Shown here one piece after another: positions 1 to 64,000 of a DNA stretch of 64,000 bases. The stretch's first letter is position 1, and each line of letters opens with the position of its first letter. The position numbers and the translations under genes were made by a program. The notes beneath the pieces are model-generated. The model worked only from the letters and a program-made list of their open reading frames with translations, was not told the origin of the DNA and ran no database searches. The stretch is from assembly GCF_963664965.1 (NCBI RefSeq), contig NZ_OY761823.1, positions 2,312,001 to 2,376,000 on the forward strand. Direction: 5' to 3'. The stretch comes from an uncultured Pseudodesulfovibrio sp. (GTDB lineage Bacteria; Desulfobacterota; Desulfovibrionia; Desulfovibrionales; Desulfovibrionaceae).

Positions 1-8
1 TGGTCACG

Positions 9-668
9 TTAAATGATGACGTGCTTTTTGATGTAAGCCACTGCTTCCGCCGTGTCGTCTGTGACGATAAACAGGTCGAGGTCCTCTTCCTTGCAGAAGC
101 CGTTTGAGACCATCTGATCCTTGATCCAGTCGATGAGGCCTGCCCAGAATTCGGTTCCGAAAAGGACGATGGGGAAGGGCTTGATGCGGTGCGTCTGGAT
201 GAGCACGAGCGCTTCGGCCAGTTCATCGAGAGTGCCGTATCCTCCGGGCAGGGCCACGTAGGCAAGGGCGTATTTGATAAACATCAGCTTGCGGATAAAG
301 AAGTATCGGAAATCACTGCGGATGTTCATGTACGGGTTGTTGTGCTGTTCCATGGGCAGGTGGATGTGCAGGCCGATGGATTCGCCCCCGTTTTCGAACG
401 CGCCCTTGTTGCCTGCTTCCATCAGGCCCGGGCCGCCGCCCGTGATAACCGAGAATCCGGCCTCGGACAGTTCCTTGGACAGCTGTACTGTCTTTTCGTA
501 GAGCGGATCCTCCGGTTTGACGCGGGCTGAACCGAACATGGACACGGCAGGACCGATTTCCGACAGGTTTTCGAATCCATCCACTATTTCGGACATGATT
601 TTGAAAAGCCGCCAGGATTCCTGCATGGAAAGATCATCAATGAGGTATTGTTTCGAGCGGTGTATCAT
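9..668 (-). CDS. LOG-family (TIGR00730) Rossmann-fold nucleotide-binding protein
   Basis: The 219-residue product carries the two signature motifs of the LOG / lysine decarboxylase-like family: GGGPGLME (about residues 77-84) and PGGYGTLDE (about 141-149). Family members hydrolyse nucleoside 5'-monophosphates, in some cases cytokinin riboside monophosphates, releasing the base in the cytosol; the true substrate here is unknown. The ATG start is supported by an AAGGAG ribosome-binding site about 6 bases upstream on the minus strand. It is divergent from the metallo-beta-lactamase gene that follows. Length is normal for the longer class of the family. The family call is secure; any link to lysine decarboxylation is a historical misnomer. 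Confidence 0.93.
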   Translation of the reverse strand: MIHRSKQYLIDDLSMQESWRLFKIMSEIVDGFENLSEIGPAVSMFGSARVKPEDPLYEKTVQLSKELSEAGFSVITGGGPGLMEAGNKGAFENGGESIGLHIHLPMEQHNNPYMNIRSDFRYFFIRKLMFIKYALAYVALPGGYGTLDELAEALVLIQTHRIKPFPIVLFGTEFWAGLIDWIKDQMVSNGFCKEEDLDLFIVTDDTAEAVAYIKKHVII

Positions 669-763
669 GTGGTCTCCTTGTGCTGAATGTATCGTGTGAG
701 GAATGTGGGTGGTTGCCTGATTTTCGATAATAAGGCATGTAATCCTCTGGAGCGCGACGCTCG

Positions 764-791
764 TTGCACTCCTGTGTAACTTTCTTAATAC
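764..791 (+). promoter_or_regulatory. putative sigma70 promoter for the MBL-fold gene
   Basis: TTGCAC (764-769), 16-base spacer, TAATAC (786-791). It lies about 70 bases upstream of the start codon at 863, in the gap between two divergent genes. Motif match only. Confidence 0.45.
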
Positions 792-862
792 ACCGATTTT
801 TTCTCTTTCGGAAGCGGATATTTTTGACCTGTACCGAAGGATAATCCCTCGCGAGGAAATTG

Positions 863-2470
863 ATGAAGATTACATTTATGGGCGCGGCCCGGACTGTCAG
901 TGGCTCCTGTTACATTATCGAATGCGCCGGGAAAAGGTTTGCCGTGGATTGCGGCCTGCATCAGGGTAACAAGGAAATAGAGAAACGAAATTGGAATTTT
1001 GATGATTATGACGCGAAACATCTTGATTTCATTCTCATAACACACGCCCACATTGATCACAGCGGCCTTTTGCCCGCCATCGTTTCCAAGGGATTCAGAA
1101 ACCCGATCTACTGTACAGCGCCGACTCGGGACCTGATGGAAATCATGCTTCTCGACAGTGCACATATTCAAGAAATGGAAGCCGAATGGAGCAACCGCAA
1201 GCGCATGCGAACAGGCATCCAGACCGTTCGTGCGCTTTACAGCATAGCGGACGCGGAAAACACGATTCCTCTTCTGGCAACCGTAGAGTATGACAAGGTT
1301 TTCGAGCCTGCCCCCGGTCTGCGTATTAAGTACAAGAATGCGGGGCATATTCTCGGTTCCGCTTTTATCGAGATAGAATACCAACAGGACGGCAAGACCA
1401 CCCGCGCCGTTTTTTCCGGTGATCTGGGACGCCCGGAACAGTTGATTGTGGAAGACCCGGACGACATGGAATACGCGGACTACGTTTTTATCGAGTCCAC
1501 TTACGGCAACCGCAATCATCCAGACGAAGAGCATAGCCTCGACGAACTGGCAAAGGCTATCGACTACAGTTACGGAAACGGAGAAAAGGTCGTTATTCCG
1601 GCTTTTGCCGTGGAACGTTCCCAGCAGATCATCTACTCGTTGTTCCTTTTGAAAAAGCAGGGACGTCTGCCTGCGGACATGCCGGTCTATCTTGACAGTC
1701 CTCTTGCCATCCGGGCGACGGAGATTTTCAGGAAGCATCCGGAATTCTATGACGAGCAGACGCAGACATTCATTGAAAACGGCGAGCATCCGCTTGATCT
1801 GCCCAATCTGCATTTTACCGAGTCCCGGGAACAGTCGCAGGCAATCAACGAGACCAAGGGACCGGCCATCGTCATCTCCGCCAGCGGCATGGCAAATGCC
1901 GGACGTATCAAGCATCACCTGCGGCACAATTTGTGGAGACCCGGAGCCAGTGTCATTTTCGTAGGCTGGCAGGGGGTCGGTACGCCGGGACGGAAGATTC
2001 TCGGCGGTGCCAAGAAAATCCGGTTGTTTGGTGAAGAGGTCGCCATTGCCGCGAAGGTCTTCACTATCAATGCCTTTTCTGGCCATGCCGGACAGGATGA
2101 CCTGCTTTCATGGCTTGAAACCATGAAGGGCAAGCCGGTCAAGATCATGCTTGTTCATGGTGAGGCCGAAGTTCAGAAGGAATTCGGGAAACTTATCGAA
2201 GAACGGTTCGGACTGGAAGTCCATATTCCCGAATACATGGAAGAGCTGGAGCTTGAACCCGGACGGGAATTGGCACCTGTTGTTGATATGGCTGTTGCAA
2301 GGCCTCGGGTTGATTGGAATTTCCTGCTTCAGGATTCGGAAAGTCTCTATAAGGAGCTTCGTGCGCGGGTCAAGGACGTGGAAAACCGTCCATGGGTCGA
2401 TCAGGCGGATTTGCGGGACAAGCTGCTGGACGTCAATCGGCATATTATTGAACTTATTTCAGAGATGTAG
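863..2470 (+). CDS. MBL-fold / beta-CASP metallohydrolase (RNA-processing type)
   Basis: A 535-residue protein with the zinc-binding HAHIDH motif at residues 61-66, the beta-CASP region, a conserved SASGMANAGR segment and a C-terminal RMMBL-like SGHAGQDDL motif. This architecture is that of the YsbA/CPSF-73-like exonucleases and endonucleases acting on RNA in the cytosol. I chose the ATG at 863 over the overlapping TTG at 860 because GCGAGG lies at a good distance from it. It is first in a run with rsmD, coaD and miaA: rsmD starts three bases after its stop. The family is clear; nuclease activity is inferred, since many bacterial members remain uncharacterised. Confidence 0.92.
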   Translation: MKITFMGAARTVSGSCYIIECAGKRFAVDCGLHQGNKEIEKRNWNFDDYDAKHLDFILITHAHIDHSGLLPAIVSKGFRNPIYCTAPTRDLMEIMLLDSAHIQEMEAEWSNRKRMRTGIQTVRALYSIADAENTIPLLATVEYDKVFEPAPGLRIKYKNAGHILGSAFIEIEYQQDGKTTRAVFSGDLGRPEQLIVEDPDDMEYADYVFIESTYGNRNHPDEEHSLDELAKAIDYSYGNGEKVVIPAFAVERSQQIIYSLFLLKKQGRLPADMPVYLDSPLAIRATEIFRKHPEFYDEQTQTFIENGEHPLDLPNLHFTESREQSQAINETKGPAIVISASGMANAGRIKHHLRHNLWRPGASVIFVGWQGVGTPGRKILGGAKKIRLFGEEVAIAAKVFTINAFSGHAGQDDLLSWLETMKGKPVKIMLVHGEAEVQKEFGKLIEERFGLEVHIPEYMEELELEPGRELAPVVDMAVARPRVDWNFLLQDSESLYKELRARVKDVENRPWVDQADLRDKLLDVNRHIIELISEM

Positions 2471-2473
2471 AGC

Positions 2474-3034
2474 ATGCGTATAATCGGCGGTCAGTATAAG
2501 GGACGCAGTATAAAAACCTGCGAGGGGCCGGGGTATCGGCCTGCCACCATGAAGGTGCGCGAATCCATTTTCTCCATGCTCATGGCGCGTGGAGTTGATT
2601 TTGAAGAAGTACGCGTGGTTGATATGTTTGCCGGAAGCGGCAGCCTTGCCATCGAGTGCCTGAGCCGCGGAGCGCGTGAAGCGTGGTTCGTGGAGAAGAG
2701 CAACAAGGCGGCGGGCCTGATTCGAAAGAACCTTGCAGATCTTGGTGTTGATAAGAAACGTATAAGAGTGGTCAGCAAAGACCTTTTCGGGGTATTGTCA
2801 AAGAAACCGGAAATTCCGTTTGATCTGGTTTTTATTGACCCGCCGTATGGAAAGGACTTATTGGTACCCGCCCTTGAAAAGGCGTTGAAGAATGAATGGA
2901 TAGCGCCGGGGGCAATCGTATTGGCCGAGGTGGAAACCTCGGTGTCCGCCCCGACTGAGGGGCCTATTGCTGATATGGAACTCTTAACCGACCGTGAATA
3001 CGGTCAGACCAGGATACTTTTATGGCGAAACTGA
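2474..3034 (+). CDS. rsmD: 16S rRNA (guanine(966)-N2)-methyltransferase RsmD
   Basis: The 186-residue protein opens with the RsmD hallmark MRIIGGQYKGR, has the SAM-binding segment VDMFAGSGSLAIE (about residues 49-61) and the catalytic DPPYG motif (122-126) of N2-guanine methyltransferases. RsmD methylates G966 of 16S rRNA in the assembled 30S subunit. Its 3' end overlaps the start of coaD by 13 bases, the common rsmD-coaD pairing, so the two are probably translationally coupled. Confidence 0.96.
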   Translation: MRIIGGQYKGRSIKTCEGPGYRPATMKVRESIFSMLMARGVDFEEVRVVDMFAGSGSLAIECLSRGAREAWFVEKSNKAAGLIRKNLADLGVDKKRIRVVSKDLFGVLSKKPEIPFDLVFIDPPYGKDLLVPALEKALKNEWIAPGAIVLAEVETSVSAPTEGPIADMELLTDREYGQTRILLWRN

Positions 3035-3546
3035 ACCCTCGCTTGGCGGTTTACCCCGGAACTTTCGACCCCCTCACCATGGGGCACGTCAGCCTGATTC
3101 GACGTGGACTCAAGGTTTTCGATACCATTATTCTTGCTGTTGCCGAAAGCACTCCGAAAAAGACCCTGCTTTCCATTGGGGAGCGTGTGGCTCTTGCCAA
3201 GGAGGTTTTTCGTGGCGATGAGGACCGTATCATCGTGGACCCGTTCAACTCTCTTCTGATCGATTATGTGGAAAAGAAAGGGGCTGGGTCCATCTTGCGC
3301 GGACTGCGGGCTGTTTCCGATTTTGAATACGAATTTCAGATGGCGCTCATGAACCGCAAGCTTGAGCAGGATATCGAAACCGTGTTCCTCATGACCGACT
3401 TCAAGTGGATGTACCTCAGCTCAACGATCGTCAAGGAAGTGGCTCAGTACGGTGGAGATATCCGCGGACTCGTGCCCGGTCCGGTCGTCAAGGCTCTTGG
3501 GAGTAAGTACGGTTTCAATTATACCCGTTCGGGAAAAAGCAGATAA
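3022..3546 (+). CDS. coaD: pantetheine-phosphate adenylyltransferase CoaD
   Basis: CoaD (PPAT) transfers AMP from ATP to 4'-phosphopantetheine to give dephospho-CoA, the penultimate step of coenzyme A synthesis. The 174-residue product contains the nucleotidyltransferase motif PGTFDPLTMGH (residues 12-22) and the C-terminal segment WMYLSSTIVKEVA typical of the family. The start overlaps rsmD by 13 bases. Length is slightly above the usual 160 residues because of a short N-terminal extension and a basic tail. Confidence 0.96.
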   Translation: MAKLNPRLAVYPGTFDPLTMGHVSLIRRGLKVFDTIILAVAESTPKKTLLSIGERVALAKEVFRGDEDRIIVDPFNSLLIDYVEKKGAGSILRGLRAVSDFEYEFQMALMNRKLEQDIETVFLMTDFKWMYLSSTIVKEVAQYGGDIRGLVPGPVVKALGSKYGFNYTRSGKSR

Positions 3547-3549
3547 TTC

Positions 3550-4476
3550 ATGGGTAAACCTTCGCGCATAGTCTGTATGCTCGGTCCTACCGGGACGGGG
3601 AAAACCGCTGCTGCCATCGCCGTGTCCAAGCGGATGAAGGCGAGTGTCATCAATTTCGACTCCCGGCAGGTCTATCGGGATTTCCCCATTATTACGGCTC
3701 AGCCTGATGCTGATGAGCAGGCGGCCTGTCCGCATTTGCTGTATGGTTTTCTTCCCACGGAAGAGAAGATGACCGCGGCGCGGTTTATCGACTTTGCCAC
3801 CGAAAAAATAGAAGAAGTTCTGGCCGAGGGCCGCCTGCCCATTCTGGTTGGCGGCACTGGCCTGTATTTGCGTTCGCTTTTGAGCGGCATTGCGCCGATT
3901 CCTGAAATTCCTGCGGAGATCAGGGAGAAAGTCCTGGCTCGGGTCAAGGTGGAGGGGCCGCAGAAACTTCATGCGGAGTTGGTCGAAACCGACCCGGATT
4001 ATGCCGCAAAGATCCATCCCAACGATACCCAGCGTAACGCCCGTGCCGCCGAGGTGTTTCTTGCCACCGGCAGGAACATGACGTGGTGGCACACCAAAAG
4101 TGAGCACACGCCTGCTCCGTATGACGCTCTCAGGATCGGGATGCAGATCGCGCTCGACGAGCTGGAGCCGCATCTGGCCCGCCGCATTGGTGTGATGCTT
4201 GAGTTGGGGGCGCTGGAAGAGGCCAAGGCGGCCTATGAAAAATGCTCCGACCCGGAAGCGCCGGGGTGGACCGGCATCGGGTGTGCCGAGTTGCTGGCAT
4301 TCTTGCGTAATGAGATTTCACTGGATGAGGCTCGCCGTCTGTGGGTGAAGAATACCCGTGCGTATGCCAAGCGTCAGATCACATGGTTCCGCAAGGAAGC
4401 CGATATTCAGTGGTTTTCACCGGGTGAGAATGAGGCCGTTGCCGACAGCGTTCAAGCGTGGCTCGCGCAGAATTAG
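3550..4476 (+). CDS. miaA: tRNA dimethylallyltransferase MiaA
   Basis: MiaA adds a dimethylallyl group to N6 of A37 in tRNAs reading UNN codons. The 308-residue protein shows the P-loop GPTGTGKT (12-19), the DSRQVYR motif (about 37-43) and GGTGLYLRSLLSG. It starts four bases after coaD, with only a weak ribosome-binding site, so it probably relies on coupling. Its stop codon overlaps that of the convergent sixA gene by four bases and no terminator separates them. Confidence 0.95.
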   Translation: MGKPSRIVCMLGPTGTGKTAAAIAVSKRMKASVINFDSRQVYRDFPIITAQPDADEQAACPHLLYGFLPTEEKMTAARFIDFATEKIEEVLAEGRLPILVGGTGLYLRSLLSGIAPIPEIPAEIREKVLARVKVEGPQKLHAELVETDPDYAAKIHPNDTQRNARAAEVFLATGRNMTWWHTKSEHTPAPYDALRIGMQIALDELEPHLARRIGVMLELGALEEAKAAYEKCSDPEAPGWTGIGCAELLAFLRNEISLDEARRLWVKNTRAYAKRQITWFRKEADIQWFSPGENEAVADSVQAWLAQN

Positions 4477-4955
4477 TCTTTGGCTATCTGCGCCAGTTGT
4501 GCAGGAGTGAGATACCAGTTCAGTTTCGTGTGCCCGTTTTCCCGGGCCATCTGCATGAGACCGCCGTTTTCGATATTGATGTCGAGAGCCTTGCCGCCTG
4601 TGAGCAGGCCGGATGCGATATTGCCGAGTGACGGCAGATGGCCCGCGATGAAGATCGAATCCAGTCCTTCATATTCATTGATGAAATGTATTGTTTCCTG
4701 AGCTGGGGCCATGGCTTTGACCGCCTCGGTGACTTCAATGCGTGAGACAGGGTAGCCAGTGTATTCTGCAATGATTTCTGCTGTCTGAATGGAGCGGACT
4801 TTCGGGCTGGCCACAATGAGTTCGAAGCGAAGGCCGAGAATGCGTGCGGCCTGAGCTGATTTGGTGATCTGTTCACGGCCTACCGGGCTGAGGGGCTGAT
4901 GCGGGTCAAGTTCTTTCGGCAGACAGGCGCCGTGCTGCATAAGGTGTATGTCCAT
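4473..4955 (-). CDS. sixA: SixA-like phosphohistidine phosphatase
   Basis: A 160-residue histidine-phosphatase superfamily protein resembling SixA, which dephosphorylates phosphohistidine on signalling or PTS proteins. The N-terminal catalytic motif reads MQHG instead of RHG, so Gln7 takes the place of the usual Arg before the catalytic His8; later segments KVRSIQTAEII and FIAGHLPSLG carry the other conserved Arg and the second His. The longer open frame to 5078 is rejected: the ATG at 4955 has a GGGAG ribosome-binding site. It is convergent with miaA and shares its stop region. Confidence 0.85.
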   Translation of the reverse strand: MDIHLMQHGACLPKELDPHQPLSPVGREQITKSAQAARILGLRFELIVASPKVRSIQTAEIIAEYTGYPVSRIEVTEAVKAMAPAQETIHFINEYEGLDSIFIAGHLPSLGNIASGLLTGGKALDINIENGGLMQMARENGHTKLNWYLTPAQLAQIAKD

Positions 4956-5110
4956 GGTGTGCTCCCATTGAATTACCTGATTTTTCTGATGGTACCACCG
5001 CCGGGGGGGCTGCGGCAAGCGGGTTGCGGAAAAACCGCAGGCAGGATACATGCGTGGTGGTTTTGAGAACTCGATCACACAGCATGATACTGATGAGGTT
5101 TTTACCGAAT

Positions 5111-6049
5111 ATGTCCTTGAGAATATTTTCAGTGGTTATGGCGGCTTTACTGGCTTTTCCCTGTAGCGTTCTGGCTTTTCAGGGGTATGTCCAGTCGTTT
5201 GGCGACGGTGGGACTATTGCTTGGGGCAGTGGAGAAGTGGCTGTCGTCCGTTCGCTTGCCACGGATGATGGTGAAGAGCCTGCCGTCACTGATCCGCTTG
5301 CCATTCGCAAGGCGGCGAGTCAGGCGCGCAAGCAGATGCTTGATATGATTCTGTCCGTGCGTATTGATGCCAAACGTACTGTGAGTGCATACATATCGGA
5401 TGACCGTGAACTGGCGACCCGCGTACGCGGTGTTGTACAGAATTCGCCATTCGAGCGTCCGGCGGTTTTTGAGGACCGCGGCGAAATTCGGGTTGCCGAA
5501 CGCCTTCGCGGCAAGCTTGCAGAACTCGTCCTGCCGACGACGATTCAGTTTCAGAGCGGGATTCCGCCCAAGCTGTCTACTTCCATGGAGCAGAGCATGT
5601 CCTTTGAGGACGGACTCCCGGAAGAGGCCGGTGTCGGTGCCCGAGGATATACCGGTGTGATAATTGATGCCCGGGGGTATAAAGTCACGCCCGCACTGGC
5701 TCCCGTTATTTATGGACAGGACGGTGAAGGTGCTTACGGTGCCTTTCTTGTCAGTCGGGCCAGTGCCATTGCCAAGGGTGTCGCGGCATACGCCAACACC
5801 AGTGCGCCCGAGGCCCTGCGTGAAAGGGTCGGTGACCGACCTTTGTCCGTTCGAGCACTCAGTGCGTATGGTTCATGGCGTACCGATCTTATCATTTCTT
5901 CGCCCATGGCACGGCTGGTTCGGGCTGTCATGCGTTCCGGCGATGCCATGGAGAACTGCCGGCTTGTCATTGTGGTTGATGCTCCTGAAACTGCCGGTGT
6001 CGATGTCGGAGTCTTGCAAGAGGGCGACATGCCCTTTGAGGAACAATAG
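5111..6049 (+). CDS. exported protein of unknown function, LPP20/FlgT-like N-terminal region
   Basis: I do not recognise this 312-residue protein with certainty. It starts with a classical signal peptide (Met-Ser-Leu-Arg, hydrophobic stretch, SVLA cleavage region near residue 23), so it should be periplasmic. The segment with AIRKAASQARKQMLDMI followed by a RTVSAYI region and an RVAERLRGKLAELV helix resembles the small repeat seen in LPP20-type lipoproteins and FlgT; this is a remote resemblance only. Upstream in-frame ATGs exist at 5084 and 5093, but the one at 5111 has GAGG upstream and gives the cleanest signal peptide. It is followed two bases later by another exported protein and probably forms a two-gene unit with it. 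Confidence 0.72.
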   Translation: MSLRIFSVVMAALLAFPCSVLAFQGYVQSFGDGGTIAWGSGEVAVVRSLATDDGEEPAVTDPLAIRKAASQARKQMLDMILSVRIDAKRTVSAYISDDRELATRVRGVVQNSPFERPAVFEDRGEIRVAERLRGKLAELVLPTTIQFQSGIPPKLSTSMEQSMSFEDGLPEEAGVGARGYTGVIIDARGYKVTPALAPVIYGQDGEGAYGAFLVSRASAIAKGVAAYANTSAPEALRERVGDRPLSVRALSAYGSWRTDLIISSPMARLVRAVMRSGDAMENCRLVIVVDAPETAGVDVGVLQEGDMPFEEQ

Positions 6050-6051
6050 TG

Positions 6052-6957
6052 ATGCGTAAGCGTTTAGTCATATTTGTATTGTTGATTTCACTGTGTGCGA
6101 TGGCTTCTTTGGCCTCGGCTCGCGAAGTTCGTGTTTTCAAGCCCATGGAAGAGGATATGTCTCCCATGCAGCTTCGAAATGAGGCGATGGCCGAGGGGTT
6201 TGCCTTGGCGGCGATCGAAGAAGCAAGGCTCATGCTGGCCGGTGATCTGGATGAGGTGCGTGCCGATCTGCTCAAGAAGTATTTCATGGTGCATGGCAAG
6301 CCGTATATCCAAGGATACAGAATTGTTGCATCCGAGGCCATGGATGCCGGTCTGATATTGCGCCTTGATGTTCGAATCAACAGGAAGGCGCTTCGCGAAG
6401 GGCTGAAGCGGATGGGAATTGCCGCAACGGTTGTTCAGCCACAAGCCGCGACCGTGACCTGGCCCGAAGATCTGCCAGAGGAAGCCGTGACGGAATTGCA
6501 GGGGCTTGTCACCCTGACAGGATTACAGCCCGAGGAAGGCGTTCAGCCTGCGTTTACTTTGGAGTATGGCCCTGAGAAGGCATACAAGGGACGCCTTGTT
6601 CTGGATGATCGGGAGTGGATGTCCATCAATAAGGATATGACAGCTCTCTGGTTTGAATTGTGGGCTCGTTTTTTCAATCGCAATGAGGCTGCCGAGTCCC
6701 GTAGCGGGATGATGCGGTTGGCCGTGTCCGGCTGGTTTTCGCCTGATGCCGCTCTTGAGTTTGACCGCGTGCTTCGCGGTTGGGAAAGAGCCGTGCAGGA
6801 AGCCCGTTTGGTGGAGGTGGACATGCAGCCCACCGGTGTCGGTGCGACCTGGGAAGTCCGGCTTTTGGATGCTGCTCGGCTTGATACGCTGCTCAAATCG
6901 TTCCTTCCGCAGCGTGGGTTGAGTTATCAACTCGCCAAAGAAGGCGCTGAAGAATAA
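6052..6957 (+). CDS. exported protein of unknown function, DUF2066-like layout
   Basis: A 301-residue protein with a signal peptide (MRKRLVIFVLLISLCAMASL, cleavage near ASA-RE), hence periplasmic. The body has a helical segment followed by YIQGYRIV and LILRLDVRINRKALREGLKRMGI, the order seen in DUF2066-type proteins, but I cannot confirm the family. The ATG at 6052 is preferred over the GTG at 6049 because GAGGAA lies about eight bases upstream. The start nearly touches the stop of the preceding exported protein, so the two are very likely co-translated and may act together. A strong terminator follows. Confidence 0.72.
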   Translation: MRKRLVIFVLLISLCAMASLASAREVRVFKPMEEDMSPMQLRNEAMAEGFALAAIEEARLMLAGDLDEVRADLLKKYFMVHGKPYIQGYRIVASEAMDAGLILRLDVRINRKALREGLKRMGIAATVVQPQAATVTWPEDLPEEAVTELQGLVTLTGLQPEEGVQPAFTLEYGPEKAYKGRLVLDDREWMSINKDMTALWFELWARFFNRNEAAESRSGMMRLAVSGWFSPDAALEFDRVLRGWERAVQEARLVEVDMQPTGVGATWEVRLLDAARLDTLLKSFLPQRGLSYQLAKEGAEE

Positions 6958-6982
6958 GGATTTTCAGGAAAACTGAATAATG

Positions 6983-7020
6983 AAAAAGCCCGACAGATTG
7001 ACTGTCGGGCTTTTGTTTTT
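6983..7020. terminator. bidirectional rho-independent terminator
   Basis: AAAAGCCCGACAG pairs with CTGTCGGGCTTTT around a short loop, followed by a T-run on plus and, read on minus, a T-run from the preceding A-tract. It serves the exported-protein pair and the convergent tatA. Confidence 0.9.
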
Positions 7021-7038
7021 TTATTGTGGAATGCTGTT

Positions 7039-7230
7039 CTAGCTTTCCTTTTTCTCTTCTTCTTTTTTCGGTGTCACGTCGATTTCATCAGGCTCACTGC
7101 TGGCCTTCTTGAAGTTGCTGATAGCCTGACCGATGCCGCCGCCGATTTCAGGCAGCTTCTTGGCACCGAAAATGACCAGCACAATGACGAGAATAATCAA
7201 GAGTTCCCAGATTCCGAATCCGCCGATCAT
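7039..7230 (-). CDS. tatA: twin-arginine translocase subunit TatA/TatE
   Basis: The 63-residue protein has the TatA layout: a short periplasmic N-terminus, one membrane helix ([17 protein letters not shown]), the FG hinge, an amphipathic helix ([20 protein letters not shown]) and an acidic/lysine-rich tail. TatA oligomers form the size-variable passage through which the Tat system exports folded, often cofactor-bearing, proteins. The ATG at 7230 has a GGGAGG ribosome-binding site; the longer frame to 7305 is not used. No tatB or tatC is adjacent. Confidence 0.94.
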
Positions 7231-7465
7231 ATATAGCCTCCCATGGTAAAAGTCTTCAGTTGCAAAGTTGTCAGTGCCTATACACCCGCGCATGGGAGAG
7301 GTCAAGAAAACTCAACTTTTCTTGCATTGGTACAGCCAGTTGTTTTTGAAGGAATGAAAAAAGGGTGATGCGTCTTTACAATTGGAAGACGGGGTTTTAC
7401 ATCTGGTTGAAAGATTTATGTGCCAGTCGTGTCTTTTGTTTGTTCGGCAGGTACTTGGGAGTTTC

Positions 7466-7840
7466 ATGGTGGATGTGAACCGGTTGCCCGGTGAAGGGTG
7501 CCGACATCATACAAGCGGGTACTGTCTGTACGAGGAGCATCTTAATCCGGGATATGAGAACCGGTGGCGTTGCCGTGTGTTGATGCATTGGGAAGCGGCT
7601 TTTGATGACTTCCTTCTTCGCGCCGAGGCCTTCGGCGTGGCTCAGAATGACGTGCAGGGGCTGTGGAACCGAAAATTTGAGCGCTTGGCGCGCAAGGCCT
7701 TTGCCTGCGAGCAGTATACGTTTTGTCATGAAGCCGAGATTCCCGGCTGTCTTCACGCTTTTGATGGATTGTGTCGAATTGCTCTGCCCGTGTGTGAGGG
7801 GCGGTGCCGGCATTTTCAGATAAATGAATCAGATGAATAA
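7466..7840 (+). CDS. Cys-rich protein of unknown function
   Basis: A 124-residue protein I do not recognise. It has eight cysteines, several in pairs or with His nearby (GCRHHTSGYC near the N-terminus; ACEQYTFC, and CRIALPVCEGRC near the C-terminus), which suggests metal binding, possibly zinc or an iron-sulfur cluster. The ATG at 7466 is chosen because GGGAG sits five bases upstream; the frame is open further upstream but without such a signal. Its stop TAA overlaps a possible ATG of the next gene, so translation is likely coupled. Confidence 0.65.
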   Translation: MVDVNRLPGEGCRHHTSGYCLYEEHLNPGYENRWRCRVLMHWEAAFDDFLLRAEAFGVAQNDVQGLWNRKFERLARKAFACEQYTFCHEAEIPGCLHAFDGLCRIALPVCEGRCRHFQINESDE

Positions 7841-7860
7841 TGAATGCAAGGAGTTGCACC

Positions 7861-8661
7861 ATGTTGCTGTCTTTTCCCTATATGCATCCTGAATTGTTTT
7901 CCGGAGATGATGTGCCGGGACTTCGTTTTTTTGATCCCGGCATGACTGCGGAAGTCGGAGAGAACGGTTTTCGTCCTGAAGGGCTTCCGCTTGACCCCAA
8001 GACTGCTGCTGCACTTATCGGGGACTGCATCAATTTTGGAGAGCAGTTCAAGGATCCGTCGGAAATGGCGTATTTCGGAGTGAACTCCACTAAAGAGTTT
8101 TATGAAGGTTCCTCCATGTCCATTCGGGCGCAGCTTACCCGTTCATTTGATGATGGGCAGGGGGCGAAAGAGGAGCGCGAACTCAGAGAGACTCGGTCAC
8201 GCGCTCAGTTCATTCTGCTGCTCGGATGGTTTTTCGAAGAGCGTATGATGGAGCTTGCCGGTCTGGAGAAGGGCGTCAAGGATTCATGGAAGACAATGGA
8301 TACCACGATCGGCGTGGACGATGAAGATCGACTGGACGGCCGTGTGGTCGAGTTGGGAACGGCTGTGAGTCATACTGCCGGAGTTTCTGACGGTCAGGCT
8401 ATTCCTCTTCCGTGGAAACGCATTGCGGAAGCCCTGCCTGCTTTCGTGCCCGCCGATACTGTTCTGGTTTGCCGGGATGCCGAAATCATTGCCGTATGGA
8501 ATGATATGGAGATTGATTTTGTCGCGGCTGACCCTGAAATGGGATTGCCCGCCGGGGCGCAGGTTGCGACTTTGCCTGCGTGGAAGTTCGCAGGACGGCG
8601 CAGCGAACCGGCAGAGTTTCCCTTTGCCTCTCGTGAACTGACTATCGCCGTTATCCGCTAG
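7861..8661 (+). CDS. conserved-looking protein of unknown function
   Basis: A 266-residue soluble protein without signal peptide or membrane segment that I cannot assign. The start at 7861 has a very good AAGGAG site seven bases upstream and is preferred over the ATG at 7840. The N-terminus contains MHPELFSG, almost the same as MHPDFLSG at the start of the HAD phosphatase that follows. The middle is rich in charged residues (AKEERELRETRSRAQF), then GWFFEERMMELAGL. It sits between the Cys-rich protein and the HAD protein, 24 bases before the latter, so an operon is likely. Confidence 0.68.
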   Translation: MLLSFPYMHPELFSGDDVPGLRFFDPGMTAEVGENGFRPEGLPLDPKTAAALIGDCINFGEQFKDPSEMAYFGVNSTKEFYEGSSMSIRAQLTRSFDDGQGAKEERELRETRSRAQFILLLGWFFEERMMELAGLEKGVKDSWKTMDTTIGVDDEDRLDGRVVELGTAVSHTAGVSDGQAIPLPWKRIAEALPAFVPADTVLVCRDAEIIAVWNDMEIDFVAADPEMGLPAGAQVATLPAWKFAGRRSEPAEFPFASRELTIAVIR

Positions 8662-8685
8662 ACGCGCAGTAAGGAGATTTTTTTC

Positions 8686-9366
8686 ATGGCGCTTGCCAAT
8701 GCTCATATGCATCCCGACTTTCTGAGCGGGGTGAAATGCATTATTTTTGATTGTGACGGGGTGCTGATTGATTCCCTTCAGGCGAATATTTTTTATTACG
8801 GCAACATTAAGGAACAGCTTGGGCTGCCGCCGTTGACCAAGAGTGAAATCGAGTATGTTCACATGCATACGCATAGGGATGCGATCATGCATGTCGCTCC
8901 GGGTGAACTCTTTGAAAAGGCAATGGAAATTACCCGCGGTTTTGATTCGTCCTCGCTTGTGCAGTACCTCAAGCGGTCGGAAGGAGTGCGGGAGTTCCTT
9001 TCCTGGCTTCGGAGTGCAGGATTCAAATTGGCTGTGAATACAAGTCGGGCAGAGTCCATGGATTTCATTCTCAAGCTCATGGATCTGGAAGGATTCTTTT
9101 TTCCGGTTATCACGTCCGACAAGGTCGTTGCCCCGAAACCGCATCCCGAAGGCATGTTCACTATCATGAATGAACATGGCCTTAGGCCGGAAGAGGTTGC
9201 ATATATCGGTGACTCCAAGGTTGATGAAAAGACCGCGCAGGCTTCTGGCGTGCGTTTTTGGGCCTATAAGGACATGAAACTTGATGCCGAAGTGCATATT
9301 GAAAGTTTCTGGGATATCAAGGCGGCCATGCAGCGTTGCTATAAAGGATGCGGTCAGGTGTTTTAA
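8686..9366 (+). CDS. HAD-superfamily phosphatase, phosphoglycolate phosphatase-like
   Basis: The 226-residue protein contains HAD motif I (FDCDGVLIDS, nucleophile Asp22 and general acid Asp24), motif II (NTSRAE), the conserved Lys of motif III (KVVAPKPHPEG) and motif IV (GDSKVDEKTA). A helical cap lies between motifs I and II, as in phosphoglycolate phosphatases and beta-phosphoglucomutases. The substrate cannot be told from sequence. An AAGGAG site precedes the ATG. The N-terminal 15 residues lie ahead of the fold and share a motif with the upstream protein. Confidence 0.85.
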   Translation: MALANAHMHPDFLSGVKCIIFDCDGVLIDSLQANIFYYGNIKEQLGLPPLTKSEIEYVHMHTHRDAIMHVAPGELFEKAMEITRGFDSSSLVQYLKRSEGVREFLSWLRSAGFKLAVNTSRAESMDFILKLMDLEGFFFPVITSDKVVAPKPHPEGMFTIMNEHGLRPEEVAYIGDSKVDEKTAQASGVRFWAYKDMKLDAEVHIESFWDIKAAMQRCYKGCGQVF

Positions 9367-9455
9367 GACTTGATTCTTGTATCTCTGTGTGCAAAATTAC
9401 TGTGAATTAATAAATTGTATGGTGGGATAATCCCCTGTACGCATTGGAGGTCATA

Positions 9456-9776
9456 ATGGGATTTTTGGGCTCGATAGTCCAGGCGGCGGCATTCGTTCTT
9501 GATGCCGTACTCAGCATATATTTTTGGATTGTTATCATTTCCGCACTGCTTTCCTGGGTCAATCCTGATCCTTACAACCCCATCGTGCGCTTTTTGCGTG
9601 GGGTGACCGAACCTGTATTTTACAAGATTCGCAGCTGGATACCTTTTGCCGTGGTCGGTGGTTTCGACCTTTCACCCATAGTGGTGCTGCTCGGTATCCA
9701 GGTCTGCAAGATCGTTGTGGTCCAGAATCTTGCCCGCCTTGCTTTCAGCTTGGGCGGCGGTTCTCCCATGATGTAG
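9456..9776 (+). CDS. YggT-family membrane protein
   Basis: This 106-residue integral membrane protein matches the YggT pattern: a hydrophobic N-terminal helix, SALLSWVNPDPYNPIVRFL with the Asn-Pro turn, TEPVFYKIRSWIP, and FDLSPIVVLLGIQ before a second helix. Family members are often found beside cell-division genes and have been linked to osmotic stress, but biochemistry is sparse. The ATG at 9456 follows TTGGAGG; the TTG at 9444 is part of that site. The DivIVA-domain gene follows 27 bases later, the usual context. Confidence 0.9.
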   Translation: MGFLGSIVQAAAFVLDAVLSIYFWIVIISALLSWVNPDPYNPIVRFLRGVTEPVFYKIRSWIPFAVVGGFDLSPIVVLLGIQVCKIVVVQNLARLAFSLGGGSPMM

Positions 9777-9803
9777 GTGCGTAGTTTACGCAGGAGGTCT
9801 GTC

Positions 9804-10307
9804 ATGACGGTTTCCAAGATCGATTTGCTTAACAAGCAGTTTTCCCGACGGATGTTCGGGTATTCTCGCATGGAAGTTGATCAGTTCATGCTGGAACTGG
9901 CTGAAGTGCTCGGTGATGCCGCAGACAGCCAGAAGGGGCTGCGCCGGAAGATAAAACAGCTTGAAAAGTCGGTGAAGGAGTATCGTCAGCGGGATGAGAC
10001 CTTGCGCGATACGCTCATGAGCACGCAGAAAATGGTTGATGACCTCAAGGTAACGGCCAGCAAGGAAGCGCAGCTCATCATCGACGAGGCCCGTGCCAAG
10101 GCGGATGCCACGGTGCAGAAGGGACACAACAGACTGGCTCAGATTCATGAGGAGATTGAGACACTCAAGCGGCAGCGCACCCGGTTTGAGGTGCAGCTCA
10201 AAGGGTTGCTCAAATCCCATCTGGAAATGCTGGATGTGAGTGATCCGGAAAAGGAAAAGGCCGAAGAGCTTGAGTCAAAGCTCAAATATCTTAAAAAAGT
10301 GGATTAA
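9804..10307 (+). CDS. DivIVA-domain coiled-coil protein
   Basis: A 167-residue protein starting with the DivIVA membrane-binding region (KIDLLNKQFSRRMFGYSRMEVDQFM) followed by a long coiled coil with regular Lys/Arg/Glu heptads (about residues 45-160). DivIVA proteins bind curved membrane at poles or septa and recruit partners; in this lineage the role is unknown. The start at 9804 has AGGAGG five bases upstream. It lies between yggT and yggU, the conserved yggT-divIVA-yggU neighbourhood. Confidence 0.88.
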   Translation: MTVSKIDLLNKQFSRRMFGYSRMEVDQFMLELAEVLGDAADSQKGLRRKIKQLEKSVKEYRQRDETLRDTLMSTQKMVDDLKVTASKEAQLIIDEARAKADATVQKGHNRLAQIHEEIETLKRQRTRFEVQLKGLLKSHLEMLDVSDPEKEKAEELESKLKYLKKVD

Positions 10308-10378
10308 GGCGGGACTGTCATATCTCCCAACCAGAATTTATCAGCAGAAGCACGGATGGATGGCGCATTGCCGTCTGG

Positions 10379-10630
10379 GTGCAGCCGGGAGCCCGTAAAA
10401 GCGGGGTTGTCGGCTTGTATCAGCAGTGTGTCAAAATCCGTCTTAACGCTCCTGCTGTGGACAACAAAGCCAACAAGGCGCTTACGGCCTATGTGGCGAA
10501 GTTGTTGCATGTGAAAAAAAGCCAGGTGCGGCTTGAGGCAGGCCAGACCAGCCGAAAGAAGCGCTTGGCTGTGATTACTGCGGCGGAACCCGATTGGAGT
10601 GTGTTCACTGAAGAGGGTTCATCGCAATAA
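10379..10630 (+). CDS. YggU-family (DUF167) protein; true start probably upstream
   Basis: The 83-residue product from GTG 10379 has the DUF167 core (KIRLNAPAVDNKANKAL, then VRLEAGQTSRKK). The first beta strand of the family, DGWRIAVWVQPGARKS, is encoded directly upstream in the same frame from about 10355, so the GTG start would cut the fold. No ATG, GTG or TTG exists between the in-frame stop at 10292 and the GTG. ATC at 10322 (giving a Met-Ser-Gln-Pro-Glu-Phe start) is the most attractive alternative, with GGCGGGA a little upstream. Function of the family is not established. Confidence 0.85.
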   Translation: MQPGARKSGVVGLYQQCVKIRLNAPAVDNKANKALTAYVAKLLHVKKSQVRLEAGQTSRKKRLAVITAAEPDWSVFTEEGSSQ

Positions 10631-10650
10631 CCTGAAAAAAGGAGCGGTAC

Positions 10651-10878
10651 ATGGAAGCCCAAGATCTGGAACTTATTGAAAAGTACGGGGACGAAGACGG
10701 CGAAGTAAAGGCTCTGTGGGATCAGCACGTTGTATACGAAAAAATGTTGAACAAGCTGGAAGCCAAGACCTACCTGTCTCCTACAGAGCTTCAGGAAGTA
10801 AAGGAACTCAAGAAGAAGAAGTTGGCTGGCAAGACCAAGTTGCAGGGCCTGCTCGATAAATATCGGACGGAGGCGTAA
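10651..10878 (+). CDS. DUF465 (YdcH-like) small coiled-coil protein
   Basis: A 75-residue, highly charged helical protein whose C-terminal half ([26 protein letters not shown]) fits the DUF465 consensus of LKKxKLxxKxxLxxLL. The role of this small cytosolic family is unknown. AAGGAG lies seven bases before the ATG. The stop is one base before the ilvB start, so it is likely the first gene of, or read through into, the ilv operon. Confidence 0.82.
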
Positions 10879-10879
10879 T

Positions 10880-12571
10880 ATGAAATTGACCGGGGCCCAG
10901 ATTCTCCTCAAGTGTCTTGAGAAGGAAGGAGTTGATGTCATGTTCGGTTTCCCTGGCGGAGCCGTCATCGACATTTATGATGAAATACCCAAATCATCCG
11001 TTGAACACATTCTAGTGCGCCACGAACAGGGCGCTATTCATGCAGCAGACGGATATGCCCGTGCAACCGGGCAGGTAGGGGTATGCCTAGTCACCTCCGG
11101 CCCCGGTGCCACCAATACTGTAACCGGTATTGCCACCGCATACATGGACTCCATTCCGGTCGTCATTTTTACCGGACAGGTTCCGCGTGTGCTTATCGGC
11201 AATGACGCGTTTCAGGAAGTCGACATTGTCGGCATAACCAGACCGTGCACCAAGCACAATTATCTGGTTCAGGACATCTCGGAACTGGCCCGGACGGTCA
11301 AGCAGGCTTTTTATCTGGCCCGCTCTGGCCGTCCCGGTCCGGTTCTTGTGGACCTGCCCAAGGACGTCATGAGTCAGGTGGCCGAGTTCAATTATCCTGA
11401 AGAAGTGCATATGCGTAGCTACAACCCGACGAAGAAGCCGCATATCGGCCAGATTCGCAAGGTTGTGAAACTCTTGAAAAAGGCCAAGAAGCCGCTGATC
11501 TATTCCGGCGGCGGTGTTGTGACGTCCGGCAGCCATGACGATCTGACGTGGCTCGGGCAGAAGCTCAATATCCCTGTTACGTCAACACTTATGGGGCTTG
11601 GCGCGTTTCCGGGCGAGGATGATCTTTTCCTCGGCATGCTCGGGATGCACGGCACGTATGCGGCCAATATGGCTGTAAACAACTGTGACTTGCTGCTTGC
11701 CGTCGGGGCACGGTTTGACGACCGCGTGACCGGCAAGGTCGACACGTTTGCGCCGGATGCGACTATCATTCACATTGATGTGGACCCGACGTCCATTCAG
11801 AAGAATGTCTCCGTGCACGTTCCGCTTGTGGCGGATTGCAGAGCGGCGCTCAGTTCGCTCAGAAAGGAGACTCAGGCCACGCTTGACGATTTTGATTGGG
11901 CCGGTTCCCATAAGGAATGGGTCGATCAGGTAAAGGCATGGAGTACCGAACATCCGTTGACCTACAACGATGACGACAAGAGCATCAAGCCGCAGTACGT
12001 CGTTGAAAAAATTTACGAAATAACCAAGGGCGATGCCATTATCGCCACTGAGGTCGGCCAGAATCAGATGTGGGCTGCCCAGTTCTTCAAGTACAACAAG
12101 CCGAATACGCTGCTGACATCCGGCGGCCTCGGCACTATGGGCTATGGATTCCCTGCCGCCATGGGAGCGCAAATGGCGTTCCCCGACAAGTTGGTTATCG
12201 ATATCGCAGGCGACGGGTCCATCCAGATGTGCATCCAGGAAATGATGACTGTGGTGTGCAACAAGCTGCCCGTGAAAATCGTCATACTCAACAATGGCTA
12301 TCTCGGCATGGTCCGCCAGTGGCAGGAGCTTTTCTATGAGAAGAACTACTGCGAGACCTGCCTTGACGCGCAACCCGATTTCGTGAAACTTGCCGAAGCC
12401 TACGGTGCGGCAGGGTACCGCGTGACCGAGAAAAAGGATGTCGAATCCACACTCCGCGAGGCATTTGCCGTGGACAAGCCGTGTATCATCGACATTCGCG
12501 TGGAAAGGGAAGAAAATGTCTATCCCATGGTCCCGGCCGGTGCGTCGTTGACCGAAATGCTGTTGGTTTAG
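10880..12571 (+). CDS. ilvB: acetolactate synthase large (catalytic) subunit
   Basis: The ThDP-dependent enzyme condenses two pyruvates to acetolactate (valine/leucine) or pyruvate with 2-oxobutanoate to acetohydroxybutyrate (isoleucine). The 563-residue protein has the catalytic Glu49 in [16 protein letters not shown], the FAD-region motifs, and the ThDP/Mg motif GDGSIQM with the partner NNGYLGM. The length is standard for biosynthetic AHAS. GGAGG precedes the ATG. The regulatory subunit gene ilvN follows directly and ilvC after a 120-base gap. Confidence 0.96.
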
Positions 12572-12581
12572 GAGTATGATG

Positions 12582-14184
<1,603 letters not shown>

Positions 14185-14210
14185 CGCTCGTCAGTTGCGA
14201 TAAATAAGGA

Positions 14211-14251
14211 AACGGTCCTTGCCAACCAAGTTGGCAAGGACCGTTTTTTTT
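14211..14251 (+). terminator. rho-independent terminator after ilvC
   Basis: A perfect 15-base-pair stem (ACGGTCCTTGCCAAC and its complement) with a three-base loop, followed by seven Ts. It closes the ilvBNC unit. Confidence 0.93.
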
Positions 14252-14409
14252 GTGCTGTCTGGGAAAAAAGGAAGCACGTCCTTGGATAAGGGAATTTAAA
14301 TCAGGCGTGTTTTGACCTTTGAATAAATGTGGCTTTGCGCTTGAAAACGTGCTGTGAGTGATTTAGATTCTATTGGTTTTTATATACTTGTAAAAAAGGA
14401 ATACCGCAC

Positions 14410-15447
14410 ATGCTTTCAAGAATGAGTACATTTTTTCTGATCGGTGTTTTTCTCCTTTTGCAGGCGAGTCCTGCGCTTTCCTGTACCCGGTTCATTTATA
14501 CGGCTGACAATGGACAGGTCTTTACCGGGCGTTCAATGGATTGGCTGGAAGATTTGAAAAGTGACTTCTGGGCTTTCCCGCGCGGCATGAAACGCGATGG
14601 TGGAGTTGGTGAGAATTCCATCAAGTGGACGGCAAAGTACGGTAGCGTCATTCTGTCCGGCTATGATGCGGCTTCTGCCGACGGCATGAATGAAAAGGGA
14701 CTTGTTGCCAATCTGCTCTATTTGGCCGAATCCGATTATGGCAAGCTGAACGGCAAACCCGCTTTGTCCATCGCCGCATGGGTCCAGTACGTCCTGGATA
14801 ACTATCCGAACGTGAATGAAGCGGTGAAGTCCATGCGTAAGGAACCGTTCCGTCTCGCCGCCGCCCAATTGCCCAATGGTTCGGCTCCTACGCTGCATCT
14901 GGCCATATCCGATCCCACCGGCGATTCAGCGATATTTGAGTATATCGGAGGAAAACTGGTCATTCATCACGGCAAGGAGTTTACCGTGATGACCAATTCT
15001 CCGATCTATGACAAGCAGCTCGCACTCAATGAATACTGGAAGCAGATTGGCGGGCTGACCATGCTGCCCGGAACCAACCGCGCGAGTGACCGATATGTCC
15101 GTGCCAGCTTTTATGTCGATGCCTTGCCCCGGTTCAAGGACAACCGCATGGCGGTCGCTGCGGCGTTCAGTGTGATACGCAACGTCTCGGTGCCTCTGGG
15201 AATAACCACGCCCGGGCATCCGAACATTTCCACCACGATCTGGCGGACCGTGTCTGACCAGAAGAACCGTGTTTACTATTATGAATCAGCAATTTCTCCC
15301 AATATCTTCTGGATTGATCTCAAGAAGATTGATTTCAGCAAGGGGCAGAAGCCGCGAAAGATCAGCCTCAAGGGACATCCTATCATGGCAGGCGATCAGT
15401 CGGGTGCATTTATCGCGGCCGAGCCTTTCAAGTGGCTTGCCCCGTAG
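14410..15447 (+). CDS. exported linear amide C-N hydrolase (choloylglycine hydrolase / penicillin V acylase family)
   Basis: A 345-residue Ntn-hydrolase. A signal peptide ends at SPALS, so that Cys25 (CTRFIY) becomes the N-terminal nucleophile after cleavage, exactly as required in this family. Further family motifs: FTGRSMDW (about 38-45), DGMNEKGL, then TNSP in the position of the conserved Asn. Homologues hydrolyse bile-salt amides, penicillin V or N-acyl homoserine lactones; in a non-gut organism acyl-amide signal or lipid turnover is plausible but unproven. It is monocistronic, framed by terminators. Confidence 0.88.
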   Translation: MLSRMSTFFLIGVFLLLQASPALSCTRFIYTADNGQVFTGRSMDWLEDLKSDFWAFPRGMKRDGGVGENSIKWTAKYGSVILSGYDAASADGMNEKGLVANLLYLAESDYGKLNGKPALSIAAWVQYVLDNYPNVNEAVKSMRKEPFRLAAAQLPNGSAPTLHLAISDPTGDSAIFEYIGGKLVIHHGKEFTVMTNSPIYDKQLALNEYWKQIGGLTMLPGTNRASDRYVRASFYVDALPRFKDNRMAVAAAFSVIRNVSVPLGITTPGHPNISTTIWRTVSDQKNRVYYYESAISPNIFWIDLKKIDFSKGQKPRKISLKGHPIMAGDQSGAFIAAEPFKWLAP

Positions 15448-15471
15448 AATTTGATACGACAATGACAATGA

Positions 15472-15503
15472 GAAAGGTGCCTGTTGGGTCAGGCACCTTT
15501 TTT
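15472..15503 (+). terminator. rho-independent terminator after the amide hydrolase
   Basis: AAAGGTGCCTG pairs with CAGGCACCTTT around a six-base loop, then a T-run. Confidence 0.9.
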
Positions 15504-15588
15504 CATGTCTTTTGGTCAAGTTGCGGTCGGCCTTTTGAAGAAAAATACTGCTTTGGATTTTCCGTTTTTTTGGGGGTGAAAATATCGC

Positions 15589-15615
15589 TTGACCCATGGT
15601 GAAAACGTCTATAAA
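15589..15615 (+). promoter_or_regulatory. putative promoter for the UPF0316 gene
   Basis: TTGACC, a short 15-base spacer, TATAAA, ending 35 bases before the start at 15651. The short spacer makes it uncertain. Confidence 0.35.
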
Positions 15616-15650
15616 TCACGCTCTCGATTTTCTTGTTGAGAGGGATAACT

Positions 15651-16223
15651 ATGACTATGGATGTTCTTTTTTTAGGGCTACTTATATTTTTGGCTGAAGT
15701 GGCGGTTTTGACACTTGGGACGGTCCGTACCATGGTGACCGTGCTTGGAGAGTCTCGGGCAGCATTTTATTTGGGTTGTCTTGAGATGACGTTGTGGATT
15801 TTCGGCACGTCAGCCGTGATGCTCAAGGTCGGTGAAGAGCCGTTTCTCGGTGTGTGTTATGCGGTCGGGTTTGCCTGTGGCAACGTGGGCGGCATCATGG
15901 CTGAAAAGAAACTGGCGCTTGGCAATGTCGTTGTCCGTATCATCAGCGCATGGCACGGAAATGATATTGCCAATGCGGTTCGGGATGCCGGTTTCATCAT
16001 TACAACCGTTGCGGGCGAAGGCTCTGACGGGCCGGTGACCGTGCAGTTTGTCGTGTGCAAGCGAAGTGACATGAAACATGTTCTGGCGGTGGCCCGTGAT
16101 ATCGACCCCCAGCTTTTCTATACTTTTGAGACCGCAGGCGGAGTCAGCGAGGTTCGGAGTCCTTCGGGCAGTCGGGCAGACAAGCTGCTTGCGCCGTTGA
16201 AACGGATTGTGCCTCAATTTTAA
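15651..16223 (+). CDS. UPF0316 (DUF2179/DUF5698) membrane protein
   Basis: The 190-residue protein has three N-terminal membrane helices (about residues 4-80, with TLGTVRTMVTVLG between helices one and two) and a cytosolic C-terminal domain with GFIITTVAGEGSDGPVTVQFVVCKR, matching the UPF0316/YebE family. Its function is not established; the C-terminal domain is like that of YitT-type proteins. The ATG at 15651 has GAGAGGG upstream. It converges on the alpha/beta-hydrolase operon. Confidence 0.85.
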   Translation: MTMDVLFLGLLIFLAEVAVLTLGTVRTMVTVLGESRAAFYLGCLEMTLWIFGTSAVMLKVGEEPFLGVCYAVGFACGNVGGIMAEKKLALGNVVVRIISAWHGNDIANAVRDAGFIITTVAGEGSDGPVTVQFVVCKRSDMKHVLAVARDIDPQLFYTFETAGGVSEVRSPSGSRADKLLAPLKRIVPQF

Positions 16224-16259
16224 TGAAAAGCCCGACTCGCAGGAGTAGGGCTTTTTTTA
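16222..16259. terminator. terminator between convergent genes
   Basis: AAAAGCCCGACTC pairs with GAGTAGGGCTTTT with one mismatch and a GCAG loop, and T-runs on both strands. It overlaps the 3' end of the minus-strand hydrolase gene. Confidence 0.85.
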
Positions 16260-17120
16260 GGCGTGTTGTTCAAGAAAATGAGTAAGTTCCGCATTGAAGG
16301 CGTCGGCTTCTTCGTAGAACGGCATATGTCCGCTTTTTTCGAGTATGACAAATCGGGCGTTCGGAATCGAGCCTGCAACAAAGCGTCCTGTTGACGGGCC
16401 AAAGCACATGTGGCGCGAGCGGCCATGAACAACGATGGTCGGGGCGTCTATCGTCGGCAGAATAGCCGTATAGTCGCGTTGGACATAGTCTTCGTAGATG
16501 CGGGCGGCGGTTTCAGTATCCGTTTTCAACTGTTCGTGCAGCATCCACTTGAGCGCATGGTCTGGCGCTTCCCCTGAAATAAACATTCTGTGGATGAAAT
16601 CCGTCCCGAAAGATTCGCGGTCTTCGTTGAGGCGGCTGATGGTGCCGCGCAGGGCGGGGAGATTGTTTTCCCGGCAGTTGTGGACGTTCCAGGGACCGGC
16701 TGACAATGGCGCGGGACAGCTTTCGACCAGACCGAGCGCGGACAGGTTGGCACTGCCGTATTGCTGCCAGTAGTCCAGAACGACACAGCCGCCCATGGAC
16801 CAGCCCATGAGCAAGATGTTGTCGAGATGTAGGGAGCGAATGACATCCCGCACATCGCGTGCGTAACGTGGGACGGTTTGACCGCGCAGGGTGGATTGTG
16901 ATTTGCCATGACCACGCAGATTGACAGTGATGATCTGAAAATGATCTGCAAGCGGCAGTTGGCGTCGCCAGAAACGGGAACTCATGGTCCAGCCGTGGAT
17001 AAGCACCACAGGGCGTCCCTGTCCGTGGATTTCAACCCAGAGCTTTGCAGAGTCGGTCGTGGTCACCCATCCTGCAACATGGTTGTCTGCCTTGGTTTCA
17101 ATTGCTTGAAAATTATCCAT
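16257..17120 (-). CDS. alpha/beta-fold hydrolase
   Basis: A 287-residue hydrolase with oxyanion-hole HGW (42-44), nucleophile elbow GWSMGG (Ser108) and catalytic His in KSGHMPFYE near the C-terminus; the acid is probably the Asp or Asn region before IVVHGRSR. The closest types are the esterase / haloperoxidase-like group; the substrate is unknown. It is the last gene of the seven-gene minus-strand operon, two bases after trmO. Note that the C-terminal codons overlap the terminator stem. Confidence 0.87.
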   Translation of the reverse strand: MDNFQAIETKADNHVAGWVTTTDSAKLWVEIHGQGRPVVLIHGWTMSSRFWRRQLPLADHFQIITVNLRGHGKSQSTLRGQTVPRYARDVRDVIRSLHLDNILLMGWSMGGCVVLDYWQQYGSANLSALGLVESCPAPLSAGPWNVHNCRENNLPALRGTISRLNEDRESFGTDFIHRMFISGEAPDHALKWMLHEQLKTDTETAARIYEDYVQRDYTAILPTIDAPTIVVHGRSRHMCFGPSTGRFVAGSIPNARFVILEKSGHMPFYEEADAFNAELTHFLEQHA

Positions 17121-17122
17121 TA

Positions 17123-17527
17123 TTACGTTGGATTGGGCGCGGACTTGATGTCGATAACCGGAGTGCCGTCAATGGCTTCCAGCGGTTCGATAACCAAGGT
17201 CGTTTCGTTTTCGATGGCGACCAGCGTGACCCGGTGCAGGCCGATCGGGTTGGGCCGGAACGGTGAGCGGGTGGTGAAGACGCCGCGTTGCGGCTGGGTG
17301 ACGTCTCCACGTGGATGAACCTTGAGCACAGAGCGGTCAGCCTTGTGAAACCATGTGAACAGCTCAAGTTTTGCACCGGGTTCCATGGCATCCAAACCGA
17401 CTGCATAGGCAGGGTCCAGATGCACGCGGGCACGGACAGCGCCCGGTTCGTCCTCCATTTTCGGAGCAGTCCGGTAGTCCTTGATATCTGATTCGATGGT
17501 GCCGATGATTTTGAGCTGCATGTTCAT
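17123..17527 (-). CDS. trmO: tRNA (N6-threonylcarbamoyladenosine(37)-N6)-methyltransferase TrmO
   Basis: TrmO (formerly TsaA/YaeB) uses SAM to methylate t6A37 in certain tRNAs. The 134-residue protein shows the family motifs RSPFRPNPIGL and DGTPVIDIKS in a single beta-barrel domain; it lacks the C-terminal extension of the E. coli enzyme, as many bacterial members do. The ATG at 17527 has AGAGGT upstream. tsaE, needed to make the t6A substrate, is elsewhere in the window. Confidence 0.9.
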   Translation of the reverse strand: MNMQLKIIGTIESDIKDYRTAPKMEDEPGAVRARVHLDPAYAVGLDAMEPGAKLELFTWFHKADRSVLKVHPRGDVTQPQRGVFTTRSPFRPNPIGLHRVTLVAIENETTLVIEPLEAIDGTPVIDIKSAPNPT

Positions 17528-17538
17528 GCCGTACCTCT

Positions 17539-18489
17539 TTATTTGTCGAAGTGGTCGAATCCTTCTGCCTGAAACGGTGTTCCGTTGACGATTATGCCGG
17601 GATTGTCGGTTACTGTACCAATGATCGTCAGGCCGGGAACGCTCTTTGTTTTGTCACTATCTTCAGGTGCACACGCCCCGAGCAGAGCGTAATCTTCGCC
17701 GCCCAGCATGGCGACTTCCACCGGGTCGGCCCCTACTCCCAGAGCAAATGCGATCACATTTCCGTTGAGCGTTTCCGTGGGCATGGTGATATCCGCACCA
17801 AGCTCTGGACCGAGAAAGCGCGGCAGATCGCGTGCAAGGCCGTCTGAGACGTCCATGAGTCCTTTGACGCCTGCTGCATTGAGCAGGGTGCCGACCAGCA
17901 CCTTCGGTTTGGGGCGAAGGTGGGCAAGAACTGCTGCGGGAAAGGCTTCACGGCCTTTGATGCCTACGGCTTCAAGAGTCATGAGGCCCGCGCGGGCAAG
18001 GCCGAGGTCGCCTACGGTGAACAGGATGTCGCCGGGGGCGCAGTTGCCGCGAGTCAGGAAACGTTTGGAGCCGGGGGCAGTGCCGAAAGCCGTGATGCTG
18101 ACGCCGAGTTTGTCGGCGCGGCTGAGATCGCCACCCGCCAGCACCATGTCGTTCTGACGGGCGAGCATGGACATTGATTTGAAGAAGCCGTTCCAGAATG
18201 CATCGTCAAGGTCGGCCGGGGCCATGAGGTCCATGGTGAAGGCTACGGGATGCGCGCCCATGGCGGCGATGTCGCTGATATTGACGGCCAGCGCCTTGTA
18301 GCCGATATCTTCGGCGGTGAAATAGTCCCGGCGAAAATGGACGTCTTCAAGGAAAAGGTCAGACGAGACGCACATCTCCTTGCCTCCGGTGAACACGGCG
18401 CAGTCGTCGCCGCGTCCGAGGGCGAGAAATTTGTGGTCACGCGGAAAATAGGTGTCGATCAGTTCAAGGAATTGTTCTTCGCTTTTCAT
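17539..18489 (-). CDS. thiL: thiamine-phosphate kinase ThiL
   Basis: ThiL phosphorylates thiamine monophosphate to the active cofactor thiamine diphosphate. The 316-residue protein has the AIR-synthase-like fold with GDDCAV (about 27-32), SSDLFLEDVHF (42-52), DIAAMGAHP, AGGDLSRAD and the C-terminal GGEDYALL motif. No clear ribosome-binding site precedes the ATG; the gene starts 24 bases after uvrD. Confidence 0.94.
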   Translation of the reverse strand: MKSEEQFLELIDTYFPRDHKFLALGRGDDCAVFTGGKEMCVSSDLFLEDVHFRRDYFTAEDIGYKALAVNISDIAAMGAHPVAFTMDLMAPADLDDAFWNGFFKSMSMLARQNDMVLAGGDLSRADKLGVSITAFGTAPGSKRFLTRGNCAPGDILFTVGDLGLARAGLMTLEAVGIKGREAFPAAVLAHLRPKPKVLVGTLLNAAGVKGLMDVSDGLARDLPRFLGPELGADITMPTETLNGNVIAFALGVGADPVEVAMLGGEDYALLGACAPEDSDKTKSVPGLTIIGTVTDNPGIIVNGTPFQAEGFDHFDK

Positions 18490-18512
18490 GATTAATTTAA
18501 CTATCTTAAAGG

Positions 18513-20651
18513 TTAGAGCATTTCAAGGTAATCGCCGATGATGGTTTTTATGCCGAAACCGGGGAAGTTGACCTTGTATTTGTTCGGTTCCGGGGCGGCG
18601 ATGATTTTGCCTTTGCCGAAAATCTTGTGTTTGCAAAATCCGAGTTTGGTCTGAGCTGTGTCGGGCGTGGTGCCGGTTGAAGGACTTGTCGACATGGTGC
18701 TGTTTTTACGCATTGAGCCGGAACCGCTTTGTGCAGTGCGCCGTTTTTCCAATCCGCCACTGTAGGATTCATTGAATCGGTCGTAAACCGTATTGGGCAG
18801 TTCCAGCACGAACGGGCTGGCCATGGTTGGGTCGGACATGCCGCTTGCTCGGTTGTAGACCGAGCCGGGGACAAAGAGTTTGAGGCATTTCTTGGCGCGG
18901 GTGCAGGCAACGTACATCAGGCGGCGTTCTTCTTCGAGGTCTTCCGAGCGCTGCATGGCCTTGCGGGACGGGAAACGGTCCTCGACAAGGTCGATGATGA
19001 TGACTGCGCTCCATTCAAGCCCTTTGGCTGAATGCACAGTGGAAAGCACTACTGCGTTTTCCTTGCGCTTTTCTTCGTCCGGGTCGCCGTCAAGGCTGAG
19101 GTCGCCGAGGAATTGCTCCATGTCCGAATAGCTTACGGAAATCTGGCTCAATTGTTCAAGACCGGCCTGCCGTTTGGGATAATCGTCCGGGTATTTTTCA
19201 ATCAGGATGGGCTGATAGAAGGCCATCAGGCGTTCAAGCAGGGCTGCCGGTTTGGGCGGCATGGCCCGGAGAGCGTCGAGTTCATTGAGCAGCTCCCTGA
19301 GCGCTTCGTGTTTCTTGGTCATTTTGACCATGTATTTTTGGTCGTTCGTGTGTATGGCCTGATAGATTTTCGCAACGGTCTTGGGACCGACGCCCTTGAT
19401 GTGGTCCATGGCGCGTTGCAGGGCGAGCAGGTCATGCGGATTGAGCACGAGGCGGAGATAGGAAAGCACGTCCTTGATGTGCGCGGCTTCGTGAAAGCGG
19501 ATGCCACCGAATTTCTGGTAATCGATCCCAACACGCGTCAGCGCGATTTCAAGCGGGAAAGACTGGTACCCCGCGCGAAAAAGAACTGCGATGTCGTGCA
19601 GCATGTATTTGCGCTGCAACTGAAGGATCTGGTCGACAACAAGGCGCGCCTGTGTCTGATCGCTCATGGGATGGACGATTTCAGGCAGTTTTTCGCTTTT
19701 GAGCTCCGAGTAAAGATTCTTGTCGAACTTCGTGACCGCACCCTTGAGGATTTCGTTGGTCAGGTCGAGGATAGGCTGGACCGAACGGTAATTCTGTTCT
19801 AGACGGATAACCTTCGTTCCACCGAATATGTTCGGAAATTCGAGGATGTTGGCGACATTTGCTCCGCGAAACGCGTAGATGGACTGGGCGTCATCGCCCA
19901 CTGCCATGACATTGCCCTTGTTCCCGGCGAGGTGCTTGACGATACGCGCTTGAACCAGGTTGGTATCCTGATATTCATCGACCATGATATAGCGATATCT
20001 GGCCTGTAACTGGTTTCTGAGTGGTTCGTTTTCAGTCAGCAGTTTGTCGAGCAGGAAGAGAAGGTCGTCGTAATCCACAAGGGCGTGTTGTTTCTTGAAC
20101 GCCTCGTAACCGCTGGCGATTTCTTCCAGATCATCAAGGTATGGGCTGAGGTGGTAGGCTTCACGTTCAAGGATGACGTCGATGCCGACTTCCTTGTTGC
20201 GCGACTTGGTGATCATATCAAGGAGGGTGCCTTTTCTCGGGTAGGACCGGTCTCCCTTGCCGAGTTTGAGTACCTCCTTGACTTCCTTGCAGATATTTTC
20301 GCTGTCCGCACGGTCCATGAGGGTGAAGCCGTTGTCAAAGCCGATGTCCATGGCGTTGCGTCGCAGGGTGGCATAGGCAAACGAATGAAATGTACCGCCG
20401 CTGGTGCCGGTGAGCGGGCGTCCGAGAATGCCCTCGGCGCGATGGAGCATCTCCTGTGATGCCTTGCGGGTAAAAGTGAGCAGCAGTATCTGCGCCGGGT
20501 CCACGCCCTGTTCAACAAGGTGGGCCAACCGATAGACAATGGTGCGGGTTTTTCCCGACCCGGCTCCGGCGATGACGAGTACCGGGCCTTCGGTTGTCTG
20601 CACGGCTTCACGCTGCGCTTCATTCAGTTCATTTTCAAAATCTATGCTCAT
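18513..20651 (-). CDS. UvrD/PcrA-type superfamily 1 DNA helicase
   Basis: A 712-residue helicase with motif Q (LNEAQREAV), Walker A AGAGSGKT, the DDLLFLL region, DEYQDTN of motif II, GDDAQSIYAFRGA of motif III, QNYRSVQPIL of motif IV and STVHSAKGLEW of motif V. The C-terminal segment (KHKIFGKGKIIAAPEPNKYKV onward, then GFGIKTIIGDYLEML) matches the Tudor-like RNA-polymerase-binding domain of PcrA/UvrD. It should unwind DNA 3' to 5' in repair and in removing stalled polymerase. It lies between a phosphodiesterase gene and thiL. Confidence 0.93.
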   Translation of the reverse strand: MSIDFENELNEAQREAVQTTEGPVLVIAGAGSGKTRTIVYRLAHLVEQGVDPAQILLLTFTRKASQEMLHRAEGILGRPLTGTSGGTFHSFAYATLRRNAMDIGFDNGFTLMDRADSENICKEVKEVLKLGKGDRSYPRKGTLLDMITKSRNKEVGIDVILEREAYHLSPYLDDLEEIASGYEAFKKQHALVDYDDLLFLLDKLLTENEPLRNQLQARYRYIMVDEYQDTNLVQARIVKHLAGNKGNVMAVGDDAQSIYAFRGANVANILEFPNIFGGTKVIRLEQNYRSVQPILDLTNEILKGAVTKFDKNLYSELKSEKLPEIVHPMSDQTQARLVVDQILQLQRKYMLHDIAVLFRAGYQSFPLEIALTRVGIDYQKFGGIRFHEAAHIKDVLSYLRLVLNPHDLLALQRAMDHIKGVGPKTVAKIYQAIHTNDQKYMVKMTKKHEALRELLNELDALRAMPPKPAALLERLMAFYQPILIEKYPDDYPKRQAGLEQLSQISVSYSDMEQFLGDLSLDGDPDEEKRKENAVVLSTVHSAKGLEWSAVIIIDLVEDRFPSRKAMQRSEDLEEERRLMYVACTRAKKCLKLFVPGSVYNRASGMSDPTMASPFVLELPNTVYDRFNESYSGGLEKRRTAQSGSGSMRKNSTMSTSPSTGTTPDTAQTKLGFCKHKIFGKGKIIAAPEPNKYKVNFPGFGIKTIIGDYLEML

Positions 20652-20654
20652 GGA

Positions 20655-21956
20655 TCAGTTGTCCGAAATGTTGAAATATTCAAGGATACTGCGGCCTGTG
20701 TCGCGCATTCTGCCGGGACGTAGGCCTTCGCTGTCGTAAAAGATGGCACCGTCCACCGTGTGTGCTCCGGTCCGGCCATGCAGACCGAATATTGTGTCCC
20801 GGTCAAATTTGGCTTTGAGATCGAAGCCGGGGCGGGACTCGCAGATCAGGTCCGGCACGTCGCCTGACTCGGTTCCGGGGTAGAGTTCGCCCGCTGTGTA
20901 GATATGTTCCATGACCTGCTCCCCTTGGAAGGTCAAGCCTGTCAGGTCGTTTTTGATTGTCTGGACAAGGCCGTTTTTTTCGGCAGGCGTGACGCGTCCC
21001 CGTGAAAACTTTTCGGTATGGATGTAGATACGTCCCGGGTCCATGGCAAAGGCACGGCTTTCGGCTCCGATCACCGTGGCGTCCCATTCGTTTTCCGGTG
21101 CGTGCGTCAGGGAAAGAAATCCCTGTTCTTTCAGCCATGTGTTGAGACAGACTTCGGTTTTCAATTCGGTAAAACCGTGATCCGCCAGAACCATGAGCCG
21201 CTTGGGGCCGGGAAGGGCGTCGTATTTATTGAGGAATACGCCGATGGCCGTGTCCCAGTCTGCGAGAAATCGCATGCAGTCCATGTGTTTCGGGTGCGAT
21301 TGGTGCAGCACTGCGTCCATGAAAAAGTGAAAGAGGCGGTCCGTTTCAGTGAAGACATGGACAAAGAGGTCCCACGCGAGGTCCGGCCAGAGCGTGTCCA
21401 GTGCATTGAGGCGTGACACAAGTGTCTGGCGAAGCTCGGCAAGCAGGTAATCAAGGTCTGCTGCGCCTCGGTTGGTGTCGGCTTCCAGCTTGTAACCGGA
21501 ATCGGCCAGTTTTCCGGCCAGAAACGGCGGATAGGCGGCCTTTTCAAGCTCGTGCGACACAAAGCCTGAGACAAGCATGCCTCGCAAGGGGCGGGCCGGG
21601 TAGGTGTTGGGCAGGTTGATCACGCGTGAGATCAGACCTGATTCACCTAATTTGTCGAATATGGTCGGGCAGTTGATGTCGGTGCTGTCTGTGATTCGGA
21701 GCTGGTATGATCGCGGGTCCATGCGCGAGAATCCGAATGTCTCGTGTCTTTCCGGACCATGGCCCGTGAAAAAGGACGTCCAGTTGACTGGGGATAGTTC
21801 CGGGATTTCCGCCCGGACTGTGGAGGCCTCTGCTGTGAGGCGTCCAATATTCGGCAATGCAGTACCGAGCTGTTTCGCCAGTTCAAGCGGCAGGCCGTCC
21901 AGACCGAGGACGACCATCCGCTTTTTGCCGGGAGCTGATGATAGAAGAATGCTCAT
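20655..21956 (-). CDS. alkaline-phosphatase-superfamily phosphodiesterase / nucleotide pyrophosphatase-like protein
   Basis: The 433-residue protein has the metal site of type I phosphodiesterases: GLDGLPLEL (metal Asp), SPVNWTSFFTG (nucleophile Thr), ETDRLFHFFMD (metal Asp and His), LADHGF (Asp-His) and GLHGRTGAHT (His). The substrate (nucleotide, phospholipid head group or phosphonate) is unknown. No signal peptide is seen, so it is likely cytosolic. The start codon has no strong ribosome-binding site; a second ATG 13 codons further in is possible. The gap to the DUF2156 gene is 13 bases and the gap to uvrD is three. Confidence 0.85.
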   Translation of the reverse strand: MSILLSSAPGKKRMVVLGLDGLPLELAKQLGTALPNIGRLTAEASTVRAEIPELSPVNWTSFFTGHGPERHETFGFSRMDPRSYQLRITDSTDINCPTIFDKLGESGLISRVINLPNTYPARPLRGMLVSGFVSHELEKAAYPPFLAGKLADSGYKLEADTNRGAADLDYLLAELRQTLVSRLNALDTLWPDLAWDLFVHVFTETDRLFHFFMDAVLHQSHPKHMDCMRFLADWDTAIGVFLNKYDALPGPKRLMVLADHGFTELKTEVCLNTWLKEQGFLSLTHAPENEWDATVIGAESRAFAMDPGRIYIHTEKFSRGRVTPAEKNGLVQTIKNDLTGLTFQGEQVMEHIYTAGELYPGTESGDVPDLICESRPGFDLKAKFDRDTIFGLHGRTGAHTVDGAIFYDSEGLRPGRMRDTGRSILEYFNISDN

Positions 21957-21969
21957 TGCAGAAGTAAGG

Positions 21970-22851
21970 CTAACCTATGGTCGCCTCATATTTTTTCAGG
22001 AAGAACGAAGGATTGTACGAGAGTTTCGCTTTACGCAATCCTTCATCGCCGAGATCCTGCTCGCGGTTGACGTAGGCGTAGTCTTCGGCTTCGTTTTCCA
22101 GGAACATCTGGTTGATGGCCTGATACACGCCTTTGTAGCGGATATCGCCCTTTTCAAAGTGGATGACGAGCGTGTCGTTGCAGATAGGCTCGGCAACCGT
22201 GTAGGCGATGACTTTGCCTTCGACACGCAGGGTAGCGCCTGTGAGGCCGCATATCTGATCGATATTGTGCAGCACGCGGGTGATGGCGTGGTTTTCGGCC
22301 TTGAGCGCCTCGGACGGGTTGTTTTCTTCATACCATTTGTACCATTCATCCTGCATTTCGAGAACTTCTTCGACGCATTCAGGTCCCATGGGTTCATATT
22401 GGTACAGGTATTTCTTCTTGAATTGGTTGAGCAGGTTCTTCTTTTTATGGAATTTTTTACCTTTCAGGGTAACCAGATCATTAATCGAATAGAGATAATC
22501 CCAGTGATCTCGATTTTCCGTGACGGTGATTTCGTCGCCATAGGCTTCCTGCCAGAGTTTGGCGAGCTCTTCCGGAACACGGGTAAAGGTCTTGCTTTCA
22601 CGCATGGCGCAGCAGTTTTTCCAGTCATACTTTTTCCACGGACCGACCGGAGCCCAATAGATGACTTCCGGCTTGGTCTGGCGGATAAAGCAGACATCCT
22701 TGTGGAATGCCCATTCCAGACCGTAATGCTCGCACCAGCCAAAGATGTTGGCGAACGAGAAATCGCTGGTTACCAGTTGCGGACATCCCTTGATGGATGC
22801 GTGATATTCCTTCTGCCTGTCGAGGCTGATTGGTTCGAATTCAAGAGTCAT
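21970..22851 (-). CDS. DUF2156 / phosphatidylglycerol lysyltransferase-like GNAT protein
   Basis: The 293-residue protein matches the DUF2156 C-terminal GNAT-like domain of MprF-type lysyltransferases: W-containing N-terminal half, KKNLLNQFKKKY in the middle, and VNREQDLGDEGLRKAKLSYNPSFFLKKY at the end. It lacks the membrane part of MprF, so it is a free-standing soluble acyl- or aminoacyltransferase of unknown acceptor. The start overlaps the stop of the MATE gene in an ATGA arrangement. Confidence 0.85.
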   Translation of the reverse strand: MTLEFEPISLDRQKEYHASIKGCPQLVTSDFSFANIFGWCEHYGLEWAFHKDVCFIRQTKPEVIYWAPVGPWKKYDWKNCCAMRESKTFTRVPEELAKLWQEAYGDEITVTENRDHWDYLYSINDLVTLKGKKFHKKKNLLNQFKKKYLYQYEPMGPECVEEVLEMQDEWYKWYEENNPSEALKAENHAITRVLHNIDQICGLTGATLRVEGKVIAYTVAEPICNDTLVIHFEKGDIRYKGVYQAINQMFLENEAEDYAYVNREQDLGDEGLRKAKLSYNPSFFLKKYEATIG

Positions 22852-24251
22852 GCGGATTCCTTGGCATTATTTTCATTACGTTTTTTTATCATAGCGAAAC
22901 GCTGCCAGTTTTTGAAGGTGTAGAAGTAGAGCAGGGTGAGGGACTGGATGATCTGCGAGCAGAACATGGCGATCCAGATGCCCTCGGCACTGTCCATGAA
23001 GAAATGGCCGAGCCCGTAAGCCAGTGGGAGACGAATTCCCCACGTTGCCGCACCCATGATGAACATGTTGTAAAGGGTCGCGCCTGCGCCGTTGAAAGCT
23101 CCAGCCAGGATCAGGCTGGTCAGAGTGAACGGGATGGCGAGCAGATTCCATTTGAGGTAGCTCACCGCCTGTGCGGCCACGGCAGCGTCGCGTGTGAGCA
23201 GGTCGACCCAGGGCGCGATGAAAGGCCAGACGAGTATGGCGAAAAGTGATATTGAAATCAGTCCGATGGATAAAATCCTATACCCGAATTTTTTGGCTTC
23301 TTCAGGCTGCTGTGCGCCGAGATAATGACCTATGATGATGCTCGCGGTCAGGTTGAAGGCGAATGCGGGCAGGAAGAGCAGGGATTCAATACGCAGGCCG
23401 ATAGCCATGCCTGCCAGAGCATCTACCGCGCCCCATGGAATGCTTGCCGTGATGGCATACAACACCAGATATCCGGAGTGCCAGACGATCTGTAGAAGCC
23501 CCGCAGGCCATGCCACCTTGGCGAGATATGGCAGGGCGCGCTTCATCCAGCGGACGGGAGCAAAGCTCTCAGGCTTGAGAAGCCCCTGTCGTGCAAGCAT
23601 GGCGAGGTTCATGAGCGCCCCTGCGGTGACTGAGCCGAAAGTCGCCCATGCCAACCCCTTGAAGCCGATATTCGGGAATCCCCACCAGCCGAGTCCGAGG
23701 CCGATGTCGAGCACGGTATTGAGCAAAGTGACGGTCATCATGCTGTAGAGTGGGCACATCACCTGCTTGCGTGCCCGGAATACCGCATTGGTGATGAGGA
23801 GTATGTAGTAGGGCGGCAGGACAAGGAGGTATACTTCAAGGAAATATTCGGTGATCGGACGCATCTCCGAAGGCACCTGAAGAGCAGTCAGCAGGGCGCC
23901 CTTGAGCGGGAACCCGAGGACAAGGAAGACGGCACCGAAGATCAAGGCGATTATCAGGCATAACCCCACGTAACGCTGGACTCTTTTATGAAGTCCTGCA
24001 CCGACTGATTGGCTGATGGCTGCGACTGCGCCATTGGCAAATGCAACAGCGACGACGAGCAGGAAAAAGAGCGACTGCGAAATGATTCCAAGGGAGGCCT
24101 GCACTTCCCGGTTGATGTATCCCGCCACCCAGACATCGGCCATGCCGATGAAAAAGTGAAATACCATCATGAGAATCTGGGGCCATGCCAGATTCCAGAT
24201 GGTGCGGTAGGGCGCACGGGACATGCTTATTTCGCTGATATTGTTGGGCAT
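22848..24251 (-). CDS. MATE-family multidrug/toxin efflux transporter
   Basis: A 467-residue membrane protein with twelve predicted helices in two similar halves and the MATE pattern starting IWNLAWPQILMMVFHFFIGMADVWVAG. MATE exporters use H+ or Na+ gradients to expel organic cations or other compounds. I prefer the ATG at 24251 (MPNNISEI); an alternative is 24224. The possible TTG at 24299 lies upstream of the inferred transcription start and is rejected. It is the first gene of an operon of seven. Confidence 0.9.
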   Translation of the reverse strand: MPNNISEISMSRAPYRTIWNLAWPQILMMVFHFFIGMADVWVAGYINREVQASLGIISQSLFFLLVVAVAFANGAVAAISQSVGAGLHKRVQRYVGLCLIIALIFGAVFLVLGFPLKGALLTALQVPSEMRPITEYFLEVYLLVLPPYYILLITNAVFRARKQVMCPLYSMMTVTLLNTVLDIGLGLGWWGFPNIGFKGLAWATFGSVTAGALMNLAMLARQGLLKPESFAPVRWMKRALPYLAKVAWPAGLLQIVWHSGYLVLYAITASIPWGAVDALAGMAIGLRIESLLFLPAFAFNLTASIIIGHYLGAQQPEEAKKFGYRILSIGLISISLFAILVWPFIAPWVDLLTRDAAVAAQAVSYLKWNLLAIPFTLTSLILAGAFNGAGATLYNMFIMGAATWGIRLPLAYGLGHFFMDSAEGIWIAMFCSQIIQSLTLLYFYTFKNWQRFAMIKKRNENNAKESA

Positions 24252-24300
24252 TATTTCACTTATGAGGTTGAGGCGAGCCGGAGTGGCAGGCTGTCGCAAG

Positions 24301-24328
24301 ATAATAGGTATTTAATCCCGCTTGCCAA
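24301..24328 (-). promoter_or_regulatory. putative sigma70 promoter of the MATE-thiL-trmO operon
   Basis: Read on minus: TTGGCA, 16-base spacer, TATTAT, giving a start near 24294 and a leader of about 43 bases. The stretch 24329-24529 beyond it holds no feature I recognise. Confidence 0.55.
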
Positions 24329-24529
24329 GGTCGGAGCAGAACATTTTTATAAAACAATTGGAAACACTGGCCGATAGAGAGCATGTTACCATGCTCGTTG
24401 CATTGATTGGTCTTGATATGTCAGCGAACTAGAGCAGGGTTGGAAAATGGCAAGGTGAGTCAGGAGTGATGATTGCCTGAATGTCTCTGCCCGGACTGAT
24501 GGACAAACGGAGTCGCCAGTGCTTGCACC

Positions 24530-25246
24530 CTAGTGCTGATGCGGCACGTCGCCTTCCTCATGTACATGGGTGTGCGTATGAGGCTTGAGTTTACCTGCAC
24601 GGATCTGGCCGTCACGCATGGCGATCAGACGGTTGGTGGTGGCAGCAAGGAAATCCGGTTCATGCGAGACGACCAAGCGCGCCATATCCAGATTTCCAAG
24701 TATTTCAATGAGTCGTGATTTTGCCTCGGGGGACAGGCCTGTGGTGGGTTCGTCCAGAACCAGCACCTCGGGGCGCATGGCAAGAGTGGTCGCCAATGCG
24801 ACGAGCTTTTTTTCTCCGCCGGAGAGTCGGTAGGGAACACGGTCCTCGAATCCGGCCAGTCCGACTGTCTCAAGAGCCTGTGCCGCCCGTTCCTTTGCGG
24901 CGTCTTTGGCAAGCCCCTGATTCAGGGGGCCAAAGGCTACATCATCCAGAACCGTCGGACAGAAAAGCTGGTCGTCCGAGTGTTGAAAAAGGAAGCCTAT
25001 CTTGAGTCGGGCCTGATCGAAGTCGTCGCCGTCAGCCATGGATTTGCCGAAAAGGATCACGTCTCCCTGCTGTGGAGTGAGAAGCCCCATGAGGATATGA
25101 AGCATTGTTGTCTTGCCTGCGCCGTTGGGACCGAAAAGCCCTAGCTTTTCACCTGTGTGCAGTTGAAAATCAAGGCCTTTCAAAGTCGTTCCTCTGTTGG
25201 GGAAAGCGTATGTGATGTTTTTCAGGTCGATGACGGCGGTACTCAT
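24530..25246 (-). CDS. energy-coupling-factor type ABC ATPase (CbiO/NikO-like)
   Basis: The 238-residue ATPase has Walker A GPNGAGKT, Q-loop FQHSDDQLFCPTV (the QxxDxQ form typical of ECF ATPases), signature LSGGEKK and Walker B VLVLDEPTTG. The C-terminal tail HTHTHVHEEGDVPHQH is rich in histidine, which favours Ni2+ or Co2+ as substrate over a vitamin. The start overlaps the cbiQ-like stop (ATGA). No CbiM/NikM or other S component is adjacent. Confidence 0.9.
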   Translation of the reverse strand: MSTAVIDLKNITYAFPNRGTTLKGLDFQLHTGEKLGLFGPNGAGKTTMLHILMGLLTPQQGDVILFGKSMADGDDFDQARLKIGFLFQHSDDQLFCPTVLDDVAFGPLNQGLAKDAAKERAAQALETVGLAGFEDRVPYRLSGGEKKLVALATTLAMRPEVLVLDEPTTGLSPEAKSRLIEILGNLDMARLVVSHEPDFLAATTNRLIAMRDGQIRAGKLKPHTHTHVHEEGDVPHQH

Positions 25247-26013
25247 AGTATTCCTTTCCAGAAAAATTCAATGCACAGGATGCCTGTGGTCAAAGTGAGG
25301 CATTCAAAAATGAAAAGGGTGTCATTCGAGGACGTTGAGAAGGTCGTCAGTGTGTAGAACCTTCCCCGGAAGCCTCTACAGCGCATGGCACCGTGAACCC
25401 GTTCAGCCCGGTCCCAGCTTTTCACGAGGAGCATGCCCACGAGCCATGCGTAGGAGCGGTAGGTGTGACTGTCGGTTTTCGGCTTGAAGCCGCGGGCAGC
25501 CATGGCGCGCCGCATGATGGTGTATTCCTGATGAATGACAAATATATAGCGATACGTGAACAGCAGTATATGGCAGATTTTTTCAGGCATTTTAAGCTGC
25601 TGCAATGCCGGACCAAGGTCCTGAACCGGGATGGTTCCCATCAGTGTCATGACGGCGCAGACAATGGCATTGGTTTTGAGTGTGATCAGCAGGGCGAGGC
25701 GGATGCCTTCATGGGTGGCTGTCAGCGGGCCAAAGGTCAATGCTGGGATTCCCGGTGTGGAGAATGGGATGAAGAACCAGAGAAACAGGGTGAATACGTT
25801 GACGGCCAGCAGACGTTGCAGCACAGCCCTCATCGGCAGGCGTGCTGTAAAAACAAACAGTATGCCGGCGATGAGGGCCACGGAAGCTGATTCAAGTCCC
25901 TGTAGCAGAGCGCAGGGGATTGTGAACAATGCCGCACAGATGAGCCTTGTTGGAGGACTCAGGCGGTGTATGAAGGAATCGCCGAATGCGAACTGTTCTC
26001 CGGTAAACGCCAC
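25243..26013 (-). CDS. ECF transporter transmembrane protein (CbiQ/NikQ-like, EcfT)
   Basis: A 256-residue protein with about five to six membrane helices and the two ATPase-contact motifs of EcfT proteins: AMAARGF (consensus AxxxRG) and AMRCRGFRG. Together with the ATPase downstream it forms the energy-coupling A-T module. AAAAGG lies 10 bases before the ATG. The 108 bases between this gene and the HD gene hold no coding signal for a substrate-binding protein. Confidence 0.88.
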   Translation of the reverse strand: MAFTGEQFAFGDSFIHRLSPPTRLICAALFTIPCALLQGLESASVALIAGILFVFTARLPMRAVLQRLLAVNVFTLFLWFFIPFSTPGIPALTFGPLTATHEGIRLALLITLKTNAIVCAVMTLMGTIPVQDLGPALQQLKMPEKICHILLFTYRYIFVIHQEYTIMRRAMAARGFKPKTDSHTYRSYAWLVGMLLVKSWDRAERVHGAMRCRGFRGRFYTLTTFSTSSNDTLFIFECLTLTTGILCIEFFWKGIL

Positions 26014-26120
26014 AGGCCGTACCTTTTCCGCTGTTGCAGAGGTAAGGGGTGAATAAGATGTTCCGGGGTAGTACAGATGAACGAATCGTGCAACCCGGAA
26101 GAGCTTTTCGAGAGCGGCAG

Positions 26121-26684
26121 TTACTCGGCTTTCAATCCGACTTCCGGTGCGATTTCCGAGACCGAATTGATTGCGATTTGCAGGAACTCACCCAATTCAA
26201 GGCCTATCTTGTCACATTCGCGAATGGCGTCGCGGTTGACGCTTGCTGCAAACGCCTTGTCTTTCATCTTCTTTTTCAGACTCTTGGGTTTCATTCCGTC
26301 GATCTTGGTCGGGCGGACCAGCGCGCCTGCGTGGACAAGGCCGGTGACTGTTTCGCCGCAGCGCAGGGCAAAGTCGAAATCTGTCCGGGGTTCTCCTGCA
26401 CCGTTCATTTCATAGGCATGGCGTTTGATGGCATCAAGAGCTTCATCCGGCAGTTTTCCTTTGAGCAGTTCCACTGTGTCAAGGCCGTGGCGGGTGTCGT
26501 TTTCCTTGGTCGTGGCATAATCAAGATCATGCAACAGACCGGTGATGCCCCAGAGTTCCGCATCCTGATCGAGGCGGGCTGCAAGGCCGCGCATGACGGC
26601 TTCGGATTCAAGGGCATGGTTGATGAGGTTGGCTTCAGTGTTGTGGGCCTTGAGCAGTTCGAAAGCATCGTTTCGGCTTATCAT
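26121..26684 (-). CDS. HD-domain (HDIG, COG2316-like) predicted phosphohydrolase
   Basis: A 187-residue protein with the HD motif in GLLHDLDYATT (His52-Asp53), a first His in the N-terminal region (HALESEAVM) and a later conserved His (KRHAYEMNG). Family members are predicted metal-dependent phosphohydrolases acting on nucleotides; the substrate is unknown. A promoter and a palindrome lie just upstream, so it is probably transcribed alone and controlled by a repressor. Confidence 0.87.
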   Translation of the reverse strand: MISRNDAFELLKAHNTEANLINHALESEAVMRGLAARLDQDAELWGITGLLHDLDYATTKENDTRHGLDTVELLKGKLPDEALDAIKRHAYEMNGAGEPRTDFDFALRCGETVTGLVHAGALVRPTKIDGMKPKSLKKKMKDKAFAASVNRDAIRECDKIGLELGEFLQIAINSVSEIAPEVGLKAE

Positions 26685-26701
26685 GGGAACTCCGTAAAAA
26701 G

Positions 26702-26745
26702 CTAAAGTTAAACTTTAGGTTTAAGAAAATGTGTAATTAATTCAA
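26702..26745 (-). promoter_or_regulatory. promoter with overlapping palindromic operator of the HD-hydrolase gene
   Basis: On minus, TTGAAT (26745-26740), 16 bases, then TAAACC (26723-26718). Immediately downstream and over the expected start is the perfect palindrome CTAAAGTTAAACTTTAG (26702-26718). The geometry is that of a repressor operator. No repressor gene is adjacent. Confidence 0.55.
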
Positions 26746-26818
26746 ATAAATTTTAATATAGTCCCTGATCTGTCAGTGGAAAAGCTACAGATGAAATCAA
26801 ATTCATGGATGACAGTGT

Positions 26819-27775
26819 CTACTGATATAACCAACACGCTACATGTGTGCTGGATGCCAGCTCGCGAAGTGGCGGACGGGCGTTGGCGCATTGATCGAAT
26901 GCCTTGGGGCAGCGTGGGTGAAACGGACAGCCCGTTGGCGGGTTCATGGGGCTTGGCAAGTCGCCGGAGAGCGGAATTCGCTCTGATTTTGCCGTCGGGT
27001 CCGGTGGCAGAACAGCCGAGAGCAGGGCCTCGGTATACGGATGCTTGGGGGACGCGAATATGCGTTCACTAGGTGCCAGTTCCATCAACCTGCCGAGATA
27101 CATGACCGCCACACGGTCAGAGATGTGACTGATCACGGAAAGATCGTGTGATATGAAAACATATGTTAAATCAAGCTGTTTCTGAAGATTTTTGAGTAAA
27201 CTGAGCACCTGTGCCTGTACGGAGACGTCAAGCGCCGAGACCGGTTCGTCACAGACGATGAGTTGCGGATCGAGTGCCAGTGTGCGGGCTATGGCAATAC
27301 GTTGCCGCTGGCCGCCTGAAAATTCGTGAGGATATCGTGCGCCATGTTCCGGCCTCAGGCCGACGAGGTCGAGAAGCCTGTCCGCTTTTTCCTTGCGTTC
27401 AGCAGAAGTGCCTATGCCGTGAATATCCAGTCCTTCCCGTATGATGGAGCGAACTTTCTGACGTGGATTCAATGACGAGTACGGGTCTTGAAAAATCATT
27501 TGTATCTGGCGGCGGAGGTCTTTTTCTTTCCACTCGCTGAGTCGGCGGCCCTGAAAGAGAATTTCACCGGACGTGGTACTTTCCAGTCCCATGATGCATT
27601 TGGCCAGAGTGGATTTGCCGCAACCGGATTCTCCTACCAGTCCGAGGGTTTCTCCTTTGTTCACGGTCAGGTTGATGCCGTCCACGGCACGCACGGTGTC
27701 GGACTTGAGACCCATGAGGCCGCTTGTCACCTTGAAATGTTTGCTGACGTCGAGCAGTTCGAGAAAGGCGGAAAT
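26819..27775 (-). CDS. dipeptide/oligopeptide-type ABC ATPase (DppF/OppF-like), putative AUU start
   Basis: A 318-residue ATPase with Walker [10 protein letters not shown], signature [12 protein letters not shown], Walker B IVCDEP and the C-terminal oligopeptide-transporter motif with Cys ([15 protein letters not shown]) that can bind an iron-sulfur cluster or zinc. The N-terminus needed for the fold ([19 protein letters not shown]) has no ATG, GTG or TTG. AGGAGG sits eight bases before ATT at 27775, and the frame upstream hits the dppD-like stop. A GTG start at 27730 would remove the first strand. It follows the DppD-like gene closely. Confidence 0.9.
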
Positions 27776-27787
27776 GGCAGTGTCCTC

Positions 27788-28753
27788 CTATTCGTACAGC
27801 CAGCAGCGTACGTGCCGGCCGGGTTCTGCTTCCATGAGCGGAGGCTGGATGAGTGAACATTTCGCATGCGCGTGAGGGCAGCGTGGGTGGAAGCTGCATC
27901 CCGCCGGTCGGTCGAAAATGCTTGGTACGATACCGGGAATCGGGGTCAGGTCTGTTTTGTCTCCCATGGTCGGGACCGAGGCGAGCAGACCTTGCGTGTA
28001 TGGATGAAGTGGTTTCGCATACAGTGATTTGCTGGTTGAAAGTTCAACGATTTTGCCGGAGTACATGACGGCGACCCGTTGGGCCATGCGGGCGACCACG
28101 CCGAGATCATGTGTGATGAGCATGAGCGATCCATTCATGCGTTCCTTGAGGTCGTTCATCAGGTCGATAATCTGGCTCTGGATGGTGACGTCGAGGGCCG
28201 TGGTCGGTTCGTCGGCAATGAGAATGTCCGGGTTGCAGGCGAGGGCCATTGCGATCATCACCCGCTGTCGCATGCCGCCGGAAAGTTCATGCGGATATGC
28301 CCGTGCTATTTTGGCCGGATTCGGAATACCGACGAGTTCCAGGGCAGAGACGGCTTTTTCCAGCGCTTCGGCTTTGCCGTATCCCTGATGGAGGCGGAGC
28401 GGTTCGGCGATCTGGTCGTTGATGCGGAACACCGGATTGAGCGCGGTCATGGGTTCCTGAAAGATCATGGAGATGTGGTTGCCCCGTATGGTGCGTAGCT
28501 CGTTTTCCTCCATATCGAGAAGGTCTTGCCCTCGGTAGAGAATGCTGCCTTCAGTGACACGACCGGGCGGGTCGGGTATGAGTCCGAGTATGGACAGGGC
28601 CAGTACGGTTTTCCCGCAGCCGGATTCGCCGACCACGGCGAGGGTTTCTCCTTGCATAAAGGCAAGGCTGACGGTATCCACCGCCTTGGCAATGCCCTGA
28701 GGCGAGGAAAAGCAGGTTGTCAGCTTGCGTATGTCCAGAAGCGGGGTGCTCAT
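27788..28753 (-). CDS. dipeptide/oligopeptide-type ABC ATPase (DppD/OppD-like)
   Basis: The 321-residue protein carries Walker A GESGCGKT, signature [12 protein letters not shown], Walker [13 protein letters not shown] and the [15 protein letters not shown] tail of the oligopeptide ABC family. With the DppF-like protein it would form the ATPase pair of a peptide or nickel importer. No substrate-binding protein or permease gene is adjacent; the divergent neighbour is trmFO. The ATG at 28753 ([11 protein letters not shown]) is preferred over the longer frame to 28795. Confidence 0.92.
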
Positions 28754-28830
28754 AATGAATTCCACAGGTTCTCCGTTTGAGTCCATATACGGCATATCGC
28801 GGTGAACGTAAACGATATCGGGGATATGAA

Positions 28831-30159
28831 ATGGCGAAGGTAGTTATTGTCGGCGGCGGTTTGGCTGGATGTGATTGTGCATGGCAGCTTGCCGAGGCGG
28901 GCGTTGCGGTTGAATTGTATGAAATGAAACCGGAAAAGCACTCCGAGGCGCATACCGAGGACGGACTGGCAGAGCTGGTCTGTTCCAATTCATTTCGTGC
29001 GACCGGACCTGCGGCAGCCATCGGCCTGCTCAAGGAAGAGATGCAGGCGCTTGGCAGTCTGATCATGGAAGCCGCTCATGCCACCAAGGTTCCTGCGGGC
29101 GGTGCCTTGGCTGTTGATAGGGCGCTTTTCTCCGATTACATCACCGATAAAATCGAGAATCATGCCAATATCAGCGTGATTCGCAAAGAAGTCACTTCCC
29201 TTGATGCCGAGGAATTGGCCGGTGCTGACGGCGTCGTCATCGCGGCTGGTCCTCTTGCCAGTCCCGAACTGACTGAAAGCCTTATTCAGGCTGTTGGCAA
29301 CGAACGGTTGTATTTCTATGATGCCATCGCCCCGATCATTTCCCGTGATTCCGTGGACTTCGACAAGGCGTTCTGGGGTTCTCGCTGGAAGCCCGAGGAT
29401 GATGATTACCTGAATTGCCCCATGGACGAGGACGAATACAAGGCGTTCGTGGCTGCACTTCTTGAGGGTGAGAAGGTCAAACCCCGCGAGTTTGAGAAGG
29501 AAAAGCATTTCGAGGCGTGCCTGCCGGTGGAAGCCATGGCAGAGCGAGGGGAGATGACGTTGGCTTTCGGACCTCTCAAGCCGGTGGGCTTCGTCGATCC
29601 CAAGACCGGGGAGCGTCCGTTCGCCATTGTGCAGTTACGCACCGAGAACAAGGAAAAGACCGCGTTCAATCTCGTCGGGTTTCAGACAAAACTCAAATAT
29701 CCCGAGCAGAAACGGATATTCCGCATGATTCCCGGATTGGAGAACGCCGAGTTTCTCCGGCTTGGCTCCATTCACCGCAATACGTATGTCAACGCGCCGG
29801 ACGTGCTGAACGAGCACCTTGAACTTAAGGCGCGGCCCGGATTTTATCTTGCCGGACAGATTACGGGTGTCGAAGGGTATCTGGAGTCTGCTGCCTGTGG
29901 GCTTTGGCTTGGCTTGTCGCTGGCGAAACAGCTTGGCGGCGGATCAGTGGCTAATCCGCCGAAGGAGACGGCTCTGGGGGCGCTTCTGGGGCATTTGGGC
30001 ACGCAGCCGGACAAGGAGTTTCAGCCGTCTAATGTAAATTTCGGCCTGATGCCGGGACTCAAAAAGAAAATGAAGAAGAAGCTTCGCAAGGAAGCATACG
30101 GCAAAAGGGCGCAGGAAGCCTTTGCCGCATGGCTTGCCGAGACCAGACTGGCCGGATGA
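28831..30159 (+). CDS. trmFO: methylenetetrahydrofolate-tRNA-(uracil-5-)-methyltransferase TrmFO
   Basis: TrmFO makes m5U54 in tRNA using methylene-THF and FADH2. The 442-residue protein has the N-terminal FAD motif GGGLAGCDCAWQL, the family segments ELVCSNSFRA and YLAGQITGVEGYLESAACG (FAD-binding). The ATG at 28831 is in register with homologues; the frame is open upstream to 28777 but that part is not conserved. Divergent from the ABC ATPase pair. Confidence 0.96.
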   Translation: MAKVVIVGGGLAGCDCAWQLAEAGVAVELYEMKPEKHSEAHTEDGLAELVCSNSFRATGPAAAIGLLKEEMQALGSLIMEAAHATKVPAGGALAVDRALFSDYITDKIENHANISVIRKEVTSLDAEELAGADGVVIAAGPLASPELTESLIQAVGNERLYFYDAIAPIISRDSVDFDKAFWGSRWKPEDDDYLNCPMDEDEYKAFVAALLEGEKVKPREFEKEKHFEACLPVEAMAERGEMTLAFGPLKPVGFVDPKTGERPFAIVQLRTENKEKTAFNLVGFQTKLKYPEQKRIFRMIPGLENAEFLRLGSIHRNTYVNAPDVLNEHLELKARPGFYLAGQITGVEGYLESAACGLWLGLSLAKQLGGGSVANPPKETALGALLGHLGTQPDKEFQPSNVNFGLMPGLKKKMKKKLRKEAYGKRAQEAFAAWLAETRLAG

Positions 30160-30226
30160 TAATCCGCCCGGACCGTTACGGCCCGGACGGGTCACCTGAT
30201 GCCGTCGCATAAGGAAGATTCGTCGA

Positions 30227-30457
30227 CTACAGGGAGCCGGTGGCCTGAATGACCTTACCCTGTGCGTTGTAGACCGGAGAGGCCTCAAGCTTGACGAGTT
30301 TTCTCGCCTTGGATGGATCCACCATCACTTCGCGTTCAAGCCGCTGCTTGCGAATGTTTTTCATTTCCTGTGCGCCGGAAGCGTCATGGCGCTTGGCCTC
30401 TTCCATCATCTGTTCCAGTCCGGTTTTACCCGGAAGATCCTGAGAAATGTTGGACAT
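30227..30457 (-). CDS. small protein of unknown function
   Basis: A 76-residue basic, helical protein I do not recognise; the C-terminal part is ASPVYNAQGKVIQATGSL. The ATG at 30457 has a perfect AAGGAGG site, which is strong evidence that it is translated; the frame further upstream is not used. It converges on trmFO. The 67-base gap to trmFO contains an imperfect GC-rich stem without a T-run. Confidence 0.6.
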   Translation of the reverse strand: MSNISQDLPGKTGLEQMMEEAKRHDASGAQEMKNIRKQRLEREVMVDPSKARKLVKLEASPVYNAQGKVIQATGSL

Positions 30458-30633
30458 GGCTGTTCCTCCTTGACTTTTTGTCGGTTTCAGCCTGTCTCCC
30501 CACGGAAAAGAATTCCGCCTTTTCTTCATTGAGCAAAGAGCGTTCCATTGGATGCCATTATATCAAGTATCAGGTATTCCTATGAGCGGGGGATTGCTTA
30601 CGGGACGGATTTTACGCATTGTGGATTGGTCGC

Positions 30634-30646
30634 CCTCATAATGAGG
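30634..30646. promoter_or_regulatory. palindrome upstream of metY
   Basis: CCTCATAATGAGG, a perfect inverted repeat with one central base, containing a CATAAT -10-like hexamer, 39 bases before the metY start. Possible operator. Confidence 0.4.
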
Positions 30647-30684
30647 CTCGCACATTCAGTATTTCAACCTACAGGAGCTTGACC

Positions 30685-31992
30685 ATGGCCGACAAACCAT
30701 ATGGTCCCCAGACTCTGGCCCTTCACGCAGGGCATACCCCGGACAGTGACACCGGCTCACGGGCCGTTCCCATTCACCAGACCACCAGTTATGTTTTCAG
30801 GGATGCCGAGCATGCGGCGGACCTGTTCGCGCTGAAGGAACCGGGCTATATTTATACCCGGCTCATGAACCCGACCACGGAAGTGCTGGAGCAGCGTTTG
30901 GCTGCGTTGCACGGTGGAGTTGGTGCGTTGGCCGTTGCTTCAGGCATGGCCGCGATTTTTTATGCGACGACCGCCATTGTGTCGGCCGGACAGAATATTG
31001 TCTCCGGTTCCAATATTTACGGTGGGACGCAGACTCTTTTTGAACATACTTTCAAGCGGTTCGGCATAGAGGTGCGTTTTGTGGATTCGTCCGATCCCGC
31101 GAATTTCGAGGCGGCGGTCGATGAAAATACCCGGATGCTTTACTCCGAAGCCATAGGTAACCCGCGTTGCAACGTCGACGATTTGCGAGGTATAGCGGAC
31201 GTGGCCCACTCTCACGGCCTGCCTTTCGTTCTCGACGCCACTGTCGCTCCTCCGCCGATTTTCAATCCGTTTGACGTGGGTTGTGACATCGCCGTTTATT
31301 CATTGACGAAAATTATCGGTGGACATGGCACGAGTCTTGGCGGTGGCATTGTCGAGAAGGGCGATTTCGACTGGGCGGCGTACGGGAAGTTTCCTGAGCT
31401 GACCGAACCTGATCCGACCTACAACAACGTCAACCTTTGGGAGGAGCTAGGCGGTGCCGACGGCAAACCGTGTCCCGTGTTCGTGACCAAGGTTCGTACC
31501 GGAATGTTGCGCGATACCGGGGCCACGCTGTCTCCCATGAACAGCTTCCAGATATTGCAGGGCATGGAAACGTTGCCGCTGCGTGCTCGTCAGCATTGCG
31601 AGAACGCACAGAAGGTCGCGGAGTTTCTGGACACGCATTACGCAGTCGAGTGGGTCAATTACGCCGGGTTGCCGAGTCATCCCGACCATGATCGTGCAAA
31701 GAACACGTTCCCGCTTGGGCCGGGGGCAGTTTACGGTTTTGGTGTGAAGGGCGGGCTTGAGGCCGGCCGCAAGTTCATCGAGTCCGTCAAGCTGTGTTCG
31801 CATCTTGCCAACATTCTCGATGCCAAGACCTTGGTTATTCATCCTGCCTCGACCACGCATTCCCAGTCCACGCCGGAAGAGCAGTTGGCTGCGGGCGTCC
31901 CCGCTGACCTGATTCGCATTTCTGTGGGCATCGAGGATGCGGAGGATATCATTGCCGACCTTGATCAGGCGCTTGTGGCATCACAACGGTAA
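30685..31992 (+). CDS. metY: O-acetylhomoserine sulfhydrylase / aminocarboxypropyltransferase (MetY-type)
   Basis: A PLP enzyme of the Cys/Met metabolism family, 435 residues. It joins sulfide (or methanethiol) to O-acetylhomoserine to give homocysteine (or methionine). Motifs: [22 protein letters not shown], the PLP lysine in [10 protein letters not shown], and the MetY-specific length (longer than MetB/MetC). CAGGAG lies seven bases before ATG 30685. It would let the cell use sulfide directly. Confidence 0.93.
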
Positions 31993-32021
31993 TTGCCTAC
32001 TTCGTAAGTCTGAATCTAACG

Positions 32022-32052
32022 CGCCCCGCCATATCTGGCGGGGTTTTTTTTG
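32022..32052 (+). terminator. rho-independent terminator after metY
   Basis: CCCCGCCA and TGGCGGGG form an eight-base-pair stem with a TATC loop, followed by eight Ts. Confidence 0.92.
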
Positions 32053-32082
32053 TCTTTTTTTATAAAAAAACAAATATCTTCA

Positions 32083-32111
32083 TTGCGTTTTTGGGTTATC
32101 CCTATTATTAA
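32083..32111 (+). promoter_or_regulatory. putative promoter of the lipoprotein pair
   Basis: TTGCGT, 17-base spacer, TATTAA, about 90 bases before the start at 32199. Confidence 0.45.
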
Positions 32112-32198
32112 ACGTCTGTTTGTCCATTTGGGGGAGTGGGCATGCTTTGACTGTTTGTATTTGTTGAATTTTCCGGGATTCGCATGAGTGAGGTTTTC

Positions 32199-34442
32199 AT
32201 GAGACGAATTGTATCCGTCGCGTTGTTGTGTCTGGTGGTGATTGTGTCAGCGTGCAAGGCTCCCTCGGGAGGAAGCGGGGGCACAGCAGATGTCTCTCCG
32301 GCTGATCAAGTGTTTGAGCTTCTTGAACAGGGAAAGATAGACGCGGCATCTGATGTCGTTGCAGCTCACGAATCGTTTTTTGCCGGGGCGTATGGAGATC
32401 CTGAGGTGAAGGCCTCGCTTGACCGGCTGACCGGTGCTTTGGAATATAAATATTCTCCGGTTGCCATGGAAATTCTGGATGCGGTCAATACGGTTGAATG
32501 GCCTGTTCCCCAATCGCGCTGGTCGTGCACCAAAAAGAAGCTTGATGATGTGCGCGCCCAAATGGATGCATTGAAGAAAGTCGGGGCATTCAGATATCCC
32601 CGGTATCGTCCTGCTTCCTATTCTCAGGCCGTTGCCGCGTTGCGAGATAAGGAAGCCGTAATTCGCAGTGATGCAGCAAAATATTTTGCTTCCTTTCCGT
32701 TGTCGAACGGCACTGATTTCTTTGCCGTGTATCCTGTGTCGCTTGATGCCCCCTCTTTTCTGGATGGAAACAGCCAGGTCTGGAAAGCGGCCATGTCCTC
32801 GTTTTCTGCCAAGCAGACAGAGACATTCCTTTCCACGTACGGGGTGTCGTTGCCTGCATCGGCAAAGAAGGAAATGACGGCTCTCTATTTCAAGTCCTTA
32901 TGTCCCAAAGGTCGTAAGGCTTCACTGAAAAATATACTTGCTGCCTATGAAAAATGCAGGGCCGCAGGTATGCCGCTCGATTCCATTCCCGGCATCAAGA
33001 TCGCATTTTTGCAGGTAACGAGTCCTGACTTGATTAAGGACAAGGCCATCGATTTTCCGATCAACGTCAAGGTGGATGTCCCGTTTGAGGCCACCAAGGC
33101 GAGTATGCGTCAGGCCTTTTCGCACAAGGCGGTCAAGGATGCGGACATTCTCATTCTCATGAATGTGGCGGTGTCCAAGGCCAAGCGGGTCGTTGATGAG
33201 AATCAGAAGATCGAATCGATGTACGTTGCTTCCTACGTCAAGGAAGAAAATCCGGAATATGAGATCGTCAAGGCCGAACTTGAAGCCGCGACTGAGCAGT
33301 ATCATGCGGCAAAGAGCAAGACGACAACATCATGGGCGGAAGATCTTATTATCCATTGGGTTGAAGAGTCGCAGAAAGAGGATGCCATTGCCGACACGGA
33401 TAAGCGTCTCAAGGAATTGAAAGAGAAGATGCGGAAGACGCCGAAATATCTTTCAGTCGCCAATTACCAGCCATATCCTGTTTCCAAGGCTCATATGGAT
33501 ATCTACAAGTTCGCTACTGTGAACTATTATGTGATCGACAAACGTAACCGGACTTTTTTCAGGGATACGTTTGATGTGAAGCACAAGGCGTTTTTTACGG
33601 TTTGCTACGATCTTCAGAAGTCAGACCCCAACCGGGATAAATTTCTCCAGACGTCCGTTCTTGAAGAAGATGTCGTCAGGTATGAGATGGAGCCGGTTGT
33701 GGTGAATCTGTCCGATCTTCTGGATCAGTATTCAAACCGTCCGGCAGCCAGAAAGAAGTTTGTCTCCATGGCCGCCTTGCATCGTGCCGTTGTGAAGGAC
33801 CGCAGCGTCGCACAGGCCAAGCACAAGGCCGAGGATTTCGGATATGACAAATATTACGACAAGCGGTTCGATAATGTCGTTGTTGTTCGTAATCTCGGCA
33901 GCGGACTTGGCAGTGGGTTCTACGTGACTGACGACATGGTGCTGACCAATTATCATGTGGTTGAAGAGAATGACTATGTGCAGCTTAAGCTGTTTGATGA
34001 TCGTGAAACCATGGGACGCGTCATTGCCCGTGATGCCCGTCTCGATCTTGCGCTCATTCAGGCCGATATCAAACAGAAACCGGTGCAGTTCTACTCACAA
34101 CGAACAATTCCGTTGGGGGTTACCCTGGAAATAATCGGGCATCCAGATGGGTTGGAGTACACTATTACCCGAGGAGCTCTCAGTTCCATTCGTGAGATGA
34201 AGCCCATCAATTACATCGGTTCCAATACCAAGGTCCGTTATATCCAAACCGACACCGCAACCAACGGCGGCAATTCCGGTGGGCCTGTTTTTTACAGGAA
34301 CAAGGTTATCGGTGTGCTTGATTGGGGATATAACAAGATCAGCGATGGGCGAAATGCTCAGGGGCTGAATTTTGCCATTCATTATTCGGAAGTGTTCAAA
34401 TTTCTCGAACACAATGGAATTCGTTATCATAAAGGGAGCTGA
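32199..34442 (+). CDS. trypsin-like serine protease lipoprotein with large unassigned N-terminal region
   Basis: A 747-residue protein with a lipoprotein signal peptide (lipobox VSAC, Cys19) so it is anchored in the envelope. The C-terminal 190 residues form an S1C/HtrA-like protease: TNYHVV (His586), RLDLAL (Asp616) and GNSGGP (Ser693). No PDZ domain follows. Residues about 30-560 are unassigned, partly helical, with no membrane segment. The ATG at 32199 has GAGG five bases upstream; the ATG at 32184 is less likely. A TraT-like lipoprotein gene starts three bases after it, so the two are co-transcribed. Confidence 0.85.
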   Translation: MRRIVSVALLCLVVIVSACKAPSGGSGGTADVSPADQVFELLEQGKIDAASDVVAAHESFFAGAYGDPEVKASLDRLTGALEYKYSPVAMEILDAVNTVEWPVPQSRWSCTKKKLDDVRAQMDALKKVGAFRYPRYRPASYSQAVAALRDKEAVIRSDAAKYFASFPLSNGTDFFAVYPVSLDAPSFLDGNSQVWKAAMSSFSAKQTETFLSTYGVSLPASAKKEMTALYFKSLCPKGRKASLKNILAAYEKCRAAGMPLDSIPGIKIAFLQVTSPDLIKDKAIDFPINVKVDVPFEATKASMRQAFSHKAVKDADILILMNVAVSKAKRVVDENQKIESMYVASYVKEENPEYEIVKAELEAATEQYHAAKSKTTTSWAEDLIIHWVEESQKEDAIADTDKRLKELKEKMRKTPKYLSVANYQPYPVSKAHMDIYKFATVNYYVIDKRNRTFFRDTFDVKHKAFFTVCYDLQKSDPNRDKFLQTSVLEEDVVRYEMEPVVVNLSDLLDQYSNRPAARKKFVSMAALHRAVVKDRSVAQAKHKAEDFGYDKYYDKRFDNVVVVRNLGSGLGSGFYVTDDMVLTNYHVVEENDYVQLKLFDDRETMGRVIARDARLDLALIQADIKQKPVQFYSQRTIPLGVTLEIIGHPDGLEYTITRGALSSIREMKPINYIGSNTKVRYIQTDTATNGGNSGGPVFYRNKVIGVLDWGYNKISDGRNAQGLNFAIHYSEVFKFLEHNGIRYHKGS

Positions 34443-34445
34443 TAG

Positions 34446-35204
34446 ATGTTGAAGAATATATCTCAAATCGTGTTGTTGACTGTTGCCGCCTTGGTGTTGG
34501 CGTCATGTGTATCCACACAGAAGAACAAGTACAGGCTCGTGAAGGATGAAGCGACCGGTTATTCTTATGGAGCGACCAAGAGCGGCGAATTTATTGCCGA
34601 TCCGGCCATGTTCCGCAATAGCAAGATGAAGCTTCGTATCCGTAACACCACGGGTGACTCGTCGCTGGATATGTATAATTTCCGTCGTCAGCTTGAAGAC
34701 GCTTACAGCGGTGTTGGTTATCAGATCACCACCGGTGATGATTTCGGTATTTTGCTTGATGTCAATGTCAAGTACTTCGGGCAGGCAACAGAGATGCTTC
34801 CTTCCGAGTATACGTTTCTTGGTGCTGCTGGTGGTGCTGTGGCCGGTTCTACGGCAGGCATTCAGAACGGCAGGGCAGCCGACACGATTACCGGTATGGC
34901 CGCGGGTGCTGTCATTGGTGCGGCGTTGACTGAAATTATTCGTAATTATGCCACGGAGGAGACGTTTATCATTATTTCCTCCATCACCATGGCGACCGTG
35001 ATGCCTGAGTATACCGAAGACGAGCAGACGATTTCGTTTGTTACCGGCAAGAAGATTAGACAGAAGAAGACGAACTTCAAGGGGTTCCGGTCTCGTGATA
35101 CCATTGACCTCGCCGTATATGCGGGCGGCAGGATGGCAGATAAGTCTGATATCATTGACGAGGTGCGCCGACGCCACTTGCGTATTTTGAAAGACGTTAT
35201 CTAG
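34446..35204 (+). CDS. TraT-like complement-resistance/surface-exclusion lipoprotein
   Basis: A 252-residue lipoprotein (lipobox LASC, Cys21). Residues about 60-110 resemble TraT (KLRIRNTTGDSSLDMYNFRRQLE, then GYQITTGDDFGILLDVNVKYFGQ), followed by the glycine-rich hydrophobic segment that TraT also has (GAAGGAVAGSTAG). In plasmids TraT is an outer-membrane protein that blocks mating and complement; a chromosomal copy without transfer genes probably serves the envelope. GGGAG precedes the ATG. Alignment should confirm the family. Confidence 0.75.
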   Translation: MLKNISQIVLLTVAALVLASCVSTQKNKYRLVKDEATGYSYGATKSGEFIADPAMFRNSKMKLRIRNTTGDSSLDMYNFRRQLEDAYSGVGYQITTGDDFGILLDVNVKYFGQATEMLPSEYTFLGAAGGAVAGSTAGIQNGRAADTITGMAAGAVIGAALTEIIRNYATEETFIIISSITMATVMPEYTEDEQTISFVTGKKIRQKKTNFKGFRSRDTIDLAVYAGGRMADKSDIIDEVRRRHLRILKDVI

Positions 35205-35224
35205 TTTTGAAGTTTCTTGAAGAC

Positions 35225-35260
35225 AAAAAAAGCCTCCGCCGTAATAGCGGAGGCTTTTTC
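35225..35260. terminator. bidirectional terminator between TraT-like and FTR genes
   Basis: AAAAAGCCTCCGC pairs with GCGGAGGCTTTTT; A- and T-tracts on both flanks suit convergent transcription. Confidence 0.92.
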
Positions 35261-35276
35261 ATGATCCGTATAGTCA

Positions 35277-35609
35277 TTAAAAAAGTATCTTCTCAGGCGG
35301 CCGTCTTTCCGGGACCACTTTTTTCTCGATGGTTCCGTCGTTGAACTCCTTGCTGACGTACAGCCCGCAGAAACAGGCTCCGTATTCTTTGACGTCTTCC
35401 TCTCGGTAGACGCAGGGACAGACGATGTCCTTGTCGTTTTCGAATTCGCCGTTGGCGAGACGGCAGGGACAGGCCATGTAACCCATGCGTTCCTTGTTGG
35501 TCAGCAGACTTTCAATGAGCGGCATGGTCATGTCCATGTCGTTATTGAAATAATAGCCCTTGGGTTCCTGAATCATTTTCAGGTGTTCATAGAGTTTCTT
35601 CGCGTCCAT
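35277..35609 (-). CDS. ferredoxin:thioredoxin reductase catalytic subunit (FTR beta-like)
   Basis: The 110-residue protein has the six conserved cysteines of the FTR catalytic subunit: CPC (47, 49), CPC (64, 66) and C-x-C (79, 81). These bind a 4Fe-4S cluster next to a redox-active disulfide, and pass electrons from ferredoxin to a thioredoxin-type partner. It follows the glutaredoxin by three bases (the GGGGTAG site overlaps the glutaredoxin stop). No variable subunit is seen, as usual in anaerobes. Confidence 0.93.
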   Translation of the reverse strand: MDAKKLYEHLKMIQEPKGYYFNNDMDMTMPLIESLLTNKERMGYMACPCRLANGEFENDKDIVCPCVYREEDVKEYGACFCGLYVSKEFNDGTIEKKVVPERRPPEKILF

Positions 35610-35612
35610 GAT

Positions 35613-35975
35613 CTACCCCTTGAGTGCTTCGTCGATCTTGTCTTTATGGTAGCCCACCACAACCGTATCTTTGAAGACAATGGTCGGAAACGATACTGAA
35701 GGATTGTGTTTCTTGATTTCCTGAACCACCTGCTTACGGTCCTCTCCAGTGAGCTCGTCAACATGAACGCAGTTGTATTTTACCCCGCATTCGTCGAGAT
35801 ATTTTTTGGCATTTCTGCAATGGATGCAGGTGGAAAGGGCGAATACTTTTATATCTTCGCTCATTTTAAAAGCCTCCAGATCGAAAGAGTTGCTTGTTTG
35901 TTTTTCCTCGGACGATGGCGAAGACTCGGATTCGTCACTGGTTTTACTGAACATTTTTTTGATGGATTTCAACAT
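35613..35975 (-). CDS. glutaredoxin-family protein with N-terminal extension
   Basis: A 120-residue thioredoxin-fold protein with active site C-I-H-C (Cys50, Cys53) in STCIHCRNAKKYL and the cis-Pro segment VSFPTIVF. Residues 1-37 form an amphipathic start (LKSIKKMF) and a Ser/Glu-rich linker. Two starts are possible: ATG 35975 with AAAGGA upstream, and ATG 35864 with GGAGG eight bases upstream, the latter giving an 83-residue plain glutaredoxin. I list the longer form. It sits between an ABC permease (two bases) and FTR (three bases). Confidence 0.85.
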   Translation of the reverse strand: MLKSIKKMFSKTSDESESSPSSEEKQTSNSFDLEAFKMSEDIKVFALSTCIHCRNAKKYLDECGVKYNCVHVDELTGEDRKQVVQEIKKHNPSVSFPTIVFKDTVVVGYHKDKIDEALKG

Positions 35976-35977
35976 GG

Positions 35978-36865
35978 TCAGTTCCTTTGCATGGCGAGTT
36001 CGAGTTTTCTGACGATCATGGAGCAGGCAAAAGTCAGGATGAAGTACATGACAAGTACTGTAGTCCAGACCTCGAAGCTCCGGTATGTCGTGGTCATTAT
36101 CTGCTGGCCTTGAAATGTCAGTTCCTGAATTGAAATGACAGATACAATGGCCGAGTCTTTCACGATTGATATAAACTGTCCTGCCAGTGCTGGCAACATG
36201 CGTTGCATGGCTTGCGGCAGAATAATGAACCGCATGCTCTGCATTCGTCCCATGCCGAGTGCCGTGGCGGCTTCCCATTGTCCAGATTCGATGGATTCGA
36301 TTCCTGCGCGGACGATTTCCGCGATATACGCTCCTTCAAACAGAGAAAGAGTGATGATGGCAGACAGGAATTGCGGGAACCGCTCCATCGGGCCGAAAAG
36401 AAATTCCATCATCGGTTTCGCTGTCGGTGAAAGCGTGCGGATGAAATCGTCGATCCGGATGGCGGTCATTATCTGGTCGCCAATGAAGAAATAAAAAATG
36501 AAAATGAGTACCAGAGGCGGCGTGTTGCGGATCAGGCCGACATACGTTCCCGCGATTTGCCGTTTGAACAGGCTGGGGCTGACGCGAAACAGACCCATGG
36601 CAATACCGACGGCGGTGCCGAGTATGCCGGACCAGATGCTCAGGCGAACGGTTGTTATCAGTCCTTCGGTCAGCAGACCCGGTTTCCATGCCTGTTCCGC
36701 CGTATCAAAGCGCAGCAGGAACTGCGGAATGACACTCCAGTTCCAGTGGTAGTTCAGTCCTGTCGAGGCCTTGTAGATGACATAGCCGATCACGCCCGCC
36801 AGAGCCGCGATAATCGCGGCGTCCAGCGGAGTGAATTGTCTTTTGCGTGGTGTTGTCGAGTCCAA
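35978..36865 (-). CDS. amino-acid ABC transporter permease (HisM/GlnP type), TTG start
   Basis: A 295-residue inner-membrane permease. It has several helices and the EAA-loop segment EAATALGMGRMQSMRFIILPQA, the contact site for the ATPase. The upstream frame contains no ATG at a sensible place; TTG 36865, 11 bases after the stop of the binding-protein gene, gives MDSTTPRKRQFTPLDAAII. Part of a polar amino-acid importer with the binding protein and a second permease. Confidence 0.88.
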   Translation of the reverse strand: MDSTTPRKRQFTPLDAAIIAALAGVIGYVIYKASTGLNYHWNWSVIPQFLLRFDTAEQAWKPGLLTEGLITTVRLSIWSGILGTAVGIAMGLFRVSPSLFKRQIAGTYVGLIRNTPPLVLIFIFYFFIGDQIMTAIRIDDFIRTLSPTAKPMMEFLFGPMERFPQFLSAIITLSLFEGAYIAEIVRAGIESIESGQWEAATALGMGRMQSMRFIILPQAMQRMLPALAGQFISIVKDSAIVSVISIQELTFQGQQIMTTTYRSFEVWTTVLVMYFILTFACSMIVRKLELAMQRN

Positions 36866-36875
36866 ATCGTACCGT

Positions 36876-37715
36876 CTACTGAATCTGGTTTTCCCATTCA
36901 CTGGTAAAGAACCAGTACTGGTAGCGGTTTTGCAGCCAGCCTTCACCCATCTTTACGCGAATCCAGTTGTTGAGCCAGTTCAGGTAGTCCAGATCTCCCT
37001 TGCGTACGGCAAAGGCGATGGGTTCCTTGGTGAAGTCTTCCTTGAGCGGCAGGTAGAGCTTTTCGGGGTATTCCTTGATGAGATTGAACGGAAGCGGATT
37101 GGAAGCGACAACCGCGTGGACCCGGTTATTCAGGAGTTCCTGAATGGTCTGTGATTCCTCGTCGAAAAAGAGCTTTTCAGCTTTGGGCAGGAAGTTTTTT
37201 GCGGCGATGGCGGCGGTGGTGCCGAGACGGACCGCGATGGTGGTTTCCGGGTTGTTGAATTCTTCAAGGGTACTCCGTCCACCGGCCTGTTCCTTGCTTG
37301 CCGCGATGGACATGCCGGAAAATTCGTAGGGAATGGAGAAGTTTACCTTGATATTACGCTGTGGCGTGATGCCCATGCCGCCGATGATGATGTCGAATTT
37401 GCCGGTGAGCAGGGCCGGAATGATGCCGGACCATTTGGTCGGAACGAATTCCACTTTGACGCCGAGGTCCTCGGCCAGCTTGCGGGCGACTTCGATTTCA
37501 AAGCCGATGAAATTGCCGTTTTTGTCTTTCATTGCCCACGGCTTGAACGTGTCGAAGCCTACTTTGATAGTGCCGCGTTTCAGAATCGTATCAAGCTGAC
37601 TGGTCGTTTTGACGGTGTCGGCGGCTTGGGTTTGCTGCGGAGACTGTCCACATCCCAAAATGAATGCCATGAGACAAAAGATGGTCGAAAGGATCAATAG
37701 GCGTTGGGTTTTCAT
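36876..37715 (-). CDS. amino-acid ABC transporter substrate-binding lipoprotein
   Basis: A 279-residue family 3 solute-binding protein with a lipoprotein signal (lipobox ILGC). The fold starts TIKVGFDTFKPWAMKDKNGNFIGFEIEVA and contains GITPQR, whose Arg normally binds the alpha-carboxylate of the amino acid, followed by NFSIPY. AGGAGA precedes ATG 37715. The substrate may be a polar amino acid; the redox genes downstream make cystine worth testing. Confidence 0.92.
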   Translation of the reverse strand: MKTQRLLILSTIFCLMAFILGCGQSPQQTQAADTVKTTSQLDTILKRGTIKVGFDTFKPWAMKDKNGNFIGFEIEVARKLAEDLGVKVEFVPTKWSGIIPALLTGKFDIIIGGMGITPQRNIKVNFSIPYEFSGMSIAASKEQAGGRSTLEEFNNPETTIAVRLGTTAAIAAKNFLPKAEKLFFDEESQTIQELLNNRVHAVVASNPLPFNLIKEYPEKLYLPLKEDFTKEPIAFAVRKGDLDYLNWLNNWIRVKMGEGWLQNRYQYWFFTSEWENQIQ

Positions 37716-37738
37716 ACGTTTCTCCTTTTGCCGGAGGA

Positions 37739-37855
37739 TTAATTCCCGGCAGAAAATTGTTTCTTGCAAGATGTTTGGGCGAAGGTGACGTGTGAAACGC
37801 CCAGAATGGCAATCATGAGACCTTTGCCGGTTCTGACTGCTCTCCAGATGGTCAT
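37739..37855 (-). CDS. 38-residue small protein inside the amino-acid importer operon
   Basis: A short ORF, absent from usual length cut-offs, reads MTIWRAVRTGKGLMIAI... to a TAA at 37739. AGGAGG stands five bases before the ATG, the ideal position. Residues 13-25 are hydrophobic, ending TFAQTSC, like a short signal peptide or single-pass segment, followed by a basic tail with one Cys. It starts 22 bases after the first permease and ends 23 bases before the binding-protein start. The function is unknown. Confidence 0.55.
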   Translation of the reverse strand: MTIWRAVRTGKGLMIAILGVSHVTFAQTSCKKQFSAGN

Positions 37856-37877
37856 GGCGTCCTCCTGTGGGTTGAGG

Positions 37878-38693
37878 TTAGGCGCGCTGGCCGTTGGTCC
37901 GTCGTTCCAGCAGTCTTACCAAGGCTGACAGGCTCAGGGTAATGGCAAGGTAGATGGCTGCGACAGTGAACCAGATTTCAAATGTCAAAAATGTTTCGGC
38001 GTCAATCATTCGTCCCCGCTGGGTCAGGTCGAGAATGGCGACCGTGCTCACAAGGGCTGAATCTTTGATAAGGGAGACTGCTTGGCTTGTAAGGGGCGGG
38101 AGAACCCGTCGGATGGCTTGCGGCAGGATAATGTAGCGATACATCGCGTAGGGAGACATGCCGAGACTTTTGGCGGCTTCCCACTGACCATTCTCAATGG
38201 AGGTGATCCCGGCACGGAATATTTCCGAAGCATAGGCCCCCTCAAAAAGACTCAGGGCGACAACCGCAGCCCAGAAACCGGACATGCCGATGATCGGGGC
38301 GACGACAAAATAGATGAAGAAGATCTGTATGAGCAGAGGGGAGTTTCGTATCAGCTCCATGTAGACGCGAGCGACCCCTCTGCCTGCCCATGAATTGGAC
38401 ATTCGCAAAAGGGCGGTGGTCAGGCCGATAACAAGCATCAGCGTCATGCTGATCGCCGTGATCTGGAAAGTGATGCCAAGCCCCTTCATCAGGGGCCCCC
38501 AATGAAATCCATCGTCGGAAAACTGCCAGAGATACTGGGGAATTCGGTACCATTGCCAGTTGTATCCGAGACGTTCTGTCCCGAGGATGAGAAACCATGC
38601 AAGGCATGTCATGACAAGCAGGTATTTTGCGGTGTCGAGCAGGGGCGAAGATTTGAAAATCAAACGGGGACGTTGGATGCTGATTTCGGGCAT
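37878..38693 (-). CDS. amino-acid ABC transporter permease
   Basis: A 271-residue permease related to the one downstream: similar EAA loop EAAKSLGMSPYAMYRYIILPQAI and the RNSPLLIQIFFIYF helix. As the first gene of the operon it is probably the partner permease of a heterodimeric importer. AAGGAT lies before the ATG. No ATPase gene is found in the operon or elsewhere in the window that fits this family. Confidence 0.9.
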   Translation of the reverse strand: MPEISIQRPRLIFKSSPLLDTAKYLLVMTCLAWFLILGTERLGYNWQWYRIPQYLWQFSDDGFHWGPLMKGLGITFQITAISMTLMLVIGLTTALLRMSNSWAGRGVARVYMELIRNSPLLIQIFFIYFVVAPIIGMSGFWAAVVALSLFEGAYASEIFRAGITSIENGQWEAAKSLGMSPYAMYRYIILPQAIRRVLPPLTSQAVSLIKDSALVSTVAILDLTQRGRMIDAETFLTFEIWFTVAAIYLAITLSLSALVRLLERRTNGQRA

Positions 38694-38804
38694 GAATCCT
38701 TATGTCGATTAGATGGTTGCTGTAAAAAAAAGCCAAGCTACGCCAATAGGCATACCAGATTCGACATGAGAATTCAGGTGTTATTCCATCTTTTTCTGGT
38801 GAAA

Positions 38805-39449
38805 TTATTTCGACTGTTGGGTCAGATTGTTTTCGATTATGGATTTGATGCGATCAAAGACTTCATCCGGAGTGGCTCCGGCATTGGCGATTTTGATGCG
38901 GTCACGGTTGAGAGCCGCCCATGTGAGATAGCCTTCCCGAATGCGGTTGTGGAAAGATATGTGCTCGGCTTCGAATCTGCCTTCTTCCTTGGCTTTGCCT
39001 TCTTCAAGGTTTCGCAGGGTGGCGCGTTTGAGGCCTATTTCCGGGTCAATGTCGAGAACGATGGTCAGGTCGGGCCAGAGGCCGTCCACGGCGACTTCGT
39101 TGAGTTGTTGAAGAACCTTGGTGTCGAGGCCTCGTCCGTATCCCTGATAAACAATGGTGGAATCGGCAAAACGGTCACAGAGAACCACTTTCCCTGCTTC
39201 AATTTCCGGGCGGATGACCTGAGCGATGTGCTGGGCGCGGTCCGCCAGATACAGGAACAGTTCGGTGATCGGCGTGAGATCCTTGTTGTCCACATGAAGC
39301 AGCATTTTGCGAAGCTCCTGTCCGACGCGGCTGCCGCCCGGTTCCAATGTAAGAAAAACTTCGCGGCCCTGCGCTTCGAAGTATTCCTTGACGCGGGTGA
39401 TCTGGGTCGTTTTGCCGGTGCCTTCTATGCCTTCAAAGGTAATAAACAT
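38805..39449 (-). CDS. tmk: thymidylate kinase
   Basis: Tmk phosphorylates dTMP to dTDP. The 214-residue protein has the P-loop EGIEGTGKTT (6-15), EPGGS in place of the usual REPGGT, and DRFADSTIVYQGYGRG, the substrate/lid region. It overlaps the 3' end of the yhaM-like gene by 25 bases. The spacing and codon use are ordinary. Confidence 0.95.
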   Translation of the reverse strand: MFITFEGIEGTGKTTQITRVKEYFEAQGREVFLTLEPGGSRVGQELRKMLLHVDNKDLTPITELFLYLADRAQHIAQVIRPEIEAGKVVLCDRFADSTIVYQGYGRGLDTKVLQQLNEVAVDGLWPDLTIVLDIDPEIGLKRATLRNLEEGKAKEEGRFEAEHISFHNRIREGYLTWAALNRDRIKIANAGATPDEVFDRIKSIIENNLTQQSK

Positions 39450-40465
39450 TGGTTCTCCGGTCTGTCGTTTTTCTTTTTGGAGTTGTCCGGTGTTGCCGGG
39501 GCGCGGAAGACGTTGCGGTCCAGAAAGCGAAGGAAAGGGGACCAGTCCTGTCCATTCTTGTCCATGTCGCCATACGCCTGATCAATCATGTTCAGCTTGG
39601 CGTCCATGTTGTCGGCAAAGTGAAGGACAAATGCTTCGGGGGTCTTGGGGCGAATCGGCGAGCCGAAGTCATGTTCGCCGTGATGGCTTGTAATCAGGTG
39701 CCTGAGATGAAGCTTGAGCCCTTCGTCGAGAGCCTTGCTGCGTTTCAGGAATGGCTCGAGCTTGTCCTGACCGATCTGGATATGGCCCAACAGCCGTCCT
39801 TCGTCGGTATAGTCGTTGGCAAGTCCTCCGGATAATTCCCATGCCTTGCCGAGGTCATGAAAAATGGCTCCTGCGAGCAGTGTCTGCCGGTCAAGGGACG
39901 GATAGACGTCACACAGGGCCATGCAGGCTCGTGCGACACCGAGGGTATGCTCCAGCAGTCCTCCGACATATGCGTGATGCACGGTTTTGGCTCCCGGAGC
40001 TGTCATGAGCCGGTTTCTGATCTCATCACTGGTGAGCACTTTGCGGCAGAAATTCTTCCATGGCGCATATTTCATGTGCTCCATGACGAGGTCTTCCAAC
40101 GCTTCCATCAGTTCATCCGGTGGCGTGCTGGATGTCGGCAGAAAGTCGGACAGGTCTATGTCCGCGCTGTTCATATCGATCAATTCCATATGATCGACTT
40201 TGAGTTGATTCTTGTCCCGGTAGTTTTCGACGAAACCTTGTACTCGGGCCATCTGTCCCGGCTCCAGAGAAGGGTATTCCTGACTCTTCGGACTCCATAT
40301 CTTGCCGTCGATCTTGCCAGTTGCGTCCTGAAATGTCAGATTCCAATAAGGACCGTTGCGGGATTGGGCCATGTTGGCCGCTGCCAGAAGGAAGGTGTCA
40401 TTCACCCCGTTTCCGGGAGAAAGCTCTTGTATATACTGCGACTTTTTGGTCACGTTTCTTGCCAT
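39425..40465 (-). CDS. YhaM-like OB-fold / HD-domain 3'-5' exoribonuclease
   Basis: A 346-residue protein with an N-terminal OB fold (YWNLTFQDATGKIDGKIWS) and a C-terminal HD domain: HHAYVGGLLEHTLGVA, AIFHDLGK (His-Asp) and SHHGEHDFGSP. This is the YhaM/CbfI arrangement that acts as a 3'-5' exonuclease on RNA or DNA. The ATG at 40465 (MARNVTKK) is chosen; the longer frame to 40531 lacks support. Its start region faces surE. Confidence 0.87.
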   Translation of the reverse strand: MARNVTKKSQYIQELSPGNGVNDTFLLAAANMAQSRNGPYWNLTFQDATGKIDGKIWSPKSQEYPSLEPGQMARVQGFVENYRDKNQLKVDHMELIDMNSADIDLSDFLPTSSTPPDELMEALEDLVMEHMKYAPWKNFCRKVLTSDEIRNRLMTAPGAKTVHHAYVGGLLEHTLGVARACMALCDVYPSLDRQTLLAGAIFHDLGKAWELSGGLANDYTDEGRLLGHIQIGQDKLEPFLKRSKALDEGLKLHLRHLITSHHGEHDFGSPIRPKTPEAFVLHFADNMDAKLNMIDQAYGDMDKNGQDWSPFLRFLDRNVFRAPATPDNSKKKNDRPENQCLLPLKA

Positions 40466-40601
40466 ATGGTTGATGTTGAGGTACCTCGGCCCGGTAGACA
40501 ATCTGTCTTGATGGGCTGCTTGCAGACGCATCCCGCCTGCTACAGGTTTATGAACCTGATTTCACTGTGATTGTCAAATCAAGACCGACAAAGGAAGGAC
40601 T

Positions 40602-41354
40602 ATGAATATACTACTCGCCAATGATGACGGCATTCAGGCCGTAGGGTTGCGCGCTCTGTATTTTGCCTTGATCGAGGCCGGACACACGGTCGAAGTCGTT
40701 GCGCCAGTCACCGAACAGTCGGCGGTAGGTCACGCGGTGACGCTGTCCATGCCCGTGAGGGTCAAGGAATTTCGTGAAAACGGATTTGTGGGAAGAGGGG
40801 TGTACGGAACTCCGGTGGATTGTGTGAAGCTCGGATTGTCCACATTGCTTGATGAAAAACCGGACCTTGTCCTTTCGGGAATCAATGCCGGTGCCAACGT
40901 CGGGGTGGATATCCTGTATTCGGGAACCGTGTCTGCCGCCACGGAAGGAGCACTCATGGAGATTCCGGCCATGGCCGTTTCCATGGATGATTTCAATCCT
41001 GTCGATCTCAGTGGACAGGCTCGCTATTGTGCGGACTTGCTGCCCAAGGTCCCGTGGGATAAATTGCCGCGTAAGTGTGTGCTGAATCTCAATTTCCCGA
41101 AAGGGGCCGTCGAGGATGCCGGGGGAATGGTCTTGTGTCCGCATACCCGGGCCTCATATGAGGATTGGTACGATACGCGGCAGGACCCCCGCGGCAGGCC
41201 GTATTACTGGCTTGACGGTGCCATTCCTCCGGAACGCATCAGTCCAGACCGGGATCGTGCCTTGCTGACGGAGGGGCACATTACGCTTACTCCATTACAT
41301 TTTGATTTTACGGACAGGGCTGCTATGGATATATTGGACAGCGAGTTGGTCTGA
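40602..41354 (+). CDS. surE: 5'/3'-nucleotidase SurE
   Basis: SurE removes phosphate from nucleoside monophosphates and polyphosphate with a divalent metal. The 250-residue protein has the metal-binding NDDGI (7-11), SAVGHAVTL and SGINAGANVG motifs. AAGGAAGG is suitably placed before the ATG. It is divergent from the yhaM-like gene. Confidence 0.95.
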   Translation: MNILLANDDGIQAVGLRALYFALIEAGHTVEVVAPVTEQSAVGHAVTLSMPVRVKEFRENGFVGRGVYGTPVDCVKLGLSTLLDEKPDLVLSGINAGANVGVDILYSGTVSAATEGALMEIPAMAVSMDDFNPVDLSGQARYCADLLPKVPWDKLPRKCVLNLNFPKGAVEDAGGMVLCPHTRASYEDWYDTRQDPRGRPYYWLDGAIPPERISPDRDRALLTEGHITLTPLHFDFTDRAAMDILDSELV

Positions 41355-41437
41355 CTTTTTGTTTTGAAAATAATTGCAATCGTATTGGCATTCTCTTTCT
41401 ATACTCTAGGGACTCTAAACAGCAGGAGGAAGTTCAC

Positions 41438-42421
41438 ATGGCTATCAAGATAGGTTTGAACGGATTTGGACGGATCGGGCGGTATCTGGCTCGTTTGCTG
41501 GCCGAGGAAAAAGATTTGGAACTGGTGGCAGTTAATGCCCGTGCATCCAATGAGGATCTGGCCCATCTTTTGAAATACGATTCGGTTCATGGCCGTTTTC
41601 TCGACGTTGAACCTACTGATACCGGTTTCAAGATGAACGGCAAGCCTGTCACTGTTACGCGCAACGCGCCGGGTGAATGGACCTGGGGTGACCTTGGTTG
41701 TGATATCGTTGTCGAATCCACCGGCAAGTTCCGTGATCGTGAAAGCTGTGAGAAGATGATCGCCTGCGGAGCCAAGAAAGTATTGATTTCCGCTCCTGGT
41801 TCTGATCCGGACGCCACTGTAGTCATCGGGGTCAATGATGATCTGCTCAAGCCGGAACACAATATCATTTCCAACGCCTCCTGCACCACCAACTGCCTTG
41901 CTCCGGTCGCCAAGGTCGTTAACGACCAGTTCGGAATCAAGCACGGCATCATGACTACTGTTCACTCCTATACCATGAGCCAGCGTATTCTTGATGGTTC
42001 GCACAAGGATTTGCGTCGAGCCCGTGCCTGCGCCGTGAACATGGTGCCCACCACCACTGGTGCGGCCAAGGCTGTCGGTCTGGTTATTCCTGAACTCAAC
42101 GGTGTTCTCGACGGCATGGCTATTCGTGTTCCCACTCCGAATGTCTCTCTTGTCGATCTGGTCTGCGAATTGGAAAAGCCCACTACGGCCGAGGAAGTCA
42201 ACGCAGCCCTCAAGGCCGCAGCCAATGATTCCATGGGCTACACTGACGAACCTCTTGTGTCTGTTGATTTCATGGGCTCCACTTTCGGTGGGGTGGTTGA
42301 CAGCAGCCTTACCCGTGTCATGGGCGACACACAGCTCAAGCTTATCATTTGGTACGATAATGAAGCCGGTTTCACCAACCAGCTTCTGCGTTTGACCAGA
42401 AAGGTCGCCGGAATGATGTAG
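41438..42421 (+). CDS. gap: glyceraldehyde-3-phosphate dehydrogenase, type I
   Basis: Glycolytic/gluconeogenic enzyme, 327 residues. The NAD motif NGFGRIGR (8-15) and the catalytic Cys149 in SNASCTTNC with partner His176 are intact. At the end of the second strand the usual ND is replaced by NARAS (33-37), losing the Asp that reads the adenosine ribose, which would permit NADP. AGGAGG precedes the ATG. A terminator follows. Confidence 0.95.
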   Translation: MAIKIGLNGFGRIGRYLARLLAEEKDLELVAVNARASNEDLAHLLKYDSVHGRFLDVEPTDTGFKMNGKPVTVTRNAPGEWTWGDLGCDIVVESTGKFRDRESCEKMIACGAKKVLISAPGSDPDATVVIGVNDDLLKPEHNIISNASCTTNCLAPVAKVVNDQFGIKHGIMTTVHSYTMSQRILDGSHKDLRRARACAVNMVPTTTGAAKAVGLVIPELNGVLDGMAIRVPTPNVSLVDLVCELEKPTTAEEVNAALKAAANDSMGYTDEPLVSVDFMGSTFGGVVDSSLTRVMGDTQLKLIIWYDNEAGFTNQLLRLTRKVAGMM

Positions 42422-42443
42422 CTGAAACTGCATTGAAAGCAAT

Positions 42444-42478
42444 AAAGCCGCCATGTGTTTGCATGGGGGCTTTTTTTG
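42444..42478 (+). terminator. rho-independent terminator after gap
   Basis: AAAGCC-CCATG pairs with CATGG-GGCTTT across one G-G mismatch, followed by seven Ts. Confidence 0.85.
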
Positions 42479-42532
42479 TATGAAATGGGAAGAGAAAAAA
42501 CGGGAAAACTGAGGGGGAGCAATGTTGATGTG

Positions 42533-42560
42533 TTTAGTATTCAATTAAAGTCGTTATAAT
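42533..42560 (+). promoter_or_regulatory. putative sigma70 promoter of the HDOD gene
   Basis: TTTAGT, 16-base spacer, consensus TATAAT (42555-42560). The leader would be about 90 bases. Confidence 0.5.
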
Positions 42561-42656
42561 ACTTTACTCATAAAAAGAAGTTTATTATCGGATACTTTGA
42601 AGTTGGATCAGAAATTAGGCAGTTGCTTCTACTATAAGATAGGGGATGGTTTTTCC

Positions 42657-43916
42657 ATGAACGAAGTCAGCAGTGAATCCGGTACAGAGGAATCCGCTTT
42701 TCTAGTTCGGCAACCTGTTTTTACCCGAGATAAAGATATCTGGGGATATGAGTTGGTGGCCAGTGCCGTCCCGGTCATGGCAGATGGCAAACTTGCTTCC
42801 TCCTTTGCTGAATTGGTTTCGGTATATCAGTCCAATCTGGCCAATCTTGATGGTGGCTTTGTCGAGGGTAAGAAAATCCTGATGGATATATTCAAGGAGA
42901 CGCAGCTTTCCTGTTGTCAGCTTCCTGAAAGATGCGATCAATGCATCGTTGGTTTGTCTCAGGAAATCGCGGCAGCTTCTGCCTGTCCGTCATTTGTCGA
43001 TTCCTTGCGCGAGGGTGGTGTCGGGGTTGCTCTAGACGAGGGGATTGAGGCGGATATTTTCAAGCATTTTGCGGATAAGTGTGATGTGGTCAAGGTTTCT
43101 CTGGCCGATAAGACACCGCAGGAAATCGTAAAGATTCGGCAGAAATACAAGGGATATGATTTTGAACTGCTCGCTACGGACGTGACGAGCTGGGAGGCGT
43201 ACGAGGGAACGCGAGCCTTGGGGTTCTCCTATTTTCAGGGACCGTTTTTTTCGATCCCGCGGATTGAAAAGGGTAAGGAAATATCAGCCAGCGCTGTATC
43301 CAAGCTGCAATTGCTGCGTGAACTCGGTAATCCGAATTGCGAGATGGAAGAGCTGGCAACGATTATCGCGTCGGACGTTTCGCTGAGCTACCGGATTCTC
43401 AAATATATAAATTCTGCATCGTTCGGGTTGAAGAATAAGATCAAATCCATTCAGCAGGCAGTTTCACTGCTTGGCCTCAATGAAGTCCGGCATTGGGCTA
43501 CGGTTGTCGTCATGACCGACCTCGATTCCACTCCCAAGGGTGAAGAGTTGGCTTTCATGGCATTGCAGCGCGGACGTTTTCTCAGCCGCCTTGTCGAAGG
43601 CATGAAGGGCTTCAAGTATTCGCCCAATACAATGTTCATGCTTGGTCTGTTTTCAAAGCTGGATGCCTTATTGTCGTATCCCATGGAAGAGGCGTTGAAG
43701 GATATTCCGCTGGATCCGGAAATCAAGGACGGTCTGTGCGGCACGCTGAACGAATTCAGGGATTGGCTCAGGATGCTTGATGCAATCGAGATTGGCAACT
43801 GGGCGATTGCCAATGACATTTTGAGTCGTCATGGAGCCTGTTTCACTGATGCAGCCACACAGTATATGAAGGCTGCATCCTGGGCAGCGCATCAACTGCC
43901 TGATATGAAAAAATAG
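42657..43916 (+). CDS. HDOD-domain protein with degenerate EAL-like N-terminal domain
   Basis: A 419-residue signalling protein of the YuxH kind. The N-terminal region (LVRQPVFTRDKDIWGYELV onward, with a degenerate FELLATDV where an active EAL enzyme has conserved acids) resembles an inactive EAL fold. The HDOD domain (about 205-400) has the HD-like fold without metal ligands (ELATIIASDVSLSYRILKYINSASFGL). Such proteins act in cyclic-di-GMP or chemotaxis signalling; the target is unknown. ATG 42657 has AGGGG about 11 bases upstream. Confidence 0.85.
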   Translation: MNEVSSESGTEESAFLVRQPVFTRDKDIWGYELVASAVPVMADGKLASSFAELVSVYQSNLANLDGGFVEGKKILMDIFKETQLSCCQLPERCDQCIVGLSQEIAAASACPSFVDSLREGGVGVALDEGIEADIFKHFADKCDVVKVSLADKTPQEIVKIRQKYKGYDFELLATDVTSWEAYEGTRALGFSYFQGPFFSIPRIEKGKEISASAVSKLQLLRELGNPNCEMEELATIIASDVSLSYRILKYINSASFGLKNKIKSIQQAVSLLGLNEVRHWATVVVMTDLDSTPKGEELAFMALQRGRFLSRLVEGMKGFKYSPNTMFMLGLFSKLDALLSYPMEEALKDIPLDPEIKDGLCGTLNEFRDWLRMLDAIEIGNWAIANDILSRHGACFTDAATQYMKAASWAAHQLPDMKK

Positions 43917-43932
43917 TAAAACATTCCAAAAA

Positions 43933-43978
43933 GTAAAAAAGGCCGGACTGCGAAGCCCGGCCTTTTTTTTGTTGTAAC
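43933..43978. terminator. bidirectional terminator between HDOD gene and cimA
   Basis: AAAAAAGGCCGG and CCGGCCTTTTTTTT form a GC-rich stem with A- and T-tracts on both flanks. Confidence 0.9.
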
Positions 43979-43981
43979 GAA

Positions 43982-45577
43982 TTATTGTGAGCGCCTGATG
44001 TCGTCGCGGAAAAGCTTGTAGTTGATCGCGTCAACTACAGCCTGCCAACTTGCCTCGATGATGTTGTGCGAGACACCCATAGTGGTCCAGCGTTCGTACT
44101 TGTCGCCGGTTTCAATGAGAACCCGAACAAATGAGGCGGTGCCGCCTGTGTCACGGACTGCACCGGACAGGACGCGTACCTTGAAGTCGAGTAGACGGGT
44201 TTCCTTGAGTGCCGGGTAGAAGCGTTCAAGTCCTTTTCGCAGCGCCCGGTCAAGGGCGTTGACCGGGCCCATGCCGGTCGCTGCCGTATGTTCCTGCTGA
44301 CCTTTGACATCCACGATGACTGTTGCTTCCGTAAAGGGTTCGGCATCGCCTTCCCGTTTGGCGTCTACGACAAAGAAATTGTGGAACGAGAAATAGTTCA
44401 GAGGCTTCCCAAGCGCTTCCAGCAATATGAGCTCAAAAGAGGCATCTGCCACGGAATACTCGTAGCCCATGCTTTCCTTGATCTTGAGTTCCTTGAGCAG
44501 ACGATCGACAGTGGGATCGCTTTTGCCCAGCTCGTAGCCCAGTTCCTTGGCCTTGAACAGAATATTGCTTTTTCCTGCCTGATCGGAAAGCAGAACGCGC
44601 TGCTCGTTGCCGACAGAGGCGGGCGCAATGTGTTCATAGGTCCGGGAATCCTTGAGAATTGCGCTGACGTGGATTCCACCCTTGTGAGCAAAGGCGGAAG
44701 CTCCGACGAACGGCTGGCGCATGAATGGGCGCAGGTTCGCTGTCTCGCTGACGAAATGGGACGTTGTCGTCAGGCGCTGCATATTCTCATGGCCAATGGT
44801 TTCAATGCCCATCTTGAGCTCAAGGTTGGGAATGACCGAGCAGAGGTTCGCGTTGCCGCATCTTTCGCCATACCCGTTGATGGTTCCCTGAACCTGAGTC
44901 GCTCCACACCGCACCGCTTCAATGGAGTTGGCAACGGCCGACTCGGAGTCGTTGTGGGCATGGATGCCGAATTGGGCTTCAGGAAGAGCGGCTGTGACCG
45001 CATGCATGGCCGCAGTGATCTCCGAAGTCAGTGTGCCGCCGTTGGTGTCGCAGAGAATCAGTCGAGCAGCGCCCGCTTCGTGTGCGGTTCTGATTGCACT
45101 GAGTGCGTATTCGGGATTGTTTTTGTAGCCGTCAAAGAAGTGTTCAGCGTCGAAGATGACCTCATCGACCCGTTCATTGAGGTAACTGATGCTGTTGGCA
45201 ATCAGTTCGAGATTGCGTTCAAGCGAGATGCCGAGAGCGGTGGTGGCATGGAGGTCCCAACTCTTGCCGAAGATGGTGATGACCGATGTCTCGGCTTCGA
45301 GAAGGGAGGCGAGGTTGGGATCGTTTTCCGGCGTGGTCTTTGCCAGATGCGTACTGCCGAAGGCGGTCAGTTTCGCGTTTTCAAAGGTGTGACTTTTGAT
45401 TTTGTCGAAGAATTTCTTGTCGGTGGGATTGGACCCCGGCCAGCCCGCCTCGATGTAATGGATACCCATTTCATCGAGTTTGTGGGCTATGTGGATTTTG
45501 TCCAGAGTGGACAGGTTGAGTTCTTCGGCCTGGGCCCCATCTCGCAGTGTAGTGTCGTATATCGTTACTTTTTTCAT
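43982..45577 (-). CDS. cimA: citramalate synthase
   Basis: CimA condenses pyruvate and acetyl-CoA to (R)-citramalate, opening a threonine-independent route to 2-oxobutanoate and isoleucine. The 531-residue protein has the DRE-TIM signature DTTLRDGAQ (8-16) and HAHNDSESAVANS, with a C-terminal regulatory (LeuA dimer-type) domain at about 395-520. The N-terminal ELNLSTLDKIHIAHKLDEMG is typical of CimA rather than LeuA. The start overlaps the lysC stop (ATGA). Confidence 0.93.
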   Translation of the reverse strand: MKKVTIYDTTLRDGAQAEELNLSTLDKIHIAHKLDEMGIHYIEAGWPGSNPTDKKFFDKIKSHTFENAKLTAFGSTHLAKTTPENDPNLASLLEAETSVITIFGKSWDLHATTALGISLERNLELIANSISYLNERVDEVIFDAEHFFDGYKNNPEYALSAIRTAHEAGAARLILCDTNGGTLTSEITAAMHAVTAALPEAQFGIHAHNDSESAVANSIEAVRCGATQVQGTINGYGERCGNANLCSVIPNLELKMGIETIGHENMQRLTTTSHFVSETANLRPFMRQPFVGASAFAHKGGIHVSAILKDSRTYEHIAPASVGNEQRVLLSDQAGKSNILFKAKELGYELGKSDPTVDRLLKELKIKESMGYEYSVADASFELILLEALGKPLNYFSFHNFFVVDAKREGDAEPFTEATVIVDVKGQQEHTAATGMGPVNALDRALRKGLERFYPALKETRLLDFKVRVLSGAVRDTGGTASFVRVLIETGDKYERWTTMGVSHNIIEASWQAVVDAINYKLFRDDIRRSQ

Positions 45578-46809
45578 GATTGGTCTATTGTTTCGGCTTC
45601 CTCTAAATGGAAAGCCTTGTGGAGTGTTCGTACAGCCAGTTCGGTGTACTTGTCGTCGATCAGGCAGGTAACCTTGATCTCGGACGTGCTGATCATCAGG
45701 ATATTGATATTCTCATCGGCAAGCGCCTGGAACGCCAGAGAGGCGACTCCGGAGTGGTTACGCATGCCGACGCCGATAATCGATATCTTTGACACGTTGA
45801 GGTTGCTTGTTAGCTTTTCAAAGCCAATCTCGTATTGTAGCGCCTCTAGTGTCTTGATGGTCTGCTCCACATCCGCACGCGGGACGGTGAAGGTCATGTC
45901 TGTTTTTCCGTCCTTGCTCGGATTCTGGACGATCATGTCAACGAGGATCTTCTTTTCCGCCAGCGGGGAGAAAATTTGTGCGGAAACACCCGGCTTGTCC
46001 TGTACGTGTACCAGCGTAATCTGTGCCTGATCCTTGTCGTATGCAATGCCGGAAACGAGAACGGATTCCATGGTTTCATCCTCCTGAGTGACTATGGTGC
46101 CCAGCTCATCGGAAAAAGTAGAGCGGACGTGAACGGTTACATTATATTTTTTGGCAAATTCAACAGAACGAATCTGGAGCACCTTGGCTCCCATGCTCGC
46201 CATTTCGAGCATTTCATCATAGGCGATGCGTTCGATTTTTCGTGCGTCGTCGCACATGTTCGGGTCGGTTGTGAAAACGCCGGGGACATCAGTGTAGATT
46301 TCACAGACGTCCGCATCCACGGCCGCAGCAAGAGCGACAGCGGAAGTGTCGGAACCGCCACGGCCAAGCGTGGTTATGCGGTTGTTTTCATCGGCTCCCT
46401 GAAAGCCTGCCATCACGAGAATGTCATACTCTTCAAGCATTTCAAGCAGATGGCGTGTGTTGATATCGGTAATTCGGGCTTTGCCGAAAGCAGAGTCTGT
46501 ACGGATTGGAGCCTGGAAGCCCAATACTGAACGACAGTGAATTCCCTGTTTTTTCAAAAGCATGGCAAAAAGAGCGCAGGATACCTGTTCTCCGGTTGAG
46601 ACCATGGAGTCCACTTCAGCGGCGTCCGGGGTGTCTGACCACTCGTCGGCCAGTGCCAGTAGTCGGTTGGTTTCGCCGGACATTGCCGAGAGTACCACGA
46701 TGACTTTATTGCCTTCGCGATGGGAACGAAGGACTTTTTGCATGACCTGACGCTGACATTCAAGATTGCGGACCGATGTTCCACCGAATTTTTGTACGAC
46801 GATGTTCAT
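45574..46809 (-). CDS. lysC: aspartate kinase
   Basis: Aspartokinase makes aspartyl phosphate, the entry to Lys, Thr, Met and diaminopimelate. The 411-residue protein has KFGGTSV (7-13), the substrate segment STGEQVSC, GRGGSDTSAVALA and two C-terminal ACT domains for feedback control. It overlaps tsaE and cimA on both sides by a few bases, so translation is coupled. Confidence 0.95.
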   Translation of the reverse strand: MNIVVQKFGGTSVRNLECQRQVMQKVLRSHREGNKVIVVLSAMSGETNRLLALADEWSDTPDAAEVDSMVSTGEQVSCALFAMLLKKQGIHCRSVLGFQAPIRTDSAFGKARITDINTRHLLEMLEEYDILVMAGFQGADENNRITTLGRGGSDTSAVALAAAVDADVCEIYTDVPGVFTTDPNMCDDARKIERIAYDEMLEMASMGAKVLQIRSVEFAKKYNVTVHVRSTFSDELGTIVTQEDETMESVLVSGIAYDKDQAQITLVHVQDKPGVSAQIFSPLAEKKILVDMIVQNPSKDGKTDMTFTVPRADVEQTIKTLEALQYEIGFEKLTSNLNVSKISIIGVGMRNHSGVASLAFQALADENINILMISTSEIKVTCLIDDKYTELAVRTLHKAFHLEEAETIDQS

Positions 46810-47318
46810 TTTCGCTCTGTTTTTTGCGTGAAGTGTTTGAGTTTATCTTCCAGGGATTCGAGAAATCTCCGGGTCGTCATTCCCATTGCATGTATTGTGA
46901 GGCTTCGTCCAGTCTGACATGGAGTCCATTCCAGAAAAAGTGCCTCTTTCGGCCACTGGTCGCGGTCAAGGAATTGAATCCATTCCACGATTGTCAGGGT
47001 GGTCGGTGTTTCCATGTGCTCAAAGAGAGCGTCGTCCGGCGGCATGCCTTCCAGACGATACAGATCAAAGTGAGCCACCGGCGGTGACGTGGGGTAAAGG
47101 TTGAAGATATTGAAGCTTGGGCTCGATACTTCCGCCATGTCTGCCCCGGGCAGGGATTCGACCAAACCGCGAACCAGGGTTGTTTTGCCAGAACCGAGGT
47201 CGCCTTGCAAGAGGACGGCGGGCAGAGGGGCCGTATTTCCAAAGCTTTTCGCCAAAATCCGCCCAAGGGCGAGAGTGGCTTCCGCATCTTTCAGGTGAAG
47301 GGAGACTTCTCTTGTCAA
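46806..47318 (-). CDS. tsaE: tRNA threonylcarbamoyladenosine synthesis ATPase TsaE
   Basis: TsaE is the ATPase of the t6A37 complex. The 170-residue protein has Walker A GDLGSGKTTLVRG, the SPSFNIFNLY switch region, DLYRL and IVEWIQF (Walker B area). I prefer the TTG at 47318 (MTREVSLHLKDAEATL), which matches the usual N-terminus and has AAGGA upstream; the ATG at 47354 would overlap the CBS gene by 28 bases. Confidence 0.92.
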   Translation of the reverse strand: MTREVSLHLKDAEATLALGRILAKSFGNTAPLPAVLLQGDLGSGKTTLVRGLVESLPGADMAEVSSPSFNIFNLYPTSPPVAHFDLYRLEGMPPDDALFEHMETPTTLTIVEWIQFLDRDQWPKEALFLEWTPCQTGRSLTIHAMGMTTRRFLESLEDKLKHFTQKTERK

Positions 47319-47325
47319 CCTGTCG

Positions 47326-47775
47326 CTATCCTTGCAAAAGTGTTTTGAGGACATCTTCTTTTCCAACCACTCCGACCAGCTTGCCATCATCAAGGACCGG
47401 CAGGGTGTAGAGCTTTTCATTGGCCATCATGGTGGCGAGGTCTTCGATGCTGGTGTCGGGAGTGATGAAAATGGGGGCCGGAGTCATGGCCTCGGCTACT
47501 TTCAGGGCTGAAATTTTGGTCATTTCACGCTCCAGTTCCTCGTGCGAAGAAAGGGGGAAAACGCCATCGAGAAGGGTGAAAAACGACGGCAGCGTGACTT
47601 TCTTTTGCTGTGCGACAAGGTCAGCCTGACAGAGTACACCGACGACCTCGTCGTTCTCGACCACGGGGGCACCGTTGATTTTGTTTTCCAGAAGAATCTT
47701 GGCTGCGGCAGAAATTTCGGTGTCAGGGGTAAGGGTAATGCACTGAGTTGTCATGATGTCTTTCGCTTTCAGCAT
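47326..47775 (-). CDS. paired-CBS-domain protein
   Basis: A 149-residue protein made of two CBS domains: KAKDIMTTQCITLTPDTEI...VVGVLCQADLV and KVAEAMTPAPIFITPDTSI...VVGVVGKEDVL. CBS pairs bind adenine nucleotides and act as energy or redox sensors. AAGGAG precedes the ATG, which lies within the 3' end of the nnr gene. The output partner is unknown. Confidence 0.92.
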   Translation of the reverse strand: MLKAKDIMTTQCITLTPDTEISAAAKILLENKINGAPVVENDEVVGVLCQADLVAQQKKVTLPSFFTLLDGVFPLSSHEELEREMTKISALKVAEAMTPAPIFITPDTSIEDLATMMANEKLYTLPVLDDGKLVGVVGKEDVLKTLLQG

Positions 47776-49304
47776 GTGGACTCCTTTGCCGCCAGTGGCA
47801 GCATATTGGCTATTTCGGAAGCGAGATTGCCCCGCGTGGGAAAATCTTCTCTGAGCATTCTGCCAGTCAGACCGTGCCAGTAAACGCCGATGGAAGCAGC
47901 GTGAATTGGTGTCATTTTCCGAGCCAGCAGTGATGCAATGACGCCGGAAAGAACATCTCCAGAACCGCCGATTGACAGATTGGGTTCGGAGAACGGACTG
48001 ATACAGGTTATTTCACTGTTTGCCACCAGTGTTCCGGCTCCTTTGAGAACCAGAGTGGCAGCGTATTTGGCTACAAACGAATTGACCGCTTCAAGCCGGT
48101 CATTCTGGATTGCGGCGTTGGTTGTGTTCAGCAGCCGTGCCATTTCGCCCGGGTGCGGTGTCAGAATCGTTGTCGGCGGGAGTTCGGAAATGAGTCCCGC
48201 ATTCTGCGCCAGCGCAAAAAGTGCATCGGCATCAAATACGACCTGTGCGGGACACTTTGCAACAAACGCCCTGATGAAATCAACAGTTTTTCCAGTCCTG
48301 CCCAGACCGGGACCGACGACAACGGCATCGAAACGCGGAAGTTCCTTTTCAAGGAGCTCCATCATGGCAGGTTTCCATTCGACTCCTGTTCCGAGCGGAA
48401 GCGTCATGATGTCTGGTGAACACGCCTTGACCGGTCCTGCAAGACCGCCGGGGCAGGCGATGGTGACGAGTCCGGCTCCGCTGCGTAATGCGGCCAGTGC
48501 CGAAAGATGCGGGGCACCGGTCAATCCACGGGAACCGCCGATGACGAGAACGTGTCCGGCACCGCCTTTGTGCATGTCGTGCGAGGGTGTTGGAATGCGG
48601 GACATGGCCATTTGCGAAATGAGATGGTGTCGAACGGGGTGCTGTTCCCGTATCTGTCTGGGGATTCCGATGGTGCGGACATCAAGCATCCCGGTATGCC
48701 TTGCGGCTCCGGGCATGGCGAGTCCCAGCTTGGCGGCCTGAAAGGTGACGGTCACATCAGCCATGATTGCTTCCGGTTGCGGAGAGCCGGTCATGCCATT
48801 CAGGCCGGAGGGAATATCCAGAGCAAGTATGAACGCCTTATCCCCCATGCGGTTGATGGTGCGAATGAGGTCAAGGGTGTCAGCCCGCAGTTCGCCCTGA
48901 AAGCCCGTGCCGAGCAGGCCGTCGATAATGATATCCGGCTGTGGGAGTGTGCTGAAATCGACGCTTGGGAGATATTTAAGCGGTATGCCGAGCTTTTGTG
49001 CCCACTTGAGGTTGGTGCGGGTTTCGCCGCGATAGTTTTTTTTCGGCTTGGTATGAAAAACAGTTACTTCCGCATCGTGTTCCGTGAGGTGGCGTGCCAC
49101 GGCAAGGGCGTCGCCGCCGTTGTTGCCTGCACCGACAAAACAAAAGATTTCCTTGCCTCGCACAGGACCGTATTCCGACAGCAGTACGTCAAGAGCTTCG
49201 CGGCTGGCGGACTCCATGAGTGTCACGCCGGGAATGCCGATGGTCTGTATTGTTTCACGGTCCCATATGACCATTTCAGCAGGAGTAGGCAGAGGTAGAA
49301 ACAC
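47769..49304 (-). CDS. bifunctional NAD(P)H-hydrate epimerase / ADP-dependent dehydratase
   Basis: Repairs damaged NAD(P)H hydrates. The 511-residue protein joins the N-terminal YjeF_N epimerase domain (about 1-215; GAGNNGGD, DGLLGTG) to the C-terminal dehydratase domain (about 220-511; GGSRGLTGAP, VGPGLG, GGSGDVLSG). The start is GTG 49304 with AAGGAGA four bases upstream. The fused form is common in bacteria. Confidence 0.93.
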   Translation of the reverse strand: MFLPLPTPAEMVIWDRETIQTIGIPGVTLMESASREALDVLLSEYGPVRGKEIFCFVGAGNNGGDALAVARHLTEHDAEVTVFHTKPKKNYRGETRTNLKWAQKLGIPLKYLPSVDFSTLPQPDIIIDGLLGTGFQGELRADTLDLIRTINRMGDKAFILALDIPSGLNGMTGSPQPEAIMADVTVTFQAAKLGLAMPGAARHTGMLDVRTIGIPRQIREQHPVRHHLISQMAMSRIPTPSHDMHKGGAGHVLVIGGSRGLTGAPHLSALAALRSGAGLVTIACPGGLAGPVKACSPDIMTLPLGTGVEWKPAMMELLEKELPRFDAVVVGPGLGRTGKTVDFIRAFVAKCPAQVVFDADALFALAQNAGLISELPPTTILTPHPGEMARLLNTTNAAIQNDRLEAVNSFVAKYAATLVLKGAGTLVANSEITCISPFSEPNLSIGGSGDVLSGVIASLLARKMTPIHAASIGVYWHGLTGRMLREDFPTRGNLASEIANMLPLAAKESTC

Positions 49305-49327
49305 GGAGTCTCCTTCTTTTATTGAAT

Positions 49328-49702
49328 CTAGCCTTCCAGTACCACGGTGGCGGCTGCGGTGTCACGGGAGTGGGTCAGTGAAACATGCGAATTCTTGGCA
49401 GCAATTTTGTCGAATACCTCCCGGCCTCGGCCAAGGAAGAAGATTTCTGGTTTGCCGCTTTGGGCATGGACGACTTCAATACATTTGAAATGTACGCCAT
49501 CGGCAAAGCCGGTTCCCAGCGCCTTGACCGCGGCTTCTTTCGCGGCAAACAGCGCTGCGAGACGGGGAACTGGATTCTTTTTCGGTAATTGATCGAGTTC
49601 GCGTTCTGTCAGGATCTTTTCGGCAAATCGTCTGCCGTACTTTTCCCAGAGTTCCCGAATTCGATCTATTTCCGCAAGGTCAATGCCCAGTCCCCGAATC
49701 AT
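49328..49702 (-). CDS. acpS: holo-[acyl-carrier-protein] synthase
   Basis: AcpS loads 4'-phosphopantetheine from CoA onto apo-ACP for fatty acid synthesis. The 124-residue protein has the motifs GIDLAEIDR (6-14) and FAAKEAAVKALGTG. AGGAG lies five bases before the ATG. Between pdxJ and nnr, the widely conserved pdxJ-acpS pair. Confidence 0.96.
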   Translation of the reverse strand: MIRGLGIDLAEIDRIRELWEKYGRRFAEKILTERELDQLPKKNPVPRLAALFAAKEAAVKALGTGFADGVHFKCIEVVHAQSGKPEIFFLGRGREVFDKIAAKNSHVSLTHSRDTAAATVVLEG

Positions 49703-49710
49703 TGCTGCTC

Positions 49711-50436
49711 CTAGTCTGCGAAACCGCGTACAAGTTCCGCCATGTCGCGGATGGCCCGGTCGAGTCCGACGTAAATGGCGCGGGCCATGATGGAGTGACC
49801 GATGGAATATTCGCTGATATTGGCAACGTCCTTGAAAGCGAGGATGTTGCGGTAGTTCAGGCCATGGCCAAGATTGATTTTGAGGCCGAGGTAATGTGCC
49901 TGCTTTATGCCATCAAGAATCTTGGTCAGTTCTTTTTCACGTTCCTTGAAATCCTTGGCATTAGCGTAGTGCCCGGTGTGAATTTCAATGTATTCCGCAC
50001 CAATGGCATGAGCCGCTTCGACCTGTCTGGGATCTGCGTCAATGAACAGGCTGGATCGAATTCCCCGGGCATGCAGCGGGGCGAGGTAGTCGGTAAGTTC
50101 ATCCTCTCTGCCGATGCAGTTGAGGCCGCCTTCAGTGGTCAGTTCCTGACGTTTTTCAGGAACGATGCAGACCATTTCCGGATCGACATCAAGGGCGATG
50201 CCCTGCATTTCCTTTGTGGCTGCCATTTCAAGATGCATACGGGTGTTGCATGTTTCTTTTATGAGTTTGACATCGCGGTCCTGAATGTGTCTGCGGTCTT
50301 CGCGCAGGTGGACAATGATGCCTGTGGCTCCGGCCATCTCGGCCATATATGCGGCGGTAACGGGTTCGGGCTCAATGCCCATTCTGGCTTGTCGCAGAGT
50401 GGCTACGTGATCGACGTTCACAACGAGTACCGGCAT
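49711..50436 (-). CDS. pdxJ: pyridoxine 5'-phosphate synthase PdxJ
   Basis: PdxJ condenses 1-deoxyxylulose 5-phosphate with 3-amino-2-oxopropyl phosphate to form PNP, a vitamin B6 precursor. The 241-residue TIM barrel has [25 protein letters not shown] and the C-terminal [12 protein letters not shown] motifs. The ATG at 50436 has GGAGG upstream. It heads the pdxJ to cimA operon. Confidence 0.96.
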
Positions 50437-50477
50437 GTGATATTCCTCCAAATGGGGTGATTGCTTTGTATCATTGC

Positions 50478-50506
50478 AGATTAAGCGTTCTTTTTTGGAA
50501 TGGCAA
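50478..50506 (-). promoter_or_regulatory. putative sigma70 promoter of the pdxJ operon
   Basis: On minus: TTGCCA, 17-base spacer, TAATCT; start expected near 50471. Confidence 0.5.
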
Positions 50507-50551
50507 CTGTGTTGAGCAGTTTGTCTGAATGGAGCGGATTTCTGCTATATG

Positions 50552-50579
50552 TTGACAGGAAAACCCTGCAAGATGTATC
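50552..50579 (+). promoter_or_regulatory. putative promoter of ugd
   Basis: TTGACA, 16-base spacer, TGTATC, about 50 bases before the ugd start. The -10 is weak. Confidence 0.35.
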
Positions 50580-50628
50580 GCGTACCCCTGAAAAAGAAAT
50601 AAACTTTTATTTTGGAGATATAAATTCA

Positions 50629-51966
50629 ATGAATGTATGCATCGTCGGCACAGGATATGTGGGGTTGGTTTCTGCCGCATGTTTTGCCGAAATGGGCAAC
50701 AATGTTTTTTGTGTTGATGTGAACCCTCACGTCGTCGAAACTCTGGAAAGCGGCAAGGTTCATATTTACGAACCCGGACTTGAAGAACTTGTCAGGCGTA
50801 ATACGGCTGAAGGACGACTCCGTTTCACTACGGATTTGGGCGAGGGGATGCGCGACGCCTTGGTCGTGTTCATTACTGTCGGCACTCCGTGCGCTGATGA
50901 TGGTTCCTGCGATCTGTCCTTTGTCGATGCGGTAGCCCGCGAAATAGGGCAGCGTATGACCAGCCCGAAGATCGTCGTGGATAAATCCACTGTTCCCGTG
51001 GGCACGGCTGATCGCGTTCGTGAGATCGTTGCCGGTGAACTGGAAAAGCGTGGTGAGGACATTCATTTCGATGTCGTCTCCAACCCCGAATTCCTGAAAG
51101 AGGGCGATGCTGTCAGTGATTTCATGAAGCCTGACCGTGTCATCGTCGGAACCGGTGATGAAGAGTCTGCCAAGGTCCTGCGTGATCTTTATTCTCCTTT
51201 TGCCCGCAGTAGGGAAAAGCTGATCGTCATGGGCGTACGCAGTGCGGAAATGACGAAGTATGCTGCTAACTGCATGCTTGCTACCAAGATCTCCTTTATC
51301 AACGAAGTCGCCAATATCTGCGAGCGCGTCGGTGCCAACGTCAGTGAAGTGCGGGCCGGTATCGGTTCCGACAGCCGTATCGGCTACAGCTTCATTTACC
51401 CCGGTGTCGGGTATGGCGGTTCCTGCTTCCCCAAAGATGTAAAGGCGCTGATCGGCACAGCGAAAGAATATGGCTATGATGCCAAGCTCATTCGCTCCGT
51501 GGATGAAGTGAACAATATCCAGAAGCGCGTGCTGGCCGAAAAGGTCAAGGCCTACTTCGAGCCGCAGGGCGGTGTGGAAGGTCGGACGCTGGCTTTGTGG
51601 GGAATTGCGTTCAAGGCCAATACCGATGATATTCGCGAAGCCTCGGCCACCGAAGTCATCAAGGATTTGACAAGTCTTGGCATGAAAGTGAAGGCCTTTG
51701 ATCCTGTGGCCAATGAGCGTGCCCGCGAGGAGATCGGTCATATTGAAGGTTTGGAAATCCTCGATAGCCAGTATGACGTACTGGAAGGTGCTGATGCTCT
51801 TGCCGTGGTGACTGACTGGAATCAGTTCCGTGATCCTGATTTTGAAAAGATAAAAGCGCTTCTCAAGGCCCCGATCGTTTTTGACGGACGGAACCTGTAT
51901 GTCCCGGAACGTATGGGAGAAGCCGGTTTTGCCTATTTCAGCATCGGACGTCTGCCGATCAAGTAA
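50629..51966 (+). CDS. ugd: UDP-glucose 6-dehydrogenase
   Basis: Ugd oxidises UDP-glucose to UDP-glucuronate with two NAD+, for capsule or LPS sugars. The 445-residue protein has the Rossmann motif GTGYVGL (7-13), the catalytic Cys266 in GYGGSCFPKD and the C-terminal domain. The ATG at 50629 follows GGAGAT at about nine bases; the open frame upstream from 50500 is not used. No other sugar genes are next to it. Confidence 0.95.
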   Translation: MNVCIVGTGYVGLVSAACFAEMGNNVFCVDVNPHVVETLESGKVHIYEPGLEELVRRNTAEGRLRFTTDLGEGMRDALVVFITVGTPCADDGSCDLSFVDAVAREIGQRMTSPKIVVDKSTVPVGTADRVREIVAGELEKRGEDIHFDVVSNPEFLKEGDAVSDFMKPDRVIVGTGDEESAKVLRDLYSPFARSREKLIVMGVRSAEMTKYAANCMLATKISFINEVANICERVGANVSEVRAGIGSDSRIGYSFIYPGVGYGGSCFPKDVKALIGTAKEYGYDAKLIRSVDEVNNIQKRVLAEKVKAYFEPQGGVEGRTLALWGIAFKANTDDIREASATEVIKDLTSLGMKVKAFDPVANERAREEIGHIEGLEILDSQYDVLEGADALAVVTDWNQFRDPDFEKIKALLKAPIVFDGRNLYVPERMGEAGFAYFSIGRLPIK

Positions 51967-51985
51967 GGGCGGCCAGAAAATATCA

Positions 51986-52026
51986 ATAAAAAAGCCTGTC
52001 TCGGATGTCGAGACAGGCTTTTTTTA
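51986..52026. terminator. bidirectional terminator between ugd and the small protein gene
   Basis: AAAAAGCCTGTCTCG and CGAGACAGGCTTTTT form a perfect long stem with T-runs on both strands. Confidence 0.93.
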
Positions 52027-52043
52027 CCGGAAAAATTTTATTA

Positions 52044-52259
52044 TCAACACTGACCTTTGGCGCAGGTGCGGAACTGAAGCTCTTGCAGAATGACTCTTTC
52101 ATACTCCGGATTGTATTCAAGGTCTGTCTGTTCTTCCTGGTCAAGCATTTTTGCAAGCTGTTGTGTTTCTTCCCAGAAATCCAGCAGCTCTTCGTCGGCC
52201 AGATTTTTTACCTGTTCTTCGAGAGAACTCTGGGCATTGAAGGAGGCGTATTGACCCAT
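52044..52259 (-). CDS. small acidic protein of unknown function
   Basis: A 71-residue acidic helical protein with two cysteines at the end (CAKGQC), otherwise unassigned. A weak ribosome-binding site and a possible TTGACT/TTTATT promoter lie upstream on minus. It is convergent with ugd. Real coding is favoured by the compact acidic heptad-like sequence, but unproven. Confidence 0.6.
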   Translation of the reverse strand: MGQYASFNAQSSLEEQVKNLADEELLDFWEETQQLAKMLDQEEQTDLEYNPEYERVILQELQFRTCAKGQC

Positions 52260-52597
52260 GTGGCGAGGTCCGTCCTTTTTTTAAAAATTCTAAATAAATC
52301 AGCTCGATAGAGTTAAAGTCAAACCTACGTTAGTCATTTATTATCTGTCCGTCAACAAGACTTTGCGGGGATTATGTTATAACTGACACAACAGATATGA
52401 ATCATTGGTTTAAAATTTGAGAGCTTGAAAGTGCTGTCCGTGTTTGCCTTGTTTTGAATGCAAATATGTCGGCATGCGTTTTCGTTGTTTGGCGGCTTTC
52501 ATATTTTAGATTGACAAGAAAGTCTCTGATTGACAGATTGAATTGGACGAAAATAGCCAGTTATTTTTCACTTATTGGAGCGCTTGGCGAGGTTTCC
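52260..52597. other. intergenic region, no gene seen
   Basis: 338 bases between the small protein (-) and cheW (+). It is AT-rich and contains direct repeats GATTGACA at 52509-52516 and 52528-52535, with a partial third copy at 52536. Both include a TTGACA -35-like hexamer, but no convincing -10 follows. Confidence 0.4.
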
Positions 52598-53098
52598 ATG
52601 AATGTTGATGTCGAAGATCTGATGGACGTTGAAGAGGTTGAGGGGGATCAGGAACTCATACAGCTCGTCACCTTCAGCATTGGCGAGGAGGAGTTCGGGG
52701 TCAATATCCTTCAGGTGCAGGAAATAATTCGTACCATGGAGATCACGACTGTCCCCCGTGCTCCTGAATTCGTTGAAGGCGTTATCAATCTGCGCGGCAA
52801 GGTTATCCCCATTGTCGATATGCGAAGCCGGTTCGGACTTGAGTCCAAAGAGCACGACAAATATACCCGGATAATTGTTATCGAGATCGACATGATCATT
52901 GTCGGTTTTGTCGTTGATGCCGTGTCCGAAGTCCTTCGTATTCCTGCTAATTCCGTTCAGCCTCCGCCGCCGGTCGTAGCCGGTATGGATGCCGATTATA
53001 TTGATGGTGTGGGCAAGCTCGACGACCGTTTGCTGATTCTGCTTGATCTTGATTCCTTGCTTGATAATGAGGAAAAGGAAGTTCTGAGCGGGGTTTGA
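52598..53098 (+). CDS. cheW: chemotaxis adaptor CheW
   Basis: CheW bridges chemoreceptors and the kinase CheA. The 166-residue protein has the family pattern: LVTFSIGEEEFGVNILQVQEII, VINLRGKVIPIVDMRSRFGL, and LDDRLLILLDLDSLL. The ATG at 52598 has GAGG five bases upstream; the N-terminus has a 20-residue acidic lead. Not clustered with other chemotaxis genes here. Confidence 0.93.
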   Translation: MNVDVEDLMDVEEVEGDQELIQLVTFSIGEEEFGVNILQVQEIIRTMEITTVPRAPEFVEGVINLRGKVIPIVDMRSRFGLESKEHDKYTRIIVIEIDMIIVGFVVDAVSEVLRIPANSVQPPPPVVAGMDADYIDGVGKLDDRLLILLDLDSLLDNEEKEVLSGV

Positions 53099-53119
53099 TC
53101 CGTTGTTTTTCCAGGTGAC

Positions 53120-53159
53120 AAGCCGCCTGACTCCCGATAGGGAAAAGGCGGCTTTTTTA
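53120..53159 (+). terminator. rho-independent terminator after cheW
   Basis: AGCCGCCT and AGGCGGCT pair around a long loop, with six Ts after. Confidence 0.85.
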
Positions 53160-53190
53160 TTTTGCATATTTTCTCACAGCGATTGTATCC

Positions 53191-56100
53191 ATGACATCCA
53201 CGTTTCCTGACGCCATATCCCGATTCATCGGCGGTTCTTCGGAATCGGTCCGCGTGTTCAAAAGCGGGCCGGGGACGCAGGCTTTTATTGCCAGTTCGTT
53301 GCTTGAAAAGGGAAGCAGTGCAGCCATTGTAGTGCCCGGTGCGGCGGAGTTCAAGCAGATGCGTGCCTTGCTCGGTTTACTGTCATCCGGCGGAGCCGGT
53401 GAATATGCGCCCATGTGGGAACGCGATTGGATCAGCATCGGCCCCTATGTTTCGCGGCGGCCAGATGCCGAGGCGTGGGGTGACCGTTGGGCTGCCTTGT
53501 ATGCTTTGCTGTACGGCAAAAAGCCGTGTGGCGTGCTGATGACGGTGGATAACCTGTTGCCGCATTGGCCTTCCTCTACTGTGCTTCAGGAAAACTGGGC
53601 AACGCTTACCAAGGGGGAGGAGATGTCGCCGGATATTCTCCTTGAGCAGCTTGTCTCTTGGGGATATGTCCGCCGGAAAATTGTTTCCGGTCCCGGTGAC
53701 ATGGCAGTGCGTGGAGATATTCTGGATATTCATGCCGCCGGTTATGACTTGCCGCTTCGTCTCGAGTTTTTTGGTGATATTCTTGAGGAAATCCGGTTGT
53801 TTGATCCTTCGACACAGCGGTCTAAGGTGGACCTCGCAGAAGCCGTATTATTGCCGGTTTCGCCGGGGATCACTACGGACAGTTATGCAGAACAGGCTCG
53901 GGAGGTGTGGGCCAAACTGCGTAAGACGGGTGAAATCGGTTCTGCCGAGGAGCATGCGCTTCTGGAGCGTCTGGAGGCAAATGACGGATTTGTCTGGCCG
54001 GGGATGTTCTACGCCGATCCTGTGGGGCTGGAATCCTACTTTCCGGCAAACATGCCGTATCTTCTGTCTGCCGGAGCAACTTTGCGGGCGCGGCTTGAAG
54101 ATCAGGATCAGGCGTGGCGTGATTTCGTTGACGAGGAAGGACGGCAGAAAGGTGTCCGCTGGCCGTTGCGTTTCTTTTGCAGGTCACATGATGGCGCTCG
54201 TGATGTCTGGCAGAACACGCGACAGATCGTCTTTGAAGAATTGACCATGGGGCGTGAGAAGGACGGAATCGACCTTGCGGAAAATCCGTACAGTGATTTT
54301 TCCGATCTGTTCTGGAAGCCCGAAGCCTCCCGTCGGCCATGGTCGACCCTCATGAACGGCCTCAAGGAATGGTGTCGCTCCGAGTTTCAGACCATTCTCA
54401 GTTTCCGGACAGAGCGCTCCCGAAAGAAATTTCTGGCATTGGCTGAACAGGAACAGTTGCCTATCTCGCTGGAGTATTCTCCCAGAGGACAGGGACTTTT
54501 TGCCCTGGTTTCCCCTTTACGCAGGGGAATGGAAATGGTCTGGAGCCGGATTCGGGTACTCGGCGAAGAGGTTTTGCAGCCCGAAGCGCCTCGTGTGCAT
54601 ACCGGGCGGGATAGCGCATTCAAAGGTCTTGAGAAGTACGACGATCTGACCGAGGGCGATCTGTTGGTGCACCGCGATTATGGTCTGGCTCAGTTCGGTG
54701 GGCTGCACCATATGAATGTCGGGGATGCAGCCAATGACTACCTGCTCCTTTTCTTTTCCGGCGAGGACAAGCTGTTTCTGCCGGTGGATCGGCTTAATCT
54801 GGTGCAGCGTTTCAAAGGTCCCGAGGGAGCCAAGTCTCCGTCTCTGGACAAACTTGGCGGAACCCGTTGGGCCAAGACGACAGCCCGTGTGCGGAAGGCT
54901 ATCGAGAAAATCGCGCACGAACTGGTCGAGATGTATGCTTTTCGTCGTGTGGCAAAAGGGTTTTCCTACGGCAAACTTGACGACATGTATTCCGAGTTCG
55001 AGGCGACGTTCGGATTTGAAGAAACACCGGATCAGGACAAGGCCGTCAGGGATGTTTTCCGTGATATGCAAAAGCCCGAGCCAATGGACCGGCTTGTGTG
55101 CGGTGACGTCGGGTTCGGCAAGACCGAAGTCGCGTTGCGTGCTGCATTTCGTGCCGCTTTGGAAGGATTGCAAACGGCGTTGCTGTGCCCGACCACCGTG
55201 CTGGCGGAGCAGCATTACCAGACCTTTACCAAGCGCATGGAAGGATTCCCGGTTCGCATAGGGCTGTTGAGTCGTTTTGTGCCCAAAAAGCGTCAGAAGA
55301 CGATTGTCGAGGCCGCGGCGCGTGGCGAGATCGACATACTCATCGGTACTCATCGGATTTTGTCCAAGGATGTCGAACTGCCGAATCTCGGGCTGCTGAT
55401 TCTGGACGAGGAGCAGCGCTTTGGTGTCAAGCACAAGGAAAGACTGAAGCATTTCAGGAATAATATTGATGTGTTGACGCTGACAGCCACGCCGATTCCG
55501 CGAACTTTGCAGCTTTCGCTTTCCGGGATTCGCGGGCTGTCGGTCATTGAGACGCCGCCGGTAGACCGCAAGCCGGTCGAGACGGCCATCTCGGAGCGTG
55601 ATCCCCTTGAAATGAAGGGAATCCTGCGACGTGAGCTTGATCGGGGCGGTCAGGTCTACTGGGTCTATAACCGTGTCAACGGGTTGGACCGGGTGGCGGA
55701 GTTTGTACAGGGATTGGTCCCGGAGGCCAAAGTGGCAACCGCGCACGGCAAGATGACCGAGAAGGCGCTTGAAGAGGCCATGCGTGGTTTCTGGCATGGT
55801 GAAATTGATGTGCTTGTCTGTACATCCATTGTCGAATCCGGGCTTGATTTTCCCAATGCGAACACGCTGATAGTCGATCAGGCGCAGCTTTTCGGGCTTG
55901 GACAGTTGTATCAGCTTCGGGGGCGTGTCGGGCGAAGTGAAAAACAGGCCTATGCCTATTTTGTCGTTCCGAGTGTGGACGATTTAAGTGCAATTGTTCG
56001 TAAACGCTTGCGTATTATTCTGGACATGGATTATCTGGGAGCAGGATTCAAGGTCGCCATGGAAGATCTCAGGCTTCGCGGAGCCGGAAACATCCTTGGT

Positions 56101-56673
56101 GAGTCCCAGTCCGGGCAGATTGCCAAGGTGGGCCTTGATTTGTTTCTTGAAATGCTTGAAGAGGAAGTTCGACGCGTACGCGGCGAGTCTGATATCAGGG
56201 CCTCAGAGCCTGAACTCAATTTTGTTTTTGAGGCGCATATTCCGAGTGATTTCGTACCGGATTCAAAGGAACGGTTACGCTATTACAGGGCGTTGTCATC
56301 TGCCGGTGATGAGCGGACTCTCAAGGAACTTGAAGCCGAAATTCGAGATCGTTTCGGGCATCTTCCCGATGAGTTGGAAGCGTTTATGGGAGTTCTGCGT
56401 TTGAAGCAGACCTTGTCGCGCCTTCAGGCTGGGCGGGCTGAACTGTATCCGGCCCGAATGGTCATTTCCTGGCCTGATGATGCTGTCGCGGTCAATCCGG
56501 AGCGGCTCATCAGGTGGGTTGGCGATCAGGGGGAGCGGGCACGACTCATTCCGCCAGCCAAGCTGGAAATTCGATACGGCGAAACGCATTCCATGCGGCA
56601 GGCTTTGGAGGATGTCGCTGTTGAATTGGAAGAATTGCTCGATCCGGTAGATGAAGGTAAGCAGAATTCATAA
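53191..56673 (+). CDS. mfd: transcription-repair coupling factor Mfd
   Basis: Mfd removes RNA polymerase stalled at lesions and recruits UvrA. The 1160-residue protein has the N-terminal UvrB-like part, the RNA-polymerase-binding domain (DLTEGDLLVHRDYGLAQFGG), Walker A GDVGFGKTE (638-646), DEEQ (739-742), the TRG/RecG-like motor motifs and the C-terminal TRCF domain. Only a weak ribosome-binding site precedes the ATG at 53191. It is the first gene of the cluster to rpsT. Confidence 0.96.
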   Translation: MTSTFPDAISRFIGGSSESVRVFKSGPGTQAFIASSLLEKGSSAAIVVPGAAEFKQMRALLGLLSSGGAGEYAPMWERDWISIGPYVSRRPDAEAWGDRWAALYALLYGKKPCGVLMTVDNLLPHWPSSTVLQENWATLTKGEEMSPDILLEQLVSWGYVRRKIVSGPGDMAVRGDILDIHAAGYDLPLRLEFFGDILEEIRLFDPSTQRSKVDLAEAVLLPVSPGITTDSYAEQAREVWAKLRKTGEIGSAEEHALLERLEANDGFVWPGMFYADPVGLESYFPANMPYLLSAGATLRARLEDQDQAWRDFVDEEGRQKGVRWPLRFFCRSHDGARDVWQNTRQIVFEELTMGREKDGIDLAENPYSDFSDLFWKPEASRRPWSTLMNGLKEWCRSEFQTILSFRTERSRKKFLALAEQEQLPISLEYSPRGQGLFALVSPLRRGMEMVWSRIRVLGEEVLQPEAPRVHTGRDSAFKGLEKYDDLTEGDLLVHRDYGLAQFGGLHHMNVGDAANDYLLLFFSGEDKLFLPVDRLNLVQRFKGPEGAKSPSLDKLGGTRWAKTTARVRKAIEKIAHELVEMYAFRRVAKGFSYGKLDDMYSEFEATFGFEETPDQDKAVRDVFRDMQKPEPMDRLVCGDVGFGKTEVALRAAFRAALEGLQTALLCPTTVLAEQHYQTFTKRMEGFPVRIGLLSRFVPKKRQKTIVEAAARGEIDILIGTHRILSKDVELPNLGLLILDEEQRFGVKHKERLKHFRNNIDVLTLTATPIPRTLQLSLSGIRGLSVIETPPVDRKPVETAISERDPLEMKGILRRELDRGGQVYWVYNRVNGLDRVAEFVQGLVPEAKVATAHGKMTEKALEEAMRGFWHGEIDVLVCTSIVESGLDFPNANTLIVDQAQLFGLGQLYQLRGRVGRSEKQAYAYFVVPSVDDLSAIVRKRLRIILDMDYLGAGFKVAMEDLRLRGAGNILGESQSGQIAKVGLDLFLEMLEEEVRRVRGESDIRASEPELNFVFEAHIPSDFVPDSKERLRYYRALSSAGDERTLKELEAEIRDRFGHLPDELEAFMGVLRLKQTLSRLQAGRAELYPARMVISWPDDAVAVNPERLIRWVGDQGERARLIPPAKLEIRYGETHSMRQALEDVAVELEELLDPVDEGKQNS

Positions 56674-56688
56674 TCTGGGATAATAGAT

Positions 56689-57687
56689 ATGTTTCGAAAA
56701 ATATTTCCACTTGTCATCCTGGCCTTGCTGCTTGGATGTTCCAACGAATCCGACAACATTGGTATTGTCGCACGAGTCAATGATGCCCCCATCTATCTTG
56801 CCGAATTGGAATTTCAGCACGATCAGTTCCAGGCCGATACAGCCGGATCATATGTGCCGAGCGTTGAAAAGCTGAAAGGCGAGTATGGGGAGATTCTGAC
56901 GGATCTCATCGTGCAGGAGCTTGTCGTGCAGGAGTTGGCCCGTCAGGATCTGGGCATCACCGATCATGAACTGCTCAAGGCCGAAGAGGAAGTCCGCGCG
57001 GATTATCCGGAAGGGGCTTTCGACCAGATGCTGGTCGAAGAGTATATTGATCTCAAGGCATGGCGACGGCAGTTGAAAAATCATCTGGCCATGAAAAAGT
57101 TTTTCCATCAGGTGCTCAGGCCCCAGATCAAGATAGATTACAAGGAAGCTGAAAAATACTATCGGGAACATATTTCGGATTTTTATCTGCCTGAAAGCCT
57201 GCGGATTCTTGTTGTTCGTGGCCCCAGCCGTGAAATCGTGGACCGGGCTGTCGAGAAATACCTTGCCGAGCAGAATCAGATTGATTTGACGACTGCTTTC
57301 GGTGAAGTCGAGACTCGTGAGGTGGTTGTCCGTGAAGGACGGTTGTCCGCAGCGTGGAAAAACGCCGTGTCCAGCCTTGAGCCGGGACAGTCCAGCGGCG
57401 TCATCACCAATCGATTCGGTTTCGAAGCACTGGTGTTGCTTGAACGCAGTCCGGCCAAAGTGCTTGCACCGGCGCAGGCGTATCCGATTGTGGAAAAGGC
57501 TCTTCTTGAAAAGAAGCTGCGTGATGCTTTCGGACGTTGGCTGGAGCCGACCATTCAGGGAGCGGAAATCTCAGTCAGCAGTCATTTGCTTCCCGAGAAA
57601 ATTGAGTCTGACAATGATGTGTCGCCAAGTGAATTGTCGGAGAGTTCCGTGATTGAAACGGCGTCTGAAAATGGTACCGAAGGATAG
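56689..57687 (+). CDS. SurA/PpiD-like lipoprotein without a clear parvulin domain
   Basis: A 332-residue lipoprotein (lipobox LLGC). The N-terminal part (VARVNDAPIYLAELEFQ) and helical segment (LTDLIVQELVVQELARQDLGI) are like the chaperone domain of SurA/PpiD. The middle (ESLRILVVRGPSREIVDRAVEKY) occupies the site of a prolyl isomerase but lacks the parvulin signature, so it may be degenerate. It probably assists outer-membrane proteins, with the SurA-like gene that follows. Confidence 0.78.
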   Translation: MFRKIFPLVILALLLGCSNESDNIGIVARVNDAPIYLAELEFQHDQFQADTAGSYVPSVEKLKGEYGEILTDLIVQELVVQELARQDLGITDHELLKAEEEVRADYPEGAFDQMLVEEYIDLKAWRRQLKNHLAMKKFFHQVLRPQIKIDYKEAEKYYREHISDFYLPESLRILVVRGPSREIVDRAVEKYLAEQNQIDLTTAFGEVETREVVVREGRLSAAWKNAVSSLEPGQSSGVITNRFGFEALVLLERSPAKVLAPAQAYPIVEKALLEKKLRDAFGRWLEPTIQGAEISVSSHLLPEKIESDNDVSPSELSESSVIETASENGTEG

Positions 57688-57700
57688 GAAACACCCTTCG

Positions 57701-57729
57701 TTGCATGATTTTTGTAAAGAGACTATTAT
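57701..57729 (+). promoter_or_regulatory. putative promoter of the SurA-like gene
   Basis: TTGCAT, 17-base spacer, TATTAT, 50 bases before the GTG start at 57779; an internal promoter of the cluster. Confidence 0.5.
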
Positions 57730-57778
57730 TCGTCAAAATATGGTTATTTGTCCGTTTTGGACTTTGAGGAGTGTATAC

Positions 57779-58717
57779 GTGTCCCGATTTTTTCTGTTGA
57801 GCTTGATTTTGCTGCTGCTTTTTCCTGCGACGTCTTTTGGGGAAGAGGTTGTATACAATGAGATTCTGGTCAAGATAAACGAAGAGATCATCACTCAGTT
57901 TGATCTTGATGAGGAATTGAAGCCCATTCTTGCCCAGATCGGCAATCGTGAGTTGAGCGCAGCCGAGAAGGAACAATTGAACAAACTTCGCAAGCAGACT
58001 CTTGAAAGAATGGTCAACGACGTTCTTTTGGCACAGGAAATCAAGAAGTATCAGATTTCGGTTTCTGATGAGATTGTTGACGATGAAATTCGCCGGACAC
58101 AGGAACAGCGGGGTATGTCTGCCGAGCAGTTTGCCGCGGCCGTCGAGAAAGACGGGTTGACCATGGATGAGTTTCGAAAGCGCCTCAAGGGGATGATTGA
58201 GAAACAGGAATTGCTCGGTTACATGGTTCATAGCAAAGTGCTTGTTACGGATAGTGAAATTCAAAAAGAATATGAAACCAGACACGACGATTATGCTCTT
58301 GAGAAAATGGTCGAACTCGCCATTATTCTCCTGCCGTCTGATGTGGCCGCCAAAGAAGTGAAAAAGCGTATTGAAGACGGCGAGTACACTTTTGCGGAAG
58401 CCGTGGAGAAGTATAGCGTTGGTCCGGGCAAGGATAAGGGCGGCTCCATCGGCGAAGTGGACTGGTCCGACCTTGCGGATGACTGGAGAGCTTCCATTGA
58501 AGGCGTTCCTGCGGGCGGTGTGGGAACACCTATCATCGTTCAGGAGAAAGAGGCCTTGTTGTCGCCTGTAAAAATCGTTGACGATAGGTTGGTACCGCTG
58601 GAAGAAGTGCGTGACAGCATTTTTGAAAATTTGATGCAGAAGAAGCGTGAAAAAGTTTTTGATGAATATTTTGAGAACTTGAAGCAGAGTTCTGTTATTG
58701 TTTATATGACTAAATAA
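57779..58717 (+). CDS. SurA-like periplasmic chaperone / peptidyl-prolyl isomerase
   Basis: A 312-residue protein with a signal peptide (RFFLLSLILLLLFPATSFG) and the SurA N-terminal domain (ILVKINEEIITQFDLDEEL). One parvulin domain follows (about 180-270: VELAIILLPSD, DGEYTFAEAVEKYSVGPGKDKGGSIGEVDW). The start is GTG 57779 with GAGGAG seven bases upstream; the frame open from 57653 is rejected. It folds outer-membrane proteins in the periplasm. The lipoprotein upstream may be its partner. Confidence 0.88.
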   Translation: MSRFFLLSLILLLLFPATSFGEEVVYNEILVKINEEIITQFDLDEELKPILAQIGNRELSAAEKEQLNKLRKQTLERMVNDVLLAQEIKKYQISVSDEIVDDEIRRTQEQRGMSAEQFAAAVEKDGLTMDEFRKRLKGMIEKQELLGYMVHSKVLVTDSEIQKEYETRHDDYALEKMVELAIILLPSDVAAKEVKKRIEDGEYTFAEAVEKYSVGPGKDKGGSIGEVDWSDLADDWRASIEGVPAGGVGTPIIVQEKEALLSPVKIVDDRLVPLEEVRDSIFENLMQKKREKVFDEYFENLKQSSVIVYMTK

Positions 58718-58764
58718 CTGTTTGAAAATTCCTGATATTTTGTGTTTGAAAATGGAGATATTGA

Positions 58765-59730
58765 ATGAATTTTGAGGAACTTGGGCTGACGCTGAAGCGT
58801 GAAAGGGAAAAGAAGGGGCTGAGCATTGAGCTGGTCATGGAAGCAACCAAGATCAGCCGGACCAACATTGTCGCCATGGAAGAAGGCGATCGATCTTCAT
58901 TGCCGCACGCTGTTTACGCGAAGGGTTTTGTCAAGAGTTATGCCCGGTATCTTGGTCTGGATGCGGATGAGTTGTCCATGACTGTTGATCGCGAGTTCGT
59001 TGATGAAACGGATGAGCAGGAAGAAACTGCATATGATGTTTCTCCCGCAGCGGAAAAGGCTTTTCAGGGGCCGGATGTGGTGGAAACGAAGACTCGATCC
59101 GTTTTGCCCATGTTGCTCGTGGCGGTCCTGCTTATCGTCGTTGTCGTTCTGTTGCTCATGAATTTGAATGCGTTTGAGTCGGAGAAGGCGACTGCACCGG
59201 CTTCTGCCGTTGAAACCGTTGTTCCCGATACGGAGACTCCGGCACCTGCGATTGAGCAGGAGTCTGTAGCTCAAGAGCCGGTTGTTGAAGATGTTGCAAC
59301 TTCGGCTGCCGAAACCGCAAACGAGTCCGAAGTTGCCACAGAGAACGTAGATGCTGCCGCTGCTCCCGAGGTACCAGTTGAGACTGTTGTTGAAACTCCG
59401 AAGCCGGCCGTGCCTGAAAAGAAAGTTGAAGCACCGGTTGAAAAGCCTGTGGTCGCAGCCAAGCCCGAGAAGCAGAAGTATGATCATGTGCTGATTATTC
59501 GGGCTACGACGGACAAGGGGTGCTGGATTGGTGTCTGGCGTGGGGATGAAACCAAAATGGCCAGAGATTTCGTCCTGAAGCAGGGAGAGCCGTTGCGCTT
59601 GATGTTCAACAGCCCGCGCCGCATCAGAATCGGTAATGTCGCAGGGGTGACCGTGACGTATAATGGGAAGCCGTATTCCCTCAACGGTGCAACCGGGAAT
59701 ATTCAGACGCTTCGGTTTGGAACAGAGTAG
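58765..59730 (+). CDS. RodZ-like membrane-anchored HTH protein
   Basis: A 321-residue protein with an N-terminal HTH (1-70; LKREREKKGLSIELVMEATKI, YAKGFVKSYARYLGLD), one membrane helix (113-132), a long Pro/Ala/Glu/Val-rich linker and a C-terminal DUF4115 domain (about 240-320). RodZ links MreB to the membrane in rod-shaped cells. GGAGAT precedes the ATG. Confidence 0.9.
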   Translation: MNFEELGLTLKREREKKGLSIELVMEATKISRTNIVAMEEGDRSSLPHAVYAKGFVKSYARYLGLDADELSMTVDREFVDETDEQEETAYDVSPAAEKAFQGPDVVETKTRSVLPMLLVAVLLIVVVVLLLMNLNAFESEKATAPASAVETVVPDTETPAPAIEQESVAQEPVVEDVATSAAETANESEVATENVDAAAAPEVPVETVVETPKPAVPEKKVEAPVEKPVVAAKPEKQKYDHVLIIRATTDKGCWIGVWRGDETKMARDFVLKQGEPLRLMFNSPRRIRIGNVAGVTVTYNGKPYSLNGATGNIQTLRFGTE

Positions 59731-59766
59731 ATAGAGTTTCGTTTACATATTTTGGGGAAGACCGGC

Positions 59767-60525
59767 ATGAACTCCACTGAAAAAGCTTTGGTGCTGAAGG
59801 TCGGTCGATTTAGAGAGTCGGATTGCTGGCTTCGGCTTCTGACGCCATCCCGCGGGGTATTCAATGCCTTTGCGTTCGGCGGCAGCCGGAGCCGTCGTCG
59901 TTTTGTGGGGTGTCTTGATCCGTTGAGCCATGTGCTTTTTACTATCGGGACGAGTCGGACCGGTGATTATACCGTGCTTGAAGAAGGATCGCTTCTTCAT
60001 AATTTCCCGGGAGTTCGCAAGGATTCTTCCCGGACAGGCATGGCTGTCAATTGCATTCGATTTATCGAGGCGATTGAAGTCGGTGCCGGTGATGGCGGTG
60101 TCGCGTACGATCTGCTGCTTGAAACGTTGCGAATGCTGGAAACCGGTGGTGGGAATATTGATTTCATGCCGTGGTTTTTCCGGGCAAAACTTGTTTTTTC
60201 CTTAGGGTATACGCCGGACTTCCTTGTTTGCGGAACCTGTGGAGAGGCGGTTGGCGCTGGACATGGGTATCAATTTGGTATTGAAAAGGGACAGGTTGCG
60301 TGTCCGACTTGTCTTTCAGCCGGGAAACCGTTAGATGGACTTGCTCGACCGATTTCCACCGGCGTATTGCGTGCGCTTGACTGGATTCAGCGCAGCAGCC
60401 CGTCAGATTGGGTTACTGTTGCCATGGACCACGAGGTCAGGCGTCAGTGCGCGCAGGTGATTGAATTGTTTGTTGCTTACCACCTGGGTCTGTCCTGGGA
60501 GAATGGTACATATAAAAAGGTATGA
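59767..60525 (+). CDS. recO: DNA repair protein RecO
   Basis: RecO helps RecR load RecA on SSB-coated DNA. The 252-residue protein has the N-terminal OB fold (ALVLKVGRFRESDCWLRLL), a helical core, and a zinc site with CGTC and CPTC. The ATG at 59767 is preferred over the TTG at 59752, being correctly spaced from GGGGAAG. It follows rodZ by 36 bases. Confidence 0.93.
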   Translation: MNSTEKALVLKVGRFRESDCWLRLLTPSRGVFNAFAFGGSRSRRRFVGCLDPLSHVLFTIGTSRTGDYTVLEEGSLLHNFPGVRKDSSRTGMAVNCIRFIEAIEVGAGDGGVAYDLLLETLRMLETGGGNIDFMPWFFRAKLVFSLGYTPDFLVCGTCGEAVGAGHGYQFGIEKGQVACPTCLSAGKPLDGLARPISTGVLRALDWIQRSSPSDWVTVAMDHEVRRQCAQVIELFVAYHLGLSWENGTYKKV

Positions 60526-60539
60526 TTTTGGAGTAGTTG

Positions 60540-61409
60540 ATGAATTTTCAGAACGTCATATTGACACTTCAGGACTTTTGGGCCGACTACGGCTGCGCTG
60601 TGGTGCAGCCCATGGATATCGAATGCGGAGCCGGGACATTCAACCCGTCCACTTTTTTCCGCGTTATCGGTCCTGAGCCGTGGAAGACGGCCTATGTTGA
60701 GCCGTCCCGCCGTCCCACTGACGGCCGTTACGGGGAGAACCCCAACCGCTTGCAGCATTACTATCAGTTTCAGGTCATTCTGAAGCCGTCTCCGGACAAT
60801 ATTCAGGAATTGTACCTTGAGAGTCTGGCTGCACTTGGTATCGATGCGAGTGAGCACGACATCCGTTTTGTCGAGGATGACTGGGAGTCTCCTACTCTTG
60901 GTGCCTGGGGACTTGGATGGGAAGTCTGGCTCAATGGTATGGAAGTGACCCAGTTTACGTATTTCCAGCAGGTTGGCGGTATCGATCTGAAGCCTGTAGC
61001 CGTGGAAATTACCTACGGTCTTGAGCGTATCTCCATGTACTTGCAGGAAAAAGAGTCTGTTTATGACCTCAAGTGGAATGATACGATCACGTACGGAAAT
61101 GTTTTCCACCAGAACGAAGTGGAGATGTCCAAGTACAACTTCGAGTTGTCTGATGCGGACATGCTGTTCGACCTGTTCAACAAATTCGAGGGTGAGTGTT
61201 TGAAGCTCTGCGAGGAAGGTCTGCCGTGGCCTGCGTATGATTGCTGTCTCAAATGCTCCCACTCCTTCAACATGCTTGATGCCCGGGGCGCCATCTCCAT
61301 TACGGAGCGCGCATCTTACATTGGCCGCGTGCGTAATCTTGCTTCCAAGATTGCGAGACTGTACGCGGATCAGCGTGAGGAACTTGGCTACCCGATGTTG
61401 AAGAAATAG
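60540..61409 (+). CDS. glyQ: glycine-tRNA ligase alpha subunit
   Basis: The alpha subunit of the heterotetrameric bacterial GlyRS holds the class II aminoacylation core. The 289-residue protein has [43 protein letters not shown] and [12 protein letters not shown]. The ATG at 60540 has GGAG six bases upstream; TTG 60537 is just a codon before it. The beta-subunit gene follows. Confidence 0.97.
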
Positions 61410-61442
61410 TTCGATACGTATTTACAATAAAAGAGTACTACG

Positions 61443-63554
61443 ATGGCCGAATTCATACTGGAAATCGGAACCGAGGAAATGCCTGCCCGTTTCGTGCCGA
61501 AACTGGCGGCAGAGTTGGAAAAGGTTTTTACCAAACTGCTTGGCGAAGCCATGGTCGAAAATGGTGGTGTCGCCACGTATGCCACGCCGCGCCGTATCAC
61601 TGCACACGTCGCATCCATCGCTGATGCACAGCGCAGGGAAGAGGAGACCGTGACCGGTCCTCCTGTGCGTATTGCCTACGATGATGACGGCAACCTGACC
61701 AAGGCCGGTGCCGGTTTTGCCAAGACGCAGGGTGTGGCTGAAGACGCACTGTTCAAGCTGGAAACCGGCAAAGGCGAATACCTTGCTGCCAAGAAGATCG
61801 TCGGTGGTGGAAATACCATCGATATCCTGCCGGAAATTTGTATCAAGTCCATTGAATCATTGTCTTTCCCCAAGAAAATGCATTGGGGTGATTACGACTT
61901 CACCTTTGGTCGTCCGATTCGTTGGCTTCTGGCGCTGCTGGATGAAGGCGTTGTCGAATTTACCGTTGAAAACATGACGTCTGGTCGCGAAACCCGTGGA
62001 CACCGCGTCATGGGGCCCGGTCCGTTTTCCGTGGCAGCCACTACCGAGTATTTCAAGACCATCAAGGATGACTGCAAAGTCGTCATTGATCCCGAAGTTC
62101 GCAAGCAGTCGATCATTGAAGAAGGAAATCGTCTTGCCAAGGAATTTGGTGGCGAGATTGTCTGGAATGACGGTCTGCTTGAGGAAGTCGCGAATCTGGT
62201 CGAATACCCCAAGCCGCTCATTGGCGACATAGACACGCTGTATCTGGAGCTGCCGCGAGAGGTTTTGCTGACCTCCATGCAGTCGCATCAGAAGAGCTTT
62301 GGTGTGCAGGGAGCTGACGGTAAATTGCTGCCGCATTTTCTTACTACGCTGAATCTTGAGCCAAAAGACGTCGCGCTGGTCAAGAAAGGGTGGGAGCGTG
62401 TGCTCAAGGCCCGTCTTGAAGACGCTCGCTTCTTCTGGGAGGCTGATTGCAAGGTCGAATTCAAGACCTGGCTGGATAAGCTGGAAAATGTCGTCTTCCT
62501 CGGTCCTCTCGGATCTGTTGGTGACAAGTCGCGCCGTATTGAAATGCTGTGTGGCAAGCTTGCCGAGCGTCTGGGTGAATCCAAAGGGATTCTGCCCGGA
62601 GAAATCGAAAAGTATGCTGAAGCAGGACGTCTTGCCAAAGCTGACCTCGTATCCGAAATGGTTATCGAGTTCGATAGCCTGCAAGGCAAGATGGGCGGCA
62701 TTTATGCCGAGCGTACCGATAAGGGTGAAATCGTTTCCAAGGGTATCTATGAGCAGTATCTGCCTGCCGGTCCCGAGACCCCGGTTCCGTCCAGCCTTTC
62801 CGGTGCCTTGGTCTCCATGGCAGACAAGGTTGACACCATGGCCGGTTGTTTCGGTCTCGGCAAGATGCCGACCGGTGCGAACGATCCGTACGCGCTCCGG
62901 CGTTGTGCGCTGGGTATTGCCCGTATTATCATGGAGCATGAGCTTGATATCAATCTTGATGCACTTCTTTCTTTCGCGCAGAAGGCCTACAGTTCTGATA
63001 TCAAGTGGAAGGTGGAGCAGGGCGAGGCCCATGAGAAGCTTCTTGACTTCTTTGGTCAGCGTCTGCGTGCTCTGTTTACTGGGCAGGGTTTCGAAACCCG
63101 TGTTGTGGATGCCGCGCTCGGCGCAGGCTTCAATGACATTCGTACCCTCAAGGCCCGTCTTGAAGCCTTGAACGAATTCAGCAAGGAAGAGGATTTTGGA
63201 CAGGCTGTGTTGACCTTCAAACGTGCTGCCAATATTATTCGCAAACAGGGTGATGAAGCCGGTCAGAAATTGACTGGCAGCTACGATACCGACCTGTTTG
63301 ATGGAGAACATGAAGCCGCTTTCGGTGCCAAGCTCGAAGAAACCGCACCGCGTTTTGAGGACCTGTGGGGACGGGACGATTTCTCGGGCCTGCTTGGGTT
63401 GTTGCGCGAATTGCGTCCCAGCGTGGACGCCTTCTTCGACAATGTCATGGTCATGTGCGATGATAGTGCTGTCCGGTTGAATCGGCTGAATCTGCTGAAG
63501 GCATTGGTCGATCGACTTGGTCGTTTGGCTGATTTTAATGCGTTGCAAGTTTAA
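61443..63554 (+). CDS. glyS: glycine-tRNA ligase beta subunit
   Basis: The beta subunit recognises tRNA(Gly). The 703-residue protein starts FILEIGTEEMPARFVPKLAAELE, has the HGYP-like central region, an HD-like domain (about 330-440) and the C-terminal anticodon-binding domain. It follows glyQ by 33 bases. Length is normal. Confidence 0.96.
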   Translation: MAEFILEIGTEEMPARFVPKLAAELEKVFTKLLGEAMVENGGVATYATPRRITAHVASIADAQRREEETVTGPPVRIAYDDDGNLTKAGAGFAKTQGVAEDALFKLETGKGEYLAAKKIVGGGNTIDILPEICIKSIESLSFPKKMHWGDYDFTFGRPIRWLLALLDEGVVEFTVENMTSGRETRGHRVMGPGPFSVAATTEYFKTIKDDCKVVIDPEVRKQSIIEEGNRLAKEFGGEIVWNDGLLEEVANLVEYPKPLIGDIDTLYLELPREVLLTSMQSHQKSFGVQGADGKLLPHFLTTLNLEPKDVALVKKGWERVLKARLEDARFFWEADCKVEFKTWLDKLENVVFLGPLGSVGDKSRRIEMLCGKLAERLGESKGILPGEIEKYAEAGRLAKADLVSEMVIEFDSLQGKMGGIYAERTDKGEIVSKGIYEQYLPAGPETPVPSSLSGALVSMADKVDTMAGCFGLGKMPTGANDPYALRRCALGIARIIMEHELDINLDALLSFAQKAYSSDIKWKVEQGEAHEKLLDFFGQRLRALFTGQGFETRVVDAALGAGFNDIRTLKARLEALNEFSKEEDFGQAVLTFKRAANIIRKQGDEAGQKLTGSYDTDLFDGEHEAAFGAKLEETAPRFEDLWGRDDFSGLLGLLRELRPSVDAFFDNVMVMCDDSAVRLNRLNLLKALVDRLGRLADFNALQV

Positions 63555-63561
63555 AAAAGTC

Positions 63562-63589
63562 TTGACATCAGAAGGAGAGTCCATATAAA
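63562..63589 (+). promoter_or_regulatory. putative promoter of rpsT
   Basis: Consensus TTGACA, 16-base spacer, TATAAA. A small stem (GGAGAG/CTCTCC) overlaps it. The leader to 63662 is about 65 bases. Confidence 0.6.
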
Positions 63590-63661
63590 AGGCTCTCCCT
63601 TCGGGAATAATAGCAAGAAATTACGTTTTTAATACGATAAAAAAGATCAGGAGTACCTACC

Positions 63662-63928
63662 TTGGCTAATCACAAATCCGCCCTTAAGAGGCACCGTCAG
63701 AGCTTGAAGCGTCGCGCCCGTAACCGCATTTCCAAGACCCGCATCAAGAACACCGTCAAGGCTGTTCGTGTTGCTGTCGAAGAAAAGAACCTCGCAACAG
63801 CACAGGAAGCCCTCAAGGACGCCACTTCCATTCTGGATAAGGCTGCCCGCAAGAAGGTTATCCACGCCCGTCAGGCACAGCGTCGTATCGCTCGTTTGCA
63901 GGCTGCTGTGAACAAGCTCGCCGAGTAG
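63662..63928 (+). CDS. rpsT: 30S ribosomal protein S20, TTG start
   Basis: An 88-residue, strongly basic protein with the S20 pattern MANHKSALKRHRQSLKRRAR and three helices. The start is TTG 63662, with AGGAG eight bases upstream. In E. coli rpsT also uses UUG, linked to autoregulation. A terminator follows. Confidence 0.97.
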   Translation: MANHKSALKRHRQSLKRRARNRISKTRIKNTVKAVRVAVEEKNLATAQEALKDATSILDKAARKKVIHARQAQRRIARLQAAVNKLAE

Positions 63929-63952
63929 CTCTTTTTATCGCTACGATATGAG

Positions 63953-63985
63953 TAGCCCGCCACACATATGTGTGGCGGGCTTTTC
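63953..63985 (+). terminator. rho-independent terminator after rpsT
   Basis: A perfect 13-base-pair inverted repeat (GCCCGCCACACAT and its complement, 63955-63980), then a short T-run. Confidence 0.88.
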
Positions 63986-64000
63986 GTGTTTGAATTGTCG

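Follow-up and report, generated by a model that had tools for sequence, protein, structure and literature searches.

Where does the translation of a gene begin when its reading frame offers no canonical start codon ahead of sequence that is typical of its protein family? The question is raised by a pair of ABC ATPase genes, dppD-like and dppF-like, in a stretch of 64,000 nucleotides (the window) from the genome of an uncultured Pseudodesulfovibrio sp., here designated G000. A preliminary description of the window had proposed that dppF starts at AUU. The comparison of related genomes indicates that the dppF-like gene very probably starts at AUU 27775 and not at AUG. The shorthand AUH is used below for AUU, AUC or AUA.

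The minus-strand dppF frame contains no ATG, GTG or TTG between the dppD stop codon, TAG 27790-27788, and GTG 27730; reading of the frame confirmed this claim of the preliminary description. The TAG, which shares the reading frame of dppF, is followed by GAG GAC ACT GCC and then by ATT 27775-27773. After the ATT come TCC GCC TTT CTC GAA CTG CTC GAC GTC AGC AAA CAT TTC AAG, and then GTG 27730-27728. The AGGAGG that had been placed eight bases before the ATT is indeed present, at 27789-27784. A CUG at codon 7 (27757) was considered as a start and ruled out, because the codon is CTC in three related genomes (G001, G002 and G012). The features are collected in Table 1.

Table 1. Features of the dppF locus and of two other genes with probable AUH starts (feature, position, strand, remarks; positions are those of the window unless a contig or locus is named)
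dppF-like ABC ATPase gene, 318 aa from AUU	26819..27775	-	PF00005, PF08352; NF008453 417.2 bits, cut-off 408
dppD-like ABC ATPase gene upstream of dppF	27788..28795	-	TAG 27790-27788 overlaps SD; own start may be internal ATG
AUU (ATT), very probable start codon of dppF-like gene	27773..27775	-	no canonical codon before 27730; AUU/AUC/AUA at orthologous site in 7/31 genus genomes
AGGAGG, Shine-Dalgarno (SD) sequence	27784..27789	-	overlaps dppD stop, 8 nt before ATT; duplex energy with ACCUCCUUA -10.2 kcal/mol
GTG, first canonical start codon of dppF frame	27728..27730	-	position not conserved, unlikely start
DUF167/YggU-like gene, 102 aa, start ATC 10322-10324	10322..10630	+	PF02594
folK, preferred start AUC	G000:C1:2468555-2469082 (L196:18555-19082)	-	AUC behind GGAGG; overlaps 3' end of aminotransferase-like frame

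The dppF product contains the ABC_tran (PF00005, 128.9 bits) and oligo_HPY (PF08352, 71.8 bits) domains. It passes the NCBIfam subfamily model NF008453 (Table 1) and misses the DppF equivalog model NF043071, with 372.6 bits against the 660 required, and is therefore labelled only DppF-like. Residues 4-315 of the product align with a solved DppF structure (8z1w_D, residues 12-324 of the chain), so that the stretch before the GTG belongs to the family. The earlier claim that this stretch is the family's own sequence is borne out, as the alignment sets in long before residue 16, the GTG. The dppD and dppF genes (26819-28795, minus strand) stand together as a pair of ATPase genes and diverge from a gene at 28777-30159 (plus strand) which we take to be trmFO-like. 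Of the open reading frames listed for 24-33 kb of the window, none was recognised as encoding a permease or a binding protein. Near 36.9 kb, what had looked like a frame break turned out to be an ordinary solute-binding protein gene.

The orthologous start codon was read in 31 genomes of the genus. It is AUG in 24 of them, AUU in four (G000, G001, G002 and G012), AUC in two (G022 and G029) and AUA in one (G010); neither GUG nor UUG was found at the site in any of the 31. All 36 genus genomes had a match at E 0.001, many of these matches being other ABC ATPases. The 31 starts comprise 30 loci and G011 (L114); G030, whose match starts only at residue 54, and G003, G017, G024 and G028, which had no match at E 1e-118, were left out. 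In the six AUG-less genomes other than G000 the aligned codon is without exception AUU, AUC or AUA, which places the pattern beyond chance. Outside the genus, no AUH start was found at the site in 38 loci; in each of them the frame holds a canonical codon within the stretch from 51 nt before the aligned position to 9 nt after it. These loci came from a listing of 40 places, from which G066 and G078 were left out; two further stretches fetched alongside them were G011 and a G010 paralog. The conservation of AUU, which the preliminary description had raised as a question, is thus partial: it extends to four genus genomes, or to seven if AUC and AUA are counted, and is set against AUG in most of the genus and canonical codons in other genera.

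The same comparison bears on whether the AUU is real and whether it is used. The probability that a single-base sequencing or assembly error turned ATG into ATT is negligible. Nothing apart from the rarity of AUU speaks for such an error, the possibility of which had been raised at the outset, and the site reads ATT in three further genomes (G001, G002 and G012), ATC in two (G022 and G029) and ATA in one (G010); on this comparison, an error is very unlikely for the site taken as a class. There is a very slim chance that dppF starts at GTG 27730 and that the preceding 15 codons are untranslated. No canonical codon precedes that GTG in the frame, and gene finders restricted to ATG, GTG and TTG would pick it. 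However, residues 4-15 lie inside the match to the solved DppF and the changes there in the nearer genomes are mostly at third positions. Across codons 2-16, the five nearer genomes (10 pairs) have 29, 18 and 54 differences at codon positions 1, 2 and 3, and residues 2-16 are conserved as protein; for all seven AUH genomes (21 pairs) the counts are 121, 62 and 152, a weaker bias. The first later canonical codon, moreover, moves among the seven genomes (+15 GTG in G000; +9 GTG in G001, G002 and G012; +19 ATG in G022; +27 GTG in G010; +33 GTG in G029), while the AUH codon and its SD stay fixed, which makes a later start unlikely. Homologues that begin at the later GTG, whose existence would have spoken against the AUU, were looked for and not seen among the seven.

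Readthrough of the dppD TAG would yield a DppD-DppF fusion, for which a dppF start is unneeded. In all seven AUH genomes the dppD stop codon is in the dppF frame and is followed by the AUH codon at a distance of 15 or 18 nt, and chains with two ATPase domains exist elsewhere (8j5q and 8wd9, with two matched stretches each). The linker between stop and AUH codon, however, shows no conservation at the protein level (EDTA, EDAA, EDAA, EVSA, EGLA, PEGTT, TEGTA), and an indel divides the AUH genomes into two groups, one with a TAG stop and the other with TAA. Readthrough would leave the strong SD purposeless. The dppD stop is in the dppF frame in 12 of 23 AUG loci as well (read by eye), and the DUF167 gene described below has a similar start, yet the stop of its preceding gene is out of its frame in G000. 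Readthrough thus retains a slim chance.

The strength of the SD sequence separates the two classes of loci. The best SD duplex with ACCUCCUUA, the matching 16S end having been seen in G001 (L215) and no copy found in the stretches of G000 examined, has an energy of -10.0 to -10.9 kcal/mol in the seven AUH loci versus -4.0 to -7.3 kcal/mol in the 23 AUG loci. The two ranges do not overlap (Mann-Whitney p 7e-5 for the 30 genus loci, without kinship correction). The AUU start put forward in the preliminary description is therefore well supported by the genus comparison, both by the presence of AUH in seven of 31 genomes and by the SD strength. On a tree of DppD and DppF, four AUH/AUG changes are needed. 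Supported branches provide two independent AUH/AUG contrasts, each of which goes the way expected (sign test p 0.5); in this branch test the AUH state stood in for the SD trait, following the non-overlapping duplex energies. A single clade of five AUH genomes (without G010 and G029) is not rejected (p-AU 0.125), nor is one of four (also without G022; p-AU 0.37), so that there were two to four start-codon changes, which could have gone in either direction. Predicted mRNA folding around the start does not differ between AUH and AUG loci (p 0.21). Compensation of the weak AUH codon by a strong SD is suggestive, and no firmer than that because there are just two independent contrasts with p 0.5. 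In Belinky et al. 2017 (PMC5622118), SD compensation is described for GUG and UUG starts, and one AUG-to-AUU switch is given among 61,358 reconstructed AUG starts. Against that figure, two to four changes in one gene of one genus are unusual.

The explanation that fits best, and which we regard as highly probable, is that dppF is translated from AUU 27775 as a weak site with a strong SD, coupled to dppD. We infer the steps as follows. A ribosome ending dppD at UAG 27790, which the AGGAGG overlaps, would re-initiate with fMet-tRNA on the AUU that lies 12 nt further downstream; alternatively, a new 30S subunit would bind. The weak AUU codon would lower the yield of dppF, and the strong SD together with the coupling to dppD would recover part of the loss, thereby setting the level of DppF relative to that of DppD. 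A high level of IF3 may reduce the yield of dppF, since in other bacteria IF3 rejects AUU. The discrimination of IF3 against codons other than AUG, GUG and UUG is described in PMC4611024. According to PMC2268962, excess IF3 in E. coli inhibits non-canonical start codons and lowers re-initiation, less so with an SD. By analogy, control of dppF by the IF3 level is plausible, because infC of the same genome starts at AUA.

A serious rival to this account accepts the AUU start and disputes only its meaning. It holds that changes in the start codon became almost neutral behind a strong SD and that the codon decayed to AUU without any regulatory role; we put its probability at a little below even. 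It accords with the confinement of AUH to part of the genus, G025 and others having AUG, and with the variation of the third base (T, C or A) among the AUH genomes. Against it, the first two bases of the start codon are invariant in all seven, and GUG and UUG, the commoner substitutes, are unseen at the site.

The infC gene is present in all 36 genus genomes, and ATA stands behind an SD in all 30 of the genus loci compared, from which AUH-class start codons appear to be used in this lineage. In G000 (L111, G000:C1 about 1661300) the AUA start of infC overlaps the end of an apparent thrS. Exceptions among the 30 are four loci with an in-frame ATG six codons later (L156, L157, L158 and L166) and one with an in-frame TTG far upstream (L161). 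Of 30 loci searched in other genera the core was located in 28, where the codon behind the SD is ATA in 23 and ATC in five; one of the five (L305) has an ATA further upstream as well. A canonical codon is present somewhere in the frame in seven of these 28.

Two further genes were found by a screen of 400 kb of G000 versus 400 kb each of G001 and G004. The screen covered 317 open frames that do not overlap and that have a homologue (some of them rRNA or other false frames). Three genes lacked a canonical codon and had AUH behind an SD in both genomes, a rate of about 1% that is indicative only. In a decoy control, 15 triplet families gave 0 to 3 genes each; CAH gave three, the same number as ATH, and several families repeated the same three genes. 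The filter alone is therefore not significant, and the claim is carried by genus-wide alignments.

The first canonical codon in the frame of the DUF167 gene is a GTG inside the DUF167 domain. Among 30 genus loci (32 of 36 genomes matched), the aligned start is AUU in 19, AUC in five and neither in six (G004, G010, G017, G019, G029 and G035); in G025, AUU/AUC stands one codon later than the aligned site. The start is less sure in seven of the 24, namely G016 and G021, with a canonical codon slightly upstream, and G005, G006, G007, G023 and G031, with GTG four codons in. Neither AUU nor AUC occurs at the position in 28 loci of other genera (counted by eye), and 26 of these have a canonical codon there or at most 36 nt upstream. 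The DUF167 gene has a weaker SD (AAGGCGGG) than dppF, so that a strong SD is no rule for all of these genes.

In the folK frame of G000 no ATG, GTG or TTG occurs until codon 64. GGAGG-N4-ATC is present in all 30 genus loci; in 30 loci of other genera the site holds AUC in 14, GUC in three, GUU in three and something else in ten (counted by eye). The frame that overlaps the folK start is presumably aminotransferase-like. An ATC at its stop codon was ruled out as the folK start, the codon being AAC or AAT in G004, G020, G027 and G013, and the AUC 21 nt (7 codons) upstream of it is preferred on the alignment. At or adjacent to the rejected site, GTG occurs in nine of the 30 genus loci and ATG in one (G019), and those genes may start there. 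The folK start is less sure because of the overlapping coding sequence and of the GTG or ATG near the core in ten of the 30. A separate observation concerns a gene on the minus strand of L200 (about 9607-10330), presumably PTS-permease-like, in which, as in its G004 counterpart, the ATG and the gene body lie in different frames. In both species the frame changes at a T9 run (GCTTTTTTTTTGCCC), a candidate for transcriptional slippage or programmed frameshifting.

The statement in the preliminary description that AUU starts are very rare needs qualifying for this lineage, since infC, the DUF167 gene and probably folK are also without a canonical start; the AUU start of dppF itself stands. It is conceivable, although we think it unlikely, that the lineage runs a small set of genes governed by IF3: infC (AUA), folK (AUC, in places GUC/GUU), the DUF167 gene (AUU/AUC) and dppF of several species. 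The level of IF3 would then tie the supply of ribosomes to the making of folate and the uptake of peptides, and dppF would have been recruited recently and more than once, its SD becoming stronger on each occasion. If this were true, genes governed by IF3 would be invisible to gene finders that accept only ATG, GTG and TTG. Such programs shorten or miss proteins: 15 residues of DppF, 19 of the 102 of the DUF167 protein and about 60 of FolK are at stake. Well-supported AUU, AUC or AUA starts beyond infC are few, and a single gene that has AUG or one of the AUH codons depending on the species of the genus, and an SD that tracks the codon, is a natural experiment on the trade-off between start codon and SD. 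Whether a set of genes responds to IF3 in bacteria other than the usual models becomes a testable question.

In the open literature, which most subscription papers lie outside, no report was found, among the papers listed, of an AUU-start dppF or of ATT or other non-canonical starts in Desulfovibrio. The start codon of infC, the gene of IF3, is AUU in E. coli and AUA in S. aureus. Like infC, which is subject to IF3 discrimination, dppF has an AUH codon with an SD; unlike it, dppF encodes no IF3, so that any effect of IF3 would be one-way, without an autoregulatory loop. In contrast to infC of this lineage, the AUH codon of dppF is patchy within the genus. Another AUU start belongs to pcnB, whose product is poly(A) polymerase; Binns and Masters reportedly described it in E. 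coli in 2002. Like pcnB, which is limited by its AUU, dppF is a gene other than infC with an AUU start, but it stands second in a pair of ATPase genes. Conserved AUA/AUU starts with an extended SD are described for S. aureus ccpN and cvfC1 in PMC13009471, where AUU/AUA reporters reach about 10% of AUG in poor medium and one up to 30% in rich medium. These starts were shown by profiling and reporters and belong to a Firmicute regulator and a small protein, whereas that of dppF is proposed from sequence. The GTC start of Streptomyces sigR is repressed by IF3, as stated in PMC5472188. It resembles that of dppF in being non-canonical and is itself tied to IF3; it differs in its GUC codon, in encoding a sigma factor and in having been shown experimentally. 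The dppF-like gene would thus join infC, pcnB and S. aureus ccpN and cvfC1 among the known genes with non-canonical AUH starts.
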